DNA of 64,000 bases from Rubellicoccus peritrichatus. GTDB lineage: Bacteria; Verrucomicrobiota; Verrucomicrobiia; Opitutales; Cerasicoccaceae. The notes beneath the pieces were generated by a model. That model saw only the letters and a program-made list of their open reading frames with translations, ran no database searches and was not told the origin of the DNA. Made by a program: the position numbers and the translations under genes. This document shows positions 1 to 64,000 of this stretch, piece by piece (position 1 is the first letter of the stretch; each line of letters begins with the position of its first letter). The stretch lies in contig NZ_CP136920.1 of the NCBI RefSeq assembly GCF_033100135.1, forward strand, positions 3,405,001 through 3,469,000, read 5' to 3'.

Positions 1-1
1 T

Positions 2-1474
2 GACCTTGGTTACGGTGATATCTCCGTCAATAATCCTGGTTCAAAGATAAACACTTCACATATCGATACTGTGGCTGAGGCTGGAATTCGTTTTACAGAG
101 GCGCATTCAAGCTCGGCAGTATGCACGCCAACGCGTTACAGTATTTTAACAGGACGCTATTGCTGGCGAACAATGCTGAAACAGGGCGTGGTTGGCGGCT
201 ACTGCCCTCATTTGATTGATCCTGAAAGAACAACGGTAGCGTCGTTCTTGAAAGCACAAGGTTATGACACGGCGTGCATTGGCAAGTGGCATCTAGGTAT
301 GGATTGGGTCAAGAAAGGGGATGAATACTGGAGTGTCGATTTTGGACAAGCTATTAGCAATGGGCCCAATAGCGTTGGCTTTGATTATTATTACGGTATA
401 AGTGCATCACTGGACATGCCACCGTATGCTTACATTGAAAATGATAGGGTGACTGAAATTCCGGATCAGCTTTCTAAAAATGATGACTCCAAAGAGTTCT
501 GGCGAGAGGGTATGTGTGCGCCCGGATTTAGCCACATTGAGGTATTGCCGCATATCACTGAAAAGGCATGTAAATTTATTCAAGAGCATGAAAACGCAGA
601 TCGACCTTACTTTCTGTATTTTCCTTTACCTGCGCCACATGGTCCGATTCTTCCACTTGAACAATTCGTTGGAAAAAGTAATACGAACTCTTATGGAGAC
701 TTTGTTCTTCAGGTCGATGCTGTTGTGGGGCAGATTGTTCAAACTTTAAAGGACACCAATCAGTTTGAGAATACGATCGTGGTTTTTACCAGCGATAATG
801 GCTGTTCACCTGTGGCTGACTTTGAGGAATTGAAAGAAGCGGGTCATCATCCAAGTTACCATTTTCGTGGTCATAAGGCAGACATATTTGAAGGCGGGCA
901 TCACGTTCCGCTTGTAATGTCATGGCCGGAAGGGATCAAAGCCAATTCACTTTCCCATGAAATTGTTTGTTTGAGTGATCTTCTTGCAACGTGCGCAGGG
1001 ATTCTCGATGTTACTTTGCCGGACAATGCTGGGGAGGATAGTTTCGATTTGAGTCCGATTTTTAGAGGAGAATCTGAAAACATTCGAACTCGTTCATCCG
1101 TAATCACTCATTCTGTTAATGGTTCGTTTGCAATTCAACGTGGCAGATGGAAGTTGGAGATGTGCCCGGACTCTGGTGGTTGGAGTGACCCGCGACCAGG
1201 CTGTGAAGAGAGTGATACTTTACCTGCCATTCAGCTCTATGATTTGGAGCAGGATGTCGGTGAGCGAAATAATATCTACACAGATCATCCGGATGTGGTT
1301 TTGTCTTTGCGGAATGAGTTGACTGAGATTATTCGGCGGGGGCGTAGTACATCTGGCTCCAAGCAGGCAAACGACGGCGAAGTCTGGTGGGAACAATTGA
1401 ATTGGATTGAAGCTGATCAATCACAAATGCCTAAGCAAGGCTGGGGCGCGACGGTCGTGAAGGGTTGCTTTTGA
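2..1474 (+). CDS. Sulfatase (formylglycine-dependent, S1 type), 5' end outside window
   Basis: This is a type I sulfatase that hydrolyses sulfate esters, probably on a polysaccharide. The frame is open from base 2, and its first residues (DLGYGD) are the usual start of the sulfatase metal-binding motif, so the true start lies left of the window; the GTG at 71 is internal. The formylglycine motif C-T-P-T-R has its Cys codon at 122-124. A GKWHLG motif follows near 280-300, and TSDNG, a later metal-binding element, near 790. The signal peptide, if any, is not visible. The stop codon lies 18 bp before a decayed tRNA-Met fragment, so this gene sits just outside the island boundary, although it fits the same sulfated-glycan theme. 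Family assignment is firm; subfamily and substrate are not known. Confidence 0.93.
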   Translation, partial: DLGYGDISVNNPGSKINTSHIDTVAEAGIRFTEAHSSSAVCTPTRYSILTGRYCWRTMLKQGVVGGYCPHLIDPERTTVASFLKAQGYDTACIGKWHLGMDWVKKGDEYWSVDFGQAISNGPNSVGFDYYYGISASLDMPPYAYIENDRVTEIPDQLSKNDDSKEFWREGMCAPGFSHIEVLPHITEKACKFIQEHENADRPYFLYFPLPAPHGPILPLEQFVGKSNTNSYGDFVLQVDAVVGQIVQTLKDTNQFENTIVVFTSDNGCSPVADFEELKEAGHHPSYHFRGHKADIFEGGHHVPLVMSWPEGIKANSLSHEIVCLSDLLATCAGILDVTLPDNAGEDSFDLSPIFRGESENIRTRSSVITHSVNGSFAIQRGRWKLEMCPDSGGWSDPRPGCEESDTLPAIQLYDLEQDVGERNNIYTDHPDVVLSLRNELTEIIRRGRSTSGSKQANDGEVWWEQLNWIEADQSQMPKQGWGATVVKGCF

Positions 1475-1492
1475 TCAAGTGATTCAAAATCT

Positions 1493-1540
1493 AGTACCAA
1501 GGGAGATATTTGAACTTCCGACCAAAAGCTTATGAGTCCT
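1493..1540 (-). repeat. Decayed copy of tRNA-Met 3' half (distal island att site)
   Basis: This 48-bp stretch aligns without gaps to 30584-30631, the 3' half of the intact tRNA-Met(CAU), with 42 of 48 bases identical by my hand alignment. It keeps the T arm, the variable region and the anticodon CAU, then stops matching. The orientation is the same as the intact gene, as expected when an element integrates into a tRNA 3' end and leaves a displaced fragment at its far side. The six mismatches suggest an old event. Confidence 0.85.
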
Positions 1541-1727
1541 TCGGTTGATGTGATCTAGTTCTTTCCTGTTCTGCCCTTGGTATTTCTTTTTTTCTTAAAG
1601 TCTTTCTATCTCAGAACCAAATTGGGGGCAAATATGCGGCCTCGATTAGTTGGATCACCTAGCGGTAGAAAGAAGTTAATGATTCCTCAGGTTTCCCAAC
1701 ATTGGCTACTTTGGCAGGATTCGTTTT

Positions 1728-3248
1728 TCACATGGCTTGGTAAGCTGTTATCTCATGCTGAGGAATGTCTCCTATCTGAAGCATGTGCTGCTCGAGTCTT
1801 CGTTGCATTCGATCCACAACCTTACTGTAATCTAGATCTTCGTATAAATTAAAGAGTTCAAGCGGGTCTTTTTCGAGGTCGAACAGCTCCCACTCTTTTC
1901 GTTTGTCACCTTCGCATGCGCCAGGCTCGTCTAGACTCTCGTTATACCAATATACGATCTTGTACCGCTTATCGCGGATGCCGTAGTGCGCCGCAACATT
2001 GTGTGCTTCGTCACGATTCATCCAATAACGGTGGTAGGCGATATCTGTCCAATCGTTAGGCGTTGCGCCTGAGAGGTTCGATCTAAAACTCCTTCCCTGC
2101 ATGTAGTTTGGCACCGTACAATCTGCGTAATCGAGCCATGTGGGGGCGAAATCAACATTACTGATCATGTCTTTGTTTACGCTCCCAGCTTGTATTTCCC
2201 GTGGGTAGCGAACGAGAAACGGCATTTGGAAGCTCTGCTCGTAGATGAGGCGTTTGTCGAACCAGCCGTGCTCGCCGAGGTAGAATCCCTGGTCTGATGT
2301 ATAGATGACAACAGTGTCATCAAGGATGCCTTCAGATTCGAGATGATCCAGCATTCGACCAACATTCTCGTCGATGCTGTGCACCGTCTGTAGGTATTTG
2401 CGCATATAGCGCTGATATTTAAAACGACCCAATTCCTCCTGTGTTGAGAACGTGAAAGCTTCACCAGTTAGCTTACATTCTAATGAGAAATTCGGAAGCT
2501 CGGAATCACTTGGATAGGGGATCTTGTCTCCATAGTAACGTCCACTAATCGATTCAGTGGGTTCGACCAGATCAAGATCTCCGTAGGTAAGATCTTCTTT
2601 CACCTTCATTTCCAATTCGGCGATGAAACTTGCTCGGTTGGCATAGTCGTCGTCAAATGTCTCAGGAAACGGAATTTCATCATTATAAAGTGAACGATGT
2701 TCCGCTTTTGGTTCCCAGTTGCGGTGAGGTGCCTTATGATGGCACATGAGGAAAAATGGCCGCTCGCTGTCTCGCTTGTCTATCCATTTTAAACACTTAT
2801 CGGTAATGATATCGGTGACATAGCCTTCCACGGTTTCACTGCCCTCCGGATTTATGAAATCTGGGTCACAGTATTCTCCCTGTCCTGGGAGTATGGACCA
2901 ATCATCGAAACCAGTGGGTAGACTCCTTTCAGATTCTCCCAAGTGCCATTTTCCATATATGGCTGTTTGGTAACCGCCTAGCCTTAGATGTTTCGCAACA
3001 TTTGGAAGCCGATTATCAATACTTGCCGAGAGCGTTGTTACGCGATTTATGTGATTGTGGGTACCAGTAATTATAGCCGCTCGGGATGGAGTGCATATCG
3101 AATTGGTGACGTAACAGTGATCGAGCCGCATCCCTTCGTTTGCCAAACGGTCGATGTTCGGAGTCTGGTTGACCTTACTGCCGTAGGCGCTAATCGCTGC
3201 AGCTGCGTGATCGTCGCACATAATGAACAGGATATTGGGACGCTTCAT
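1728..3248 (-). CDS. Sulfatase (formylglycine-dependent), S1_11-like
   Basis: A complete 506-residue type I sulfatase. It starts almost directly with the metal-binding motif (NILFIMCDDH), with no room for a signal peptide, so it is predicted cytoplasmic unless the start is wrong. The formylglycine motif C-T-P-S-R has Cys52. GKWHLG follows near residue 100, YTSDQGFYLGEHGWFDKR near 320, and an FFLMCHHKAPHRNW segment resembles N-acetylglucosamine-6-sulfatase-like (S1_11) proteins. It lies 94 bp downstream of the secreted beta-propeller gene on the same strand, so the two probably form an operon led from the divergent promoter region near 6.0-6.4 kb. Its role would be to remove sulfate from oligosaccharides made by the locus lyases. 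The subfamily call is from memory of conserved strings and is tentative. Confidence 0.92.
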   Translation of the reverse strand: MKRPNILFIMCDDHAAAAISAYGSKVNQTPNIDRLANEGMRLDHCYVTNSICTPSRAAIITGTHNHINRVTTLSASIDNRLPNVAKHLRLGGYQTAIYGKWHLGESERSLPTGFDDWSILPGQGEYCDPDFINPEGSETVEGYVTDIITDKCLKWIDKRDSERPFFLMCHHKAPHRNWEPKAEHRSLYNDEIPFPETFDDDYANRASFIAELEMKVKEDLTYGDLDLVEPTESISGRYYGDKIPYPSDSELPNFSLECKLTGEAFTFSTQEELGRFKYQRYMRKYLQTVHSIDENVGRMLDHLESEGILDDTVVIYTSDQGFYLGEHGWFDKRLIYEQSFQMPFLVRYPREIQAGSVNKDMISNVDFAPTWLDYADCTVPNYMQGRSFRSNLSGATPNDWTDIAYHRYWMNRDEAHNVAAHYGIRDKRYKIVYWYNESLDEPGACEGDKRKEWELFDLEKDPLELFNLYEDLDYSKVVDRMQRRLEQHMLQIGDIPQHEITAYQAM

Positions 3249-3342
3249 CAGTTTCTAGATCGCTTAAATTTTTCGGTTAGAATTTGCTTATGGTTGATAT
3301 TCATCACGTTTGGACTGTAATCTATAAGCGATCTGTGTTCGC

Positions 3343-5946
3343 TTACTGCAATGTATGTATCTCGTTGTGCATTCCATTTAGAAAATCTTCCGTTTTGGCA
3401 AATCGCCACGTCAAGCCAAAGTCATCGCTAACGAGGATTACGGGATCATGTTTGCATAAGCTCAACGTATCGGTCGTCGCATCGTAAGTTTCGGGCCACT
3501 TGTTGATGTAAGCATCCCTATCGGCACCCTCCATTTGAGAAGTGAATGAGAAGTAGGATAAGAACAGGCGTCCAAGCTTATCCTGAGTCAGGCGGTGGTA
3601 GAAAATAGAGTATCGAGACCAATCTGGAACAACGATATCTCCCAACTCCACGCCATTTTGAATGATCGCCAAGGTGCGACGCATGGTTCCGTCTCTCCTA
3701 GAGAGGTCTCTCGTGGCCAAACACCATCCGTCCTGACCAACTTGGTCTTTCAAAAATCCCAAATATGTCAGCCCGGCGTCCCATTGATACTTGTCGTAGA
3801 TAGAAACTGCACTTCCCCAAGAATTAGTAAGAGAAGGGTCAACGCCATTCTGATCAAAGCCCAGGACGGGAGCATTTGTAGTGTATGTAAACAGTTCGTC
3901 TTGATGAGCACCGCTCAAGAGGATCAGCTTGCCGGCATCATCAACAATGAGAGAAGGCCCATTGTGATTATCCGGTGTCTCTGTGTATGGATTATCGCCA
4001 AAGCCGAGAAATACTGAATTAGACATTTGGCCGCTTGTTCGGTTGTAGCTGCGGAAATACTGAGGCGTTCCATCATCAATACCGTTTGGGCTTTCGAGCG
4101 TGCAGTAGGCGACATAGACGTAATCATCCGTTACGACCGTCGCTGGGCCGGCGCCTGAATGCTGAGGATTGAGGGACGGTTCCTCTGAGTGTCCGATTCC
4201 AAAATCGACGATGTTTGATTGGGTTAAGTTACCTGCAGCATCAATTTCAATAAAGAAAAATGTGCCTCCATAATACCGAATTATTAAGGGTGCTGATGCC
4301 GTCTCCGAATAGGTATCTGTGGGTTCTAATATGCTTGTTGCGGCGTAACTATCATTCGGTAGGGCGTAAGCCTTCCACGTTTCCGAGTCATTGGCCAGAT
4401 ATAGTAGATAGCTTTTGCCTTTGGCGACGACCAGTGTGTAAGTATTGCCCGCTTTGTCTGAAATGATACGAGTATGGGGTGACCACTGCGACTTGACTAC
4501 GTCTCCATCGTTTACGTTGTTAAATCCATTATCACGAAGGATCTGTTCGATTTTGTATACTACCCATCTACCGTCATTATCCAGTGTCTGTATGTAGCTG
4601 GGAAGGGTGTTGTCGCGAATCGTTGTGGTTCCTGATACTTTCAAATACGTCGTTCGAATCCAGGGACGATTTTCACGGTCAAAATAAACTTCTCCTGGCA
4701 TGAACCTTGGTTTATACCCATAAATGTCTCGCTCATTATTGAAGTCGGGCCCGTGAGCTACTGGATTCACGTCTGGCGTGAATAAGCTGTCGATAAGGAC
4801 CTCAGCGTCGTTGTGTTCAAAGTGAGAGGTTTCAATATTAGTGAAAGCGCGATCAAAGCCGTTTGTCACTACCGGATTTCGTAGCACTGTCTTACTGCCA
4901 ACACTTGCATACTTGTTGTAAACGTAGAGCAGTGATTGGTCCATGACGTTGAGCGTATCAAAACTGTCTGCAACGGGATAAAAGGTGCCATCTTTGGAAA
5001 CTGTATTCGAAGACAACAGCGTGAGTGAACCGTTGTGTCGATTGAAGAGCTTAACTGAGCCATCATTTCCTGAGTCGATGCTCCTCATGAAATCGTAGGA
5101 GATGTCATATTTTCGGTTAAGTTTTAGATCTAAATTGAAAGACTTGTATTCAAAACCACCGGTCCCGACGACTTCAACATGCTGATCGAAGCGATCACGG
5201 CGTAGTTCTACTACTGAATTGACAGCAGCATACTTGTTATAAATGTATAAGTAGTACTCGCCACTATTGACCTGAGGCGTTGTAAATGTGGCTTCTATTG
5301 AGTGCCACTGCCCATCTAAAGGAGTCGTTGTTTCAAGTAGATTGGTCCACACGGATCCGTTTCGATGAAATATCGCGACAGATCCACCATTAACGCTGGA
5401 ATTTACTCCCCGCTTCATGTCGCACGAAAATGTATAGGTCGTTTGGGGCTGCAAATACAACGTCTTTCGCTCATATGAAAAGTTGCTTAGCCCCTTACCC
5501 TTGACGAGCAAATGCTCTCCGATATCTAGCTCTTTAACTTTTGTAGTAGAACCTTTTGAAGACGAAACAATGTAAGCGGAGATTACCGATGTCTTCAAAT
5601 CAGCTGGAGCTTGAAAAGAAGTGATGAGCTTCGACCACTGTCCGGTAGACGCAACCGGCAGTGTGATAGCCAAGGTGTTTTGAGGGTTTTGTGCAATTAA
5701 GCTTACCTTTAATCCACCTAGACTGGAGGATACATCGCGCATTACCAAAGCTTCGACATGATAGCGTTTACCTCCTTCCAAAAGCGGTAATTGCGACTTA
5801 TAGACGTTTGTTCCATTACCTGGTGAGGTAACAATCATTCGATCTTCAAGCTCAATGGAAGTACCTGAAACGAGTGAGGTACCGAAAATTATGAACAATG
5901 CTGTTTGAATGAATAAAACGAAATATTTTAGTATGCAATTTTTCAC
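3343..5946 (-). CDS. Secreted BNR_4-type beta-propeller protein with three tandem carbohydrate-binding-like modules, candidate lyase
   Basis: A secreted protein of 867 residues with a Sec signal peptide at about 1-28. Residues 30-385 hold three consecutive beta-sandwich-like modules; the second and third share a YIYNKYA(A/S)V segment, so they look like an internal duplication of carbohydrate-binding domains. Residues from about 390 to the end look like a BNR_4-type beta-propeller: GEVYFDRENRPWIRT, DNHNGPSLIVDDAGKL, YHRLTQDKLGRLFLSYF and a final SDDFGLTWRFAKT. Ulvan-type lyases (PL24/PL25) share such propellers, with catalytic His residues, so a lyase or glycan-binding role is plausible but unproven. 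It is the first gene of a minus-strand pair with the sulfatase and diverges from the PL8-like gene at 6438, with an operator-like palindrome between them. Confidence 0.75.
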   Translation of the reverse strand: MKNCILKYFVLFIQTALFIIFGTSLVSGTSIELEDRMIVTSPGNGTNVYKSQLPLLEGGKRYHVEALVMRDVSSSLGGLKVSLIAQNPQNTLAITLPVASTGQWSKLITSFQAPADLKTSVISAYIVSSSKGSTTKVKELDIGEHLLVKGKGLSNFSYERKTLYLQPQTTYTFSCDMKRGVNSSVNGGSVAIFHRNGSVWTNLLETTTPLDGQWHSIEATFTTPQVNSGEYYLYIYNKYAAVNSVVELRRDRFDQHVEVVGTGGFEYKSFNLDLKLNRKYDISYDFMRSIDSGNDGSVKLFNRHNGSLTLLSSNTVSKDGTFYPVADSFDTLNVMDQSLLYVYNKYASVGSKTVLRNPVVTNGFDRAFTNIETSHFEHNDAEVLIDSLFTPDVNPVAHGPDFNNERDIYGYKPRFMPGEVYFDRENRPWIRTTYLKVSGTTTIRDNTLPSYIQTLDNDGRWVVYKIEQILRDNGFNNVNDGDVVKSQWSPHTRIISDKAGNTYTLVVAKGKSYLLYLANDSETWKAYALPNDSYAATSILEPTDTYSETASAPLIIRYYGGTFFFIEIDAAGNLTQSNIVDFGIGHSEEPSLNPQHSGAGPATVVTDDYVYVAYCTLESPNGIDDGTPQYFRSYNRTSGQMSNSVFLGFGDNPYTETPDNHNGPSLIVDDAGKLILLSGAHQDELFTYTTNAPVLGFDQNGVDPSLTNSWGSAVSIYDKYQWDAGLTYLGFLKDQVGQDGWCLATRDLSRRDGTMRRTLAIIQNGVELGDIVVPDWSRYSIFYHRLTQDKLGRLFLSYFSFTSQMEGADRDAYINKWPETYDATTDTLSLCKHDPVILVSDDFGLTWRFAKTEDFLNGMHNEIHTLQ

Positions 5947-6057
5947 AAGGGGGATTTTTTTGGGTTCAAGCTGGGGCTAATTTATGATCGAATATCAGCC
6001 GATTTCGGTTATTAAGCCGAAGTTAGAGCATTGTTAAACCCTATTGTAAGTTTCACT

Positions 6058-6075
6058 AGTAAATGAAAATTTACT
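6058..6075. repeat. Small inverted repeat upstream of the beta-propeller gene
   Basis: Arms AGTAAAT and ATTTACT are perfect 7-bp complements separated by 4 bp. The repeat lies 112 bp upstream of the minus-strand start at 5946. It could be a regulatory site or just AT-rich sequence; the arms do not match the TTTACA palindromes found elsewhere. Confidence 0.35.
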
Positions 6076-6248
6076 TTGTATTAGTCGCCTTCATGGTGCG
6101 TTTAAAAGCACACCTGATTTTGTCTAAGCGCAATTTGTGCAATGAGCGCCTCGCACCAAACTCAGATCGCCACAGCGCCTTCTTCAGGCAAATTTAAGTG
6201 ACAATCTTTAAACGCAATTTTCACTCGTAGTGCTCCAAAAGCTTTTTA

Positions 6249-6262
6249 TTTACATATGTAAG
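6249..6262. promoter_or_regulatory. LacI-type operator candidate in divergent intergenic region
   Basis: The site reads TTTACATATGTAAG, fitting the palindrome TTTACA-NN-TGTAAA with one change at the edge. It lies in the 491-bp gap (5947-6437) between the divergent beta-propeller/sulfatase pair and the PL8-like genes. Matching sites occur before lacI (22347) and before the prepilin-like gene (15757). The LacI protein at 21271 is the obvious candidate to bind it. Apart from this site and the 6058 inverted repeat I see no gene in the gap. Confidence 0.6.
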
Positions 6263-6437
6263 GTAAAGCTTATTTGAGCTCATATATTCACTCTCTAGAC
6301 TATGATTATTATTTTTTTAGCGTTATTTAATCCTCTCGTTGCCGCAAAAAACCATTTTACCGTCCGAACTATATAAAACACAGTTTCATTACTTTATTTC
6401 CCTCCGTCTTGAAGCTATTTCAAGAATCCACTTTTTT

Positions 6438-9194
6438 ATGAAAAGGGCATTAACATTTTTTTTAGTGACTTGTCTTTGTATGGCTTTTCAAACACTATCT
6501 TTATTCTCAGATAGTATTGAAGATGAGGCGCTTATTGCTCAAAGAGTCCTCGATTATCGCATCAATACGGGAACATCCGAAGATGACAGCACTCAATGGC
6601 TGCTCAACAGCGTTTTGTCGAATATTGATCGCCACACTGAAACGGTTGAGGAAATTCTACTGGATACGGACAGATACCCCAATGGCTTTGTATTCAAAAG
6701 TCCCATTTTGCGGATCGGTCAGAAAAAAGAATTTCCCGAAAGAGATTTGGAGATCAAAGAGCTGCGTGACGCACTCAATTCTCTTCAATATCTAGCTCAG
6801 GCCTATGCGATGCCATCGACGACGTCTGTTGCGAATCCGTATTATCAAAATCTGGAATTGAAGGATATCATTCTAAATGCGCTTGAGCGCGCATATCAAC
6901 TCGGGGTAAACGAAAAAGCGCATGTCCCTCATTTTTTTCCAACCGAGGAGGACATTGCTTTTATAAAAAGCCGCCCAGAAGACGAAAGTCATCTTTCGGC
7001 GATTAGCCTGAGGTTATTTGGTTACTACCATACTGTATTGCTGATGGCAGATGATCTAATGGAGGCAGGTTTGCTCGATAAACATGCCAAGACATGTGTA
7101 CGTTTATATAGTCAGATCTTCCGAGAGATTGGTGAGCCTATTTACGGAATGAATTGCCCGGCGCCTGATCCTTCATTGACCCACTATGTTAATACTGATG
7201 AGCTGATTAAGTTTGAAGCCTATGTATTCCCATTGGTCGCCATTCTTATTAAAAATGGTATGTATTCCGAGGCGACAGAGCTGCTCCACGAGGTTAATCA
7301 AGTATTGGACCAGTCTCTGATGCCCACTGAGGCGTGGAATGGTGGTTTCAAGCGTAGTGGTCTTGGCTTTCATCACTCTAATGCCTATCTTCCGGTCTAT
7401 ACCGGTAGCGCTTTGGCAATGTCATCGAAGATGGTCAATATCCTGCACGGTACTGAATACGAGGTAAGGGAGGAGGTTTATGACAACCTTCGCAATGCTG
7501 CGATGATGGCGCGTGTAATCATGAATCGCTCTGTCGCGCCCGTATCGATTACGGGACGCTTTGGCTCTAATAATGTGTCCACAAATACAGCGAGCCCTTA
7601 CCTGATTGCTTTACTCTACCTAGCCTACCTTCCAGATGAGGAGCCAGATCGTGAGCTTCTGTCCGCATACGCCCGTTGGACAGACTCAGAAGAGGATCTT
7701 CAGGAGAATATTCTTCCGGACTTTCTTTACGGAGGCCGGTCGGCAATCGCCTCGTCGATGCCTTACGTGCTGCATGATCAATCTATAGAGGATCAAGACC
7801 TTTTAGCGATCAGCCCGGAAGGAAAACCGCAAGGCCACTGGGTGTTTCCTGAAACCTATTTGTCGATCCATCGCCGTGATGAGTGGATGGCATCAGTCAA
7901 GGGTAGGGGGCGCTACGTTTGGAATGCGGAAGAGGGTCCAGGGCAAAATGTCTACGGTCAACAAGTCAGCGATGGAGCTCTGCTTATCTACAGCCAGGGA
8001 AGTCCGATCATCTCACATGTAGGCAGTGGATATCAGCTCGATTCCGGATGGGACTGGTATCGATGGCCCGGTACTACAACAATACACCATCCTATGGAAT
8101 GGGCGTCCGGTGAGGAAGTCGCGCGGACAAGTGAACGTCTCGGGCACAATCACTACTATAATTCTGAAAAACAGCGTATCTTCAGTAACGAATCAATTGC
8201 GGGTGGAACCAGCCTCGACGGTCAAGGGGCCTTCGCCATGCGCTTCGTAGACATTCCTCTTTTTGGAGGATACAAGACCTCCAACCTGTCGGCTTACAAA
8301 AGCTATTTCTTTTTTGATAATAAGATTATCCTCTTGGGAAGCGATATCCGTGGTGGTAATCGTGAAGATCGCGTCAATACGACATTGTTTCAAAACTACC
8401 TGGGCAGTGATGCGCAGAATACGAACGAAAACTCGGGAGACGTAAAAGTTAATGGCGTTTCTTTTGATGAAATGTCTTCCATAGGAGACTTTGGTCAGTT
8501 CAAAAAACGTTTGAGGGGCCCTGTTACAATTACTGATGCTTTCAATAATGGATACTATATTCCGTACAACGAGAGAGTCTTTCTCAAAATGGGTGATCAG
8601 GGCAGCCTGCTCACTCAAGGTCAGCGTAGGGAGATGAGCTATGGCTACTATGCAACATGCTGGATCGATCATGGGATTGACCCCGAGGAAGATGATTATG
8701 AGGTCATGGTTCTCGTAAATGGCGCGAATTCGATAGATGATGTCCTGGAGAATCCGGATGAATATTACCGTGTCCATCAAAATGATTTTCGTGCTCACGT
8801 TGTTTACGATCCAGTATCTGAGATAACAGGCTACGCCATATTCAATGGGAAGTTACGAGAGCAGATCGCTGACGAGAGCCTTGCACTCAAACGTAGCGAC
8901 CGTCCAGTGCTTGCAATGACGCGTATCACTGAATCAGGTCATCTGGAACTGGCTGTGACCGATCCAGACATGGGGTGGTTGGAAGATTACGAAGTCGCAA
9001 CCTACGACCTCGTGGTTGATGGATTACATACGCGTAAATCCGTTCCCAGTCAGGTCACTCTAACCCTCAACGGGCAGTGGAATGGTGAGCTCAGCTATGA
9101 CCTTATTGCGATTGAAGCAGAGAGAGAAACAACGAAGGTTTCCGTTCGATGCTATGACGGACAGCCGACTCTTATTCAACTAGTCGAGGAGTGA
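6438..9194 (+). CDS. Secreted PL8-family-like polysaccharide lyase
   Basis: I start the gene at the ATG at 6438 rather than further upstream, because this gives a clean signal peptide (MKRALTFFLVTCLCMAF); the protein is then 918 residues. The layout follows PL8 lyases (chondroitin AC, hyaluronate and xanthan lyases): an N-terminal alpha/alpha toroid, then beta-sandwich domains. Around residues 305-320 lies NGGFKRSGLGFHHSNAY with candidate catalytic Asn, His and Tyr; SITGRFG near 370 offers the Arg. The C-terminal half has the usual FFFDNKIILLGSDI and TCWIDHG segments. The family cleaves uronate-containing polysaccharides by beta-elimination. The downstream PL8-like gene follows with almost no gap, so the two are co-transcribed. 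The substrate is unknown; sulfatases nearby suggest a sulfated polymer. Confidence 0.85.
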   Translation: MKRALTFFLVTCLCMAFQTLSLFSDSIEDEALIAQRVLDYRINTGTSEDDSTQWLLNSVLSNIDRHTETVEEILLDTDRYPNGFVFKSPILRIGQKKEFPERDLEIKELRDALNSLQYLAQAYAMPSTTSVANPYYQNLELKDIILNALERAYQLGVNEKAHVPHFFPTEEDIAFIKSRPEDESHLSAISLRLFGYYHTVLLMADDLMEAGLLDKHAKTCVRLYSQIFREIGEPIYGMNCPAPDPSLTHYVNTDELIKFEAYVFPLVAILIKNGMYSEATELLHEVNQVLDQSLMPTEAWNGGFKRSGLGFHHSNAYLPVYTGSALAMSSKMVNILHGTEYEVREEVYDNLRNAAMMARVIMNRSVAPVSITGRFGSNNVSTNTASPYLIALLYLAYLPDEEPDRELLSAYARWTDSEEDLQENILPDFLYGGRSAIASSMPYVLHDQSIEDQDLLAISPEGKPQGHWVFPETYLSIHRRDEWMASVKGRGRYVWNAEEGPGQNVYGQQVSDGALLIYSQGSPIISHVGSGYQLDSGWDWYRWPGTTTIHHPMEWASGEEVARTSERLGHNHYYNSEKQRIFSNESIAGGTSLDGQGAFAMRFVDIPLFGGYKTSNLSAYKSYFFFDNKIILLGSDIRGGNREDRVNTTLFQNYLGSDAQNTNENSGDVKVNGVSFDEMSSIGDFGQFKKRLRGPVTITDAFNNGYYIPYNERVFLKMGDQGSLLTQGQRREMSYGYYATCWIDHGIDPEEDDYEVMVLVNGANSIDDVLENPDEYYRVHQNDFRAHVVYDPVSEITGYAIFNGKLREQIADESLALKRSDRPVLAMTRITESGHLELAVTDPDMGWLEDYEVATYDLVVDGLHTRKSVPSQVTLTLNGQWNGELSYDLIAIEAERETTKVSVRCYDGQPTLIQLVEE

Positions 9195-9231
9195 AGTGCG
9201 CACGAACTACCTAAGTGATCATCTATTTGAC

Positions 9232-11946
9232 ATGAAAAGACAACTAGCGGCAATTGCCTTCCTTCTGCTTGCGAGCGGGCTTTTTTTTACAGCGTGTCAA
9301 AGATCAGAAGAACCGAATGTAACGGGATCTCCATCCGTTGAAAACATAGATGATTCCGACACTGCAGTGTCTGATGTGAGTCAAGTTTTTCAGCCGACTG
9401 ACACTCGAGAATGGTTTGAGCGACTAAGAGACAGGATGGTTAATAAACACATCGGAGGAGGCGAATACGAGATTAAGGAAGGGGAGCTCGGCTACGACAT
9501 TTACCTGAACTCGGTAAACGGCGCGAGACGGATGGCAGATTCAGCTCTATCAAACTTTTCTTCCTATCAGATCGTAGTTGATGGGGACGGTCAAATCGAA
9601 GATGCGATACCGCTTGAAAATAAGAATTTCAATCAGTTGATGAAAGATTTCTATGGTCTTGGCCTAGCACTCCATATTTACCCGACTAAAGAAACAGAAG
9701 CAAAAGCACGTGCCTTTATAAAATGGCTGCAGTGGGCAAATTTTCAACCCGAAGATATGAATCACTGGTATTTGGCGACCTTGGGCCGATCCTTCCTTCT
9801 ATTCCACGGTGTGTTGGATGATTCTGATTTGGATTTCGCGATCAGTCATCTGTTCGGATCCGAGCACGACGAAGGTAAAGGTCTCATTAATAAAATCATT
9901 CATATCGCGCGGAATGGATCTGACGGCTACAATGACGGTATGCGTAATGCCGATGTCCTGCGTGCCCACGGTGAATTTGTTTTTTGCGGCGTTTTACTTT
10001 TGCCGGATACGACCGAGGAGGAGTTGAGCTATAAGGAAGAGAAATGGCTGTCTGTTCTGGATAGCATCTCGTATGCACTGACACCGAGTCCTGGAATCCG
10101 GGGCTTCCTCAAGCCGGATTACACCGGATCGCACCATTTCTATGCCTACACGTCGGCATATGTCAGCGAGGCCGCTCTATCTTTGGCTGCGATGGTTCAA
10201 TTTCTAAAAGAAACGCCCTGGCAGTTTCGTGCTGATCAGCTCGAATGGCTGCAAGGCTATGTTCAAAATCTATTTTTCTATTCTCACCATGATCATGTCC
10301 CTCTTGGGCTATCGGGAAGGTTCTTCTCAAACGATTCGAATGCGAAGCGTTATGAATTGCTGCCAGTTGCAGTATGGTTGAACGACGAACCAGATCCAGA
10401 GCTTCTTCAGGTATTTGCGAACACCTATCGGGAAGATTTGGCGACTACGTACAATCCAACATATCGCCTGAATCAGGTCGGATTTCCCGCTTACAGCTTT
10501 GCCCTTGCAAAGAGCCTGCAGGAAGTTGAACGACTCGGAATTGAGCCCGAGGTGATCGAAGGTGTACGTTCGTATCCTTTCATGCCCGGAATGGCCAAGC
10601 GCCGTGATAATTGGGTTGCCTTTGTCAAAGGGATGAACAACTACTTTTGGAGCTACGAAGGGGGAATTACAGCTACAAACCCACAGGCAATTTTTGGCAT
10701 CTACAAGAGCCATGGAGCACTAGAGATTCGTTACATCGACCCGAAAAACCCTACTTCTGGAGATACTGTCAACCCGCTTCTCAGAAAAGGGATGGACATG
10801 AGTCATCGTTCGGGGGCCACTGTCCCTTATCGTACTGATGAAGATATGATCAACGACCAGGTTGACTCTCGCCTTCAAATAAACTCAACTGCAGTAGGAG
10901 GTGCCGAGCTTGACGAAGAGTGGGGTGTCTTCATGTTTGATCTGGCCAATACACCGAAACAGATGAAAGATCGCGGTTTCCGGGCCAGAAAAAGCTACTT
11001 CTTTTTTCGGGATTATATCGTTATGATTGGTGATAGCATAGAATCAGATGGCGAGTATCCTATCTATACGACTTTGTTTCAAACTGATATCAGTCAGTCG
11101 GACCCACAGAGTGACCCAATCTTTGTGAACTCGGCGATCCCTGTTACACAAATGGATTACGAGACGGTGGTCTCATCAACACTCAGAGGTACCGCGATCG
11201 TAGACACAGATAGTACAGGTTATTACATCCCGGCTGGGGAACGGGTAAATGTTTCAATAAAGGAAGTGGATTGGAGAGTGAGCGATTGGGTCAAAGGACA
11301 GAGAGGTGGCCCTGAGCGGCAAGAATATGCACTCAATTTGCCGTCGGAAAGTGCTTTCAGAGCCATCGCGTGGATTGACCACGGGCGAAACCCTGCTGGT
11401 AGTAATTATGAGTACGCCATCATGCCCGGAGTGAATTACGAGAAGATGGCTCAGCTTCGTGATCTCCAAGATGATGGTAAAATTTATCGCGTGATCGAAA
11501 ATAGCGACCGTGCGCATATCGTTTATGACAATATCCAAGGAGTATGGTCATACGCTCTTTACAGTGATTACGAGTCACAATCGGACAATCCTCTTAAAGC
11601 AGTCAGCATTGCGGAAGCATTGCCGCATGAGAGTGAAAATGTTCGCGCCAACGAAGGCTATGCAGTCATCCTCAGGACCGAGGGAGACCTGATGGATCTT
11701 TCGGTTAGTTATCTGGATCTTCGTATGAGAGAAGGATTTCGAGCTACATTTGGCTCAGGGCCAACTGAACGTTTGGATAATGCGAGCGCACCTATAATTC
11801 TATCAGTTACCGTAGAGGGTAACTGGCAGCTTGACGAAATAAATCCGGCTGTGGTCGGAATCGAAACCGAAGGAAGCACAACACGACTGCTCATACGTTG
11901 CCAAAATGGTATTAGCCAGAAGGTGAGTCTCTCAAGAGCATTTTAA
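9232..11946 (+). CDS. PL8-family-like polysaccharide lyase, lipoprotein
   Basis: Starting at the ATG at 9232 gives a lipoprotein signal ending LFFTAC, so the mature protein is anchored through its Cys (905 residues with signal). Motifs parallel the preceding gene at similar spacing: SHHFYAYTSAYVSEAALSL near 299, GLSGRFF near 360, KSYFFFRDYIVMIGDSI near 590 and AWIDHGRNPAGSNYEYAIMPG split across 712-732. These match PL8 landmarks, with candidate catalytic His, Tyr and Arg residues retained. The two lyases are clearly related in order but far diverged in sequence, which suggests old duplication or separate acquisition with different bond preference. One is predicted free and the other surface-anchored, a pairing seen in stepwise extracellular degradation. 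Exact substrate unknown. Confidence 0.84.
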   Translation: MKRQLAAIAFLLLASGLFFTACQRSEEPNVTGSPSVENIDDSDTAVSDVSQVFQPTDTREWFERLRDRMVNKHIGGGEYEIKEGELGYDIYLNSVNGARRMADSALSNFSSYQIVVDGDGQIEDAIPLENKNFNQLMKDFYGLGLALHIYPTKETEAKARAFIKWLQWANFQPEDMNHWYLATLGRSFLLFHGVLDDSDLDFAISHLFGSEHDEGKGLINKIIHIARNGSDGYNDGMRNADVLRAHGEFVFCGVLLLPDTTEEELSYKEEKWLSVLDSISYALTPSPGIRGFLKPDYTGSHHFYAYTSAYVSEAALSLAAMVQFLKETPWQFRADQLEWLQGYVQNLFFYSHHDHVPLGLSGRFFSNDSNAKRYELLPVAVWLNDEPDPELLQVFANTYREDLATTYNPTYRLNQVGFPAYSFALAKSLQEVERLGIEPEVIEGVRSYPFMPGMAKRRDNWVAFVKGMNNYFWSYEGGITATNPQAIFGIYKSHGALEIRYIDPKNPTSGDTVNPLLRKGMDMSHRSGATVPYRTDEDMINDQVDSRLQINSTAVGGAELDEEWGVFMFDLANTPKQMKDRGFRARKSYFFFRDYIVMIGDSIESDGEYPIYTTLFQTDISQSDPQSDPIFVNSAIPVTQMDYETVVSSTLRGTAIVDTDSTGYYIPAGERVNVSIKEVDWRVSDWVKGQRGGPERQEYALNLPSESAFRAIAWIDHGRNPAGSNYEYAIMPGVNYEKMAQLRDLQDDGKIYRVIENSDRAHIVYDNIQGVWSYALYSDYESQSDNPLKAVSIAEALPHESENVRANEGYAVILRTEGDLMDLSVSYLDLRMREGFRATFGSGPTERLDNASAPIILSVTVEGNWQLDEINPAVVGIETEGSTTRLLIRCQNGISQKVSLSRAF

Positions 11947-12250
11947 CAGAATTTAGTTAAATTGCTTGTCGTTAAGGACAAAATCCAGGCTACCTAATTT
12001 GCGAATTGTATCGACTCAAGCGCTTCATGTTGAGCGTCAATTCTGGGACTTTAGGAAGGGTTGCTTGAGAAGCGGTTATCAATAATGCATCCCCGGAGGA
12101 AAGCTCGCATTTCGTTAACTTGGGACTACCTTCAAAATCTTTATTAAAACTTGGATTGGGCTTAGGGGACAGTAATCTGCCTTTTAGATATCAACAGTGG
12201 CGTTCGCCTTACTGCGTCTTGGCTATAACAGGACACATCAACGTTGGTGT

Positions 12251-12266
12251 GTTTAACAGTGTAAAC
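12251..12266. promoter_or_regulatory. Imperfect operator-like palindrome before the PEP-CTERM gene
   Basis: GTTTA-N6-TAAAC, with core TTTAACAGTGTAAA, resembles the TTTACA-NN-TGTAAA sites but with two changes. It lies 101 bp before the start of the PEP-CTERM gene, within the 420-bp gap 11947-12366. I see no gene in that gap, only this site. It is weaker than the other three candidates. Confidence 0.4.
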
Positions 12267-12366
12267 TGAATCCCTGTTGTAATGATTGTAGACACTATTG
12301 ATACTATATCGTGTCTAAGCATTAATTACATAGTTCAACTCCAGCATCTAATTAACTCAACAAATT

Positions 12367-13302
12367 ATGATTAATATTAAAACACTCCTCGCTTACTCAA
12401 TTTTCCCCGCCTTGATGTTCTCATCGGCGAGTGCCCAAACAACTTTCTTTTCTCAGACCGCAGGTAGTGCGAATCCAGCATCCGGAGCAAGCTGGAACAC
12501 CGCCGCAAATGGTAGTGGTTCAAATGGAAACAGCGGAACTTACAACGCTGGCACGAACAATTTGGTTTTTCAGACTGGAGTTTCTATCGCTACGTCACGC
12601 AGTACCGTAGGATTCGACTTCAATGCGGTGTCCTATCAGCTGGATGGTGGTGCCTTGAGAAACCTCATTAACGAAATCGGGACTTTTTCCGGGGGTGACA
12701 TCACAGTTACTTCGAATGGAGGTACATTTCACCAAGCAGCTTCAGTCGGTGCAGGCAACGCAGGTGGCGGTGTAGCTGGCCCAAGCAGCCTGGTGTTGGG
12801 CTCTAATACAGTATTTCTTGGAAGTGCGTCTAGTGGTGCATCTGGAGTATATGATTTTGGGTTGAACGTCAATGGGGATGGAACTTTGGATTTGGGGTTT
12901 TCCAATGCAGCGACCAGCTTCGCGTTTAGTAATCTGTCTTCGGACTTTAGCGGTACAGTTCTCGGTGATACATTCAATGGCTCGATCTCCTTTGCTGCTG
13001 GTAATGGGGCACTTTCGACAAATGTTGTTATAGGTCGTGCGCTTAATGACAGGTTTGGCAAATTGGATCTCGTCGGAGATTTTTCTGTCGCATCTTTATC
13101 GATTGACGGTGAAAATATTGCAACAGGCATTTACACTCAGAGTGACCTAGTTGCTATTAACGCTACATATGCGGACAATCTTATAGATAATGGTGGAAGG
13201 GTGTTTGTTGCGACTTCGATTCCTGAGCCATCTCATGTAGGCATTTTGCTTTGTTTTACAGCTGCATTAGTAGTGATCGCCCGGAAGCGTGTTCGTAGCT
13301 AA
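12367..13302 (+). CDS. PEP-CTERM sorting domain protein, surface or extracellular
   Basis: A 311-residue exported protein with a signal peptide cut after about SASA at residue 23. The middle is rich in Gly, Ser, Asn and Thr and low in charge, with the repeating beta-strand texture of autotransporter-associated-strand proteins. It ends in a textbook PEP-CTERM signal: IPEPSH, a hydrophobic helix (VGILLCFTAALVVIA) and a basic RKRVRS tail. Such proteins are sorted by an exosortase (not in this window) and end up outside the cell, often linked to exopolysaccharide or floc formation. It stands alone between an operator-like site and a strong terminator, so it is probably a single-gene unit. Its role in the polysaccharide locus is unknown; attachment to the substrate is one possibility. 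Confidence 0.88.
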   Translation: MINIKTLLAYSIFPALMFSSASAQTTFFSQTAGSANPASGASWNTAANGSGSNGNSGTYNAGTNNLVFQTGVSIATSRSTVGFDFNAVSYQLDGGALRNLINEIGTFSGGDITVTSNGGTFHQAASVGAGNAGGGVAGPSSLVLGSNTVFLGSASSGASGVYDFGLNVNGDGTLDLGFSNAATSFAFSNLSSDFSGTVLGDTFNGSISFAAGNGALSTNVVIGRALNDRFGKLDLVGDFSVASLSIDGENIATGIYTQSDLVAINATYADNLIDNGGRVFVATSIPEPSHVGILLCFTAALVVIARKRVRS

Positions 13303-13326
13303 TTGATTGAGCATAATGGTTTTCTC

Positions 13327-13360
13327 AAAAGCTCAGTGGCAATCGCCACTGAGCTTTTTT
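13327..13360 (+). terminator. Rho-independent terminator after the PEP-CTERM gene
   Basis: A 14-bp stem (AAAAGCTCAGTGGC with GCCACTGAGCTTTT) has a short AATC-type loop and ends in a T run. It begins 25 bp after the stop codon. The flanking A and T runs mean it could work in both directions. Confidence 0.9.
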
Positions 13361-13438
13361 AATCTTATTGTAATGTAAAAACATAAATTCATATACAAAA
13401 CAGGATGGTATGACTGGTAATTGGCATTGGGTTAGGAT

Positions 13439-14272
13439 ATGGAATTGAAGCAGATCTTTTTAATTGTTTTTGCACTTTTGTTTGTATTCGAGTCTCATGC
13501 AGTCGATGTATACATCGTTGCCGGACAGTCTAATGCATGGAATATCAGCAACATAAAACCCTCTAAAACTGGCACTCCGAGCAATAACTTACTCTATTTT
13601 TTTGGTAAGGGTTGCGTGGATGAACCTGTAGAATCGAAACTTAGAGTATTTGATGGGGTATCACCGAATTCGCGAGGATATGGTTTAGCATCGAGTCTCT
13701 TGGAAATAACTGAAGGCGATGTCGTATTGATTGAATACGCGAGATGTGGAGCTCCAATAGGTGACAAGACACAGTGGTATCCTGGTGACAATCCATCTAG
13801 CGGTATGCTTAATGAAAACGGCCTCTACAATAAGTTTTTAATGTATTATGATCACGCGAAATCCACTTTTCTAAGAATGCATCCAGATGAGGAATGGAAC
13901 CTTAAGGCTCTGTTTTGGATGCAGGGAGAAGGTGACTCAAATCGAAAAGAGTGGACTGACAACTATGAGGTTAATCTGGAGAATTTGATACTCAGATTTC
14001 GTTCAGACTTTGGAGATAATCTGCCTATAATCGCTGGATACATTAGAGAAGTTAGCCACCGACCTATTAAAGCTCCCTTAATCAATAAAGCGATGGATGC
14101 GGTTGCGGCTAATGATCCTCTTTTTTACATGGTAGAATCGCGCGACCTCGAATTCAGAACCAAGGAAAATGGAGAAGACGTTCATTTTAGCGATAAGGGC
14201 TCGCGTGAGCTAGGTGTTAGGATGGTCAATGCATTTTGTGAAAGCACGGAGGGCGCACTTCCCGCAAAATAA
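13439..14272 (+). CDS. Secreted SASA-type SGNH esterase (sialate O-acetylesterase/CE6-like)
   Basis: A 277-residue exported hydrolase with a signal peptide of about 21 residues. VYIVAGQSN (Ser31) is the nucleophile block of the SASA/DUF303 carbohydrate-esterase group. LFWMQGEGDSN is the typical central WxQGExD element, and DVHFSDKGSRELG near 247-260 carries the Asp-x-His of the catalytic set. These enzymes remove acetyl groups from sugars such as xylan side chains or sialic acids. It sits ahead of a second SGNH hydrolase, and both fit deacetylation of a substrate that the lyases and sulfatases also attack. The length is normal for a single catalytic domain. Function as an esterase is likely; the specific sugar is not shown by the sequence. 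Confidence 0.85.
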   Translation: MELKQIFLIVFALLFVFESHAVDVYIVAGQSNAWNISNIKPSKTGTPSNNLLYFFGKGCVDEPVESKLRVFDGVSPNSRGYGLASSLLEITEGDVVLIEYARCGAPIGDKTQWYPGDNPSSGMLNENGLYNKFLMYYDHAKSTFLRMHPDEEWNLKALFWMQGEGDSNRKEWTDNYEVNLENLILRFRSDFGDNLPIIAGYIREVSHRPIKAPLINKAMDAVAANDPLFYMVESRDLEFRTKENGEDVHFSDKGSRELGVRMVNAFCESTEGALPAK

Positions 14273-14412
14273 TACATTCAGCTTTTTCCCAGGAACTTGA
14301 ATAAAGAGATTAATATATGATTAAAAATTGGATTGTGAGGATTCAGGATAACTCATTACGGCTTCTGCTCGGATGCACAGAGTGTTTATTTCAATATGGA
14401 CAGAAAAATATA

Positions 14413-15657
14413 ATGATAAGAAAAATGAATGCCTTGGGGCTTGTCTTAATCACGATGCTGCCATTTGTAGCGGATGCTGCTTTTCCATCTACATTTCGGT
14501 CGCGGCCGGGTAAAGCAACTGACCTGGAAGCTATTGTGGAGCAGGGTGCACTGCATCTTTCAGCCACTGTCCAGTCTGAAGTGATCGAACCAGAGAAGTC
14601 GCCGAGAATCGGTTCTGCCGAATCACCAATTAGAGTATTCGATCCACCGCAAGGTTCAACAGGTATCCGTTTTTGGGTAAAAGGCGATACGGTAGATGAC
14701 TATGCCACAGTCTCACTTCGGTCCCCCGAAGGTAATGTATTGGCGCGTGGCTATGAGGCGGGTTTCCTCGTGAGTGACGAGTGGCAGGAAGTCGTTCTCT
14801 ATTGGGGTGATTTCATTCAAAACAATAAGCCTTGGGGAGGAGGCGCGACAGGTGAGTTAGCAACCACTAACCAATATTTGAAAATTGATGATATGTCTCA
14901 TATCGCTTGGGGGCGCGGATTCGTATTTCATAAGTTTGACCGTTACGACTGGGAGCTCTCAGTTCGAGATGTTGAATTCATTACCAGTCCCGACAGTCGC
15001 AGTGTGCCCGAGGTATTCGCGAAAGGTCTTGAGCATACCCGCGAACGTATTCAAGAAGGGGAGGATCTGAATATACTCTTGTTGGGAGATTCGATTACCG
15101 ACTTTGGCAAAGATCGGAACTACGCTCACTTTGCAATAGAATCTTTTGGTGACGACTACACTGGCAACCTTACCATATCGAATTGTGGAATTGCAGGGCA
15201 TTCAGCCAGGGCAGGATCGATAATCCTGGAACGTTCATTGATGGAAATGCCTGACCCGAATCTAGTAATTATATTTTATGGTGCCAACGACTGTAAGGCG
15301 GTTGCTAAAATGGGACTTACTCCGGAAGACTTTCAGGCACAGATTGAGCGCCTTATCGATTTAGTGCGGATCAAAACAGGAGGGCAGGCAGATATTCTTC
15401 TTATATCAGGCGTACCGCGCTTAGATAAAGAAAGGCAGTCATCAACAGGTGATGTTGAAAACATCAGCGATGGTATCATTGCTGCAGCAAGTTCCAGGCA
15501 AACTGGCCTGTTGGATACACTTGACGTCTATCTTGATATTGAAGCCGACGAACGGGTGGAATTCTACAGAGATACAATTCATCAGAACGAGGCAGGCCAA
15601 CAATTTATTGGCGAATTGCTTAGCCAAAAATTACAAAGCTCGAATCGTAAGTTTTGA
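14413..15657 (+). CDS. Secreted two-domain SGNH/GDSL hydrolase
   Basis: I start at the ATG at 14413, which gives a signal peptide (MIRKMNALGLVLITMLPFVADA); the protein is 414 residues. Residues 30-205 look like a beta-sandwich, galactose-binding-like domain (GIRFWVKGDTVDDYATVSLR, WQEVVLYWGDF). The catalytic domain starts near 217 with LLLGDSITDFG (nucleophile Ser), then NCGIAGHSARAG, a GANDC block near 290, and DTIHQNEAGQQ near 387 with the Asp/His pair. This arrangement is common in polysaccharide loci, where such enzymes remove acetyl or other acyl groups. It lies about 140 bp after the SASA esterase on the same strand and may be in the same transcript. Confidence 0.85.
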   Translation: MIRKMNALGLVLITMLPFVADAAFPSTFRSRPGKATDLEAIVEQGALHLSATVQSEVIEPEKSPRIGSAESPIRVFDPPQGSTGIRFWVKGDTVDDYATVSLRSPEGNVLARGYEAGFLVSDEWQEVVLYWGDFIQNNKPWGGGATGELATTNQYLKIDDMSHIAWGRGFVFHKFDRYDWELSVRDVEFITSPDSRSVPEVFAKGLEHTRERIQEGEDLNILLLGDSITDFGKDRNYAHFAIESFGDDYTGNLTISNCGIAGHSARAGSIILERSLMEMPDPNLVIIFYGANDCKAVAKMGLTPEDFQAQIERLIDLVRIKTGGQADILLISGVPRLDKERQSSTGDVENISDGIIAAASSRQTGLLDTLDVYLDIEADERVEFYRDTIHQNEAGQQFIGELLSQKLQSSNRKF

Positions 15658-15756
15658 TGGGTGTGTTGACAGCTCTTAATAGTGTTATGTTCGCTTAATT
15701 ATTTTTAAAATATTTAGCAGGAATTACAGTGCTATAGAATAAGTATTCAATGCATA

Positions 15757-15770
15757 GTTACATGTGTAAA
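15757..15770. promoter_or_regulatory. LacI-type operator candidate before the prepilin-like gene
   Basis: GTTACATGTGTAAA shares 13 consecutive bases (TTACATGTGTAAA) with the site in front of lacI at 22348. It lies 130 bp upstream of the 15900 start. Such an exact match between two intergenic palindromes in a 7-kb stretch is unlikely by chance. Confidence 0.65.
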
Positions 15771-15899
15771 TGGCCCATCTCTTTAGTTGCTGCGAAAGAT
15801 ATGTTTAATGAAGTAACATTTGTAATTCGCCAGTTCTTAAATTAAAGTTAAGCCAAAAAGAGTTTATCAACAATTCGCATGAACAAGGTCATACAGTAG

Positions 15900-18800
15900 A
15901 TGCAGTACTCGAAAAAATCTTCATTAGGTGCGTATTGCTCATCGTCTAGCGGTTTTGCTTTGTTGATAGCTATATCAATGATGGCACTTGTTTTGCTTAT
16001 CCTGATTACCCTTTCAACTCTTGTTCAGGTCGAGATAGTATCATCAACATCGAATGTCGCGATTAATGAAGCACGCGCCAACGCACGCAGCGCGCTCAAT
16101 CTGGCCCTCGGTGAACTCCAAAAATTTGCAGGACCTGATCAGCGCGTAACCGCAAGGGCAGATTTATTGATGGGGAACAATCCAGTCGCGGCTACACAGC
16201 ATTATGTTGGTGTGTTCCCGACCGATGGTGCGAATGACGCAATTAATAACACACCGCTAACATGGCTTGTTTCACAGCAAAACCCAACAACTGACATTGA
16301 TACTCTTGCGTTGAATCAGGATAAAATCCGGATGCAACGTTTGGCAGATGGTATTGATGACTCGGATGATATATTTGCGGACGCAATTCAGGTAGTCAGT
16401 AGTTATGGAACGATAGGACACATGGCATATGTTATCGACGATGAAGGCTTGAAAGCTAAGGTGAACATCCAAGCGGAGACACCGAATGCTAATGACCTTG
16501 AAGAACGGCTAGGCCAGAGCATCGTTCCTATACCTAATACTTTATCCCAACTCGCAGAAGACTCTTCACTTGGTAAGGAGACGGCCCAGAAACTGAACTC
16601 ATTGACTGATTTGAAGTCTTTCACGCCCGGTTCCGATGTGAATGAATTATTACGCCATTATACCTTATCGAGCGACGGTTTACTCACAGACGTAAGAGAT
16701 GGTGGTCTAAAGAGAGATCTTACGATTGCCTTTGAAGAATCTGCCGTTTTTGACAATGTTTTTAGTGGTGCCGATAATCTGCTTTTGACTGAAGATCGCC
16801 GAGATCAGCTGAGTTTTCCCAACGGATACGCCAATTGGTCAATCCTTAGAGACTACTATAACTCGTTCAATCTAATTGGTAACGATGGTGTGATGAACGA
16901 GCGCACCCGCACGGACGGTACAGAGCTAGTCAAGATCAACTTTACTCATCTGCACGATTTTGGGCCTCACGACCTTCCACATCCATATCATAACATATCT
17001 CCAGCGCAGCCAATCATGTCGCGGCTTCAATATACTTATTGGGTGGAGTATGTTGAATCACCAACAAACCCAGAAGATTATTTTCCTAGGCTCCACATTC
17101 GCCCAGTGGTTGCCTACTACAATCCTTATAACGTGCCCCTTGTGCTTAGCAGGCCTCAATGGATTTTGCGAAACATACCGTCGACTTCACTTGAAGTTGG
17201 AGGGCAAGGCCGGAATGAGAAAAATTTGAGCACAAATTCATCAATGGGTTACGTACTTAATGATGCGGTTCGGTCTCCTATTTTGGATCCCGGCGAGATT
17301 ATGTTCATGTCGTTCAGCGGATCAGTGCCGCTTGGATCTGAGAATGCAAGTGGTAATATTGCAAACTTAACAAGTGACTTGGCAGGAATCTTAAACGCAT
17401 CGCGCTACATTGATTGGACGGACGTTGATGACGTCAAGATAAGTGTGCCAAAGGACAGTAATGGCATTCCGCTCAGCCAGGTTATTCAGGACGTGGACAT
17501 TGGGCACGCCTATCGCTTATTGCGGTGGGACACAAATAACGGTATCATACCCAATGCAACTGGCGGTTATTTTGGAGTCCGTCAAATGCTCTTTCAGTAT
17601 ATTAACTATGACAATATTTCTCTCAATGGAGGGAAAATGGGTAAGCAGATCCCTGACTCTACTTTCACATTTGATAGTTCGAATCCTAATAACATTAGCC
17701 AAGAGAAGACAATAGGTGTGTGGTTGCGCACGACGCGGGAAGAGTTCAACCAAATTAGACCACTTGTTGATGGGAATATACGTTTTATCTTCGGAGATGG
17801 TCGATGGGATCAGATATCTGGTATCGAAGCGATGGCTCCATTTAGTGGTTCGGAGCAGGGGCTTGGTTCTACTGATTCACGCGGAGAGATGTTTACATCG
17901 ATTCCGCAGCAGAGCCTTTCAGGCAAAGGATTAGGTGGAGGAAGTATCGACGACTTGTTGACCGGGTCTGATTCTGTCGTGATTTTTGATATACCACGTG
18001 CACCGCTTGTGTCGCTTGGTCAGCTACAGCATGCTAATCTTGCGCGATTCAACTACGAACCGACTTTCGTGATCGGCAATTCCTATGCAAATATCCGCTT
18101 CCCTATGGGCGATATTGAAGGGACGCTAAGTGACTCATTGAGTAAGGCAGACTCAATAGCAGGTCCTTTCACGCTTTACGATATCTCTTACCTAACTAAT
18201 GAGGCATTGTGGGACGGCTACTTTTTCTCTACAATTCCTCAAGGAATGAGTGATGAAGACTTTGAAGATTTAATGAGTGAAGAAGCGCCTTTAGCCAATG
18301 CTCGCTTAAAGCTAATTGACCCTGAAGCACTAATTTCGGACAAAGATGATTTGCGCGACACCACCGCTGGAGCCGGATCTTTTGAGACGAATGCTGCTTT
18401 ACTAACCGTCGATGGTATGTTTAATGTAAATTCAACATCCGTGCCCGCGTGGAAAGCTTTGCTGACTTCTCTTGCCGGGCAGGAAGTCCCGCGTTTCGAT
18501 TTACAGACAGGGCAGTTAGAGTCTTGGGCTAATGAGAATGAAATCCGATTCTCCAAATTCTCAGCTCCGCTTGGCGAAGGTTTTAATACAGGTGACCCAG
18601 ACTCATACGATAATTTTTGGAATGGTTATCGTACATTGACAGAAACGCAAGTCGACGAATTGGCTAACGCGATTGTGGACCAAGTGAAACAGCGTGGTCC
18701 CTTTAACTCCATGGCGGAGTTTGTTAACCGAGTTCTGGTTGATGATGATTTGGGAAGGTCGGGAGCACTACAAGCAGCTTTAGATGACCCCAGCGTAAGC

Positions 18801-19172
18801 ATCAACTCGGACATACCGGCTAGTTATCAATTTCCGGCTTCCCTGGATGGTAGCATAGGAGATCGCATATCCGGAAATCAGTCCTCAGGTTTTGCTGGTA
18901 GTTTGTCTCAGGGCGATATTTTACAAGCACTTGCCCCAGTTCTCAGCGTGAGGTCAGATACGTTTCGCATTCGTGCCTATGGCGATTCATATGACCCAAT
19001 TACTCAAGAAACGACTGGACGTGCCTGGTGTGAAGCGATAGTCCAGCGCAACGTAACTCCAGTTGGAGTTAACCCTGTCAACAGTATGACAGATTTGGTG
19101 AATGGTGATCCAACATTTGGCCGCCAATTTGAAATTGTATCATTCCGCTGGCTCGGAGAGCATGAACTATGA
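15900..19172 (+). CDS. Large prepilin-like membrane protein, Verru_Chthon cassette protein A type
   Basis: A 1090-residue protein. Residues 17-47 (SGFALLIAISMMALVLLILI and on) are a prepilin-like membrane helix: a Gly-Phe at the cleavage position, a long hydrophobic stretch and a Glu at its end (VQVEIV). After it comes a long exported part rich in Asn, Ser and Asp. Haft described the Verru_Chthon cassette, a set of type-IV-pilin-like proteins A to D found in Verrucomicrobia; protein A is about this length, and the match to that description is from memory. No B, C or D partner with a prepilin signal is visible next to it. It overlaps the following secreted-protein gene by 4 bp, so they are translationally coupled. 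The operator before it ties it to the polysaccharide regulon, hinting at a surface or uptake structure. Confidence 0.75.
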   Translation: MQYSKKSSLGAYCSSSSGFALLIAISMMALVLLILITLSTLVQVEIVSSTSNVAINEARANARSALNLALGELQKFAGPDQRVTARADLLMGNNPVAATQHYVGVFPTDGANDAINNTPLTWLVSQQNPTTDIDTLALNQDKIRMQRLADGIDDSDDIFADAIQVVSSYGTIGHMAYVIDDEGLKAKVNIQAETPNANDLEERLGQSIVPIPNTLSQLAEDSSLGKETAQKLNSLTDLKSFTPGSDVNELLRHYTLSSDGLLTDVRDGGLKRDLTIAFEESAVFDNVFSGADNLLLTEDRRDQLSFPNGYANWSILRDYYNSFNLIGNDGVMNERTRTDGTELVKINFTHLHDFGPHDLPHPYHNISPAQPIMSRLQYTYWVEYVESPTNPEDYFPRLHIRPVVAYYNPYNVPLVLSRPQWILRNIPSTSLEVGGQGRNEKNLSTNSSMGYVLNDAVRSPILDPGEIMFMSFSGSVPLGSENASGNIANLTSDLAGILNASRYIDWTDVDDVKISVPKDSNGIPLSQVIQDVDIGHAYRLLRWDTNNGIIPNATGGYFGVRQMLFQYINYDNISLNGGKMGKQIPDSTFTFDSSNPNNISQEKTIGVWLRTTREEFNQIRPLVDGNIRFIFGDGRWDQISGIEAMAPFSGSEQGLGSTDSRGEMFTSIPQQSLSGKGLGGGSIDDLLTGSDSVVIFDIPRAPLVSLGQLQHANLARFNYEPTFVIGNSYANIRFPMGDIEGTLSDSLSKADSIAGPFTLYDISYLTNEALWDGYFFSTIPQGMSDEDFEDLMSEEAPLANARLKLIDPEALISDKDDLRDTTAGAGSFETNAALLTVDGMFNVNSTSVPAWKALLTSLAGQEVPRFDLQTGQLESWANENEIRFSKFSAPLGEGFNTGDPDSYDNFWNGYRTLTETQVDELANAIVDQVKQRGPFNSMAEFVNRVLVDDDLGRSGALQAALDDPSVSINSDIPASYQFPASLDGSIGDRISGNQSSGFAGSLSQGDILQALAPVLSVRSDTFRIRAYGDSYDPITQETTGRAWCEAIVQRNVTPVGVNPVNSMTDLVNGDPTFGRQFEIVSFRWLGEHEL

Positions 19173-19918
19173 GTAAACCGAAAAACTTCCACGTCAACCT
19201 TCAGGAACTCCTTTCACTTTTTCAGAGGACTTTTCTGGTTTTCTGTTTTTTGCTACCTCTTGGTAGTTCCTCTGCCCAGGAGGAACCTCCTGTCAGTATG
19301 GCATTTCGTATGTATTCTCTGGGTGATGCGATAAGAGACATTTATTACTTCGATGGTAAAGATTATCGAAAAATCGTTGTTCCAAATAATCAACGATCCC
19401 CCTCTTTCAATTACCGTGGTCCTGAAGAAGTACAGTTTTTTCGAGCGACGTCCAATGAAGAGGGAGAAATTCTATATCATCCAGTAGCCTCCACTCTAGT
19501 TGATCCATCACTGAAGCGTGTTTTTATGATCTTCGTTGCTGACAGTGATGATGATGCACCATTTCGTGTTTATAATGTGGAAGATAGCTTTCGCACCTCA
19601 ATGTCGGATAATTGGTTAATCTTGAATCTTACGCCCAAGCAGCTTGTGAGTCGTATTGAGGCAGACATCACCCCATTTGCGCTTGTCCCAGGAAATAGCC
19701 ATTTTGTTAAGCCAACGCCACGGGATAATAAGTCGTATCTTTTCAGTGTGGCCGAGTATGTAGATGAGGAGTGGAAGGTTGTTTACAATGCCACTTGGCC
19801 TCATCGTGAAGGTAAACGTGCGATTGTCTTTATCCTGCCACGCGGTAACAATCCTGAAGGGATAAAAGTTCAGCACCTGTATGAAAGTATTCTTCCGGCA
19901 CCATCACCACCACAGTAG
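19169..19918 (+). CDS. Exported protein of unknown function coupled to the prepilin-like gene
   Basis: A 249-residue protein whose start codon overlaps the preceding stop (ATGA). An N-terminal hydrophobic segment (TFLVFCFLLPLGSSSAQ) after a 20-residue leader is a plausible signal peptide, and the rest is soluble and probably beta-rich (MAFRMYSLGDAIRDIYYFDG, LKRVFMIFVADSDDD). I do not recognise the family. The overlap suggests it works with the prepilin-like protein, perhaps as a companion exported with it. Confidence 0.72.
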   Translation: MSKPKNFHVNLQELLSLFQRTFLVFCFLLPLGSSSAQEEPPVSMAFRMYSLGDAIRDIYYFDGKDYRKIVVPNNQRSPSFNYRGPEEVQFFRATSNEEGEILYHPVASTLVDPSLKRVFMIFVADSDDDAPFRVYNVEDSFRTSMSDNWLILNLTPKQLVSRIEADITPFALVPGNSHFVKPTPRDNKSYLFSVAEYVDEEWKVVYNATWPHREGKRAIVFILPRGNNPEGIKVQHLYESILPAPSPPQ

Positions 19919-20127
19919 ATGATGTTTATTATCGTAATCTGAAGATCCCCTTCAGTAGGTTGCTTATATAGGCTATAATATAATTTATCACGATGAAATT
20001 TAGTTTTCTACTTATACAATATTTCAACTAAAAATTAAAATACCCGTATTGCCAACTTAGTTTCGCTAGCTCTCTCCTTATCATTTGGCGTTAGAATACA
20101 CTCCTATAATTATAAAGTTTTCAACTA

Positions 20128-21147
20128 ATGAGTCCACCCAAAGCAATTTTCCTGGCTGATCCGGTTTTTTTTATCAACGGTAATCCTGTTGATTATGTTT
20201 ATGGCGAGGACCAAAAGAGTCGTTTGGCCCATCTGATTGATATAGATGAAGCTCCGCTGACCTACAATGAGTTTAAAAGCCGGATAGATGAATTCTCGTC
20301 GGTGCAGTATATCTTTAGTTGCTGGGGTATGCCTGCTCTGAGCGATGAAGACTTAGACGCATTACCTAACCTAAAGTTTGTTTTTTACGCAAGCGGTTCA
20401 GTCACGCGGTTTGCGGCTCCATTTTTTAATCGTGGAATCCAAATTTGCAGTGCAGTTGAAGCGAATGCCAAGTCTGTCGCTGAGTTCTGTCTAGGTCAGA
20501 TACTACTTTCTTGTAAGAGAACGTTTACCGTAAACCGTATTTGCCGCCAAGGGCCTTGGATTCAGAAAGATATACCTGTGGGCAAAGGTGTATACGGCGA
20601 AACGGTTGCGTTAATTGGCATAGGTGCAGTTTGTCGGCATCTCATCAAACTCTTGAAGAACTTTAACTTACGCATAATTGCTTACAGCGATTATCTTGAT
20701 GACACAAGTGCTCGGGAAATGGGAATAGATGAGCTCGTAGATATAAAGCGTGCCTTCGCTGAGGGCTACATAGTTAGTAATCATTTGCCAAATAAGTCTT
20801 ATCTGGAAAAGATTTTCACCGAGGAGCATTTTCTTTCCATGCGTGAAAATTCCACCTTTATCAATACAGGTCGTGGTCAGCAGGTGGATGAATCCGGCCT
20901 CATTTCATCCTTGAAAAAACGACCTGACTTAACAGCGTTGCTAGATGTTCAAGACCCGGAACCTCCAGAGCAAGAGAGCGACCTGTATTCACTCTCGAAT
21001 GTGTATATGACGTCGCACATAGCAGGTTGTATGAACGATGAGGTTCAGCGCATGGCAGACTGGGTAATCGATGACTTCGAATCCTATCTCGGCGGAAAGC
21101 CCCTCAAGGCATTAGTTAACCCTGAGCTGTCTTATGTCAGAGCGTGA
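20128..21147 (+). CDS. D-isomer-specific 2-hydroxyacid dehydrogenase-like protein
   Basis: A 339-residue cytoplasmic oxidoreductase of the phosphoglycerate dehydrogenase/glyoxylate reductase group, which uses NAD(P)H to interconvert 2-keto and 2-hydroxy acids. The Rossmann motif lies in VALIGIGAVCR near 160; the last Gly of the usual GxGxxG is Cys here, a change that may affect cofactor binding. Substrate-site landmarks follow: INTGRGQQVDESGL near 250 with the Arg, DVQDPEPPEQ near 275 in place of the usual DVxxxEP, and SHIAG near 297 with the catalytic His. It lies between the prepilin-like pair and lacI. A role in sugar-acid metabolism downstream of the lyases is an inference from the neighbourhood. 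Confidence 0.85.
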   Translation: MSPPKAIFLADPVFFINGNPVDYVYGEDQKSRLAHLIDIDEAPLTYNEFKSRIDEFSSVQYIFSCWGMPALSDEDLDALPNLKFVFYASGSVTRFAAPFFNRGIQICSAVEANAKSVAEFCLGQILLSCKRTFTVNRICRQGPWIQKDIPVGKGVYGETVALIGIGAVCRHLIKLLKNFNLRIIAYSDYLDDTSAREMGIDELVDIKRAFAEGYIVSNHLPNKSYLEKIFTEEHFLSMRENSTFINTGRGQQVDESGLISSLKKRPDLTALLDVQDPEPPEQESDLYSLSNVYMTSHIAGCMNDEVQRMADWVIDDFESYLGGKPLKALVNPELSYVRA

Positions 21148-21270
21148 GCCTAAACTGTAGTCAACTTTCGAAAAGTGATTTATGAGTCGTTCTTTGCTCA
21201 GAGCGCTTGAAGAGATATGCGGAGCAAATTGAACAGCATGTCAATTATGATCTGATAAGAGATTGAAGCT

Positions 21271-22299
21271 TCATCCGGTCTTGCCTTCGACCCAGCTGCC
21301 TTCAACAAGCAACTCTAAAGGTTGTTTCGGAATACCTCGCTGGCCATGGCGTATGAGACGGTCGAGCCATACCACTGCCTCCTGACCGATGATATGCGAA
21401 TTTTGTTGTACGCCACTGTAATCAATGCCATTGGCGGCGGGTAGCGCATAACTGATGATAGCAACATCTTCGGGTATGCGTATGCCGTCTTGCTGAAGCC
21501 AATCTCCGACATCATGTAGCTGGGTGAGTATGCAGTCTGGTTTTACCTTTTGAAACCAGTCCATGAAGAGTGGCTTATTAAACGCGTCTTTACTCGTCTC
21601 CACGATCAAGGGTTCGATTTTCTTCAATTCTGGTCTGGAGTAGAGCTCCCTTAGATATCCTCCCAAAAAGTTGTCTCCAGTTCGTGCTTCGCCGATCATA
21701 GCCATGTGAAAACCAATTTTCTTAAAGCCTCTCTCGACAGCCTTGCGAATGGCTAGCCTTATGGTTTCAAATTGAGTATTTGTAATTAGGTGTGAATTCA
21801 CACCGACCATGCTATAGCCAAACTTGATAACACTGTAGCGTTCCCATTTTAAATCCAGGCTAGTTTCATTCGGTCTTTCCGCAGGAGGAATTAAAATGCC
21901 AGAGATATTTCTACTGTGCATTATAGACTCAATGCGACTTAGTGTCATACCTTTTTCGTGCAATAATAGTGAGTCTACATGGTATCCGAGGACCTGAGCC
22001 ATTTCGCAGGCACCCTTATAATAAGCGTGAAATACACCGTTTTGGTTTAGGGCCTCCGGATTACGCCAGAAGTTGATCCAGCCAATCGCAGCCCTCGGTG
22101 CTGATCCAATTGATTTTGTTCGGTAGGCATTCAGCCGCCCGAGCATAGGATCCGGAACATAACCCATCTTTTTCGCGAGTTTCTGGATTCGTTCTCGGGT
22201 TTTTTCAGATATCTGATCCTTGTTTCGAAGCGCCATCGATACAGTTGCGTGTGTGACGCCTGCTTTCTTCGCAATGTCTTTCAGTGTAACGCGGCTCAT
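21271..22299 (-). CDS. LacI-family transcriptional regulator
   Basis: A 342-residue repressor or activator. Residues 3-50 are a typical LacI helix-turn-helix and hinge (VTLKDIAKKAGVTHATVSMA, then LRNKDQISEKTRERI). The rest is a periplasmic-binding-protein-like effector domain with GILIPPAE, GYSMVGVNSH and DVAIISYALP. It is divergent to the symporter gene. The operator-like palindrome at 22347-22360 lies 48 bp upstream of its start, suggesting autoregulation, and near copies occur before the lyases and the prepilin-like gene. It is the likely sensor of a degradation product that switches on the locus. Confidence 0.94.
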   Translation of the reverse strand: MSRVTLKDIAKKAGVTHATVSMALRNKDQISEKTRERIQKLAKKMGYVPDPMLGRLNAYRTKSIGSAPRAAIGWINFWRNPEALNQNGVFHAYYKGACEMAQVLGYHVDSLLLHEKGMTLSRIESIMHSRNISGILIPPAERPNETSLDLKWERYSVIKFGYSMVGVNSHLITNTQFETIRLAIRKAVERGFKKIGFHMAMIGEARTGDNFLGGYLRELYSRPELKKIEPLIVETSKDAFNKPLFMDWFQKVKPDCILTQLHDVGDWLQQDGIRIPEDVAIISYALPAANGIDYSGVQQNSHIIGQEAVVWLDRLIRHGQRGIPKQPLELLVEGSWVEGKTG

Positions 22300-22346
22300 T
22301 ATTTATCCGGAAAAACTTACGACTATATCGAATTGCTTCAAGATAA

Positions 22347-22360
22347 TTTACATGTGTAAA
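22347..22360. promoter_or_regulatory. LacI-type operator candidate between lacI and the symporter gene
   Basis: TTTACATGTGTAAA is a perfect TTTACA/TGTAAA palindrome with a 2-bp centre, 48 bp upstream of lacI. It is the best copy of the motif in the window. Confidence 0.68.
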
Positions 22361-22391
22361 CTTGCCGTTCGTTGTCTCAACTACAATCGAG

Positions 22392-22420
22392 ATCAGGATG
22401 TTGTTATATAACATCCTGAT
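22392..22420. promoter_or_regulatory. Perfect 11-bp inverted repeat between lacI and the symporter gene
   Basis: ATCAGGATGTT and AACATCCTGAT are perfect complements with a 7-bp centre (GTTATAT). The repeat lies about 180 bp before the symporter start and 93 bp before lacI. There is no T run after it and both flanking genes point away, so a terminator is unlikely. A binding site for a second regulator, or a hairpin in the symporter leader, are both possible. Confidence 0.55.
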
Positions 22421-22599
22421 TTCGAATCTATTGTATACATACGTCTTGCCCTAATTTTCCCAAAATAAGTTTTTAAGTGATAAACTTGGAATGAAATATT
22501 TCGAATTACTATGGTAGAACTGAGTTGCTCATTGAATCGGCAGCATGAGTGGGGGCAGGTGCCCTCAACGCAGCCATTCTGAATCCCCAGTTAACTTGG

Positions 22600-24588
22600 A
22601 TGGCTACTATTGATTGGATTATCGTCGTTTCTTTTTTACTCGTGCTGACCACGGTAGCTGTACGTTTACGAAGCTATACAACGACTGTCTCAGACTTTCT
22701 TGCCGCTAATCGATGTGCGAAACGCTACCTGTTGACTGCGGCCGAAGGTGCTGCTGGCATTGGGGCTATCTCCGTCGTGGCCTTATTCGAGGTTTATCAT
22801 TCTGCTGGATTTACCCCGGCCTATTGGGAGCTTGTTTTGGTGCCGATGTGGCTAGTGCTAGCCCTTTCTGGATGGATCATTTACCGTTTCCGTCAAACCC
22901 GATGCCTGACAATGGCGCAATTTCTCGAGGTTCGCTACAACCGTTCTTTTCGCGTGCTTTCCGGCTTTGTTGCCTTTATCGCCGGTATTGTAAATTACGG
23001 GATCTTTCCAGCAGTTTCATCAAGGTTTTTCATTTATTCGATGAACTTGCCCACAGAGCTTTCGATCCTCGGATTGGAAGTTCCTACCTTTGCGCTACTG
23101 ATGGCATGTATGCTCTCTCTGGCACTTTTGATAACACTTTGCGGCGGCCAAATCGCAATTATCGTTACGGACTTTATTCAAGGGCAACTGATTAATATCG
23201 TTTTTGTCATCGCCTCAATCGCGGTTTTAATGGCGTTTTCCTGGGGCGAAATTAGTGATGCTTTAAAAGTTGCGGCTGAGGGTGCCTCACGGATTAACCC
23301 CTTTGATACAGCACGAGCCGAGACTTTTAGTTTTTGGTTCTACCTGATGTTTCTATTTATGCGCTTCTACACATACATGTGTTGGCAAGGGACTCAGGGA
23401 TACAACGCATCCGCCAAGAACGCTCACGAGGCGCGCATGTCAAAAATCGTTGCGCAGTGGAGAGTTGCGGTTGGAGCACTTATTCCGATGCTCTTTGCGG
23501 TCTGTGCCTACGTCCTGCTGACGCAAACGCAGTTTGCTGGTTCGGCTCAACTGATACAAGACGAGTTGGCAACCATCCAAGATTCTCAGATTCAGACGCA
23601 GATGACGACGCCAATTGCACTTCAGTACCTTCTGCCAATTGGAGTTTTTGGTCTCTTTATTGCGGTCATGCTTGCCGCGACGATCTCCACGGATAGCACC
23701 TACCTCCACTCGTGGGGTAGTGTTTTCTTGCAGGACGTTGTGATGCCATTTCGTAAGAAGCCATTCCCGCCAAAGCTTCATCTGACTCTACTGCGAATAT
23801 CAATTGTTGGCGTCGCGATCTTTGCCTTTTTCTTTAGTTTGCTCTTCAGGCAAACAGAGTATATTATATTGTTTTTTCAGTTGACTGGCGCATTATTCGC
23901 ATCCGGCGCAGGAACCTGCATTATCGGAGGTCTCTATTGGCGTAAGGGAACCGCGGCAGCAGCTTGGTCGGCGATGTCGACGGGTGTATTACTAGTCATC
24001 GCCGGTTTTATTTTGAGCCGCGTCGATCCGGAATTTCCTCTGAACTACATGCAGATCGTATTCGTGACGCAGCTATGTTCTATCTTGGTTTATATGCTCG
24101 TCTCTTTGGTGACCTGTAAAGAAGAATTGTTTGATCTCGAGCGTATGCTTCATCGTGGCAAGTACGCGGTCTCGACCGATCAAATACAAGGCGTAACGAG
24201 CAGTCCGTCAGAAGGAAGCGCTCTAGCCGTGTGGCTAAATCGGCGACTGGGGATCAATGCGGACTTCAATCGCACAGACCGTATGATGTATTACGCTACG
24301 GCATTGCTCTGTGTGATTATGCTTATTACTTTCTTCGGCTTGATCGTATGGAATTTTACAATTAGACCAAGCGAAAATGAATGGCTCGGTTTTTGGCTCA
24401 TCTTCATCTACGTAAGCTTAGCCATAGCAAGTATCTCAACACTGTGGATACTTATCGGAGGCGTCAGTAATCTTAGGGATCTGCTATACGACTTGAAACA
24501 TATGGCTAGAGATGATTCGGATGATGGTTTTGTCGTCAGTAAGCAAGAGCCGAGCCAAGCGGAAGCCAAAGAGCCAGGGACAAATTAG
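22600..24588 (+). CDS. Sodium:solute symporter (SSS family)
   Basis: An inner-membrane secondary transporter of 662 residues when started at the ATG at 22600, which begins directly with the first helix (WIIVVSFLLVLTTVAV). About 14 hydrophobic segments can be counted, with a SSS-like early segment (SDFLAANRCAKRYLLTAAEG) and a middle block (MLAATISTDSTYLHSWGSVF). The C-terminal extension has two or three more helices, common in sugar-type SSS proteins from Verrucomicrobiota and Planctomycetota. It is followed after 15 bp by the GH95-like gene and preceded by divergent lacI. It probably takes up mono- or oligosaccharides released by the locus. Confidence 0.9.
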   Translation: MATIDWIIVVSFLLVLTTVAVRLRSYTTTVSDFLAANRCAKRYLLTAAEGAAGIGAISVVALFEVYHSAGFTPAYWELVLVPMWLVLALSGWIIYRFRQTRCLTMAQFLEVRYNRSFRVLSGFVAFIAGIVNYGIFPAVSSRFFIYSMNLPTELSILGLEVPTFALLMACMLSLALLITLCGGQIAIIVTDFIQGQLINIVFVIASIAVLMAFSWGEISDALKVAAEGASRINPFDTARAETFSFWFYLMFLFMRFYTYMCWQGTQGYNASAKNAHEARMSKIVAQWRVAVGALIPMLFAVCAYVLLTQTQFAGSAQLIQDELATIQDSQIQTQMTTPIALQYLLPIGVFGLFIAVMLAATISTDSTYLHSWGSVFLQDVVMPFRKKPFPPKLHLTLLRISIVGVAIFAFFFSLLFRQTEYIILFFQLTGALFASGAGTCIIGGLYWRKGTAAAAWSAMSTGVLLVIAGFILSRVDPEFPLNYMQIVFVTQLCSILVYMLVSLVTCKEELFDLERMLHRGKYAVSTDQIQGVTSSPSEGSALAVWLNRRLGINADFNRTDRMMYYATALLCVIMLITFFGLIVWNFTIRPSENEWLGFWLIFIYVSLAIASISTLWILIGGVSNLRDLLYDLKHMARDDSDDGFVVSKQEPSQAEAKEPGTN

Positions 24589-24603
24589 TAGTTTGAGTAT
24601 ATT

Positions 24604-26946
24604 GTGAAAAGAGCGTACGAAAACAAACTATTGAGCTGGAGCGGGCTTTCTGAGAAAGCTTCTTGGGGGCCACTAACGGGGAATGGCAAACATGGAGCAG
24701 CCTTATTCGGTTCTGAAAAACTGTGGAAACTCTCCTTGGATCATAGTGATGTCCAAGACTTGCGAATGAGTCGTAAACCATGGATCAACGCTCCGTTTCA
24801 AGAGATCCGTAAGGCGATAGTAGAGAAAGACTCAAAGCGCATTGAAAAATTCACTCATGCCTTCTATGGTGAAGATGGTGATGATACGCCCACGAACCTG
24901 AATCTGGGTTGCCTGATGATCCACATCGATATTGATGGCGAGATGACCCAGGTTCGTGAATCCATGGACTTCGCTTCTGCCGAGATAATTCGTCGGATTA
25001 TGTGGGGCTCTTCTGGACTCGAGATGAAGGCTACAAGCATCTCCGACTCCATAATGACGGTGATTGAGTTAACTGCCATTAATGGGTCGCGAAACATTAG
25101 GCTTGAACTCCAGAGGACCCAGTTTGAGGAGACTTTGGAAAAGAAAGTAAACTACCCATCGTCACAACCCATTAAAGGGGCTGCATTGGGATTTTCTCAG
25201 ATGCTTCACGATGGGATGGCATACGCAATTCAAGTATTTAGATCCGATGGTTCTGATCTGAATAAGGCAGAGATCAGTCTGGATGGGGGAGAGTCGATCC
25301 GCTTAGTAATCGCGACTGCTCAGGGTGCAAGTGTTACTGACTCAGTTGATGCTATTAGCTGCTCCGAAAAAGATTGTGATGTACTACTACAGCAAAATCG
25401 AATATGGTGGCTGAATTTCTGGGCTGCTTCGGAGGTTGAACTTTCCGATAAAGAGCTTGAGTCTATTTGGTATCACGGCGTTTACTTACAGGCATGTGCC
25501 TCGCGTTCGGGAAGCCTACCAATTACCCTTCAAGGTGTCTTCACCCCTGATGGAGCGCCGGGCACCTGGGGTGGAGGAATTTTCAGCAATCTGAATACTC
25601 AACTTTCTTACTGGAGTTGTTGCGGTGCGAACCATCCGGAACTCGTCCGGCCTCTTGCTGATTTCCTATTGGACTCTCGTGTCTGCGAGACGATGGAGAA
25701 GGAAACGAGGGAGTTTTTTGATCTGCCGGGAATTGCAGTGCCCGTATCGACCAACGCTACCGGACAACGATTGCAGTGCTGGATGCCTGTTCAGATATGG
25801 CCTACAACAGGCTCCTGGTTATGTCTCAACATCTGGGAAATGATCCGCTCTACCAATGACGTAGAAACATTGAAGAAAGCCTATCCATTTTTCAAAAAAA
25901 ACGAAATATTCATGACCGCTTATGGAGCGATGGCTGGCAAAGACTATCCAGTATTTGCGCCGAGCCACAGTCCTGAAATCTTCGATCTGGATCCGGATAA
26001 GTTATGGATGGAAAACCCGACGATGGATCTCTGGGCTTATCGCAAGATATTAAACATCTGTATCGAAAGCGCTCGCTGGCTGGAGGTCGATTTCGATGAT
26101 CAGAAAGCGTGGATCGAGAAGTTGGATTTGATTCCAAACTACCCACTCGTACAGAAACAAAAATGGACGGATGGGTCCGGGAAACATGATCATTCAGATC
26201 CGCATACAAGCTTTCTGATCGAAGCGGAAGGAATTAATACAGAGCTGTCTCACCGCCATTTGTCGCAGTGCGCCCCGATTTATCCGGGCGACGATATTAA
26301 TATCGACTCAGAGGACCCGAACTTTGTTGCCGATTCTGTTTTTCAAAATATCAGACGAGGGACTGGTTTATGGATCGGCTACTCATTCGTGTGGCAGTCG
26401 TGCCTTGCTTCCCGATGTGAGCTTGCGGATATGGCAATGCATCATCTGAAAACATACTGGCGCCACTTTACAAGTAATGGAGGATTACATGCAAACGGCG
26501 AAACAACCCGCCTAGGGATAACCGATTTTAATCGAGAATATTACGACACGATGCCACTTTCCATTGAGGCGTCGCTCGCTGCACCGGCTGCGGTAAACGA
26601 AATGTTATTCCAGTCATGGAGGGGCATAATCCGGCTTTTCCCCGCACTGCCAGACGAGATACAAGGCGCATTTTATCAGCTCAGAACGAAGCAGGGGGAT
26701 TTGGTTTCTGCGAATAAAGCAGATGGATTTTTCGAAGCATGCATCGTCCCTGCGTCCAGAACAAAATTGCTCCGAGTATCTGTTGGAAACAGCAACCTGA
26801 TTGAATGTAACTGCCCTTACAGAACCAATAAATCCGGCCGAACATCCACAATTGATATAGCAATCGAAGGCAGGAAAGATATCCGTATCCAAGGATCAAT
26901 AAAAGCGCTCAGCGAACGGGGCAAGGCGTGCGATCCTGTAAGCTGA
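24604..26946 (+). CDS. GH95-like six-hairpin glycoside hydrolase, cytoplasmic
   Basis: A 780-residue protein started at GTG 24604, 15 bp after the symporter stop. There is no signal peptide. The N-terminal beta-sandwich begins WGPLTGNGKHGAALFG, echoing the LGNGRLGAMVFGG block of GH95. The catalytic toroid has LPITLQGVFTPDG and NLNTQLSYW, like the GH95 QGxWN and NxNxQMxYW blocks, and later HRHLSQCAPIYPGD. GH95 members are inverting alpha-L-fucosidases or alpha-galactosidases. Intracellular hydrolysis of imported oligosaccharides is the likely role, fitting its pairing with the symporter. The match is at the level of motifs; assignment to GH95 itself rather than a sister six-hairpin family is uncertain. 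Confidence 0.75.
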   Translation: MKRAYENKLLSWSGLSEKASWGPLTGNGKHGAALFGSEKLWKLSLDHSDVQDLRMSRKPWINAPFQEIRKAIVEKDSKRIEKFTHAFYGEDGDDTPTNLNLGCLMIHIDIDGEMTQVRESMDFASAEIIRRIMWGSSGLEMKATSISDSIMTVIELTAINGSRNIRLELQRTQFEETLEKKVNYPSSQPIKGAALGFSQMLHDGMAYAIQVFRSDGSDLNKAEISLDGGESIRLVIATAQGASVTDSVDAISCSEKDCDVLLQQNRIWWLNFWAASEVELSDKELESIWYHGVYLQACASRSGSLPITLQGVFTPDGAPGTWGGGIFSNLNTQLSYWSCCGANHPELVRPLADFLLDSRVCETMEKETREFFDLPGIAVPVSTNATGQRLQCWMPVQIWPTTGSWLCLNIWEMIRSTNDVETLKKAYPFFKKNEIFMTAYGAMAGKDYPVFAPSHSPEIFDLDPDKLWMENPTMDLWAYRKILNICIESARWLEVDFDDQKAWIEKLDLIPNYPLVQKQKWTDGSGKHDHSDPHTSFLIEAEGINTELSHRHLSQCAPIYPGDDINIDSEDPNFVADSVFQNIRRGTGLWIGYSFVWQSCLASRCELADMAMHHLKTYWRHFTSNGGLHANGETTRLGITDFNREYYDTMPLSIEASLAAPAAVNEMLFQSWRGIIRLFPALPDEIQGAFYQLRTKQGDLVSANKADGFFEACIVPASRTKLLRVSVGNSNLIECNCPYRTNKSGRTSTIDIAIEGRKDIRIQGSIKALSERGKACDPVS

Positions 26947-26989
26947 GGAACACCCAACACAGAACAAGCCGCTGCACAGAACCTCTGAC

Positions 26990-27265
26990 GCGCTCCGAGT
27001 CGAATTCCTCAAGACCATTCAACCCTCAACTTTGAAATCAACGCTCGCTCCCAGTCAGAGATTCTGTGAGCTTTGTCGAGAATACATCTTCAGGCCGGGG
27101 TCTCTTAAAACACAGGGGAACAACAGACGCGCCTTGTCTGCTTACTTCAACTACGTAATCAAGCGCGGCACCATTGACAAATCACCAATAGATCAGATCG
27201 CAGCCGCCGCCCCACCCAAACACGAAGCCGTTGCTATCCGAATCAGGAAGGAACTGAGGAAGTAG
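26990..27265 (+). pseudogene. Remnant of a tyrosine recombinase (core-binding domain)
   Basis: An open frame of about 90 codons reads ALRVEFLKTIQPSTLKSTL, then RRALSAYFNYVIKRGTIDKSP. The second part matches the second helical region of phage-integrase core-binding (SAM-like) domains, where a conserved RRALSxFFNWxxxRG..P pattern is usual. The catalytic domain (R..HxxR..Y) is absent before the stop at 27265. No good start codon is seen; a TTG at 27032 is the first candidate. Position near the intact tRNA end of the island fits a decayed island integrase. The identification rests on one short motif. Confidence 0.45.
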
Positions 27266-27362
27266 GGGAGTGATTACTACATTTGAGTAATTCTACTACT
27301 TGACGGCTCAGGCTACGGAGCATTACTCTTTGATTGAAATTGTATCCCAATCAAAGAATCAA

Positions 27363-27791
27363 ATGCCTACTTTAACGATTAATGATGAACGTCTGGGCCG
27401 AGAAAAAGTTAAAGCCCTTACTCTGGAATGCCTAACTGAATCTCTGACAGTTCGTGAACTGATACGGCAGCGGGTTTATCAGGAGGTTCAGGATTACAAC
27501 CAAAAGTTGGAAGAAAGTAATAATAAGCCGTTACCCAAACTTTTGGTGACTCCGACGGATGAAGAAGCACAATTGAATGCCAAACCTAGCCAGATTGCTC
27601 CGAATAGGTCGAAGCGGAAAAAGAAGATTAGTTGGGAAACTCAGTTTGATCTGGCCTGCAGAGCGTTTGATTCCAACGGCTTTTTTGTGATCATTGGTGA
27701 TCGACAGGCGGAAGCACTGGACGAAGCATTTCAAGTCGCTGTCGATACCGAAATCACGTTTGTTAAACTTGTCCCACTTGTTGGAGGTTAA
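27363..27791 (+). CDS. Small beta-grasp-like protein with C-terminal Leu-Val-Gly-Gly, partner of DUF4132 protein
   Basis: A 142-residue protein started at ATG 27363; a TTG 63 bp upstream is an alternative. It opens with a strand-turn-strand and helix pattern (TLTINDERLGREKVKALTL, then SLTVRELIRQRV) like ubiquitin-fold proteins. After a Lys/Pro-rich, probably loose middle (residues 55-95), a second part reads GFFVIIGDRQAEALDEAFQV and TEITFVKLVPLVGG. That ending recalls MoaD/ThiS carriers, where the chain stops in Gly-Gly for adenylation and thiocarboxylate or isopeptide formation. The stop codon follows the second Gly directly, so no processing would be needed. It is 11 bp upstream of the DUF4132 gene. 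The gene is well supported; its role as a ubiquitin-like modifier or sulfur carrier is inference. Confidence 0.8.
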   Translation: MPTLTINDERLGREKVKALTLECLTESLTVRELIRQRVYQEVQDYNQKLEESNNKPLPKLLVTPTDEEAQLNAKPSQIAPNRSKRKKKISWETQFDLACRAFDSNGFFVIIGDRQAEALDEAFQVAVDTEITFVKLVPLVGG

Positions 27792-27802
27792 AGGAAATTG
27801 CC

Positions 27803-30397
27803 ATGTCTATTGTAGATAAAATTCTAGGTAAAGAAACCAAGGCCACTTCTGAATTCTCAGAAATGCTTCAAGCATATGTAGCTGATGCTGGAGCCATCAG
27901 TTACAATTGGATCGATGAAAACGAGACAAGAAATTTGGAATCTTATAAAAGTCTTGTAGGCTTAGAGCCAGAGAAACAGTGCTCGCTTATCGTCTTAGTT
28001 GCAAAAATTTTAAGTCGTGAAATCAAGAATACGATCAAAATCGATGATGACTCGTTAAGAGGTATTCCACATGCGAGATTATGTTTATTGCTAACGAATC
28101 TGTTGCGACGAAAACAGTTATTGAATGAGGAGCAATTCATTGAACTTTCAAGGTCGATCTTAAAAATTAGCGAACATACTTATCCAAGGCCTCACACATA
28201 TTTCGCTCCAACAGTGGAACGTTATCTGAAAGAAAATGGTGAGTTCTCAGCTAAACAACGGGAGAAGCTCGAAGAAATATACGACAATTGGTCAATAAGA
28301 GCTGGTGATGCGAGTAAATGGGCAAAGAAACTGGGTGATGTGATTTTTCAGGATGATCGTGTCCTGAAATTATCTATAGAACGTAATGGCGAAGTTTTTG
28401 CTCAGGAATTCCTTAATCGCTACGAAGCTATGGATGAGTCTGCGCAGAATGCTTGGGCTCGTCTGCTCGCACATGCTGCTGATTGCAATTCAGGAAAGCC
28501 AACAAAGAAATGGGAAAAGCGTGCGCTAGAGTTGATCCAAGAAGTTGGCGAAGATCGTTTTCAGGATTGTTTAGTGGAATTGTTACCTCTTGTTGACAAG
28601 CCAGCAACGCAAGAAAGGGTCATTAATTATTCACATGGTTACACTTATGCATATGACCCCATGAGCATTGTGGAACCGCATCTGGACGCACTTAAGGGAC
28701 TCGCTTGGATGACTGGTTTAGTGGATTGCGACAAATTAACGCGGATTATTGGATTTGTCGGTGTAAGTTCCTATAAGAAGATTCCTGGAGTCGGACCACG
28801 CGCAACGCGTCTTGGCAATGCCTGTGTTTGGGCTTTGGGAAATATTGGATCCGAAAGTGCACTTTCACAGCTTGCGATGATGAAGGTCCGTGTGAAGTTT
28901 GGGACTGCGCAGAAGCAGATCGAGAAGGCGCTTCAAAAACTGGCTGACAAGATCGGTGTGTCCACGGATGAGCTTCAGGAAATGAGTGTTCCAAGTTATG
29001 GATTAACGGATATTGGTCGCTTGGAAGAAAAAATGGGTGACTTCACTGCTATATTGGATGTTATCGGACACAAGCCTGTGCTGAGCTTCCTCAAGCCAGA
29101 TGGCAGCCCACAGAAATCGGTTCCAGCCTCGCTCAAAGAGAATTTTGCCGATGATTTGAAGGAAATTAAGGGCAGTGCGAAGGATCTGGAAAAGATGCTT
29201 GTTGCTCAAAAAGAGCGGCTGGATAACCTTTTTCTGCTTCAAAAAAAATGGCCAATTGCGCTTTGGCGTGAACGCTATTTGGATCATCCAGTTGTTGGCA
29301 TCTTAGCACGACGTTTGATTTGGACTTTTAGTGATGCTTCCGGAGTTTCGAAGAATGGAATTTGGTATGAAAATTCACTACAGGGACTAGACGGCGAAAC
29401 CATCGCTATCAAAGACGATACGACTGTTGAGATTTGGCATCCGATTAACAGTCCTACGGATGAAATTGTTCAATGGCGCAATTGGCTTTTCGAACATTTA
29501 GTCCAGCAACCGTTTAAGCAGGCTCATCGTGAGATTTATCTGCTTACAGATGCTGAACGCAACACTGGGACATATTCGAATCGTTTTGCTTCTCATGTAT
29601 TGAAGCAGCATCAATATAATAGTCTTTGCGCTGTTAGAGGTTGGAAAAATCGCTTGCGCATGATGGTTGATGATGAATATCCGCCAACCTATAAGGATTT
29701 GCCTCAATGGGGTTTAAGGGCTGAATACTGGGTGGAAGGCATTGGCGATGATTACTCAGATGAGTATGTTGTTGAATCAGGTGCCTTTCGCTATTTGGCC
29801 ACCGATCAGGTGCGATTTTATCGTGCCGATGCTCAGCAAGTAACCGCACATGCGGGTGGTGGTGGTTACGGTGCTGGTTATCATCAAGAATTGGAGGCAG
29901 CCTTATCACTCGATAGCATTCCAGCTATCGTCCTTAGTGAAATTCTACGAGATGTTGATTTGTTTGTTGGAGTTACCAGTGTCGGTAATGATCCGAATTG
30001 GTCAGATGGTGGTCCTGAAGGGCGACATCAAGACTACTGGCAAAGTTATTCATTTGGTGAGCTTGGTGAGAGCGCTCAACTGCGTAAGCAGATGTTGGAG
30101 TCGCTTTTGCCACGTCTCAAAATCGCCAAGCAATGTAGCCTTGATGGCAAGTTTCTCATAGTTAACGGCACGGTGCGCACTTATAAAATACATTTAGGCA
30201 GTGGAAACATACTCATGGAGCCTAATGATCAATATCTCTGCATTGTTAAAGCACCGACACGCGATAGGAAAAATGACGTCTTTTTACCCTTTGAGGGTGA
30301 TGGCAAGATGGCCATGATACTTTCTAAAGCCTTTCTACTAGCAGCAGATAACAAGATTACAGATCGAACCATTCTTACTCAAATCGGGAATAAATAA
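27803..30397 (+). CDS. DUF4132-family (MolR/YehI-like) protein
   Basis: A soluble protein of 864 residues. The first 480 residues are helical, with HEAT-like stretches (CVWALGNIGSESALSQLAMM). From about 490 it matches the DUF4132 domain known from E. coli MolR and YehI: DHPVVGILARRLIWTFSDAS, VEIWHPINSPTDEIVQW, QQPFKQAHREIYLLTDAE and YSNRFASHVLKQHQYNSLCA. The extreme C-terminus (FLPFEGDGKMAMILSKAFLL) is the tail usually found after DUF4132. The biochemical activity of this family is not established; MolR was named for an effect on molybdate metabolism. It has a good ribosome site (AGGAAA) and forms an operon with the LVGG-ending protein. No E1-, E2- or JAB-like gene is adjacent. Confidence 0.85.
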   Translation: MSIVDKILGKETKATSEFSEMLQAYVADAGAISYNWIDENETRNLESYKSLVGLEPEKQCSLIVLVAKILSREIKNTIKIDDDSLRGIPHARLCLLLTNLLRRKQLLNEEQFIELSRSILKISEHTYPRPHTYFAPTVERYLKENGEFSAKQREKLEEIYDNWSIRAGDASKWAKKLGDVIFQDDRVLKLSIERNGEVFAQEFLNRYEAMDESAQNAWARLLAHAADCNSGKPTKKWEKRALELIQEVGEDRFQDCLVELLPLVDKPATQERVINYSHGYTYAYDPMSIVEPHLDALKGLAWMTGLVDCDKLTRIIGFVGVSSYKKIPGVGPRATRLGNACVWALGNIGSESALSQLAMMKVRVKFGTAQKQIEKALQKLADKIGVSTDELQEMSVPSYGLTDIGRLEEKMGDFTAILDVIGHKPVLSFLKPDGSPQKSVPASLKENFADDLKEIKGSAKDLEKMLVAQKERLDNLFLLQKKWPIALWRERYLDHPVVGILARRLIWTFSDASGVSKNGIWYENSLQGLDGETIAIKDDTTVEIWHPINSPTDEIVQWRNWLFEHLVQQPFKQAHREIYLLTDAERNTGTYSNRFASHVLKQHQYNSLCAVRGWKNRLRMMVDDEYPPTYKDLPQWGLRAEYWVEGIGDDYSDEYVVESGAFRYLATDQVRFYRADAQQVTAHAGGGGYGAGYHQELEAALSLDSIPAIVLSEILRDVDLFVGVTSVGNDPNWSDGGPEGRHQDYWQSYSFGELGESAQLRKQMLESLLPRLKIAKQCSLDGKFLIVNGTVRTYKIHLGSGNILMEPNDQYLCIVKAPTRDRKNDVFLPFEGDGKMAMILSKAFLLAADNKITDRTILTQIGNK

Positions 30398-30582
30398 GTC
30401 CCAAGATCTGATATTCGTTTATTAATCTGCACTCAAACAATTCATATCTATTTGCAAAGCGATTGCCCAAGGGTTGCCCAAAAGTGTTCATTTGATGACA
30501 TTTCTATATCCGGGCTTAGATTTGTTTTCCGAAAGGCTATATTTGTAACCTTTTGAAAATCAGCTATTTTTATTTGTTTTAG

Positions 30583-31017
<435 letters not shown>

Positions 31018-32004
31018 TTAAGCTGTAGTCCCCTGACAGGAGGAGCCTGCGCCGGCAGTGCAGCCGAAACAGTGTTTTCCTGTGGCAATGGCGGAATGCG
31101 ACCAATCATTGATATCTGTGTCCCAAAGATAACGCAACTCAGGGGCATTGCCGGCGGGTATGCCCAGCATTTGATTGAAGTCGCAGTCGTAAACGCGTCC
31201 TAAATGATCAACACTGATGGTGTCGCGGCACATGAGTCCATCGATTGCAGCAGGATTGAAATTGTCGATCAGCAATTGCATGTATTCTGCAAGTTTGCCG
31301 TTTTGCTTTAGGTAACTCTCAAAGCGGGAGATTGGCATGTTGGTGATGGTGTAGAGACGATCAAAATCGATGTCGAAATGCTCTTTCAGTTCTCTTTTGT
31401 AATCGTCTTCAAGCTCTTGTTGCTCGGGAGGTAGCTTGTCGCCGATGGGATTGTAAACTAAGTGCAGTGGTAGATCGGGATCACGTCCGTAGCCGAGTTG
31501 GTTCAGCAACTGAAGTCCTTCGATTGACGCATCAAAAGTGCCTTCTCCACGCTGCGCATTGACATTCTCCGGGCAATAGCATGGCATGGATGCGACAATT
31601 TCAATTTGATGTTTAGCAAGAAACTCGCCGAGATATTCGTAGCCTGATTCCAGTAGGATGGTGAGGTTACAACGATCTATAATGTGACGTGAAGGTGTGA
31701 GCGACTTGAGTCGTTCAATCAAATGTTTAAAACCTGGCACCATTTCGGGTGCGCCACCTGTTAGATCAACCGTGGGAATGTCGGTTTGAGCGAGCCAATC
31801 GACAATGCGATCAATCGTTTCCACAGACATGATTTCTTTACGCCATGGACCGGCGTTTACATGACAGTGTTGACAAGTGAGATTGCAAATACGGCCGATA
31901 TTCAGCTGTAGAATCGTGGGATGCTTGCGCCGTAAGTTGATACCAAGAGCATCAAGTGTTGAGGCAAATGGATCGGTAGCTAATGCTGTCGTAACTGAGG
32001 GCAA
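31018..32004 (-). CDS. arsS: Arsenosugar biosynthesis radical SAM protein ArsS
   Basis: A 328-residue radical SAM enzyme. The iron-sulfur cluster Cys residues are C40, C44 and C47 (ICNLTCQHCHV), followed by VDLTGGAPEM for SAM binding. The C-terminus has the family-specific CFGCTAGAGSSCQG block, with extra Cys for a second cluster or substrate. ArsS installs the 5'-deoxyadenosyl group of SAM on methylated arsenic, the key step to arsenosugars. It lies 33 bp downstream of arsM on the same strand, the usual pairing. It is one of the first genes outside the island. Confidence 0.92.
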   Translation of the reverse strand: MPSVTTALATDPFASTLDALGINLRRKHPTILQLNIGRICNLTCQHCHVNAGPWRKEIMSVETIDRIVDWLAQTDIPTVDLTGGAPEMVPGFKHLIERLKSLTPSRHIIDRCNLTILLESGYEYLGEFLAKHQIEIVASMPCYCPENVNAQRGEGTFDASIEGLQLLNQLGYGRDPDLPLHLVYNPIGDKLPPEQQELEDDYKRELKEHFDIDFDRLYTITNMPISRFESYLKQNGKLAEYMQLLIDNFNPAAIDGLMCRDTISVDHLGRVYDCDFNQMLGIPAGNAPELRYLWDTDINDWSHSAIATGKHCFGCTAGAGSSCQGTTA

Positions 32005-32037
32005 ATCGTTTCTAGATTTGAAGTAATCTTTGAGGAA

Positions 32038-32805
32038 TCAGCAGCAACCGGAATCTCCACAACAGTCTCCAGAGGCTCCCTTGGTCGCCTCTACGGTAAT
32101 GGCATGAAAGTTGATTCCTTCGATAGTCTGCCATGGTGTCTGGTCCAACTTCAGTGTGGCAACATTATCGAAGCCTGCTCCGACAAAGGCCATGAGGAAG
32201 GCTTTACGAGTCATTGCACCTGAAATACAGCCACTCCACAGTTCAGGATCGTCCTGCATTGCTTTAGGCACTTCTCTGTCACTGATGATATCAGAAATAA
32301 CAGCGCGCCCTCCGTTTTTGAGCACTCGATACAGTTCACCGAACAGCTTTTCTTTTTCAGCATTATCGACGAGGTTCAAGACACAATTGGAGACAACAGT
32401 GTCAATAGAGTCATCTTGGATGCCTGCTTTCTTGAGTTCTTGAATCTGTCCCTTTCGGAATTCGACGTTCGCATAGCCAATTTGCTCTGCCACAATGGGA
32501 GCGTTACGATTTGCCACTTCCAGCATTTCATCGGTCATATCAACACCAATAACTTTACCTTTCGGGCCAACGACCTGCGAGGCGATGAAGCAAATTTTCC
32601 CGGTGCCAGAGCCCAGATCGAGAACCGTTTCCCCGGCTTTCAGATGTTGGCTAGGGTCACCGCAACCATAATCTTTTTCAATAACTTCTTCTGGGATTAC
32701 TTCCAGGAATTTGGGGTTATAGTCAACTGGGCAGCAGAGGGCAGCTTCTGGAGCCTCGGCCGCTTTGGCATAGCGTTCACGGGTTGCGGTTTCTGAATCT
32801 GACAT
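32038..32805 (-). CDS. arsM: Arsenite S-adenosylmethionine methyltransferase ArsM
   Basis: A 255-residue cytoplasmic methyltransferase. The SAM motif VLDLGSGTGK lies near 61-70 and GVDMTDEMLEVA near 90. Candidate arsenic-binding Cys residues are in ALCCPVDY near the N-terminus, YGCGDPS, SNCVLNL and SGCISG, and the tail ends DCCGDSGCC. ArsM methylates As(III) stepwise and supplies the substrate for ArsS directly downstream. It serves detoxification and arsenosugar synthesis in marine microbes. No ArsR-type regulator is visible beside the pair. Confidence 0.93.
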   Translation of the reverse strand: MSDSETATRERYAKAAEAPEAALCCPVDYNPKFLEVIPEEVIEKDYGCGDPSQHLKAGETVLDLGSGTGKICFIASQVVGPKGKVIGVDMTDEMLEVANRNAPIVAEQIGYANVEFRKGQIQELKKAGIQDDSIDTVVSNCVLNLVDNAEKEKLFGELYRVLKNGGRAVISDIISDREVPKAMQDDPELWSGCISGAMTRKAFLMAFVGAGFDNVATLKLDQTPWQTIEGINFHAITVEATKGASGDCCGDSGCC

Positions 32806-32851
32806 AATTTTTATGGTCTCTGTAATGCTCCTGATTGCTTTTCTTGATAAC

Positions 32852-33502
32852 TTAGACGCCGCTGATCTCAGGAGCTTTCAAATTTTCTATCTCTTTCATG
32901 ATTCTGGTCGAAGCATTTTGGTAGCGCTCCTTGTCGGCTTTACCAGGATCGTAATCTTTGGGCAGGATAACTGGACCTATTGTCAGGCCAAGGTTTTTTG
33001 AGAGTGCAGGGTATTTGTGCTTTCTGCTCCATATATCAAAGCTCCCAAAAATTCTTACTGGCAGAACTGGAACCTGGGAGCGACAAGCAAGCATACCAAC
33101 GCCACCGCGGACTTCGCCAAGCTTGCCATCCTTGGTGCGCGTTCCTTCCGGAAAGACAAGAATGGCTTCACCGCTCTTGAGAACTCCGAATACTTTCCGG
33201 AATGCTGCGAGATCCGAATCTCCGTCTCGATCAATTGGAATGGAATTCAAGTCACTAATCAGTTTGCCGAAGCGTCCCTTGAAAAGTGTTTTTCTAGCAA
33301 AATAATGCAGTTCGCGAGGGAGGTAACTCCCTGCAATCGGTGGATCCAGGAAACTCGCATGGTTGCACGCGAGGATAAAAGAACCATCTGCTGGAACATT
33401 CTCAATACCAGCGATTTCCGGACGATACAATAAATCGAATATCGTCTGACAGCCATGCCAAACAGCAGCGTAAGTCAGACTGGAGAATTTTGGTGGCTTC
33501 AT
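32852..33502 (-). CDS. plsC: 1-acyl-sn-glycerol-3-phosphate acyltransferase (PlsC family)
   Basis: A 216-residue membrane-associated acyltransferase that makes phosphatidic acid from lysophosphatidic acid. The catalytic NHASFLD block (His48, Asp53) and the phosphate-binding FPEGTRTKDG block near 118 are intact, and GMLACRSQVPVLPVRI follows as usual. Its start overlaps the stop of cmk by 4 bp, so the two are translationally coupled; cmk-plsC neighbours or fusions are common in other bacteria. Length is typical. Confidence 0.92.
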   Translation of the reverse strand: MKPPKFSSLTYAAVWHGCQTIFDLLYRPEIAGIENVPADGSFILACNHASFLDPPIAGSYLPRELHYFARKTLFKGRFGKLISDLNSIPIDRDGDSDLAAFRKVFGVLKSGEAILVFPEGTRTKDGKLGEVRGGVGMLACRSQVPVLPVRIFGSFDIWSRKHKYPALSKNLGLTIGPVILPKDYDPGKADKERYQNASTRIMKEIENLKAPEISGV

Positions 33503-34179
33503 ACTTTGATGCGTTTAGCATCTATGCGACTCCCGATCAAAGCCACGACTTCTTCGAGCGAATTGCTGCCTGTGTCAATGCGCTCGGCATTTTGCGGACA
33601 GGTTAGGGGAGCTGTTTTTCTCGTGGCATCCATTTTGTCACGCTCGGCGACGGCATCTTGTTGACCTTCTGCTGCTCTACGTTTTGCGCGGGTTGCCTCA
33701 TCTGCCTCCAGGAAGAAGAGCAGATCGGCGTCAGGGAAAATGACAGATCCAATATCGCGACCTTCGACAATGAGGCCGTCAAATGCTTTTTGGTGGGCCA
33801 ATTCTCGTTGTGAGCGTTGATAGTCACGCAGGGCTTCTCGAACTGCAGGCACGGCTGCGAATTTTGAGACATTGGCGTTCACCGCATCTGAGCGTAAATC
33901 TTCATCTGCTGGACGGACTCCATCAACCACGATGTGAGCCGAACCGGATTCGATTACGGTATCCAATGCCAGTTTTTGAGTGTAACTTTCAATTGCTTCT
34001 TGAGATTCAGGACTGACACCTGCTGCAATTAAGCCTGCTGCCAGAGCTCGATAGTGTGATCCTGTGTCTACATGCAAAAGCTTGTATATAGCTGCAACTC
34101 GACGTGAAGTTGACGACTTGCCTGTAGCTGCACCTCCATCAATACCAACTGTTAGGAACTTTGTTCTGAAATCACTCAC
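33499..34179 (-). CDS. cmk: Cytidylate kinase
   Basis: A 226-residue nucleoside monophosphate kinase that phosphorylates CMP and dCMP with ATP. The P-loop GIDGGAATGKSS lies at residues 12-23. LLHVDTGSHYRALA, DGLIVEGRDIGSVIFPDADL and LEADEATRAKRR match the CMP-binding, RDIG and lid regions of Cmk. It is the first gene of a two-gene operon with plsC. Confidence 0.94.
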   Translation of the reverse strand: MSDFRTKFLTVGIDGGAATGKSSTSRRVAAIYKLLHVDTGSHYRALAAGLIAAGVSPESQEAIESYTQKLALDTVIESGSAHIVVDGVRPADEDLRSDAVNANVSKFAAVPAVREALRDYQRSQRELAHQKAFDGLIVEGRDIGSVIFPDADLLFFLEADEATRAKRRAAEGQQDAVAERDKMDATRKTAPLTCPQNAERIDTGSNSLEEVVALIGSRIDAKRIKV

Positions 34180-34337
34180 ATCTGCAGCATTTTTAAGCAG
34201 GGAATAAGTCCAAGCTTTTTCTTCGATTTAGTGCTATTGGCGTCTCTTATCGTTTATTTTGAAGTTATATAGTATAGATTTCTGCCATTAAGGCGTTGCA
34301 TTTTTGTGACATAAATGTCATATTTGTGAAACTAATC

Positions 34338-34778
34338 ATGGAGTTGTTAGAATGGCATATCAATCAGAAGCTCGCTGAGAGTCTGAATTGGAAACATCCA
34401 GTCATCAACAATCTCTTCGATCAGGGGCGAAACTGGAAGTTCAACCAAGGCGAACAAGAGGAGTTGCGCTGGTTCTATATAAGAATGATTAAGGAACGTG
34501 AGTCTTTTAAACGCGCTAAGTCGTTTTTAAGCTACATTCCGGAGCTGGCAGTGTTATTGTCATTTGTCCTAGGAGTGGCACTGCTACTTGTTGCTGGTTT
34601 TCCATCATATGGTGAGCTATGGCAGTATCTTGGTATTGTTGGCGGCACTACTATTACATTCGTTCTTGGTGCGCTTTCTTATGCACTTTTTCGCTGTAGA
34701 ATACTGGCGGATCGCGTGCAGGATTTACGTCTTCGTTTACACTACCAAAATCTGGAATTGGAATTACCTACCGATTGA
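34338..34778 (+). CDS. Small membrane protein of unknown function
   Basis: I start at ATG 34338, giving 146 residues. A charged N-terminal half (residues 1-60) precedes two membrane helices (LAVLLSFVLGVALLLVAGF and LGIVGGTTITFVLGALSYAL) and a short charged tail. No family recognised. Its last 15 bp overlap the end of the convergent protoporphyrinogen oxidase gene. Confidence 0.65.
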   Translation: MELLEWHINQKLAESLNWKHPVINNLFDQGRNWKFNQGEQEELRWFYIRMIKERESFKRAKSFLSYIPELAVLLSFVLGVALLLVAGFPSYGELWQYLGIVGGTTITFVLGALSYALFRCRILADRVQDLRLRLHYQNLELELPTD

Positions 34779-36143
34779 GTCGGCGATTTCTATTCCGCAC
34801 TTTCTGCCATTTTCCAGGCATTGTGCAACTGAGATGCCATTTCTATAGTTTCCAATGAAGTGCAGTTCAGAGAACTCTTTTTCCGCCTGAGCGATTGCGT
34901 TGAGATAACGGTCATAACCGAGTGTATATTGCGGAATTGCTTGCGGCCAATAAGTGTGCTTTACGAATTGAGGAGCGCCTGACAGATCAAGCAAATTTTT
35001 CAGATCGTTATGAGCTATCTCAGTTAGGGTTTCCTTTGGCTTTTTTGCTAGATCAGGCTGTCTTGAACCACCAATGAACACTGTAAGGCCCACGTGGCCT
35101 TCGGGGGCTCGATTCTCAAAAAGACTGGATGAAAACAGTGCACCAAGGACTTTTCGTTTTTCCACTTCGGGTATCAAGACTCCGAACCCATCCAATGGAT
35201 GTTTAACTTGTTCCCTACGATAACCTAAATAAAGTGAACTAACTGGAGGGTGTGGTATCTCAGATAGTACTGATAAATCTTTTTTGAGTTGAGCGGGTAG
35301 TGGTAACTTTTCGATCTTAAAGGCAGGTGCGGTGACGATCACATGATCAAAATGATCGTTTTCGTAACCATCTTTATAACTCCAGCTCAGATTCCATTGA
35401 TTACTTTTTTTAATTTCTTTGAGCTCAACTCCTCGGGTAATATTCTCAGAGAGTTTTTTCTCTAATGCAGTTGGAAGCATATGCATTCCATTTTGAAAAG
35501 ACAGCATCCGTGGTTTGAAAGAAGGTGTTCCAGCTTTCTTTGCAGCTCGCTTAGACCTCATCTTAGCAATTGCACCAAGTATCAGTGAACCATGCTCTTT
35601 CTCCAAAGCTGCCATCCGTGGGAAAGCATGCTGAAGTGACAATCGCTTTGGGTCTCCTGCAAAGATACCGCCAACGAATGGATTGATTGCATAATCAAGA
35701 AATTCAGGCCCGACTCGTCTTGATACAAATGCAGCAACAGATTCTTCAACCAGATTGTTAGATTTCCTAACAAAGACATCACCAAGTAGTCGGAGTTTCC
35801 CAGCTGGCGAAAATAGTGGAGTCGTTATTGCGCTCAACGGACTCATTGGTATCGCCTGAGGTTTACCATTGCGCACGATAAAGCGTTTATTACTGGTTGA
35901 GTTTGGTTCCAGAATCGTATCTTCCAGACCAATTTCGACTAGGAAATCAAGAGTTTCCTGCGAATGAACCATCATGGTATTGGGACCGCCTTCGATGAGG
36001 AAACCTTTATCGAGTTGGCTTTGGATTGCTCCGCCAATTCGATCACTCGATTCCAGAATGCGAACCTGCCATCCAGCTTTTTTCAACTCATAGGCTGCAG
36101 TCAGGCCTGAAATCCCAGCACCAATAATAGCTACGGATGGCAT
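34764..36143 (-). CDS. hemG: Protoporphyrinogen oxidase (oxygen-dependent, HemY/HemG type)
   Basis: A 459-residue flavoprotein that oxidises protoporphyrinogen IX to protoporphyrin IX in heme synthesis, at the inner face of the membrane. The FAD motif VAIIGAGISGLTAAYEL lies at 4-20, with ILESSDRIGGAIQS and GFLIEGGPNTMM after it. NPFVGGIFAGDPKRLSLQHAFPRM split over 160-185 is family-specific. The C-terminal block LHFIGNYRNGISVAQCLENG, near 430, is the usual end of the FAD domain. The downstream gene on the opposite strand overlaps its last bases; upstream lies a membrane-anchored unknown only 12 bp away. Confidence 0.92.
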   Translation of the reverse strand: MPSVAIIGAGISGLTAAYELKKAGWQVRILESSDRIGGAIQSQLDKGFLIEGGPNTMMVHSQETLDFLVEIGLEDTILEPNSTSNKRFIVRNGKPQAIPMSPLSAITTPLFSPAGKLRLLGDVFVRKSNNLVEESVAAFVSRRVGPEFLDYAINPFVGGIFAGDPKRLSLQHAFPRMAALEKEHGSLILGAIAKMRSKRAAKKAGTPSFKPRMLSFQNGMHMLPTALEKKLSENITRGVELKEIKKSNQWNLSWSYKDGYENDHFDHVIVTAPAFKIEKLPLPAQLKKDLSVLSEIPHPPVSSLYLGYRREQVKHPLDGFGVLIPEVEKRKVLGALFSSSLFENRAPEGHVGLTVFIGGSRQPDLAKKPKETLTEIAHNDLKNLLDLSGAPQFVKHTYWPQAIPQYTLGYDRYLNAIAQAEKEFSELHFIGNYRNGISVAQCLENGRKCGIEIADSIGR

Positions 36144-36155
36144 GTCGATGTATCG

Positions 36156-36851
36156 TTATTTGCTACCACCTGTCAGCGCCTCTACAAATGCTCTAATTTT
36201 CTCCAGGAAGCTTTCCTCTTCTTCATTAGGGTCGTATTCTATCGCATCATAATGGACGAAAAAGTCATCTTTTGTCATGAAGACTTCAAATGGCGCTAGT
36301 TCTTTTGCAGGAACTTCGATTCCGCGTGGAGTTGAGTAAAAATATGAATTGCTAACTGCGATGTAGTAATCATTTCCGGATTTTTTGCCTTCGCAAACCA
36401 GAACAAATTTATCTGGATAAACTTTTTTTGCGACACCACCGAGATGTGTTGTCTGGCCTTGTAAATGAAACCTATTGCCGTCGACAATTTCTTTGTTCCG
36501 GACAAACAAGCTCTTCTCTTTTTTCATTTTTACATGAGCTGCATCCCCAAAATAATGATTATAGAAGTAATAGCCGCCAGCAATAATTAGTATGAAGAGT
36601 GTGTAGTAGAACACATCTTTAAAAAAAAGTGCTAGTTTGGCTTTGCGTCGCTCACGTTCGTATGCCGACCTTCCTTTAAGCTTTCTTAGAACCCTCTTTT
36701 TTCCAGCAACTTCTCGTTGCGGGACATTCTTGAGTGGGTTCGGTTTATTCTCTGAGCGAAAGTCTTTGTTTTGCGACTTTGCGTTATTGTTTTTATCTGG
36801 CGTGTTTTCTGAACTCATGATGGCGAAATGGCTAAATTTCGTGTCATTCAA
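36156..36851 (-). CDS. Single-pass membrane protein of unknown function
   Basis: A protein of 231 residues, or 220 if it starts at the inner ATG at 36818. A charged, Lys/Asn-rich cytoplasmic part of about 75 residues ends in RSAYERERRKAKLALFF, then one membrane helix (YYTLFILIIAGGYYFY), then an exported domain of about 120 residues (VRNKEIVDGNRFHLQGQ, YPDKFVLVCEG). It overlaps the end of the next upstream gene by 8 bp, and both proteins share the layout of charged tail, one helix and exported domain. No family recognised. Confidence 0.75.
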   Translation of the reverse strand: MNDTKFSHFAIMSSENTPDKNNNAKSQNKDFRSENKPNPLKNVPQREVAGKKRVLRKLKGRSAYERERRKAKLALFFKDVFYYTLFILIIAGGYYFYNHYFGDAAHVKMKKEKSLFVRNKEIVDGNRFHLQGQTTHLGGVAKKVYPDKFVLVCEGKKSGNDYYIAVSNSYFYSTPRGIEVPAKELAPFEVFMTKDDFFVHYDAIEYDPNEEEESFLEKIRAFVEALTGGSK

Positions 36852-37890
36852 CTTTTTTGACGTAAGAAGTCAAATCTGATGGGAAAAAATAAAGATCCTG
36901 GCCTTTTAATGGCAGGTAAATCAAGGTTTTCTGCCTGTCTTCTATCTCGATAATATCGCTCTTATTGATCAAAGTTGTGCTAATCGTATTCGCTTCGACC
37001 CAGGAATTCAGTCTTGGAGACTCCTGTCGAATGAAGGTGCGCCACATTTTCAGTGATTCTTCAGGGCTTGGTCCACCAGGAGACGACTGTTTTTGGGTAC
37101 TTGCTACACTGGTTTTAAGTTGACTTAGATATTGTTCAAATGACTTCATCCAGGCTAGATCAGCGTTGTCTCGGGCTTTGTTGTAGTCGTCCTGTTTTTG
37201 GTATGAGAGGCTGTCTGGAGATCTTGAACTCCTTTCTTCCAGGAGTATTTGCTGCATTTCTCTTATGTCCTGATTAAGAGTCTGCGGGGTTGTGGATTCG
37301 ATTTTATCTCGAAACGTGGCCCATAGGTTGTGACTCATTTCCTGTACATTTGAAGAACCGTATTTTTCTTTTATCTCGCTGGTTCCTATCCGGTAGCGAC
37401 CGGCTTTGGGCCTTGTGAAATAAACTTTTTCTGGAAAATCACGAATGATCGTTGCCCAGCTTCCGGATTGATCGACTGGTCGGGCGTTGCTCGCAGTAAG
37501 AACACTTTGTAGCAAGTCAGCCTGTTGATGAAAAAGATGTGATTCTGCACCAGGAACTTTCTCAACAATAACAATCTGAATATTTCCATCAAGGTGTTGA
37601 GTGATTGGTGTGAAATCAACTGAGAGGACTCCATTGGATGGTTCAATAAATGAGATGCGCTTATCCTCCGGCACAAGCTGGAGATAGACCCAATAAGAAA
37701 GCCCTCCTAATATACATAGAAGGATAAGGTTATAGAGCCATTTGTAAGAGCGAGGGGCTTGGTATGGAACCTTGGCATGATGGGCTGCCTCGCGCCTTTC
37801 AGCGTTCCTTTGTTCAGAATCAGTGCTGGTCTTATTCTGAATGGGTCCTAATGGGTTTTTCTGTGACACGATAGTATTGTTCGTCTTCAT
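36844..37890 (-). CDS. Single-pass membrane protein of unknown function
   Basis: A 348-residue protein with a Gln/Asn/Arg-rich cytoplasmic tail (1-50), one helix (LYNLILLCILGGLSYWVYL, 51-69) and a large exported domain. The exported part includes a helical, Gln/Asp/Ser-rich segment (ISTTLINKSD lies near its end). No catalytic motif or known family is evident. It overlaps the downstream gene by 8 bp, so these two probably act together. Confidence 0.75.
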   Translation of the reverse strand: MKTNNTIVSQKNPLGPIQNKTSTDSEQRNAERREAAHHAKVPYQAPRSYKWLYNLILLCILGGLSYWVYLQLVPEDKRISFIEPSNGVLSVDFTPITQHLDGNIQIVIVEKVPGAESHLFHQQADLLQSVLTASNARPVDQSGSWATIIRDFPEKVYFTRPKAGRYRIGTSEIKEKYGSSNVQEMSHNLWATFRDKIESTTPQTLNQDIREMQQILLEERSSRSPDSLSYQKQDDYNKARDNADLAWMKSFEQYLSQLKTSVASTQKQSSPGGPSPEESLKMWRTFIRQESPRLNSWVEANTISTTLINKSDIIEIEDRQKTLIYLPLKGQDLYFFPSDLTSYVKKVE

Positions 37891-37984
37891 AGCAACTGTC
37901 CCGAGCGCCTATTTCAATGAAAAAGCGTTATTGTTTGGACTATACTCCTTGTCATTTCCTTGGAGTGCTCCTTGAGTGGGAATC

Positions 37985-39484
37985 ATGGCAAGAGCCCAGA
38001 AAGATAGTGCAGCAGATCTGAAGCAGAGTGCCCTGCGATCTCTGAAGCACAAATTGAAAGACCAGGTCAGCACTGACGCAGAGGTGTGTCGGTTGGAGGG
38101 ATTGGACAGTGCTCGCTTGGTATTTCAGCCCAGCGCTGTTATTTTCGCGAAAGCTCCGGAAGACATAGGTGTCGTGCTGAGAATTGCCAATAAGCACCGG
38201 GTTGCTGTAACGGTGCGTGGCGCTGGGTCCTCCACAACAGGGGCTGCTTCACCATCTAATGGAGGCTGGGCACTTGATTTGACACAGCTGAATCGAATTG
38301 AGGTGGATAAGCTTTCGGGTATGGCTCATGTTCAAGTGGGGGCCGTCACTGAAGAGATTAATGCTGAAGCTGAGAAAGCGGGCTGGTTTTATCCGCCTGA
38401 TCCATCTTCCAAGAAGCATTCTACAATTGGGGGTAATATCGCAACTAACGCAGGAGGTTTACGTGGGGCGAAATACGGTGTGACACGTGATTATGTTTTT
38501 GGTCTGGAAGGGTTTTTACCCACGGGAGAGTTTGTTCGCTGGGGTGCTCCTTTGCGAAAATATGCATCCGGCTATAATATCAGGGATTTATGGATTGGAT
38601 CCGAGGGAATGCTTGGAGTTGTTACTGCAGCTACCCTGAAGCTGATCCCAAAGCCAGAAATCCGTAAAACCTTCCTTTTCGGTTTTTCAACTGAGCGTAA
38701 GGCATTGAACGCTGCGCAAGAACTCATTAAAAAGCGTTTAATGCCGGCTGTAATGGAATTTATGGATCGGCAGACTGTGTCGTGTGCTCTCAAGCGTAGG
38801 GCTGATACTGGAATTGCGGGTAATGTGTTGCTCGATTCGGTTGTTTCTCAGTTTAGGCGACCACCAGCTTTACTTCTGATTGAGCTCGATGGCACGAAAG
38901 TTGGCGTAAAAGCTGAGGCGAAAGCTTTGATGGAAATACTTGATGCGAAGCAAACTCCTTGTTCAAAAGCGCGCAATGAGCGCGAAGCTGAAGCTTTATG
39001 GGAGGTTCGCAGAACTTGCTCTCAGGCCATGTTTCAGATGGGAGACACAAAATTGAACGAAGATGTGGTCGTTCCAGTTCGAAGTTACCATAAACTTCTG
39101 GATTATACGCTTGAGCTAAAGAAAGAGACGGGGTTGGCCACGCCCACTTTTGGTCATGCCGCTGACGGTAATTTTCATGTCCATCTGATGTTCAATCACC
39201 AGGATCCCAAACAGCGAAAAAATGCTGAACGGGGAGTGCGCTTGTTGATGGAAAAAGTGGTTGAGCTTGGTGGCGCAATTACAGGAGAACATGGAATTGG
39301 CTTGGCAAAAAGCCCTTTCATGGCACTTCAGCATTCTCCTGAAGAGATTGCGACCATGCGGAAAATCAAGGAAGTATTCGATCCGAATAACATTCTTAAC
39401 CCCGGGAAGATGTTTGAGCCTTTTGAGATGTGGAAACATCCAAGGGATTATGCGACCCGTTTTCCCTGGGATAAAAAGCATTAG
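37985..39484 (+). CDS. FAD-binding oxidase, glycolate oxidase GlcD / D-lactate dehydrogenase type
   Basis: A 499-residue flavoprotein started at ATG 37985 (a GTG 9 bp upstream is also in frame). The FAD_binding_4 fold is shown by VTVRGAGSSTTGAASPSNGG near 80, PPDPSSKKHSTIGGNIATNA split over 135-160, and LGVVTAATLKLIPKP. The C-terminal FAD-oxidase domain carries FGHAADGNFHVHLMFN, which holds metal-binding His residues, and TGEHGIG, then a closing NPGKMF. The group oxidises glycolate or D-lactate to the 2-keto acid and passes electrons to the membrane. No GlcE or GlcF partner is adjacent, so a stand-alone D-lactate dehydrogenase-like enzyme is as likely as a GlcD subunit. Confidence 0.9.
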   Translation: MARAQKDSAADLKQSALRSLKHKLKDQVSTDAEVCRLEGLDSARLVFQPSAVIFAKAPEDIGVVLRIANKHRVAVTVRGAGSSTTGAASPSNGGWALDLTQLNRIEVDKLSGMAHVQVGAVTEEINAEAEKAGWFYPPDPSSKKHSTIGGNIATNAGGLRGAKYGVTRDYVFGLEGFLPTGEFVRWGAPLRKYASGYNIRDLWIGSEGMLGVVTAATLKLIPKPEIRKTFLFGFSTERKALNAAQELIKKRLMPAVMEFMDRQTVSCALKRRADTGIAGNVLLDSVVSQFRRPPALLLIELDGTKVGVKAEAKALMEILDAKQTPCSKARNEREAEALWEVRRTCSQAMFQMGDTKLNEDVVVPVRSYHKLLDYTLELKKETGLATPTFGHAADGNFHVHLMFNHQDPKQRKNAERGVRLLMEKVVELGGAITGEHGIGLAKSPFMALQHSPEEIATMRKIKEVFDPNNILNPGKMFEPFEMWKHPRDYATRFPWDKKH

Positions 39485-39506
39485 ATGGGCATGTTTACAG
39501 ATGGGC

Positions 39507-40652
39507 TTACATAAAGTTCATTCGCATCTGGCCGTTACTTTCTGGAGGTTGGAAGTGCTCACTTGTTAGGGTTGCTTTGTATGGAACGACTTTAGCTCGC
39601 CTCAATCCAAGTAGTCGCAGCGCCTTTATCTGCTCAGGCCAAATGCCTTCACCGCGCATACGGCTTCTTAAATTGGGATCATTAAGCTTACCTCCGCGCA
39701 TGTCTTTAATACGAGAAACGATCTTTTCGTATTTATTGGGGAAATTTAGCTGAAGCCAATCTCGAAAGACATCCTTTACCGAATAGGGAAGGCGTATGGG
39801 AACGGTGTTAAACCAGAGAGCGCCAGCGCTTGCTGCAGATTCTATAATGGATGGTATTTCCTCGTCGTTAAGACCTGGAATAACCGGTGCTATCATGACG
39901 CCAACTGGTATCTCAGCAGCACGCAATTTCGAGACTGTCTCAAGACGTTGCCTTGGAGAGGCTGTTCTCGGCTCCATTAAACGTCCAAGTCTTGAATCAA
40001 GTGTCGTGATCGAAATATTGACAACGACGCACTGCCATTTTGCCAACTCGGCTAGCAGATCAATATCTCTTTGAATCAGTGCATTCTTGGTTATGAGCGC
40101 AACGGGCTGGCGTGCTGCACAAATTACCTCAAGGCACCCTCGAGTGATCTTCAGCGAGCGTTCGACTGGCTGATATGGATCAGTGACTCCGCTCATCGCG
40201 ATGGGTTCCGGTTTCCAGCGTCTTGAACCAAGTGCCTTGCGGAGAAGTTCTGGTGCTTTCGGCTTAAACATTATTTTGGTTTCAAAATCCAATCCGGAAG
40301 AGAAGCCCAGATATTCATGAGTCGGGCGGGCGTAACAGTAAACACAGCCGTGTTCGCAGCCACGATAAGGATTCACACCAACAGAAAAGGGAATATCCGG
40401 ACTGTTGTTTCGGCTGATAATGTCGCTGGTATGATCCTCGAAATAGCGCGTTTGGACTTTGTTGTTCGGGTCATGGATGCCTGAGTCAGGTTCTGGTATA
40501 TATTCTGTCTGTTCAAAACGATTGCGGGGATTGGAGGCTATGCCGCGCCCGCGCGGAGGAGTTGGCTTGCTTGGTTGCATAGTAATTTGGTATACGTATG
40601 TATATGCTTCTGCAACTCTGAATGCTAAAAGATTTTCGCCGCCCATTTGCAA
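39507..40652 (-). CDS. PA0069-family radical SAM protein
   Basis: A 381-residue radical SAM protein of the PA0069/Rv2578c group, related to spore photoproduct lyase-like enzymes. The cluster motif is in GCEHGCVYCYARPTHEYLGF near 105-125. MSGVTDPYQPVERSLKITRG and VALITKNALIQRDIDLL are typical of the group. No substrate is established for this family. The likely start may be inside the called frame: ATG at residue 25 (MQPSKPTPPRGRG), since the first 24 residues do not look conserved. It converges with the FAD oxidase gene with 22 bp between the stops. Confidence 0.88.
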   Translation of the reverse strand: MQMGGENLLAFRVAEAYTYVYQITMQPSKPTPPRGRGIASNPRNRFEQTEYIPEPDSGIHDPNNKVQTRYFEDHTSDIISRNNSPDIPFSVGVNPYRGCEHGCVYCYARPTHEYLGFSSGLDFETKIMFKPKAPELLRKALGSRRWKPEPIAMSGVTDPYQPVERSLKITRGCLEVICAARQPVALITKNALIQRDIDLLAELAKWQCVVVNISITTLDSRLGRLMEPRTASPRQRLETVSKLRAAEIPVGVMIAPVIPGLNDEEIPSIIESAASAGALWFNTVPIRLPYSVKDVFRDWLQLNFPNKYEKIVSRIKDMRGGKLNDPNLRSRMRGEGIWPEQIKALRLLGLRRAKVVPYKATLTSEHFQPPESNGQMRMNFM

Positions 40653-40805
40653 CCCACGATAGAATTTATTGCTTAGGGAGGATTAAATTGAACTCAGCTT
40701 GACAAAGAATATGTCATTGCGTAACTATTTACGCAGCCTATCCTGATACTACTTTACGTTTATTTTGTATGCATTTCTAGAGGGCAAAATAACTCGAATA
40801 CCCAC

Positions 40806-42626
40806 ATGAATATTCACTTTAAAACAACACGATGGATCTTAGTGTTCATTTTATCGCTATTCGCCTGGGAGGCTTTAGTTGCGAAACCATTATATGTTTC
40901 TGTCGATGGCAGTGACAGCCAATCTGGTAGTTTTGAGCAACCATACGAGACCATCCAGAAGGCTGTGGACATGGCAGAGCCAGGGACTGCTATTTTTGTG
41001 AGGGGAGGTGTCTATGGTGAGCGCATTGCCTGGAACACTTCTGGTATGAGTGATGCTCCGATTGTTTTGCGCAACTATCCAGGAGAGTCGGTTGCAATTG
41101 ACGGTGGTGATTTGGTTGTTGGATCCGGGCTGGATCCCCTGCTTTTGATCGAAGGGCGATCGCATATCACCATTGAAGGGCTGGAAATTCGAAATTGGAA
41201 GACAGCGGTTGAAGGTCACCTTCCAGTAGGAGTCTTGATCAGGGCATCAGCAGATGGTCTCACTGGATGTGATGGGATTACACTAAAACGTCTCAAGATT
41301 CATGGAATCTGGCAAACCTTCGATAACGGGTCCAATAGCAATAATGGCAATTACTTTGGTTCAGATGCGCATGGTCTTGCGGTCTATGGCAACGGTAGCA
41401 CCGCCGCATCGGTGATCAGTAATCTGTTAGTTCACCAATGCGAAGTCTATGATCTAAAACTTGGAACCTCAGAGGCATTGGTCTTGAATGGAAATATAAG
41501 CGATTTCGTTATATCGGATTCAGTTGTTCGAGACTGCAACAATATCGGGATTGATTTCATTGGTTTTGAAGGGACATCTTCCGTTGAAAGTTTGGATCAG
41601 GCGAGGAACGGCATCATCTCACGGTGTGAGGTTTATAATATCAGTACTCAGGGAAATCCAGGTTATCGGACAGGAGCGACAAGTTACTCATTCAGTGCGG
41701 GAGGTATTTACGTTGATGGTGGTCGGGATATTGTGATCGAAAATAATCGAATATATAATTGCAATATTGGTTGTGAAATTGCAAGTGAGCATGATGGTAA
41801 GCGGACGGAGCGCGTCACTTTTCGAAGTAATTTCGTTTACAATAACCGAGACTTCACTGGTTTGGCAATGGGTGGGTTTGCATCAACAGGGCGTGGAATA
41901 ACCGCTGACTGCAAGATTCTAAATAACACTTTCTGGGGCAATGATTCTCACGGTTATAATGGTCAGATTCATCTGCAATGGGATGTCGTCGACTGTGTTT
42001 TTATGAATAACATTGTAGTGGCTAATCCTCAAACTGGAATTATGATTGGTGATCCGAGTAGTGGGAACACGCGGCATACGGGTAATATTTACAACTATAA
42101 CGCTTATTACAATACTGGCGATCAGAGTTCGATTTGGAATCGTAATGGAGTTGGACGCAATTTTAGCCAGTGGAAAAACGATGTAGGCGGTGATGCTAAT
42201 TCCACAGATGACGTTGATCCTCTGTTTGTTGATGCCGAGAATGCAGACTTGCATCTTCAGGACATTTCACCCTTGAGGAATGCCGGAAGTATGGTCGGCA
42301 TTTATGTAGGCATATGGGATATTGATGGCGAAAATCGTGTTGCTGGATCTACAGTCGATATTGGCGCGGATGAAGTATCGAGCCAACTGGAAGTGCCTTT
42401 GCCGGAGGCATTCATTTTGCCACATGATGGTATTCTTTCAATCGAAGTGGATACTTTTGTGGCCTATCGTTACCAGATGAGGACATCAATTAACCCTGAA
42501 GGCACTTGGCATGATGTGACCGATGAAAGTATTTGGGGAAATGGGACACGCCAGGCATTTGATTTGCCAATTGAGTTGATCGGAGAGGCGCCACTCTTCT
42601 TTTCTATCAATGCATCATCATTGTGA
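40806..42626 (+). CDS. Secreted right-handed parallel beta-helix protein
   Basis: A 606-residue exported protein with a signal peptide of about 28 residues ending VAK. It opens with LYVSVDGSDSQSGSFEQPY and TIQKAVDMAEPGTAIFVRGG, the standard start of DUF1565/pectate-lyase-like beta-helix proteins. Coils follow with short repeating units (VLNGNISDFVISDSVVRDCN, IVIENNRIYNCNIG, FRSNFVYNNRDF). Family relatives include pectate, alginate and other PL6/PL9-like lyases and also epimerases. No catalytic Asp/Lys set can be fixed by eye, so lyase activity is unproven. It lies outside the tRNA-Met island but adds to the polysaccharide theme. Confidence 0.82.
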   Translation: MNIHFKTTRWILVFILSLFAWEALVAKPLYVSVDGSDSQSGSFEQPYETIQKAVDMAEPGTAIFVRGGVYGERIAWNTSGMSDAPIVLRNYPGESVAIDGGDLVVGSGLDPLLLIEGRSHITIEGLEIRNWKTAVEGHLPVGVLIRASADGLTGCDGITLKRLKIHGIWQTFDNGSNSNNGNYFGSDAHGLAVYGNGSTAASVISNLLVHQCEVYDLKLGTSEALVLNGNISDFVISDSVVRDCNNIGIDFIGFEGTSSVESLDQARNGIISRCEVYNISTQGNPGYRTGATSYSFSAGGIYVDGGRDIVIENNRIYNCNIGCEIASEHDGKRTERVTFRSNFVYNNRDFTGLAMGGFASTGRGITADCKILNNTFWGNDSHGYNGQIHLQWDVVDCVFMNNIVVANPQTGIMIGDPSSGNTRHTGNIYNYNAYYNTGDQSSIWNRNGVGRNFSQWKNDVGGDANSTDDVDPLFVDAENADLHLQDISPLRNAGSMVGIYVGIWDIDGENRVAGSTVDIGADEVSSQLEVPLPEAFILPHDGILSIEVDTFVAYRYQMRTSINPEGTWHDVTDESIWGNGTRQAFDLPIELIGEAPLFFSINASSL

Positions 42627-42689
42627 CGGCCTGTTACTGGCCAAACGGTAAGGCTTTACAGGATGCTATTTGATACACTAAATAGAATT

Positions 42690-43103
42690 ATGTGGAAAAT
42701 GATTGCTACGTTTAGTGTGTTTTTTCTGGTTGCATTTTTAACCAGGGCTGAGAATGTTTCTGAAAGCGAAGCGGAAGAAGTTTCCTACTGGGAAAAAGCG
42801 AAAAAGACGCTCGATGAAATTAAGACTGGAGATCGGGATATCACGGAAGATACCAAGAATTGGGTCATCGACGATGTTAAAAGAATAGGTGATTGGCAGT
42901 ATCGTGTGATCAAGGTTAAAGCTTCCGATCCAGATGCAATTGAGAAAGAATTAAACGCATTAGGTGAGGAAAGGTGGGAGTGCTTCTTTGTTGAGCGTGT
43001 TGATGAGCATCTCATGTTTTACTTTAAGAAAAGTAAGATCAGTTACCTTCACAAGGTTTCCCAGGGCAGTTTGGGAAAATTGATTGGGGATGGTGATAAG
43101 TAA
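42690..43103 (+). CDS. Small exported protein with a DUF4177-like domain
   Basis: A protein of 137 residues when started at ATG 42690 (an earlier ATG at 42663 gives 146). A signal peptide (MWKMIATFSVFFLVAFLTRA) is followed by a charged helix and then WQYRVIKVKASDPDAIEKEL, NALGEERWECFFVE. This resembles the DUF4177 pattern (W-E-Y-K-V-V ... LNxLGxxGWELV). Function unknown. It follows the beta-helix gene by about 60 bp and may share its transcript. The following gene is convergent. Confidence 0.68.
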   Translation: MWKMIATFSVFFLVAFLTRAENVSESEAEEVSYWEKAKKTLDEIKTGDRDITEDTKNWVIDDVKRIGDWQYRVIKVKASDPDAIEKELNALGEERWECFFVERVDEHLMFYFKKSKISYLHKVSQGSLGKLIGDGDK

Positions 43104-43109
43104 ATCTGC

Positions 43110-43892
43110 TCAAACGAATCTTTTGATTAACCTGTTCGTTATCGTCCATGTAATGACCCCGATAATCAAACCTTCGAGGGCTCCAACTATAATGTCGGTT
43201 GGTGAATGTACTCTCAGGATCACCCGCGAGAGGCAGACTACAAGAGCCCATGGCAGGAGAGCATAGAAGAAACAGATCCGATTTGTGTTTACTGAAGGGA
43301 CAGCAGTAGCCAGGAAAAAAGTGGCAATAAGTATGGCGGAGAAGGCATGTCCGGAAGGAAATGAATAGCCTGTCTCTGCAATCCAGTGTGCTTTGATCGC
43401 TGGACTTAGTGGAGGTTGGTCAGGTGCGGATTTTATAATAATCTCTAGGAGTTGACTGCGGGCTTCCTTGTCACCGGTTTTATAGAACTCGGACGGTGTC
43501 ATCCCAAGAAGGCCTGTTCCATTTTCGCCAGCCAGCCAGATGATATTCGGCCGGGGCACTTTTAGCCTTTCCTTGATCAGATTTTCATTCAACCAGGCAC
43601 CGCCACCTGCGCTGATCATGATAGCTAAGACGAAGACACCAGCTTCAAGCCATTTTCTTCGCTGTGTTATACCTTTGCGAGTTACCAGCAAGATAATGAG
43701 GGTGATAGCTAGAATCGGTGTTCCAACTTTACCGCCAGATTCAGAAAACCAATAGGCTATCTGTGGAAGCGTTTGTGTGAGATCAAAATAGGGTGGTGCG
43801 GTCGAATCGAGTAGAGGGATAACATAAGCGAGCGGGATGAGTGCGCAGATGACTATTGCGGGTAGGATTGCTCTTAGGAAAACGCTCTTCAT
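43110..43892 (-). CDS. PAP2-family membrane phosphatase
   Basis: A 260-residue membrane protein. I prefer the ATG at 43892 because AGGAAG sits a few bases before it; an upstream ATG at 43928 is also in frame. The phosphatase motifs are SFPSGHAFSA with its catalytic His and SRVILRVHSPTDI with the second His; the first motif is around KERLKVPRP. Several hydrophobic helices surround them. The family removes phosphate from lipids such as phosphatidylglycerol phosphate, phosphatidate or undecaprenyl diphosphate. The gap behind it (43893-44102) holds no recognised gene. Confidence 0.88.
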   Translation of the reverse strand: MKSVFLRAILPAIVICALIPLAYVIPLLDSTAPPYFDLTQTLPQIAYWFSESGGKVGTPILAITLIILLVTRKGITQRRKWLEAGVFVLAIMISAGGGAWLNENLIKERLKVPRPNIIWLAGENGTGLLGMTPSEFYKTGDKEARSQLLEIIIKSAPDQPPLSPAIKAHWIAETGYSFPSGHAFSAILIATFFLATAVPSVNTNRICFFYALLPWALVVCLSRVILRVHSPTDIIVGALEGLIIGVITWTITNRLIKRFV

Positions 43893-44102
43893 TGGCACTT
43901 CCTGATTCTCTGCATACTTTGTCACCATTAATTGCTTCCACCTTCATGGCAAGAGAAGGCGTGTCAAGGTAGATTGCTGTGAATACTGGCTCTCAGGCTT
44001 GAGAAAAAAGCATGATCTGCCTATCTCGATTAACTGCATATCGCATGACACCGAGCGATGCGAAGATCAACAGTTTGATTGAGGTTTCCATCGGGATAAT
44101 GA

Positions 44103-44858
44103 TTAGCCCGGCTGCAATTGAGTACGGAGGGTTCCCAAGGATACTTCACTTATCATGGTGAGTGTGTGCTTGTTCTGATTCCAGGTGAAAAGACTCCACC
44201 CATCCTTTGTCTCCCAAGTGTTTTTTGTTAAACTACGTGCGAGCTCCGTATCGGTATTCATGATGAGAATGTGAACAGGTTGGCCGTTCATAAGCAGGCA
44301 GACTAGGCTGACAGCGTTTCCTTGCTGATCGAGGAAGACCCGGCAGCCCGCTGGCGAAAGTTTGGTCAGGTTTCTTGGTAACGCATTCAAAGTTGGAGCA
44401 TTTTGCGCTTCCAGCCATGCTTTCATTTCAGGTATACTGGTGTTGAGGTAATCCAATGGCATGACCGATTCCACCATTTGCAGGATTTCCTTTTCCGCGA
44501 TATCAGCCCGAGTGTATTCTGTAGATTTCGTCTGGTTCAGATAATTCCAGGTCATCGATGTAAGCAATGCGACAATTGCAGCAAAGCTGATCCACGGAAG
44601 CATGCGGGAAAAAAGGCCTTGTTTTGCCGAGGCAAGATCATGCATGCTGAGCAGTGTTTCCATACCTTTGTCAGGACCACGGATTGAGCCAAGGGCATCC
44701 GCTACAGAACGGTCAAACTGTTGCTCTTCTATCTGCCATTGCTTCATTGCTATGTCATGATCACATGCAGCAATGGCCTCCTGCATATTGGCATCTTCTC
44801 GATCCTGACCACCAGGGCGGTAAGCACTCATGATTTGTTTTACTGTATCCTTATCCAT
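44103..44858 (-). CDS. Anti-sigma factor-like membrane protein
   Basis: A 251-residue protein with a cytoplasmic helical part of about 85 residues, one membrane helix (LPWISFAAIVALLTSMTW) and an exported C-terminal domain (LTKLSPAGCRVFLDQQGNAV and VCLLMNGQPVHILIMNTD). The exported domain resembles the DUF3379/zinc-independent anti-sigma groups that sense outside the membrane. Its start overlaps the stop of the ECF sigma gene by 8 bp, which is the main argument for the anti-sigma role. No zinc-binding His/Cys motif is seen. Confidence 0.78.
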   Translation of the reverse strand: MDKDTVKQIMSAYRPGGQDREDANMQEAIAACDHDIAMKQWQIEEQQFDRSVADALGSIRGPDKGMETLLSMHDLASAKQGLFSRMLPWISFAAIVALLTSMTWNYLNQTKSTEYTRADIAEKEILQMVESVMPLDYLNTSIPEMKAWLEAQNAPTLNALPRNLTKLSPAGCRVFLDQQGNAVSLVCLLMNGQPVHILIMNTDTELARSLTKNTWETKDGWSLFTWNQNKHTLTMISEVSLGTLRTQLQPG

Positions 44859-45390
44859 CGTTCGCCTTTTTGAATTCGATAACCTTACCTTTGTTCATTT
44901 GCTCTGGGTGTTCGATGTGTTTGCGCAAACGATCTTTGCCACGCCGCAGGCGCGACATGACAGTGCCGATTGGAATCTCGAGTATACTGGCAATTTCACG
45001 GTATGATAAATCTTCAAGGTAAAACAGAATCAACGGAACACGATAGATGTCATCCAGGTGTTTTAGGGCATCAAGTGCCTGGCGTGCATCCAGCGCAGTT
45101 CCGGACGGAGGCGGTGTTGTGGATGGAAGTCCAAACACACTGTCGAGGTCATAATGGGGAAAGCGTCGGCTGCGACGGTATTGATCTATAAACTCACGGT
45201 GTGTCACACTGAAAAGCCAGGTCTTTATTTTGGACTCGTCTTTCAGCGTATGACTTTTTGATGCAAGTTTGAAGAAGGCACTCTGTGTTAGGTCGAGCGC
45301 ATCATCGGAGTTGCAGCACAGGCTCAACGCAAATCGATACAAAGGATCATACCAGCGGCGAACGATAGATTCGTACTGTTCCCGCTTCAT
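44851..45390 (-). CDS. ECF-type RNA polymerase sigma factor
   Basis: A 179-residue sigma-70 family factor started at ATG 45390, which has a good AGAGGAA ribosome site; a longer frame runs back to 45501 but begins inside the neighbouring gene. Region 2 lies at about 15-80 (YDPLYRFALSLC, DALDLTQSAFFKLA, KTWLFSVTHREFIDQYRRSR), and region 4 at 120-170 (VPLILFYLEDLSYREIASIL, IPIGTVMSRLRRGKDRL). It is coupled to the anti-sigma gene. The secreted-protein gene upstream on the same strand may be a target or part of the same transcript. Confidence 0.92.
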   Translation of the reverse strand: MKREQYESIVRRWYDPLYRFALSLCCNSDDALDLTQSAFFKLASKSHTLKDESKIKTWLFSVTHREFIDQYRRSRRFPHYDLDSVFGLPSTTPPPSGTALDARQALDALKHLDDIYRVPLILFYLEDLSYREIASILEIPIGTVMSRLRRGKDRLRKHIEHPEQMNKGKVIEFKKANDG

Positions 45391-45433
45391 CGATTCCTCT
45401 GACTTGATCTTGTGTTGAGCAACATTGTCTGGC

Positions 45434-46354
45434 TTACGGATTGTTCCCCGAGATGACAGTCGTGCCGTTACTGCCGAAGATGAAAAACAAGCTTGGGTCA
45501 CCGCGACTCAATTCATCCGCATAGAGCCACCAGTCCAGGGCATGCCCACTGGGTTGGCCGAAGAACCACCGTTCGGTTGCATTGGATGTCCAAAGCCAGG
45601 TTGCGAGTTGGGAGTCCGCCGCGAACAGCCAGCTTGAAGTATTTGCATTGCCATCGGCTCCCGCGTAGAACCAACCCATTTCGTTATGGAAGAACCAGGG
45701 CCATGCAGTTGTGTTGATCAGTCCAATCCATGTGAAATACCAGCCGCCGCCCAAATCCCGGGCTCCGTCTATAATATAAACCACTGGTTCGTTGGGTTCT
45801 CCACCACCGTTTGTATCAATCGGAGTGAAACCAAAATCGTCAATTGAGGCAAAGGAGCTTGTGTTGTTGTTTAATGTGATTCGGGCAATACCATCGGTGG
45901 CCCCAAGGTTGTTTGCATTGAATTCAAAGAAATCTGCGTTGTTGCCAGAAATGTTAGTGGGAAGTCCTTCGACTTGGTCGATCACGTTGTTGTCTCTATC
46001 AAAGACTTGGATGACTGCACCTCCGTCACTGGAGCCTGCCCAGAAGGCAACGACAGATGCGGGCCTGTCGAAAGTGATGACTCCAGTTTGGCCTGCATTG
46101 ACATTCCAGGCAAAGGAGCCCGAGTGATACAGATGGCCGATGCCGAGGACACCTGAAAAGCCGACATCAAATACGGCAACGGTGTCGCCTGTGCCGAGTT
46201 CATTTCCAAAACTGCCATCGAAGCTGGTGAAGAATTCCAGAGTGGAAGGTTGGGCGAATACATTTGAGGCTGCTAGGATGAGTGAGAGTATTGCGAAGAA
46301 ACCAATCGACTTTACCGCCGAATGATAAGACTTGGGAGTATTGTGTGTTTTCAT
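45434..46354 (-). CDS. Secreted protein of unknown function, aromatic-rich C-terminal repeats
   Basis: A 306-residue exported protein started at ATG 46354; the signal peptide (SIGFFAILSLILAASNVFA) follows a 16-residue leader. Residues 35-180 resemble a beta-sandwich seen in many PEP-CTERM proteins (VITFDRPASVVAFWAGSSDG, IDDFGFTPID). The C-terminal third is very rich in Trp and Tyr and Gly/Asn: GWYFTWIGLINTTAWPWFFH, GWFYAGADGNANTSSWLF, LDWWLYADELSRGDPSLFFI, with units of about 20-25 residues. There is no PEP-CTERM tail. It lies 43 bp upstream of the ECF sigma gene. Confidence 0.78.
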   Translation of the reverse strand: MKTHNTPKSYHSAVKSIGFFAILSLILAASNVFAQPSTLEFFTSFDGSFGNELGTGDTVAVFDVGFSGVLGIGHLYHSGSFAWNVNAGQTGVITFDRPASVVAFWAGSSDGGAVIQVFDRDNNVIDQVEGLPTNISGNNADFFEFNANNLGATDGIARITLNNNTSSFASIDDFGFTPIDTNGGGEPNEPVVYIIDGARDLGGGWYFTWIGLINTTAWPWFFHNEMGWFYAGADGNANTSSWLFAADSQLATWLWTSNATERWFFGQPSGHALDWWLYADELSRGDPSLFFIFGSNGTTVISGNNP

Positions 46355-46736
46355 AGCTATATGGTTAAAAGAGATTTCCAAGGCAGCAAAAAAGACGGCG
46401 GTATTTGGCTTATCGCAGCTTTGTCGTCGCTCTTTGTATAAGGAGATATGCTCATCAGGTTTGAGGTGATACATTCTTAGACGAACCAGGCACAAAAGTA
46501 TTTCATGGATCTGATTATTTTATTTGTTGGTCCAATCGAGAGTCGGTTTCAGAGGATGTCTGAGATAGTTCGTTTATAATGTCGTTTTTGCCACGTCCGA
46601 TGCCATATTGTCCACGTCCAGTAGGGCATTGTCCACTTCCACGTCTACTGATCTATGTGTCATTGCATCAGAATGGTATGTCATGACTTTGATAACAGGG
46701 GTTGCCAGATGCAGCAAAAGTGCGTTATTTGTGCCG
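46355..46736. other. Divergent intergenic region with 21-bp repeats
   Basis: The 382-bp gap separates the secreted-protein gene on the minus strand and the beta-propeller gene on the plus strand. It holds the three 21-bp direct repeats at 46591-46653 and no recognised gene. Several in-frame ATGs precede 46737, but the leader they would add is Ser/Thr-rich and not signal-like. Confidence 0.65.
46591..46653. promoter_or_regulatory. Three 21-bp direct repeats before the beta-propeller gene
   Basis: CCACGTCC, CCACGTCC and CCACTTCC begin at 46591, 46612 and 46633, exactly 21 bp apart. The first two units also share an ATTGT end. A 21-bp period equals two helical turns, so a protein could bind all three on one DNA face. 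They lie 85-145 bp before the 46737 start. Confidence 0.6.
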
Positions 46737-48965
46737 ATGATTCCTATGTTATTGAGGTTTAATTATATAAAGGTGGTCTTTGCCGCCGCTTCACTTTGCC
46801 TGCTTCAGCTACCTGAGGCCTTCGCTGTTCAAACGGATTCGATCCAACTGAACTCATTCAACGATTTCATTGCTGGTGAGCTTGAGAATGTCAGCATCTC
46901 CAGTTTGGGGGAGGTTCAAGTTAGTCATGAACTGAAGGAGATGGCTACATTGGAGGAAGATGTCATCTTTGAGGCCGCTGTTGCCAACGATGGGACGATT
47001 TACGTTAGCACTGGCAACCAAGGCCTCATTTACTCCATTTCAGAAGGGGAGGAGCCGGAGGTCTTTTTTACCCCGCCGCAGGTGTTGAGTCATGGTCTGG
47101 TGGTCGGGCCCGATGATGCTGTCTATGTCGGCACGAGCCCGAGTGGACGCGTCTATCGAATTGTTCCCGGGGAGCGCCCCGAGGTTTATTTCGACCCCGA
47201 TGAGATGTATATCTGGGATTTGCTGTTTGATGATGATGGTGCTCTCTATGTCGCCACTGGTTCGGAAGCCAAAATTTATCGCGTGCCACCTAATTTTCAG
47301 CCCAACGATGAAGCCGAGGTCTGGTTTACGAGTGACCGGAGTCGAGTCACCACTTTGGCCTTTGATCATGAAGGCAAGTTGTTGGCGGGGGCTGGTCCCA
47401 AGAGTTATCTTTATCGGATTTCGGGCAAGGATGAGGGCGAGGTACTCTTTAATGCCGGCACGGATGAAATCTCCGGAATATGGGCTGATGACAATGGCGA
47501 TATATATTTCTCAACCCTGCACCGAAAGAACAAGCCATCAGGTATCACAAATGTAACCGCTTTGGATTTACCAGTATTACTGGAAAAAGTGAGCAAGGCT
47601 AGTGGAAATAGTGCTAACGGAGATCAGGGGCCTAATGGTAACGGGCATTCCGAAGAAGAAACACCATCGCCTGCTTCGGCTCCCAGCTTTCTCTATCGTT
47701 TTGGTCTCGATGGCTTTGCTGAGCCCGTTTGGTCGCCGGGCAGCAGTAATATCTTTTCTTTTATTCATACGGATAGAGCGAATTTTCTGGCCGGTACGGA
47801 TGATAATGGGCGTTTTTACGAGGTTACCAATTTGATGAACTGGTCGCTGGCTGGACAGGTGCCAAACGGTGGGCAGGTCAGTGAGATCGTGAGCAAACCG
47901 GATGGAGGTTATCTTTTGCTCTCAAGTAACCCGGCAGGTGTTTATACGCTATCTTCCAGCCCGGCCGAGTCCGGAACCCTCACCACGGATTCACTGGATG
48001 CCGGGGCTGTAGCTCGCTGGGGGCGTCTGCTTCCACTGGGAGATGCGGCCGGGCCGATTGATGGTGTTTCCTGGCAGACGCGGACTGGCAATGCTTCGGA
48101 GCCGGATGAGACCTGGTCGGATTGGGAGGATGTTGATGGTCTTGCTATTAAGAGTCCGCATGGGCGCTACCTTCGGGTCAAAGCCGAGTTTTCCAAACCG
48201 AGTGCGATCCTGCGTGAGTTGCGGATGTTCTATATTTTCAACAATACCGCCCCGATCGTTAACCGCATTAATGTCTTGCCAGTAGGCCTTCAGGTTTTGA
48301 ATTTGCCACCGCAGAATAAACCGCCGATTAATATCAATGCACTGACTGGGACGAGGGAAATTCCGAAGACGCTAGGTGATCCATCACCGCCTCGTACACA
48401 AGTTCGGCTCATGGGTGACGAGGGTTTCATGTCTTTTGGCTGGAATGCATTTGATGCGAATCGGGACTATTTGAGTTTTTCTTTTTCAGTGAAACGAGAC
48501 GGTGATGATAACTGGGCATTGCTCGCAAGTGATATCGATGAGCAAGTTTATTCACTGAATACACGTGGGATGAATGACGGTTACTACCGCGCCAAGGTCA
48601 CTGCTTCGGATGCACCCAGTAATCCTCCTGGGACGGCTCTGGAGGGTTCGCTCGTCAGTTCGCTTTTCCTTGTCGATAACCTGCCACCAAGCATCAGCTT
48701 GGAATCGAAAGAGGTTACCGGAAGCAATGCAACGCTTCGCTTTAGCGTTTCGGATACTTACAGTATTATTGATGCAGCTTACTATATTCTGGATGGAGGC
48801 AAAACCAGGGAAGCTTTCCCGGAAGACTTGATGTTTGATTCCACTGACGAATCCTTTGAGATCGTTCTGAATGATTTGTCAGTCGGCGAACATACGCTAG
48901 TCTTTGAGGTCATGGACGAGGCAAGGAATGTTGCGACTGGTCAGTTTTTCTTCTCTGTGGAATAG
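46737..48965 (+). CDS. Secreted beta-propeller protein with C-terminal Ig-like region
   Basis: An exported protein of 742 residues started at ATG 46737 (the ATG at 46746 is equally possible). The signal peptide is VVFAAASLCLLQLPEAFA. Residues 70-290 hold at least four SMP-30/NHL-like blades (DGTIYVSTGNQGLIYSI, DDAVYVGTSPSGRVYRI, DGALYVATGSEAKIYRV, GKLLAGAGPKSYLYRI). A low-complexity Asn/Gly linker is near 335, more blades follow, and the C-terminus (LFLVDNLPPSISLESKEVTG onward) looks like a bacterial Ig-like domain ending YILDGGKTREAF. The gene is followed after 22 bp by a SigZ-like sigma factor. Substrate or partner unknown. Confidence 0.82.
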   Translation: MIPMLLRFNYIKVVFAAASLCLLQLPEAFAVQTDSIQLNSFNDFIAGELENVSISSLGEVQVSHELKEMATLEEDVIFEAAVANDGTIYVSTGNQGLIYSISEGEEPEVFFTPPQVLSHGLVVGPDDAVYVGTSPSGRVYRIVPGERPEVYFDPDEMYIWDLLFDDDGALYVATGSEAKIYRVPPNFQPNDEAEVWFTSDRSRVTTLAFDHEGKLLAGAGPKSYLYRISGKDEGEVLFNAGTDEISGIWADDNGDIYFSTLHRKNKPSGITNVTALDLPVLLEKVSKASGNSANGDQGPNGNGHSEEETPSPASAPSFLYRFGLDGFAEPVWSPGSSNIFSFIHTDRANFLAGTDDNGRFYEVTNLMNWSLAGQVPNGGQVSEIVSKPDGGYLLLSSNPAGVYTLSSSPAESGTLTTDSLDAGAVARWGRLLPLGDAAGPIDGVSWQTRTGNASEPDETWSDWEDVDGLAIKSPHGRYLRVKAEFSKPSAILRELRMFYIFNNTAPIVNRINVLPVGLQVLNLPPQNKPPININALTGTREIPKTLGDPSPPRTQVRLMGDEGFMSFGWNAFDANRDYLSFSFSVKRDGDDNWALLASDIDEQVYSLNTRGMNDGYYRAKVTASDAPSNPPGTALEGSLVSSLFLVDNLPPSISLESKEVTGSNATLRFSVSDTYSIIDAAYYILDGGKTREAFPEDLMFDSTDESFEIVLNDLSVGEHTLVFEVMDEARNVATGQFFFSVE

Positions 48966-48987
48966 ACTGGTTGGCTTCTTTAAATAG

Positions 48988-49542
48988 ATGAAGACCACGA
49001 AAGAGATATGGAACGATTATCACGCCAAGTTAACGACTTTCATTAGAGGCCGAGTTCCCTCTGATGTAGTTGATGACCTTCTGCAGGATGTATTCTTGAA
49101 GGTCCATTCTAAGATTCATACTTTGAGAGATCATAGAATGCTCGAAAGTTGGCTCTATCAAGTGACAAGAAATCTTATTTATGATTATTACCGCGCTAAA
49201 GAGTATACTGAGACTTTGCCGAAGGAGATAGAGCAAACTCAATTGCCGGAAGAAGATAGCGCTCAAAGGGAATTATCTCAATGCCTCAATTCGATGATTA
49301 CTGACTTGCCAACGCCTTATCGTGAGGCAATTCAGCTTTCGGAGATCCAGCGAGAGTCCCAAAGGCAAGTTGCTTTCCACGCTGGAATCTCATTGTCAGG
49401 AGCAAAGTCAAGGGTTCAAAGAGGGCGACTGATGCTTAGAGATGCTCTCAAGGATTGCTGCAGTTTTGAGTTTAATTCAAGCAATCAGTTGATTTCGTAT
49501 GAGCCTAAAAGCACAGCCTACAACTGCTGCCAAGATTGTTGA
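48988..49542 (+). CDS. SigZ-like ECF sigma factor
   Basis: A 184-residue sigma-70 family factor. Region 2: VDDLLQDVFLKVHSKIHTLR, ESWLYQVTRNLIYDYYRAKE; region 4: YREAIQLSEIQRESQRQVAF, ISLSGAKSRVQRGRLMLRDA. The tail DCCSFEF..ISYEP...NCCQDC is a Cys-rich end typical of SigZ-type factors, which may sense metal or redox state. It lies 22 bp after the beta-propeller gene, so they are probably co-transcribed. No adjacent anti-sigma gene is seen. Its last 44 bp overlap a longer frame of the GST gene, but the GST start I choose lies after it. Confidence 0.9.
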   Translation: MKTTKEIWNDYHAKLTTFIRGRVPSDVVDDLLQDVFLKVHSKIHTLRDHRMLESWLYQVTRNLIYDYYRAKEYTETLPKEIEQTQLPEEDSAQRELSQCLNSMITDLPTPYREAIQLSEIQRESQRQVAFHAGISLSGAKSRVQRGRLMLRDALKDCCSFEFNSSNQLISYEPKSTAYNCCQDC

Positions 49543-49591
49543 TCAAAAGTTTTTTGCGTCTTTTAGGGATCATCTTCGTCTACTATATATT

Positions 49592-50287
49592 ATGAAAATA
49601 ATCAGCATGAAGATTTGTCCATACGTTCAGCAACTTCGCGTATGGCTTGAGGCAAAGAATCTGTCCTACGATATCGAGCATATCGATTCCAGTAATCGCC
49701 CCGCGTGGCTTTATGAGGCATCGCCTGATGGAGGAGAGGTACCTGTATTGATTACTGATGACGGCGAGAAGCTGTTTCAGTGCGACGCAATTATTAACTA
49801 TGTGGACGAGTTGTATGGCAGCCCATTTCTGGCTGGCTCACCCATAGAGAAGGCCCGCCAGCGTGCCTGGGGAGCCCTGGCCTCGGAAAACTACCTCACT
49901 CAGTGTTCAACTCAGAGAAGTGCAACAGAGGATATTTTGAAAGAAAGGATGAATGATTTGACTCCGATCTTAATGCATACTGAGCAGCACCTCAGCAATC
50001 GTCCCTACTATCTTGGTAGATCAATCAGTCATGTCGATCTATGCTGGATGCCATTATTGCATCGGGCATCACTGATTGAGAAACATACTGGATATGACTT
50101 TCTTGAAAACTACTCTAAACTTAAGGCCTGGCAGCAAGCGCTTTTAACAACAGGCTTGATTGAGAAAACGGTTGATCGTGATTTTGAGGAAATTTTCTGC
50201 GATTTCTATCTTAGTAACGAAACTTACCTCGGAAGGTTAGGGAGCCGTTCAACACTAGAAGCCGAACAGGTGAAGCATAAGGATTAA
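49592..50287 (+). CDS. Glutathione S-transferase-like protein
   Basis: A 231-residue protein started at ATG 49592, after the end of the sigma gene. Residues 1-80 are a thioredoxin-like GST N-domain: MKICPYVQQLRVWLEAKNL with Cys9, then GGEVPVLITDDGEKLFQCDA and INYVDELY. The helical C-domain follows (RPYYLGRSISHVDLCWMPLL). The Cys rather than Ser/Tyr near the N-terminus suggests an omega- or beta-like GST, or a thioltransferase. It is the last core gene before the disrupted tRNA-Ser. Confidence 0.88.
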   Translation: MKIISMKICPYVQQLRVWLEAKNLSYDIEHIDSSNRPAWLYEASPDGGEVPVLITDDGEKLFQCDAIINYVDELYGSPFLAGSPIEKARQRAWGALASENYLTQCSTQRSATEDILKERMNDLTPILMHTEQHLSNRPYYLGRSISHVDLCWMPLLHRASLIEKHTGYDFLENYSKLKAWQQALLTTGLIEKTVDRDFEEIFCDFYLSNETYLGRLGSRSTLEAEQVKHKD

Positions 50288-50318
50288 CCCTCGCCGAAGC
50301 AAATTAACGAAAGCTTAC

Positions 50319-50380
<62 letters not shown>

Positions 50381-50467
50381 ATGAACGGACGTTGGTAATC
50401 AGGGGCTTATGTAGCTATGTGTAAAGAAAACAAGCTGATGGGAATATGGAACTAGATATTGGGTTTC

Positions 50468-51313
50468 TCATTCCGTGTTACTAAAAATTTGAATTATCTT
50501 GGGTACGTCTGCGTGATCTTTTCGATGCAGCATTGTGTTGAAAATGTCCCTTGTCATCGCTGCTACATGTGGCGAAGCTGTAACTATACCCTTTACAGAT
50601 TCTGGTGCATCTTCGTCAGTAGGCTTAGATATCCAAGTAATAACAGTTAAATATTGTCCCTTTTTTTTTGCGCTCCAGAAATTCAAATAGATGAGCCAAG
50701 GTGAATCTACTTCTGTTGTTCCCGGGAATAGGTTGCGAATCTCATAGCTTTCTGAAGAAACCTTTTTGATATCGGATTCACTAAGTGAATCAAATTGGCT
50801 TATGTAAGAGTTTTCTAAATTTGAAGACATCCAAAGGATGTCGGTTGGTGTTTTATTATTCTCTGAAATAGTCTTTAAAGAAGATTTGTAAGATTCATAT
50901 AGGTCCGGTTCTGAGATGCAGCCAAATGGTGCAACATCGGTAGCAATTGTTAAATTATCTTCAGCAAAATTTATCACATCAATTACGTTTCTCATGACTT
51001 GATCAAAACTATCTAGAGGTTTACCAACAAATGGTGCATTTGAATTATCCATACCTTCTAATGCTTGTGCTTGAATAGCCAATTCTCGGGTCGGGCGTTC
51101 TGCAATAAACATTATCAAGGAAATCACTATAGATATTACACTAGCTAAGATGAAATATCGTATGTTCTTATGGTTCTCAAGGCTACCGTCTGATTTTCGG
51201 TCAAGTGATATTCGTAGTAGGTTGTAGGTAAGAAGGAATAGTAAGAATATCAATCCAACCAATCCAGTTTGAAGAATTGATACTAAATCGATATTATTTA
51301 GAAATGTTGCCAT
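50468..51313 (-). CDS. Two-helix membrane protein with C-terminal soluble domain, unknown
   Basis: A protein of 281 residues started at ATG 51313; the longer frame to 51361 has a less natural N-terminus. Two hydrophobic helices lie at about 10-35 (LVSILQTGLVGLIFLLFLLT) and 55-75 (YFILASVISIVISLIMFIAE). The soluble domain (about 100-281) reads LTIATDVAPFGCISEPDLY, TPTDILWMSSNLENSYIS, SPWLIYLNFWSAKKKGQYLT and VTASPHVAAMTRDIFNTML. The alternation of strands and helices is reminiscent of PLD-like or other enzyme-like folds fused to a membrane anchor, as in some phage-defence effectors, but no catalytic motif (such as HKD) is seen. It is the only cargo of unit A. Function unknown. Confidence 0.72.
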   Translation of the reverse strand: MATFLNNIDLVSILQTGLVGLIFLLFLLTYNLLRISLDRKSDGSLENHKNIRYFILASVISIVISLIMFIAERPTRELAIQAQALEGMDNSNAPFVGKPLDSFDQVMRNVIDVINFAEDNLTIATDVAPFGCISEPDLYESYKSSLKTISENNKTPTDILWMSSNLENSYISQFDSLSESDIKKVSSESYEIRNLFPGTTEVDSPWLIYLNFWSAKKKGQYLTVITWISKPTDEDAPESVKGIVTASPHVAAMTRDIFNTMLHRKDHADVPKIIQIFSNTE

Positions 51314-51504
51314 TATATTTGCTGTCAAAAATTGACTTTTGAAACATCGTAAGGAATTCAAACATACTTTTGGGAGAGAAAGTGTTTGTAGCTATGTAGA
51401 TAGTGGGATCTTGAATCATGGTGTAAATACTCTTATGTAAATAGTGTTATTAGTTCATCTAGTGAATACTGTGAATGCGAGTCTATTGCTAAACATTGAA
51501 CGAT

Positions 51505-51660
51505 TTTTGAAATTTCTACTTTACACTGAATTCCTGATCACTGTTATGGCCTTAAGTGCGTTAGATTCCCTCCTTCGTTTTCCGATCCGAAGTTGATATG
51601 CTGACGCGAGGGTTCTAATCTCTCCGGGCGCGTTCAGGCACGCGTTGGATATGCATTTGT
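51505..51660. repeat. Repeat R1: hairpin-rich conserved arm before att core
   Basis: R1 is the most diverged copy of the R2/R3 stretch. It keeps CTTCG-loop-CGAAG, the GAGGG/CTCTCC region and the CGCGTTCAGGCACGCG hairpin, and runs into the att core at 51661. The gap 51314-51798 holds this repeat and the arm after the core, but no recognised gene. Confidence 0.75.
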
Positions 51661-51671
51661 TTCCGAGTCAG
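51661..51671. other. Att core copy 2
   Basis: TTCCGAGTCAG differs from the tRNA-Ser core TTTCGAGTCAG by one base. To its right comes ATAAACGGACGTTGATGGTC, matching the arm right of the tRNA copy (ATGAACGGACGTTGGTAATC). Confidence 0.65.
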
Positions 51672-51798
51672 ATAAACGGACGTTGATGGTCAACGGGTTA
51701 CTGAAGCTATTTTATGATATAGTGGTAGTTATGGCTATTTTAGGCGCGTAAAACAGCTTCTACACAAGTATTAGCCATCTCATCGGCTATAATTCAAA

Positions 51799-52323
51799 TC
51801 ACTTTTTAAGTTCAGTACTGGTTAGAGTAATGTCCAACTCAACGACTTCATGGTAATCCTCTACATCCTGACATGATATAGATTCTTTTGTGCCATCTGG
51901 GCCTAGGATTTTGATGTGACATGGAACCTTATTACATATGTCCCTGAGCCAGCCACCTATGCTGCTCCCTCCGCGTCGGCCACCTTTTCCTTTTCCTCCA
52001 TCGCTAGAATTGTCACCACATTTTGAGTCATCAACCACCATGCCTTTTATGGATTCGCAGGCTTTTCTTCTAATTCTGATATACCTAGGCCCAGACAGGA
52101 TATACTCACAACAGACTTTAGGATTACCTTTGTTGATTGCAGAGGTGCGCTCGGTAGCTTCATCAATAGCCTTAACGAGAAGCTCATCATTTGCTTCATA
52201 ACCGCTTATTATGCGATCTCTGGTAACAGCTGACAATGGGACTCCAGAATTCAAAAATGCCTCAATTGAATCCACTATTTCTTTTCTCACTTCTTCACTA
52301 GCTTTTTGGTATTCAATTTTCAT
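51799..52323 (-). CDS. Unknown soluble protein with Gly-rich linker and several Cys
   Basis: A 174-residue protein with no signal peptide or membrane helix. Residues 1-80 are helical and charged. After residue 100 comes a flexible segment (GDNSSDGGKGKGGRRGG), then a short C-terminal domain with Cys residues (WLRDICNKVPCHIKILG, ISCQDVEDY). Cys also occurs as VCCEYIL and KACESIKG, so disulfide or metal binding is possible. Not recognised. It is the last gene of a three-gene minus-strand set in unit B. Confidence 0.65.
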   Translation of the reverse strand: MKIEYQKASEEVRKEIVDSIEAFLNSGVPLSAVTRDRIISGYEANDELLVKAIDEATERTSAINKGNPKVCCEYILSGPRYIRIRRKACESIKGMVVDDSKCGDNSSDGGKGKGGRRGGSSIGGWLRDICNKVPCHIKILGPDGTKESISCQDVEDYHEVVELDITLTSTELKK

Positions 52324-52386
52324 TTATTATAACTGTTATTAAAGTTTTTAGGTTTTCAAGAGAGTATCATATGTTGACATACACAC

Positions 52387-52854
52387 TTAAGACTGAAATA
52401 GCTCATTAGCGATTTCTTTTACTGGACCAAATTCCGCAGCAGGTCCTAAAAATGATTTTATAGTACCTCCGATTACATTCTTAACGTTCTTTTTGAAACC
52501 ATGCAGATTATCGGACAGATCCTCGTGTATGCGAACTGCTTCGGTTATCTTTGATTTTGCGATACTAAAGTTTGCTTGTGCCTCTGAGAGGTTATTCAAG
52601 ATTTCCTTTTCTTTATTGGAAATACCCTCTAATCCTGAAAGCGATGTCTGAATTTTAGAGGCTGTATCGTTGAGTACGTTACTTAAAGAGCCTCCTCGTC
52701 CTAGTGCATTGATTTTTTTGTTTAAATCAATAACTTGTGTTTTGGTAAGGTAGTAGTCTGCTACTAAAAGTTGGAGGGCATTAGCCGCGTCTCGATTCTC
52801 ACTTACTATCTCAGTTAGTTTTGATATTGATTCATTTAGCTTGCTCTGATCCAT
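52387..52854 (-). CDS. Unknown coiled-coil protein
   Basis: A 155-residue protein that is almost entirely helical with heptad-like hydrophobic spacing (KLNESISKLTEIVSENRDAA, IQTSLSGLEGISNKEKEILN). No signal peptide. Its start overlaps the end of the lipoprotein gene by 23 bp, so they are translated together. Family not recognised. Coiled coil plus lipoprotein suggests an envelope-associated complex. Confidence 0.65.
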   Translation of the reverse strand: MDQSKLNESISKLTEIVSENRDAANALQLLVADYYLTKTQVIDLNKKINALGRGGSLSNVLNDTASKIQTSLSGLEGISNKEKEILNNLSEAQANFSIAKSKITEAVRIHEDLSDNLHGFKKNVKNVIGGTIKSFLGPAAEFGPVKEIANELFQS

Positions 52855-53653
52855 TTGACTCCTCCTCGTTAGTGTTTGAATTGTTTGCTTCGTTGTCCAC
52901 GAGGCTGTTTAAGGAGCCTAAAGTCTTGTTGCCAATGCTAGCGAGCCAAGCACTTGATTCTAATGCACTAGCGGCTGACTGAAGTGCCCCGATTAACTCT
53001 ACCTCAAACTCTTTGTGTTTCTCTGATAGCTCAATATCGAAATTAGCATGTTTATCGATAATGCTTCGTAGTCTACTAAATTCTTCACGTCTTATTGAAA
53101 TAACAGGGACATCAACAACCTTTGTGCGTAATATGGCTATACCAGAGTCATACAATCTCTTTTGAGCAACAGTGAGCTTTTGGAATTCGGAGCTATTGCT
53201 TAATTCCTCCAAATGCATCTCAATTAAACTATAATTTTTAATAGAGCCGCCGATATCTACATCAAAAGTATACTGGTTAATAACATTCTTAATGTTATTG
53301 TTTGCTTTTCTTCTTTCCAATGTTCGATTGCCTTGAACTGGAAATAAAACATCCTGTGTTTCAGCTGAATAAGCGTCGTTTCCTTTAATAAGATTATCCA
53401 TGGTTTCTTGTTCTAGTTTTGCTATCAGTAATGAGATGTACTGTTCTTCTAGTAGATTGATATGTTGGACTAGCCTTTTGTGCCATTCACGTTGATATTC
53501 TATATTATTCGTGTTTGCAAGTTCGGTCATTTCCCTAGCTCGCTGGTATGGGGTTGGGTCAAAATTACTACAGCCGCCTAAGAATAGGATGGATACTATG
53601 TATGGAGTGGTGCGTATTACTTGAAAAATACCGATATTGAATTCTTTTTTCAT
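52832..53653 (-). CDS. Predicted lipoprotein with long helical body
   Basis: A 273-residue protein with a lipoprotein signal: hydrophobic IVSILFLGGC with Cys at about 28 fits a lipobox (L-G-G-C). The mature part is mostly charged helix (REMTELANTNNIEYQREWHK, ISLLIAKLEQETMDNLIKG) and ends in an Asn/Glu-rich tail. It is the first gene of the unit B set and overlaps the coiled-coil gene. Surface exposure would suit a superinfection-exclusion role, but nothing in the sequence proves this. Confidence 0.72.
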   Translation of the reverse strand: MKKEFNIGIFQVIRTTPYIVSILFLGGCSNFDPTPYQRAREMTELANTNNIEYQREWHKRLVQHINLLEEQYISLLIAKLEQETMDNLIKGNDAYSAETQDVLFPVQGNRTLERRKANNNIKNVINQYTFDVDIGGSIKNYSLIEMHLEELSNSSEFQKLTVAQKRLYDSGIAILRTKVVDVPVISIRREEFSRLRSIIDKHANFDIELSEKHKEFEVELIGALQSAASALESSAWLASIGNKTLGSLNSLVDNEANNSNTNEEESNGSEQAK

Positions 53654-53832
53654 AACGTAAAATAATTACTTAAGGTGATTTCTCAGAGTTGTATTAGCCT
53701 ATTACATGGATTAGGATATTTAATAACTTCAATAAATTTTATCCATCAGAGTTTGGGGATAATATCAATGCTTTTTTATAGTAAATGATCGATTTCTTCT
53801 ACCTTTTGCATATCCAATTTTGCATGCGAACG

Positions 53833-54004
53833 TCTTGTGAATAACTTTTTCAAAAAATCCACTTTAAACTGAATTAATGTTCACTATTGTGGTTATCAAG
53901 TGCGTTGGATTCCCTCCTTCGTTTTCCGATCCAAAGTCGATATGCTAATGCGAGGGTTTTAGCCCCTCCGGGCGTGTTCAGACACGCGTTGAATATGCTG
54001 CTGT
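53833..54004. repeat. Repeat R2: hairpin-rich conserved arm before att core
   Basis: R2 aligns with R3 over about 170 bp, from CTTGTGAATAACTTTTTC to GCTG, with few differences. It contains the stems GAGGG/CCCTC and CGTGT/ACGCG (with one G-T pair) and a weaker CTTCG/CAAAG. Base changes in the last hairpin relative to R3 keep it foldable. R2 is followed directly by the exact att core at 54005. The gap 53654-54117 holds R2, the core and an arm, and no gene. Confidence 0.82.
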
Positions 54005-54015
54005 TTTCGAGTCAG
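54005..54015. other. Att core copy 3 (exact)
   Basis: TTTCGAGTCAG is identical to the core in the tRNA-Ser anticodon arm. It is followed by TGGGACGGGCCTTGGCAATC and GGTTATGTAAG, matching the arms after the other two cores. R1 and R2 arms also share TGATATAGTGGT about 50 bp further. Confidence 0.72.
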
Positions 54016-54117
54016 TGGGACGGGCCTTGGCAATCAGGAGGTTATGTAAGTTATTGCGTGATATAGTGGTGTTTTTGAGTTTCTTGACCTTGGGGCTTTA
54101 GCAAAAGAAAAGGCAAG

Positions 54118-54717
54118 TTAGTTCAGGCGGCTCGCATCATTTGATTCTGGAAGATTCGTTATTTTACCGTAATTTTGCTGAAATCGCAGTACATCAAATT
54201 TCACAGGATGACTATTAAATAACCACATGCCTAATGTATCTTCCAAGTCTCTCCCTTGATATCGAGGAGCATTGCTAATATCTTTTTTTAGACTGTTGAT
54301 TCCTTCATTGACTTCAGAGTATGATGATTTTCCACTCCACATGTCTACAATGATCATCCATCTATCTGGATAAGAAGGATCTCTAATATATAGTATATTA
54401 TTACCCCAAAGGCCATGGCCTAAACCTTCATAGGCCTTCTTAAATTGATTTGATCTGTCTATCGCTTGTTCATAAGTGTCAGCATAATCAATCAGTGCAA
54501 CCCATTCGTCCAGAACCTCAAGCTCATGCTTTGAGAGATACGAAGTTTTTTCTGTTCTCAATTCCTTGAGTAGAAAAGAAAACTTAGTACCACCTTCGTA
54601 GACTTTTAATATGAAGAATAAGATCAATAATGTTATCGCAATAGGAGCAGTTATATAAAGCAGTGCTCCATGAGTTAATAGCTTCCATATTTTTTCTTTT
54701 AGTTGTTGGTAGGTCAT
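54118..54717 (-). CDS. Membrane-anchored protein of unknown function
   Basis: A 199-residue protein with one N-terminal helix (LLYITAPIAITLLILFFILK) and an exported domain of about 150 residues. The domain has the pattern DTYEQAIDRSNQFKKAYEGL, WMIIVDMWSGKSSYSEVNEG, with the spacing of strand-helix-strand-helix units resembling SPOR-like sequences; this is only a suggestion. Cargo gene of the inovirus unit. Confidence 0.68.
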   Translation of the reverse strand: MTYQQLKEKIWKLLTHGALLYITAPIAITLLILFFILKVYEGGTKFSFLLKELRTEKTSYLSKHELEVLDEWVALIDYADTYEQAIDRSNQFKKAYEGLGHGLWGNNILYIRDPSYPDRWMIIVDMWSGKSSYSEVNEGINSLKKDISNAPRYQGRDLEDTLGMWLFNSHPVKFDVLRFQQNYGKITNLPESNDASRLN

Positions 54718-54819
54718 TGGTTTTTGCGAAAGTGTTTCTGATGCAAGGATTTAGCGGGTGGCTAAAACAAAGTTGTATACATGGAACAGTTATACTGGCT
54801 AATGCTTGGATCTTGAATT

Positions 54820-55596
54820 TTACAAGGCTTCTGCAGATGCATCAAAGTCAATTTGCTTGCCTTCGCTATCCTTGATAAGGTCAAGTTTCTTTAGAAGTGT
54901 TTGGGGGCTTCCTAATAGGTCGGGTGTTCGCTCAATTAGGAATACTTCGCGACTGGTCAAGTTTCTAGAAACGATAGCCGTCTTACCGTTTCCGTCTTTT
55001 GTTTTAGTTAACAATAATGAGCCAATCAAAATCGCTGCTTCATCAGTATTTTCGAGTGATAGAATTAGTTTTGAAAGGGCCTCGCCTTTGTTTTTATCAA
55101 TCTCTGATTGAATTTTATGACTGTGTCGTAGCTCAATAGCATGTTCTGCCCTTTCTAGTCTTTCTGTTACTTCCTTACTTGTCAGCGTATCTTCAGTTTT
55201 GGCAACAAACCTTCGCCACCAAGAACCTGGTGAACCTGAAAATTCGTAAACTATTGGCATCCCAAGCTCAGTCATATATTCTTTGATTGCATCCTCTATT
55301 TCCTTGATTTCAGAAGTAGAATTGGTGGAAAGGAAAATATCTACTGGAACAAGACGTCTGAAGGGCACAAGGTGACCATTCGCGCCTGAGGTATATATTC
55401 CTATGTTTTCAAATACATCATTTGCAAACGCTTCATGAAGATCGTTAATAGCTCTCAAGCTATATTCAAGTTGCCCTACTTTTTTATCAACCTGTTCTAT
55501 ATACCTATATAGAAGCTCCACCGTATCTGAAGGGATATTGCTTTGTGGAGGAGCATACTTTTCTGCCCACATTGTAGATCTTCTTCGGTGGTTCAT
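54820..55596 (-). CDS. Unknown soluble protein
   Basis: A 258-residue protein with no signal peptide. Residues 25-70 are helical (TVELLYRYIEQVDKKVGQLE). VPVDIFLSTNSTSEIKEIED and EFSGSPGSWWRRFVAKTEDT suggest a compact alpha/beta domain at 85-150, then a helical spacer and a final alpha/beta segment (AAILIGSLLLTKTKDGNGKT, SREVFLIERTPDLLG). No family recognised and no catalytic motif seen. It lies about 100 bp upstream of the membrane-anchored cargo gene on the same strand. Confidence 0.65.
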   Translation of the reverse strand: MNHRRRSTMWAEKYAPPQSNIPSDTVELLYRYIEQVDKKVGQLEYSLRAINDLHEAFANDVFENIGIYTSGANGHLVPFRRLVPVDIFLSTNSTSEIKEIEDAIKEYMTELGMPIVYEFSGSPGSWWRRFVAKTEDTLTSKEVTERLERAEHAIELRHSHKIQSEIDKNKGEALSKLILSLENTDEAAILIGSLLLTKTKDGNGKTAIVSRNLTSREVFLIERTPDLLGSPQTLLKKLDLIKDSEGKQIDFDASAEAL

Positions 55597-55856
55597 ATCT
55601 CTCTTTTACAATCAGTAGTTTTAAGTAACGGAAAAGCTGTTTGTAGAGTATATTTATCTAGGCATGATTTCTGTTAATATTTTCTAGAAAATCAAAATAA
55701 TCACTTTATTAAGTTATGAATTATTAAGATAAGTCTAGACCTTAGCAAATCAGTTATTATTAGGGGTTTTCTAATAATTTCTACAAGCTTAAAGTCTAGA
55801 CCTTGTTTACTTTCGACAAGTGACTGATGCTAATAACGAAGAGTTTAATCATGCTT

Positions 55857-56028
55857 CTTGTGAATAACTTTTTCCACATTTCCACTTTACACTGAATTAA
55901 TGTTCACTATTGTGGTTATCAAGTGCGTTAGATTCCCTCCTTCGTTTTCCGATCCGAAGTCGATATGCTAATGCGAGGGTTTTAGCCCCTCCGGGCGCGT
56001 TCAGGCACGCGTTGAATATGCCGCTGCT
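55857..56028. repeat. Repeat R3: hairpin-rich stretch, candidate phage replication/packaging region
   Basis: Three consecutive hairpins: CTTCG/CGAAG (55940-55959), GAGGG/CCCTC (55975-55991) and CGCGT/ACGCG (55996-56011). Filamentous phages have an intergenic region of hairpins carrying the replication origins and packaging signal, so R1-R3 are candidates. R3 differs from R1 and R2 in that the att core is missing at its end; instead CTTACAGATCGGG leads to the gene at 56064. The gap 55597-56063 holds only this. Confidence 0.78.
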
Positions 56029-56063
56029 TACAGATCGGGTTTCATCTTTAAAAATGATTCCCA

Positions 56064-56456
56064 ATGAATTCAAATACATCTTCAAATGTGGTCTCTTACA
56101 GACCCCGCTATCGTTATTTCCGTCACGTCTTCCATCGTGAAGCCGACACCACAAAAGTTCGCCAACATGGCATGTTACTCTGCCAAGACTGTGAACGTCT
56201 CTTGGAATTCGCCGTCGATCTTGGATTATCCATCCCGGAGGGCATTCTTAAAGCGCTCATTGTAGCCCGTCGAGGCTTCCTCGATACCGACCTGGAAATG
56301 GGCGAAGTCCGTTGGAGAGGTATCAAACTCTGCCACGTCATGGAGCCACTAAAAGAAGCAATCCGAGAGTGGGGGAGTAAAAGCAATGTCGAAGTCTACC
56401 CGCCTAAGTTCTGTCCAGCTCCGGCGGAGGTAGAGGACAAATTAGGCTTAATATAG
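56064..56456 (+). CDS. Small phage protein of unknown function with CxxC
   Basis: A 130-residue soluble protein starting 35 bp after R3. It begins with an Arg/Tyr-rich stretch (YRPRYRYFRHVFHREAD), then MLLCQDCERLLEFAVDLGLS with a CxxC, and further Cys at KLCHVMEP and KFCPAPAE. The four Cys could bind zinc. It is the only plus-strand gene between R3 and the regulators. Not recognised. Confidence 0.65.
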   Translation: MNSNTSSNVVSYRPRYRYFRHVFHREADTTKVRQHGMLLCQDCERLLEFAVDLGLSIPEGILKALIVARRGFLDTDLEMGEVRWRGIKLCHVMEPLKEAIREWGSKSNVEVYPPKFCPAPAEVEDKLGLI

Positions 56457-56469
56457 AATTATCACAACA

Positions 56470-57102
56470 CTACTCGTCTTTCTCCTCTGTGTTGTTGATC
56501 AATGTTAGCCATCCTTCAAAATATGATGCAAATCTAGTTCCATTGAAGGATCGTATCAGAATGCAGAGAGAGTAGATGATGAGTAAGATTGGTAGTAATG
56601 AAATTAGTAGAAACGATCTGATATCGCCTGTATAGTATTTTAGAGTAACATATAAAAGTATTACTGTAATTACTGCGAACAATCCGGAGAAAATCCATAC
56701 AACACTGATTATAACTTTACTTTGGCCAAATTGCAAAAGAGGGTGTAGCGGCCAAAGATCCTCCCACATGCCACCGACTCTTGGTTGTATGACCGCCTTT
56801 ATGTAGGTCCTTACTCTAATTATGCCGTCCAATAACCATGCAAGGTAATGAAGAAATGCAGGCAAGATCCATAGTCCAAAATATGAGAAAACCCAATCCT
56901 TTGATGTAGCGCTAATACCTATTAGCGCAGCGAGTGACCCAAGACTTGTTATCCATAGTAAGTTGGCATCTTGAATCCTTACTAGTGTAAGATTATTGAG
57001 GTAAGTATACTCTTCATATAAGCCTCTTTTCTCATCATTCAGCCTCAGTTCGATTGGATGCTCAAATTTTTTTCTTCTAATTTTGAGAAAGAATCTTCGC
57101 AT
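56470..57102 (-). CDS. Multi-pass membrane protein of unknown function
   Basis: A 210-residue protein with about four hydrophobic helices (LLWITSLGSLAALIGISA, WILPAFLHYLAWLLDGIIRV, VVWIFSGLFAVITVILLYV, SFLLISLLPILLIIYSLCIL). The N-terminus is basic (MRRFFLKIRRKKFEHP). No family recognised. It lies on the minus strand between the CxxC gene and the repressor-like gene, in the place where lysogenic-conversion genes sit in other inoviruses. Confidence 0.7.
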   Translation of the reverse strand: MRRFFLKIRRKKFEHPIELRLNDEKRGLYEEYTYLNNLTLVRIQDANLLWITSLGSLAALIGISATSKDWVFSYFGLWILPAFLHYLAWLLDGIIRVRTYIKAVIQPRVGGMWEDLWPLHPLLQFGQSKVIISVVWIFSGLFAVITVILLYVTLKYYTGDIRSFLLISLLPILLIIYSLCILIRSFNGTRFASYFEGWLTLINNTEEKDE

Positions 57103-57185
57103 AACCTTTTTAGAAATTAATTGTACTGTCGAAGTAATGAGAAATTCCTTTGTAGGCCTATAATTGATATGAATATTACAGAGGT

Positions 57186-57467
57186 TCAGGCAGATTTATT
57201 ACTTTTAACTTTCTTAGTCGCCTTTGCTTTAGCAAGCATCTTTTCCTTTTCTGCCAGGGCCTTAGCTTCAATTTCTTTGTTAAGTATGGATGAAGTTCCG
57301 CTTTTTTGAATGCCGTCGAAGATATTCGGTAGGCCGTTGTCGTGGCGTATCAGCTGGTTGATGTATTCGGAAAAGCTACGCAGCCCAAGATTCTTGGCTC
57401 TTTCTTGGCCTAACTGAAGAATCTCTTCGTCTGGAAAGCTAATGCCTTTGGTGATTCGATCTTTCAT
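57186..57467 (-). CDS. Ribbon-helix-helix regulator, candidate phage repressor
   Basis: A 93-residue protein if started at ATG 57467; the frame is open further upstream (to 57755), so the start is uncertain. Residues 5-42 fit a ribbon-helix-helix fold: a strand (KGISFP), helix 1 (DEEILQLGQERAKNLG) and helix 2 (SFSEYINQLIRHD). The tail is Lys/Ala-rich (AEKEKMLAKAKATKKVK). It faces the plus-strand regulator at 57577 across 109 bp that contain a TGTTG-N-CAACA palindrome, the layout of a phage lysogeny switch. Confidence 0.72.
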   Translation of the reverse strand: MKDRITKGISFPDEEILQLGQERAKNLGLRSFSEYINQLIRHDNGLPNIFDGIQKSGTSSILNKEIEAKALAEKEKMLAKAKATKKVKSNKSA

Positions 57468-57523
57468 ATAATCAAGAACTTGCCAACTCTTGCGAACTTT
57501 TATGGATATTTCGAGAAATAAAT

Positions 57524-57544
57524 TGTTGACAACATGTGGCAACA
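57524..57544. promoter_or_regulatory. Operator candidate O1 between the divergent regulators
   Basis: TGTTG-A-CAACATG followed three bases later by CAACA. It contains TTGACA (57526-57531), a possible -35 box. A matching arrangement occurs at 57715. Short inverted repeats like these are typical ribbon-helix-helix sites. A weaker TTG-C-CAA is at 57479-57485, just before the minus-strand start. Confidence 0.62.
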
Positions 57545-57576
57545 GAGGCTTTGGTAGTAACTTCATTCTAATCACC

Positions 57577-57708
57577 ATGTCTGCACAGAGGAGAGTCAAA
57601 ACAACCGGAATTAGCCTTGAACCACAAGTTATCAAGGTGGGTAGGGCCAAAGCTGATAGTAGAAACGAATCGTTTTCTGCATATATCAATCGGCTTATTT
57701 TTTTTTGA
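57577..57708 (+). CDS. Tiny ribbon-helix-helix regulator (43 residues)
   Basis: A 43-residue protein consisting of little more than one ribbon-helix-helix: RRVKTTGISL (strand), EPQVIKVGRAKADSRN (helix 1) and ESFSAYINRLI (helix 2). The second helix closely resembles SFSEYINQLI of the minus-strand repressor, so the two are probably paralogues. It is the first gene of the plus-strand replication block. A 43-residue size is at the lower limit for the fold, as in Arc or CopG. Confidence 0.65.
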   Translation: MSAQRRVKTTGISLEPQVIKVGRAKADSRNESFSAYINRLIFF

Positions 57709-57714
57709 CTCAAA

Positions 57715-57735
57715 TGTTGGCAACATGCATCAACA
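57715..57735. promoter_or_regulatory. Operator candidate O2 before the 57759 gene
   Basis: TGTTG-G-CAACATG followed three bases later by CAACA, matching O1 at 17 of 21 positions. It lies 24 bp before the start of the next gene, where a bound regulator would block the replication operon or its translation start region. Confidence 0.6.
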
Positions 57736-57758
57736 AAAGTCTTTCGATCATTCAAATC

Positions 57759-58055
57759 ATGACCATCGATAACCCAGAAGCCTTAGCCGACCTGATAGCC
57801 CAAAAGGTAGCAGGCATGAAATCGCCCATCATCGATACAGCGGAGGGAATGTTAATTTCCAAATGCAAGAGCGAGTGGGCTTGGAAGCAGTTCAAGCAAC
57901 GCAACCACTTGAAGCCCTTGCAGGGGAGGACCGATGCTTACTCCCGCGAAGAAGTGCACCGAGCTTGCCGGAAGGAAGCAACTCGTAGGCGTAAGCGTAA
58001 GCCAGCGTCACGGCCATCATCTCAAACCATCATTCCAGAGGGGAAAGCAGAATGA
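57759..58055 (+). CDS. Small basic phage protein, possible DNA-binding
   Basis: A 98-residue protein started at ATG 57759. The segment WAWKQFKQRNHLKPLQGRTD and YSREEVHRACRKEATRRR resembles short helix-turn-helix proteins such as AlpA/excisionase types, and the tail is strongly basic (RRRKRKPASRPSS). Its stop overlaps the start of the Rep gene (ATGA). It could be an excisionase-like or replication accessory protein. Confidence 0.65.
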   Translation: MTIDNPEALADLIAQKVAGMKSPIIDTAEGMLISKCKSEWAWKQFKQRNHLKPLQGRTDAYSREEVHRACRKEATRRRKRKPASRPSSQTIIPEGKAE

Positions 58056-59008
58056 GCGCTACTGTAGAAATGCGTCCTTACGAGGCTCCAAACTGGTTCA
58101 CTCAATCCGGCGTCGCCATGAAACGACGTCTTATCGAAAAGAAGGGTCTCCCGCCATTCAAACAATGCCTCTTCATCACACTAACCATCGATCAGATTGC
58201 TGGTGGTCGCCAAGATACATACGAAAAGGGAAAGGATCGACTCCGGCGGTTTCTCGCTAAGTTCCGGGAAACTGTCGGCAGATCCTTCCCTTGGGCGTGG
58301 AAACTCGAATTCCAAGACAACGGATACGCACATTGGCATTTGGTCATCCATTACAAGAAGCGCATCCCCAAAGAATGTCTCACATGGCTTTCTGATTGGT
58401 GGGGGCTAGGGCGGGTTAACGTCGAACGCCTTCGCTATAAGACCTTTCGCTATCTCTTTAAGTACGTCTCCAAGGGCGCTTTTTCTGAATCTTCAGATGA
58501 AGGTATCAACCTTCCTGATTGGTTTCTCGATATGAAAGGATCTTCACGCCTTCGCTTCTGGCAAACGGGCGGCGGTTTCTACATGACCGATCCTGATTGG
58601 TCGGTCAAAGGAACCGACGAAGACCATACGCCCGAACAAGTGGAATACATCGAAACTCAAAAGGTGTCATTCGCAGAGAACAACCCAGACTTGGTAAAGC
58701 CAGTAAAACCAAAGAAACGCTTTTCATATATCAAATACACAGTTCGCCAAGTATGGCGCATGTGGCGTTCCAACGTCCGAGTATTTGTCCGCAAGGATGA
58801 CATCATCCAGCACTCAATCACTTTCATGCTGAACAATGATTACATGTCATTCTTCCAGTATGGAGTTCAACTAACGATCCGGGGCAAGGCGGCCCTGTCC
58901 GGGGTTTACATCCAAACAAGTATCAACCGCCTAAAAGGAAAGATAAAATCATGGCAGAACAAAAAATATCAAATGTTTCAATCGACGGTCTTGACGGCCA
59001 TGGCTTGA
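58052..59008 (+). CDS. Rolling-circle replication initiator (HUH endonuclease), inovirus gpII-like
   Basis: A 318-residue protein. HUH-family motifs in order: FITLTID near 43 (motif 1), AHWHLVIHYKK near 95 with the His-Trp-His metal site (motif 2), and YKTFRYLFKYVSKG near 130 with candidate nicking Tyr residues (motif 3). It would nick one strand at the phage origin and start rolling-circle replication. It has a good ribosome site (GAGGGGAAAG) and overlaps the genes on both sides. No helicase domain is present, as usual for filamentous phage Rep proteins. Confidence 0.9.
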   Translation: MSATVEMRPYEAPNWFTQSGVAMKRRLIEKKGLPPFKQCLFITLTIDQIAGGRQDTYEKGKDRLRRFLAKFRETVGRSFPWAWKLEFQDNGYAHWHLVIHYKKRIPKECLTWLSDWWGLGRVNVERLRYKTFRYLFKYVSKGAFSESSDEGINLPDWFLDMKGSSRLRFWQTGGGFYMTDPDWSVKGTDEDHTPEQVEYIETQKVSFAENNPDLVKPVKPKKRFSYIKYTVRQVWRMWRSNVRVFVRKDDIIQHSITFMLNNDYMSFFQYGVQLTIRGKAALSGVYIQTSINRLKGKIKSWQNKKYQMFQSTVLTAMA

Positions 59009-59253
59009 TCCTCTCGGGTCTTGTTGTAGCGATTGAAGTCAGAGACAAGAGCTGGGAAGGCAAGAGTTACAAACAACTCAAGGCCACTATCTCCAATGGT
59101 AGTAAGTCTTGGTTCTTTACTCAGTCCGACACACAAGGCCCGCTTCCAGAAATCAAGCCCTTCTCTGTGGTCCGCATTCTCGTTGGTAATGCGAGCACTG
59201 AAAAGGGCAATGTAACCGTTCAGGGGGATATCTTTGATGGGAAAGCAGCCTAA
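58951..59253 (+). CDS. Single-stranded DNA-binding protein (gpV-like)
   Basis: A 100-residue OB-fold-like protein that starts inside the end of rep (58 bp overlap) behind an AAGGAAAG ribosome site. Beta-rich pattern: GLILSGLVVAIEVRDKSW, YKQLKATISNGSKSWFFTQ, FSVVRILVGNASTEKGNVTV. Size and place after Rep match the protein that coats new phage DNA and shifts from replication to assembly. Assignment is by size, position and fold pattern. Confidence 0.78.
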   Translation: MAEQKISNVSIDGLDGHGLILSGLVVAIEVRDKSWEGKSYKQLKATISNGSKSWFFTQSDTQGPLPEIKPFSVVRILVGNASTEKGNVTVQGDIFDGKAA

Positions 59254-59254
59254 C

Positions 59255-59503
59255 ATGGAAGCTTGCTTCATGGAGTTGGACAACCCACCTGACGATCAGG
59301 TCATGATGCCAAGTGCATGTGTCTGTTTTCGGGGAACGTTGTTCAATCTCCTAGTAAGCACTTCGGGTGATGTTTTCGCATACGCCCCGCCAGTCCGAGG
59401 ACGGCCAAAACCAGTCTGGATGCTTTGCATAGAGCTACCGGAAGAAATGTCTCAACCCATTAATCATGAGGTAACCAGCGGGGCAGGGGAAACGCGGCTT
59501 TAG
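59255..59503 (+). CDS. Small phage protein of unknown function
   Basis: About 82 residues if started at ATG 59255, directly after the preceding stop; an overlapping ATG at 59237 is possible. Mixed sequence with Cys (ACVCFRGTLFNLLVS) and no membrane helix. The stop codon lies within the loop of the 59486 hairpin. Not recognised. Confidence 0.55.
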   Translation: MEACFMELDNPPDDQVMMPSACVCFRGTLFNLLVSTSGDVFAYAPPVRGRPKPVWMLCIELPEEMSQPINHEVTSGAGETRL

Positions 59504-59514
59504 CCGCGTTCCCC
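59486..59514 (+). terminator. Strong GC-rich hairpin at the end of the replication block
   Basis: GGGGAAACGCGGC and GCCGCGTTCCCC pair with one A bulge and a TTTA loop. It lies between the replication and structural genes. No clear T run follows (GCGTCGCTCTTTCC), so it may weaken rather than stop transcription, or serve as a DNA hairpin in the single-stranded genome. Confidence 0.55.
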
Positions 59515-59552
59515 GCGTCGCTCTTTCCTTGTTTAAGGTCAACATAACTGAC

Positions 59553-59813
59553 ATGAGCGAAAAGAAGTTAAGCGATATGGCAGCTTTTAAACTTGCTCGG
59601 GAGAAACTTGGCAAGACAGCTGTCGCGATCCGCAAGCCAGGTCACAACGTCTTTCACTTCAAGTTGGGGAAGTCATTAGGTGGCTTTGATGTCAAATGGC
59701 TCTCAGACTCAACCAAGGGCTGGGAAGATGCCTTCCGGCGCGCGGGAGTAAACATTCCCAAGTGTGCCTACCATCCTCGTTATCCATTCGGTAATCCAAT
59801 CATATCAAAGTAA
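59553..59813 (+). CDS. Small phage protein of unknown function
   Basis: An 86-residue soluble, basic protein started at ATG 59553 (an upstream start at 59529 is possible). MSEKKLSDMAAFKLAREKLG is helical; then VAIRKPGHNVFHFKLGKSLG and AGVNIPKCAYHPRYPF. It lies between the hairpin and the coat genes. Possibly DNA-binding. Not recognised. Confidence 0.6.
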   Translation: MSEKKLSDMAAFKLAREKLGKTAVAIRKPGHNVFHFKLGKSLGGFDVKWLSDSTKGWEDAFRRAGVNIPKCAYHPRYPFGNPIISK

Positions 59814-59815
59814 TC

Positions 59816-59941
59816 ATGAACGCTGAGCTACAAGAATTCGTCACGGCTATCAGTACCTTCTGGGGAATCTTCATGCTCACATTTTTCGTCACTCTGCCCA
59901 TCAGGTATCTTGCGCGTTTCTTCGCGCACCTCGGGCAATAA
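59816..59941 (+). CDS. Very small membrane protein (41 residues), candidate minor coat protein
   Basis: Reads MNAELQEFVTAIS, a membrane helix (TFWGIFMLTFFVTLPI) and a basic end (RYLARFFAHLGQ). Acidic start, one helix and positive C-terminus fit filamentous phage minor coat proteins (pVII/pIX-like), and it lies just before the major coat gene. No signal peptide. Confidence 0.65.
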   Translation: MNAELQEFVTAISTFWGIFMLTFFVTLPIRYLARFFAHLGQ

Positions 59942-59966
59942 CAAACAACAACCAAACAACAACAAA

Positions 59967-60188
59967 ATGAATAAAGCAAAAGTACTCCTCGCGACTGGCC
60001 TTGCCCTTGGCACTGCTACTGTCGCTAACGCACAAACCGACCTGTCTGGTATCACCTCCGGTATCAGCACAGAGCAAGCTGTTATCGTTGCCGCCGCTCT
60101 GACGGTCGGTGCCGGTGCGCTTGGCCTGTTTGCCATCCGTTACGGCTCTGGCTGGCTCAAGGGCTTCTTCTCCAAGATGGCTCGCTAA
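59967..60188 (+). CDS. Inovirus major coat protein (pVIII-like)
   Basis: A 73-residue precursor: signal peptide MNKAKVLLATGLALGTATVANA (in two parts 1-10, 11-22) with cleavage after ANA, leaving about 51 residues. The mature form has an acidic, amphipathic start (QTDLSGITSGISTEQ), a membrane helix (AVIVAAALTVGAGALGLFAI) and a basic C-terminus (WLKGFFSKMAR). This is the exact architecture of filamentous phage major coat proteins, whose basic end contacts the DNA. I use ATG 59967, as a longer frame would spoil the signal peptide. Confidence 0.88.
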   Translation: MNKAKVLLATGLALGTATVANAQTDLSGITSGISTEQAVIVAAALTVGAGALGLFAIRYGSGWLKGFFSKMAR

Positions 60189-60195
60189 GGTAACC

Positions 60196-60221
60196 GGGGA
60201 GTCCGTTTCGGCGGGCTCCCC
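60196..60221 (+). terminator. Hairpin after the major coat gene
   Basis: GGGGAG and CTCCCC form the outer stem, with CCG/CGG inside. It begins 8 bp after the coat-gene stop. Filamentous phages usually have a terminator here to make the coat protein the most abundant product. The T run is poor (AAACCTTATTT). Confidence 0.62.
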
Positions 60222-60237
60222 AAACCTTATTTATCCA

Positions 60238-60348
60238 ATGACCGAAATCGAACTCTTAACATCAATCCTCCTCTGGCTAAAAGTCGGAGTCTCCGCCTTC
60301 ATTGGTTGGTGCTTCTACCTGATAGTCAGAAGCAACTTCCCGCTATGA
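60238..60348 (+). CDS. Very small membrane protein (36 residues), candidate minor coat protein
   Basis: Reads MTEIELLTSILLWL, helix (KVGVSAFIGWCFYLIV) and RSNFPL. Its stop overlaps the start of the adsorption-protein gene by 4 bp (ATGA). Like the 41-residue protein it fits the pVII/pIX class by size, helix and position. Confidence 0.62.
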   Translation: MTEIELLTSILLWLKVGVSAFIGWCFYLIVRSNFPL

Positions 60349-62015
60349 AACATCTCTCAATTGCATTATTCCTTTTCCTTGCGTCCAGTTTGGCGGCTCA
60401 AGAAACAGAGCTATTTGTAGAAGTATCAGGAACCAAGAACTTTACCAATGGCGGTGTCAGCTATACTTATAGCGATGGCGTCACTTTTAATTGGAATGCT
60501 GATACTGAGCAATGGACATTTACTAATGGCGTAGATTTGTTGGAGACTATCACGGCTACTGGGGCTACAAATTTCTATGAAAATTGGGCTGGAGCAAATG
60601 TTATCATAGCACCCGATCCAACGACTGGAGCATATGTCTACACACACAGCGGCTTTGGCGATGCTTTTACTTATAGTCTAGGAGTTTTTGAGGGTATCCC
60701 ACCTGAGGAGGGATGCCGACCTGCAGAATTCTTCGCAACTCGCTTTTTCGGGGATGTCACAACGTGTAATCTTGGCCCAGATGTCACTATAGATATTTTA
60801 GGCAGGACATCCCAAGGCGTCACTGTTACGGTTGAAGAAGGAATTGAGCTAGCAGCTCAAGATTTCCTGCTTCAGTTCGAAATCCAAGATGCATACAGTG
60901 AGCATGATATCGGAGATTGTGTTTTTGAATATGATTCACACATACAAGAAATTGACGTTATCATTAGAGGACCTGGAGGGCTTCAATTAGAGTCGCACAA
61001 TTTTCAAGCGGAATATCTCCCTAGGACTCATGTTCCTTACACGAATATCTACGATAAGTTTGAAATACTAGACGCTGACTGTAATCCCGATAAGGATATC
61101 TGGAGGGCAAAGGGTTACATACCGAATCCAGAATCTTCTGTTGTTACACTCTCCTTTTACATCAGTTATGAGAACGGTGCCTTTGAAGTCCACAGTGAAA
61201 CATTACTACCCGGAACAGGTGTAGACTATCAGATAGAGAAGGAATTAGAATATACGCTTGAAATTCGTTTTTCATCTGCTGATGCAAACCGACCTGTAAC
61301 CGTAACAAAAACCGTAAAGTCTTTCGATTATGAGCCCGTAACCTACTATCGGATTTTAGACAATGGTGGTTGGGAAGCGGAAACAGCTATAGCTCAGCAA
61401 GATGGTTTAGACGGTATTTACGTAGCGGATCACCTTAAAGATATGGAGAGTAATGAACAGAATCGTCACTCGGAAATATCAGGGTTATTGCGTGAGCTAA
61501 TCGCTGATGAAAACCGAACCAGCGAAATGTCAGAACATTTGCTTGAAGCGATCAACGCTGGCAATGCAACCGAAGAGGGCAACCTCACTATCTTACGTCA
61601 GATGAGAGACATCCTGAAGAATCAAGACGATGACTCGAATGAACAAATTGCGGCTTTGGAGGCCATTGAAGATGCACTTACCGATGACACTGCTGTAGCT
61701 GATCCGACTGTTGGCGAAGCAACAAGCGAAACACATGTCGATGAAAGTGATTCACTAATTTCTCAAACTGGAGACCTCACGCTCACGGTTGAAACAATAA
61801 TGGTAGACCTGCATCCCGCCAATTGGGATGTGCCCGTCATCACTGGTCGAACTTGGGAGTATGACATCGAGTTCCCGGTTTTGAATACAAGTTTGAATAT
61901 CGATTTTAACAGATTCTCAGAATGGATTGATCTTTTTCGTGAGATCATGAGATGGGTTTGGACGCTCATCTTTGCCTTTGCATCCATTCACGCAATCCGC
62001 TCCGCATTCGTATAA
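60345..62015 (+). CDS. Candidate adsorption protein / minor coat (pIII-like)
   Basis: A 556-residue protein started at ATG 60345, giving a signal peptide (MKHLSIALFLFLASSLAA). The N-terminal half is beta-rich and likely binds the host receptor. A long acidic, Glu/Asn/Asp-rich helical linker lies at about 360-470 (SEISGLLRELIADENRTSEM, ILKNQDDDSNEQIAALEAIE). The extreme C-terminus is a membrane helix with a short tail (IMRWVWTLIFAFASIHAIRS), which anchors pIII before release. Position between coat and pVI-like genes is as in other inoviruses. Sequence itself is not recognised; the call rests on architecture and order. Confidence 0.8.
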   Translation: MKHLSIALFLFLASSLAAQETELFVEVSGTKNFTNGGVSYTYSDGVTFNWNADTEQWTFTNGVDLLETITATGATNFYENWAGANVIIAPDPTTGAYVYTHSGFGDAFTYSLGVFEGIPPEEGCRPAEFFATRFFGDVTTCNLGPDVTIDILGRTSQGVTVTVEEGIELAAQDFLLQFEIQDAYSEHDIGDCVFEYDSHIQEIDVIIRGPGGLQLESHNFQAEYLPRTHVPYTNIYDKFEILDADCNPDKDIWRAKGYIPNPESSVVTLSFYISYENGAFEVHSETLLPGTGVDYQIEKELEYTLEIRFSSADANRPVTVTKTVKSFDYEPVTYYRILDNGGWEAETAIAQQDGLDGIYVADHLKDMESNEQNRHSEISGLLRELIADENRTSEMSEHLLEAINAGNATEEGNLTILRQMRDILKNQDDDSNEQIAALEAIEDALTDDTAVADPTVGEATSETHVDESDSLISQTGDLTLTVETIMVDLHPANWDVPVITGRTWEYDIEFPVLNTSLNIDFNRFSEWIDLFREIMRWVWTLIFAFASIHAIRSAFV

Positions 62016-62020
62016 ACGCC

Positions 62021-62371
62021 ATGAATAGACTACTAGAAATCGCTGGATTTGTCCTAGACATTCTTTCCAAGGTCGCAAGGCCTTTAGCTCTCATCCTTGG
62101 ACCGTTTGGTCTCCTTGTCTTGCTTATGGTCGAGGGGCTCAAGTGGGCACGTTGGGCGCTATTCTCAACCATTCAGTATCTTGATACCCAACTGGCGACT
62201 TTCGACTTCACGTGGCTCGATATGAACTCTTCGATCGCCACGGCTATCTTTGAAGGCATCAACACATTCCTGCCACTCGATTACATGTTCAGCGTCGTGA
62301 TTGCCTTTGGTAACATCCTCATCACTTGCACAGTGATGCGTATCATCAAGAGCTTTGTTCCGGGGTGGTGA
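62021..62371 (+). CDS. pVI-like minor coat / DUF2523-type membrane protein
   Basis: A 116-residue hydrophobic protein started at ATG 62021, 5 bp after the preceding stop. Three helices: VARPLALILGPFGLLVLLMV, an amphipathic middle segment (WLDMNSSIATAIFEGINTFL) and MFSVVIAFGNILITCTVMRI. Small DUF2523-like proteins occupy this place between the pIII-like and Zot genes in many inoviruses. Confidence 0.75.
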   Translation: MNRLLEIAGFVLDILSKVARPLALILGPFGLLVLLMVEGLKWARWALFSTIQYLDTQLATFDFTWLDMNSSIATAIFEGINTFLPLDYMFSVVIAFGNILITCTVMRIIKSFVPGW

Positions 62372-62375
62372 TGTT

Positions 62376-63563
62376 ATGCCAGACGCATTTATTGAGATTG
62401 TCACGGGTTCGCTAGGTGCTGGTAAGACCTATAGTGCCGTTGAAAAATGGGTGCTTCCATGGCTCCTGAAAGGCGCTCACGTTTATACAAACGTTGAACT
62501 CAAGTGGACGAATATTAAAGAGTACGTTGCCGACAAACACGGCTTAGAATTGGAGGATCAGCAGGTTTGGTTTCTCGGTGGTCCGGGTTCAAAAGATCGC
62601 GGCTTGGACATGCCTAACATCTTCGAATCTGCGGGCGGTGCGAAGGACTTCTTGCAAGTCGTCAAAGCAGGAACGGACGAAGTACCAAGTCTGCTTGTCT
62701 GGGATGAGGTTCACTTGGATTTTGACGCAGACGAACACAAATCCGTTGATGCCAGGAAAAAGGAAGCACGCACTTTCATGACACAGGCGCGCAAGATGAA
62801 TGTGCATGTCTGTTTTATCTCACAATCTGAACTCAACATTGATGTGAAGATCCGGCGCATGAGCCTTTTTATCTGGTTCTGCCGCGATATGCAGAAAACG
62901 AAGATTCCGTTTTTCGGAAAATACCCCTTCGCCCATGTCCTTCGTATTTGTAAGGACTCGCACAACGAGACCTTTATTCATACCCGGGAGTTCTCAACCA
63001 AGAATACGAAGATATTTTCATTGTACAACAGTAAGGCCAAGTTCGCATCACTCGCACTCGAACAAGCCCACACCGTAAAACTTAAAAAGGTAAAGAAAGG
63101 AAAAAAGAAGATGATCAGATTAGCTCTATTTTTCGGAACTCCGGTAGTTCTGTTTCTCGTCCTAGCGATGTTTGCTTTCAACAAGCTCCAAGACCGTCAC
63201 AATGACTTGAGTAACGAACGAAAAGTTGCCTCAACCGAACAGGTTACTTATTCGTCAAGCACTCCGGCTCCTCAGAACGAGCAATCATCGTCATTGCCCG
63301 CATACCTGAACGAAGAGCCAAGACGCTATAAGTCTATGAGCCGATTCAACAGTAATATTCGTATCGTTTTAGACAACGGCGCTATCGTGACTCATTCTGA
63401 CCCATGGTTTCAGCGTATTGATGAACATAGAAGGGCATGGATTGGTGGCGTGCTATTCTTGCCGCCAGAAGAGCCGCAACCAGAAATTCAAAGGGAACGT
63501 ATCGACGATTTAAGATCGATGCCGTTGCCGGATGAAACAGTAAGTTCGTTTGGAAGTAATTAA
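62376..63563 (+). CDS. Zot-domain morphogenesis ATPase (pI-like)
   Basis: A 395-residue protein started at ATG 62376 (TTG 62355 possible). Walker A: VTGSLGAGKTYSA near 10; Walker B: SLLVWDEVHLDFD near 110; then FISQSELNIDVKIRRMS. A membrane helix (LALFFGTPVVLFLVLAMFAF) lies near 250, preceded by a run of Lys (KLKKVKKGKKK), giving the cytoplasmic ATPase/periplasmic tail layout of pI/Zot. It powers export and assembly of the filament through the envelope. The presence of this domain is the strongest single marker for an inovirus. No gpIV-type secretin gene is seen in the window. Confidence 0.93.
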   Translation: MPDAFIEIVTGSLGAGKTYSAVEKWVLPWLLKGAHVYTNVELKWTNIKEYVADKHGLELEDQQVWFLGGPGSKDRGLDMPNIFESAGGAKDFLQVVKAGTDEVPSLLVWDEVHLDFDADEHKSVDARKKEARTFMTQARKMNVHVCFISQSELNIDVKIRRMSLFIWFCRDMQKTKIPFFGKYPFAHVLRICKDSHNETFIHTREFSTKNTKIFSLYNSKAKFASLALEQAHTVKLKKVKKGKKKMIRLALFFGTPVVLFLVLAMFAFNKLQDRHNDLSNERKVASTEQVTYSSSTPAPQNEQSSSLPAYLNEEPRRYKSMSRFNSNIRIVLDNGAIVTHSDPWFQRIDEHRRAWIGGVLFLPPEEPQPEIQRERIDDLRSMPLPDETVSSFGSN

Positions 63564-63620
63564 ACATCTAAGCTGAAGTGGTGTGTGTGAGCATATCTGT
63601 TTCAGAGATTTGCTAGATGA

Positions 63621-64000
63621 TTACTTCGTCAAGGCAGATTGTGCTGATTCAGATTCGTCTAATGCCTCTCGGACTAGCGTAACTATATCTTGTGTGTAAG
63701 ACGACTTCACGGTCATCTTAATCCCACCTACGGGTGGTGTTCGTGGCGCTGCTTGAATTCTAACGGGTAATTCTTGGCCTTCAAATCCAACAACTCGTAC
63801 GCTGCCTCGTCCCTGTTGATCTGTTTGCATTCTGTAAGTGCGTTCTCCAACGTGTAGAATACCTTTTAATCCGCTATTCAGCGATGCGTAAAAGAAGTAG
63901 TGAATTTCATCCCCAGGTTTGACGGTCAGTGGACGACGGGTTACTTGCGACATGACTGTTTTGGGTTCTTGTTTTAATTCTCTAACAACTGGGTGATCAA
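63621..64000 (-). CDS. Unknown protein, 5' end outside window
   Basis: The minus-strand frame stops at 63621 and remains open through the right edge. An internal ATG at 63953 would give 110 residues, but the preceding codons (VVRELKQEPKTV) look like continuing protein. The visible part is beta-rich: LTVKPGDEIHYFFYASLNSG, LKGILHVGERTYRMQTD, SVRVVGFEGQELPVRIQ. It could be cargo or a phage gene; not recognised. Confidence 0.55.
   Translation of the reverse strand, partial: DHPVVRELKQEPKTVMSQVTRRPLTVKPGDEIHYFFYASLNSGLKGILHVGERTYRMQTDQQGRGSVRVVGFEGQELPVRIQAAPRTPPVGGIKMTVKSSYTQDIVTLVREALDESESAQSALTK

Follow-up and report, generated by a model that had tools for sequence, protein, structure and literature searches.

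A Gly-Gly-ended ubiquitin-like protein and its DUF4132-DUF7737 partner form a conserved bacterial gene pair

A two-gene locus in Rubellicoccus peritrichatus

The window analysed here, a stretch of 64,000 nucleotides from R. peritrichatus (contig NZ_CP136920.1, positions 3,405,001 to 3,469,000, forward strand), lies within a single 5.8-Mb contig and contains a small gene whose product, a ubiquitin-like protein (Ubl), ends in TEITFVKLVPLVGG. The start codon of a second, larger gene (ATG at 27803) follows after a spacing of 11 bp (Table 1), and the genome holds one copy of each. Pfam recognizes two domains in the larger protein, DUF4132 (170 bits) and DUF7737 (139 bits), against a curated cut-off of 27 for both; the original prediction, which paired the small protein with a DUF4132 protein, was right about the first domain and overlooked the C-terminal second one (E 5e-41). 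To our knowledge, no biochemistry has been established for DUF4132, DUF7737 or DUF5724, and a literature search for DUF5724 or DUF7737 by name found no paper. Up to E 1 the Ubl matches nothing in Pfam, and it has no match in PHROGs or PADLOC. Further downstream, at window 31018-32805, a radical-SAM protein adjoins a methyltransferase with a Cys-rich end, by eye like the ArsS-ArsM arsenosugar pair.

Table 1. Features of the Ubl locus (window coordinates).
Feature	Position	Strand	Basis
Ubl ORF, 142 aa, ubiquitin-like (predicted MoaD/ubiquitin-type beta-grasp), tail LVGG	27363..27791	+	ORF reading, fold prediction, conservation
Gln115 codon of Ubl; invariant in alignment A1, Glu in 5/5 non-GG relatives	27705..27707	+	alignments
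Gly-Gly codons (GGA GGT) of Ubl C-terminus	27783..27788	+	direct reading and conservation
Ubl stop codon	27789-27791	+	direct reading
Partner protein DUF4132-DUF7737, 864 aa	27803..30397	+	ORF and Pfam
DUF4132 domain (PF13569), residues 434-614	29102..29644	+	Pfam, E 7e-50
DUF7737 domain (PF24879), residues 758-861	30074..30385	+	Pfam, E 5e-41; co-occurrence with Ubl
Cys813 codon (YLCIV motif of DUF7737); invariant beside GG-ended Ubls, absent beside non-GG Ubls	30239..30241	+	alignments

An AlphaFold2 model of the Ubl, built on a 23-row alignment (pLDDT 74), places the elements in the order beta-beta-helix-(insert)-helix-beta-beta-beta. Its top VIA-align match is human MOCS2A, a MoaD-type molybdopterin synthase subunit (Z 8.3), over 78 residues that reach the last Gly. 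Nearly all remaining rows are ubiquitin folds, among them Caldiarchaeum ubiquitin (Z 7.5) and ubiquitin (up to 7.5). Foldseek alone returned nothing under E 0.001 with the same model. In a profile comparison with E. coli MoaD the Gly-Gly fell in register on Gly-Gly, a borderline result that 3 of 100 shuffles equalled, and as sequence profiles the two are too distant for proof. The structural model nonetheless strongly indicates that the protein has a beta-grasp of the MoaD/ubiquitin type and that its Gly-Gly end is free; this fold had originally been proposed for it.

A scan of species genomes gave 22 relatives of the Ubl (36-74% identity) in Verrucomicrobiota, Planctomycetota, one cyanobacterium and Methyloprofundus. 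Gly-Gly stands immediately 5' of the stop codon in every one of them (21 LVGG, 1 LAGG), and this end is therefore not due to chance; it is also kept by all canonical relatives found later, so the conservation expected of it is real. The most conserved parts of the protein are the helix RVYQEVQDYN and the tail FxxLxxLVGG, the invariant columns including Q43, F133, L136, L139, G141 and G142. Loss of Gly-Gly is confined to one divergent branch. The idea that Gly-Gly is a by-product of a Shine-Dalgarno sequence for the next gene was rejected on two grounds: GGAGGN is used by only 15 of 51 GG-ended sequences, and the Ubl gene lies 3' of the DUF gene at two loci (L007 and L008), where the order is reversed.

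Partnership with DUF7737 and the link to stress

A DUF4132 gene or its remnant stands beside all 22 relatives, usually downstream and twice upstream; one locus shows only the end of the gene, at the contig start (L007), and another only a C-terminal fragment 2 kb upstream (L004). No other gene family recurs in the 22 neighbourhoods in a way that would hint at a third component, the sole further group linked in at least three loci being antisense-strand ORFs that overlap the Ubl and DUF4132 genes. Among 241 Verrucomicrobiota genomes the Ubl is found in 5, DUF7737 in the same 5 and DUF4132 in 13, and the Ubl is absent from all 8 genomes that have DUF4132 without DUF7737; E. coli, searched as a control, has DUF4132 and lacks DUF7737. 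DUF7737 occurs in 20 of 294 Planctomycetota genomes, and among 20 loci fetched the Ubl was adjacent in 16; the other four are L111, together with L108 (a contig end), L112 (a remnant of 57 aa) and L113 (a weak match at the edge of a contig). No homologue without DUF4132 was found in the samples. The proposed partnership thus stands as far as a dedicated DUF4132 neighbour is concerned, but the Ubl tracks the DUF7737-bearing forms rather than DUF4132 as such: its true partner is narrower, namely DUF4132 fused to a C-terminal DUF7737.

The partners come in two types. Type 1, to which the window's protein belongs, has about 860 aa, and type 2, found in Deinococcus, Bacteroides, some Planctomycetota, a cyanobacterium and the genome G064, has about 1,600 aa and the order DUF5724-DUF4132-DUF7737. 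Further pairs are present in Pseudomonadota, Cyanobacteria, Actinomycetota, Deinococcus and Bacteroides. At one locus (L015), tandem DUF4132-DUF7737 genes (7391-9976 and 9980-12571) stand behind a single Ubl gene, which suggests that two partners may share a Ubl. We conclude that the Ubl and the DUF7737 protein form a real and conserved bacterial module whose two parts had so far not been linked.

One such pair has already been studied from another angle. By profile search, DRA0165 of Deinococcus radiodurans (DR_A0165 / SEP068184) is a homologue of the Ubl (E 4e-13). Like the window pair, DRA0165-DRA0166 combines a Gly-Gly end with an operon shared with a DUF4132-DUF7737 protein; DRA0166 differs from the window's partner in being the 1626-aa DUF5724-DUF4132-DUF7737 form. 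Both genes belong to the DdrO/IrrE radiation-desiccation regulon, and DRA0166 is up after mitomycin C in an IrrE-dependent manner (PMC8533742). Gamma rays and H2O2 both raise the DRA0165 protein, thioredoxin is pulled down with it, and the DRA0165 knockout is more H2O2-resistant while the complemented strain is more sensitive (PMC9650054). The authors of that 2022 study predicted a resemblance to MOCS2A (5MPO), so that MOCS2A is the best structural match for both DRA0165 and the window's Ubl; they called DRA0165 Deinococcus-specific, reported no RDRM and offered no discussion of DUF4132 (PMC9650054). We found an RDRM operator, GGTTATGCTATTTACATAAC, 82 nt upstream of the DRA0165 start codon (L115:4362-4381, plasmid record), which contradicts that report and agrees with PMC8533742. 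Nor is this type of Ubl specific to Deinococcus, as it has relatives in Planctomycetota, Verrucomicrobiota, Cyanobacteria, Pseudomonadota, Actinomycetota and Bacteroidota.

The original prediction also placed the pair on a genomic island next to a tRNA. A tRNA-Met gene (30583-30657) does adjoin it, but the island is not supported: no second copy of the tRNA-Met end was found, the GC content changes modestly (from about 0.48 to 0.41-0.45), and the only integrase-like fragment is an upstream 77-aa ORF (window 27032-27265) with weak similarity to tyrosine integrases (PHROG 1, E 0.056) that is perhaps an integrase remnant. The pair is absent from three genomes of the same family (G128, G164 and G229), which fits horizontal spread. 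This patchy distribution and the tRNA gene next door could also point to an anti-phage or conflict system carried on an island, in which the Ubl pair would be the sensor or effector. We consider that highly improbable, given that PADLOC has no match, that a tRNA-end repeat and a clear integrase are both missing, that no other defence genes recur in the relatives' loci, that no Ubl relatives occur in viral contigs, and that the Deinococcus data indicate DNA-damage and oxidative stress instead.

Coupled loss of Gly-Gly and a DUF7737 cysteine

The Ubls that lack Gly-Gly all accompany type 2 partners and end in LAGA (L106 and L107), LSG (L109), LAGRMW (L043) or LSGRLW (L119). In their partners the Cys of the YLCIV motif is replaced by F (L106, L107 and L109), N (L043) or A (L119). 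This residue, Cys813 in the window, is kept in every partner of a GG-ended Ubl whose column can be read; these number about 46 loci, a few re-fetched contigs included, and among them are the GG-ended members of type 2 (L105, L115-L118 and L143). Within type 2 it is the sole DUF7737 column that splits the GG from the non-GG set, and the splitting columns of the Ubl are the final Gly, Gln115 (Q to E) and one or two conservative hydrophobic columns. Of 371 invariant columns along the entire 1,600-aa protein, 9 split the full-length rows, and only the Cys holds among those that L109 covers. On the tree, Gly-Gly was lost at least three times independently; the data reject a single origin (p-AU 0.0006) as well as a grouping of L106, L107 and L109 (0.019). 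The Cys was lost together with Gly-Gly in all three independent pairs, a number too small for a sign test on the coupled loss to reach significance.

DUF7737 proteins without an adjacent Ubl were also compared. The Cys is absent in L111, in L120 and in L108, which is at a contig end; it is present in a second DUF7737 protein of Nonomuraea gerenzanensis (L122), whose locus has no Ubl and whose genome has its Ubl pair at L114. Taken together, the alignments strongly indicate that the Gly-Gly end and Cys813 are functionally coupled. That the two are lost together each time suggests that the Ubl tail acts on Cys813, for example as a thioester.

Two further features of the Ubl sequences deserve mention. 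Gln115 (window 27705-27707) matches by eye the position of ubiquitin Gln49, and it is Gln in the GG-ended proteins and Glu in 5 of 5 non-GG ones. The non-GG Ubls of Bacteroides (L119:4247-4666) and of G064 (L043:398-844) share the tail [SA]GR[LM]W, an ending that may be a docking tail.

Co-variation of this kind could also arise without any chemistry, if the Ubl were a regulatory or structural subunit docked on DUF7737 so that its tail packs close to Cys813, because a tail packed beside a residue would co-vary with it too. Processing genes are absent nearby, and the divergent branch retains the pair despite tails that are not activatable in the usual way (GA, GRLW, GRMW), which implies that the complex can function without chemistry. 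However, an exact terminal Gly-Gly with nothing after it, conserved in several phyla, is a signature of activation, and a packing contact neither needs a Cys as the switching residue nor explains why no other DUF7737 column switches. A purely non-covalent role is, in our judgement, unlikely.

Activation, mechanism and known systems

If the tail is activated, the activating enzyme would have to act in trans: no E1, E2, JAB or E3 is conserved next to the pair among the recurring gene families of the loci. An E1-like partner had been expected in the genome and is there. R. peritrichatus has two ThiF-family proteins, one of which is, by eye, a MoeB of 382 aa that carries a rhodanese domain at its C-terminus (G000:C1 around base 4053-4760; L059:1474-2622). 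In the short stretch seen, the gene for this candidate Ubl activator has no Moco or thiamine genes adjacent to it. A ThiF-family protein is present in 24 of 24 genomes tested, and a MoeB-type one in all but G064. That exception hinted that loss of the E1 tracks loss of Gly-Gly, which we rejected on finding that the non-GG genomes G509 and G526 retain a MoeB-type E1; for the same reason, the presence of an E1 allows activation in trans but does not discriminate.

An activated Ubl need not be conjugated. The MoeB-rhodanese protein could instead make a C-terminal thiocarboxylate on the Ubl, as on MoaD or ThiS, and the DUF4132-DUF7737 protein would use the sulfur, with Cys813 as a disulfide or persulfide intermediate. 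MoaD is the nearest structural match of the Ubl, the rhodanese domain read by eye on the cell's own E1 could supply sulfur, the layout of a carrier gene and an enzyme gene resembles MoaD-MoaE, and the pull-down of thioredoxin with DRA0165 (PMC9650054) would fit as well. Against this, the neighbourhoods hold no conserved metabolic gene (neither MoaE nor Moco genes were found beside the Ubl, where only DUF4132 recurs), a patchy and stress-regulated distribution is unusual in a cofactor pathway, and no known sulfur-transfer fold was found in the partner. Sulfur delivery is thus a somewhat unlikely role for the pair.

In the predicted partner core (pLDDT 78), DUF7737 begins with a helix and a small sheet; the Cys comes straight after the final strand and is followed by a disordered loop and a pair of helices, a predicted order that would fit a UBC fold with its catalytic Cys after the sheet. 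Searches with the core gave no Foldseek match at E <= 0.001 and no sequence relatives in the PDB, and its best VIA match, a YugN-type protein (Z 6.5, model residues 197-337), is within noise. The VIA rows over the DUF7737 stretch, at Z 3.2-4.3 likewise within noise, include CENP-P, the Knl1 C-terminus and Mediator subunits, of which CENP-P and the Knl1 C-terminus are RWD (inactive E2-like) folds. An hhalign comparison of DUF7737 with five E2s, the UBE2D2 sequence among them being checked against the PDB, was not significant (P 0.11). On these models, an E2-like reading of DUF7737 is attractive and unproven.

A unifying model based on these data is a two-gene module whose Ubl is activated in trans. 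The MoeB-type E1 of the cell, for which the MoeB-rhodanese protein is the candidate, would adenylate the Ubl tail, which would then be handed to Cys813 as a thioester or react there as an acyl-persulfide. The DUF4132-DUF7737 protein would serve as an E2/E3-like carrier delivering the Ubl to targets during stress, and its N-terminal HEAT-like or DUF5724 part may choose them. We infer these steps, the E1 in trans, the thioester or sulfur chemistry at Cys813 and the delivery under stress, and regard the covalent chemistry as putative; for the proposal as a whole we would put the chances at a little short of even. More tentatively, DUF7737 itself could be a bacterial E2-like domain that takes the MoeB-charged Ubl as a thioester on Cys813, passes it to targets chosen by the HEAT-like or DUF5724 part and, in Deinococcus, is under DNA-damage control, one branch having shed Gly-Gly and the Cys to become a non-catalytic complex.

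The concerted loss of the Gly-Gly and a single Cys names the likely reactive residue, and it makes the function directly testable in D. radiodurans, which is genetically tractable and harmless and whose pair is known to be DNA-damage-induced. If the thioester reading is true, the pair would represent a minimal ubiquitin-like pathway across several bacterial phyla.

Parts of the module recall systems already described. DUF4132 is common to the window's partner and to E. coli YehI / MolR, but E. coli has no DUF7737 in the control search, and no Ubl accompanied the DUF4132 proteins of our sample that lack DUF7737. A direct link of the pair to molybdate is not supported. With MoaD and ThiS the window pair shares the beta-grasp, the C-terminal Gly-Gly and the two-subunit layout of carriers; it differs from them in that its Ubl has no Pfam match and carries some 40-60 aa inserted after the main helix and before the third strand, its locus has no moa or thi neighbours, and Pfam shows no relation of its partner to MoaE or ThiG. 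In comparison with the bacterial Ubl conjugation operons (types 6a-6e of Iyer 2006, and BilABCD; PMC1779556 makes no mention of MolR), the window operon consists of two genes only, without E1, E2 or JAB, yet it shows the same arrangement, a Gly-Gly-ended Ubl encoded next to a large protein that has an invariant Cys.
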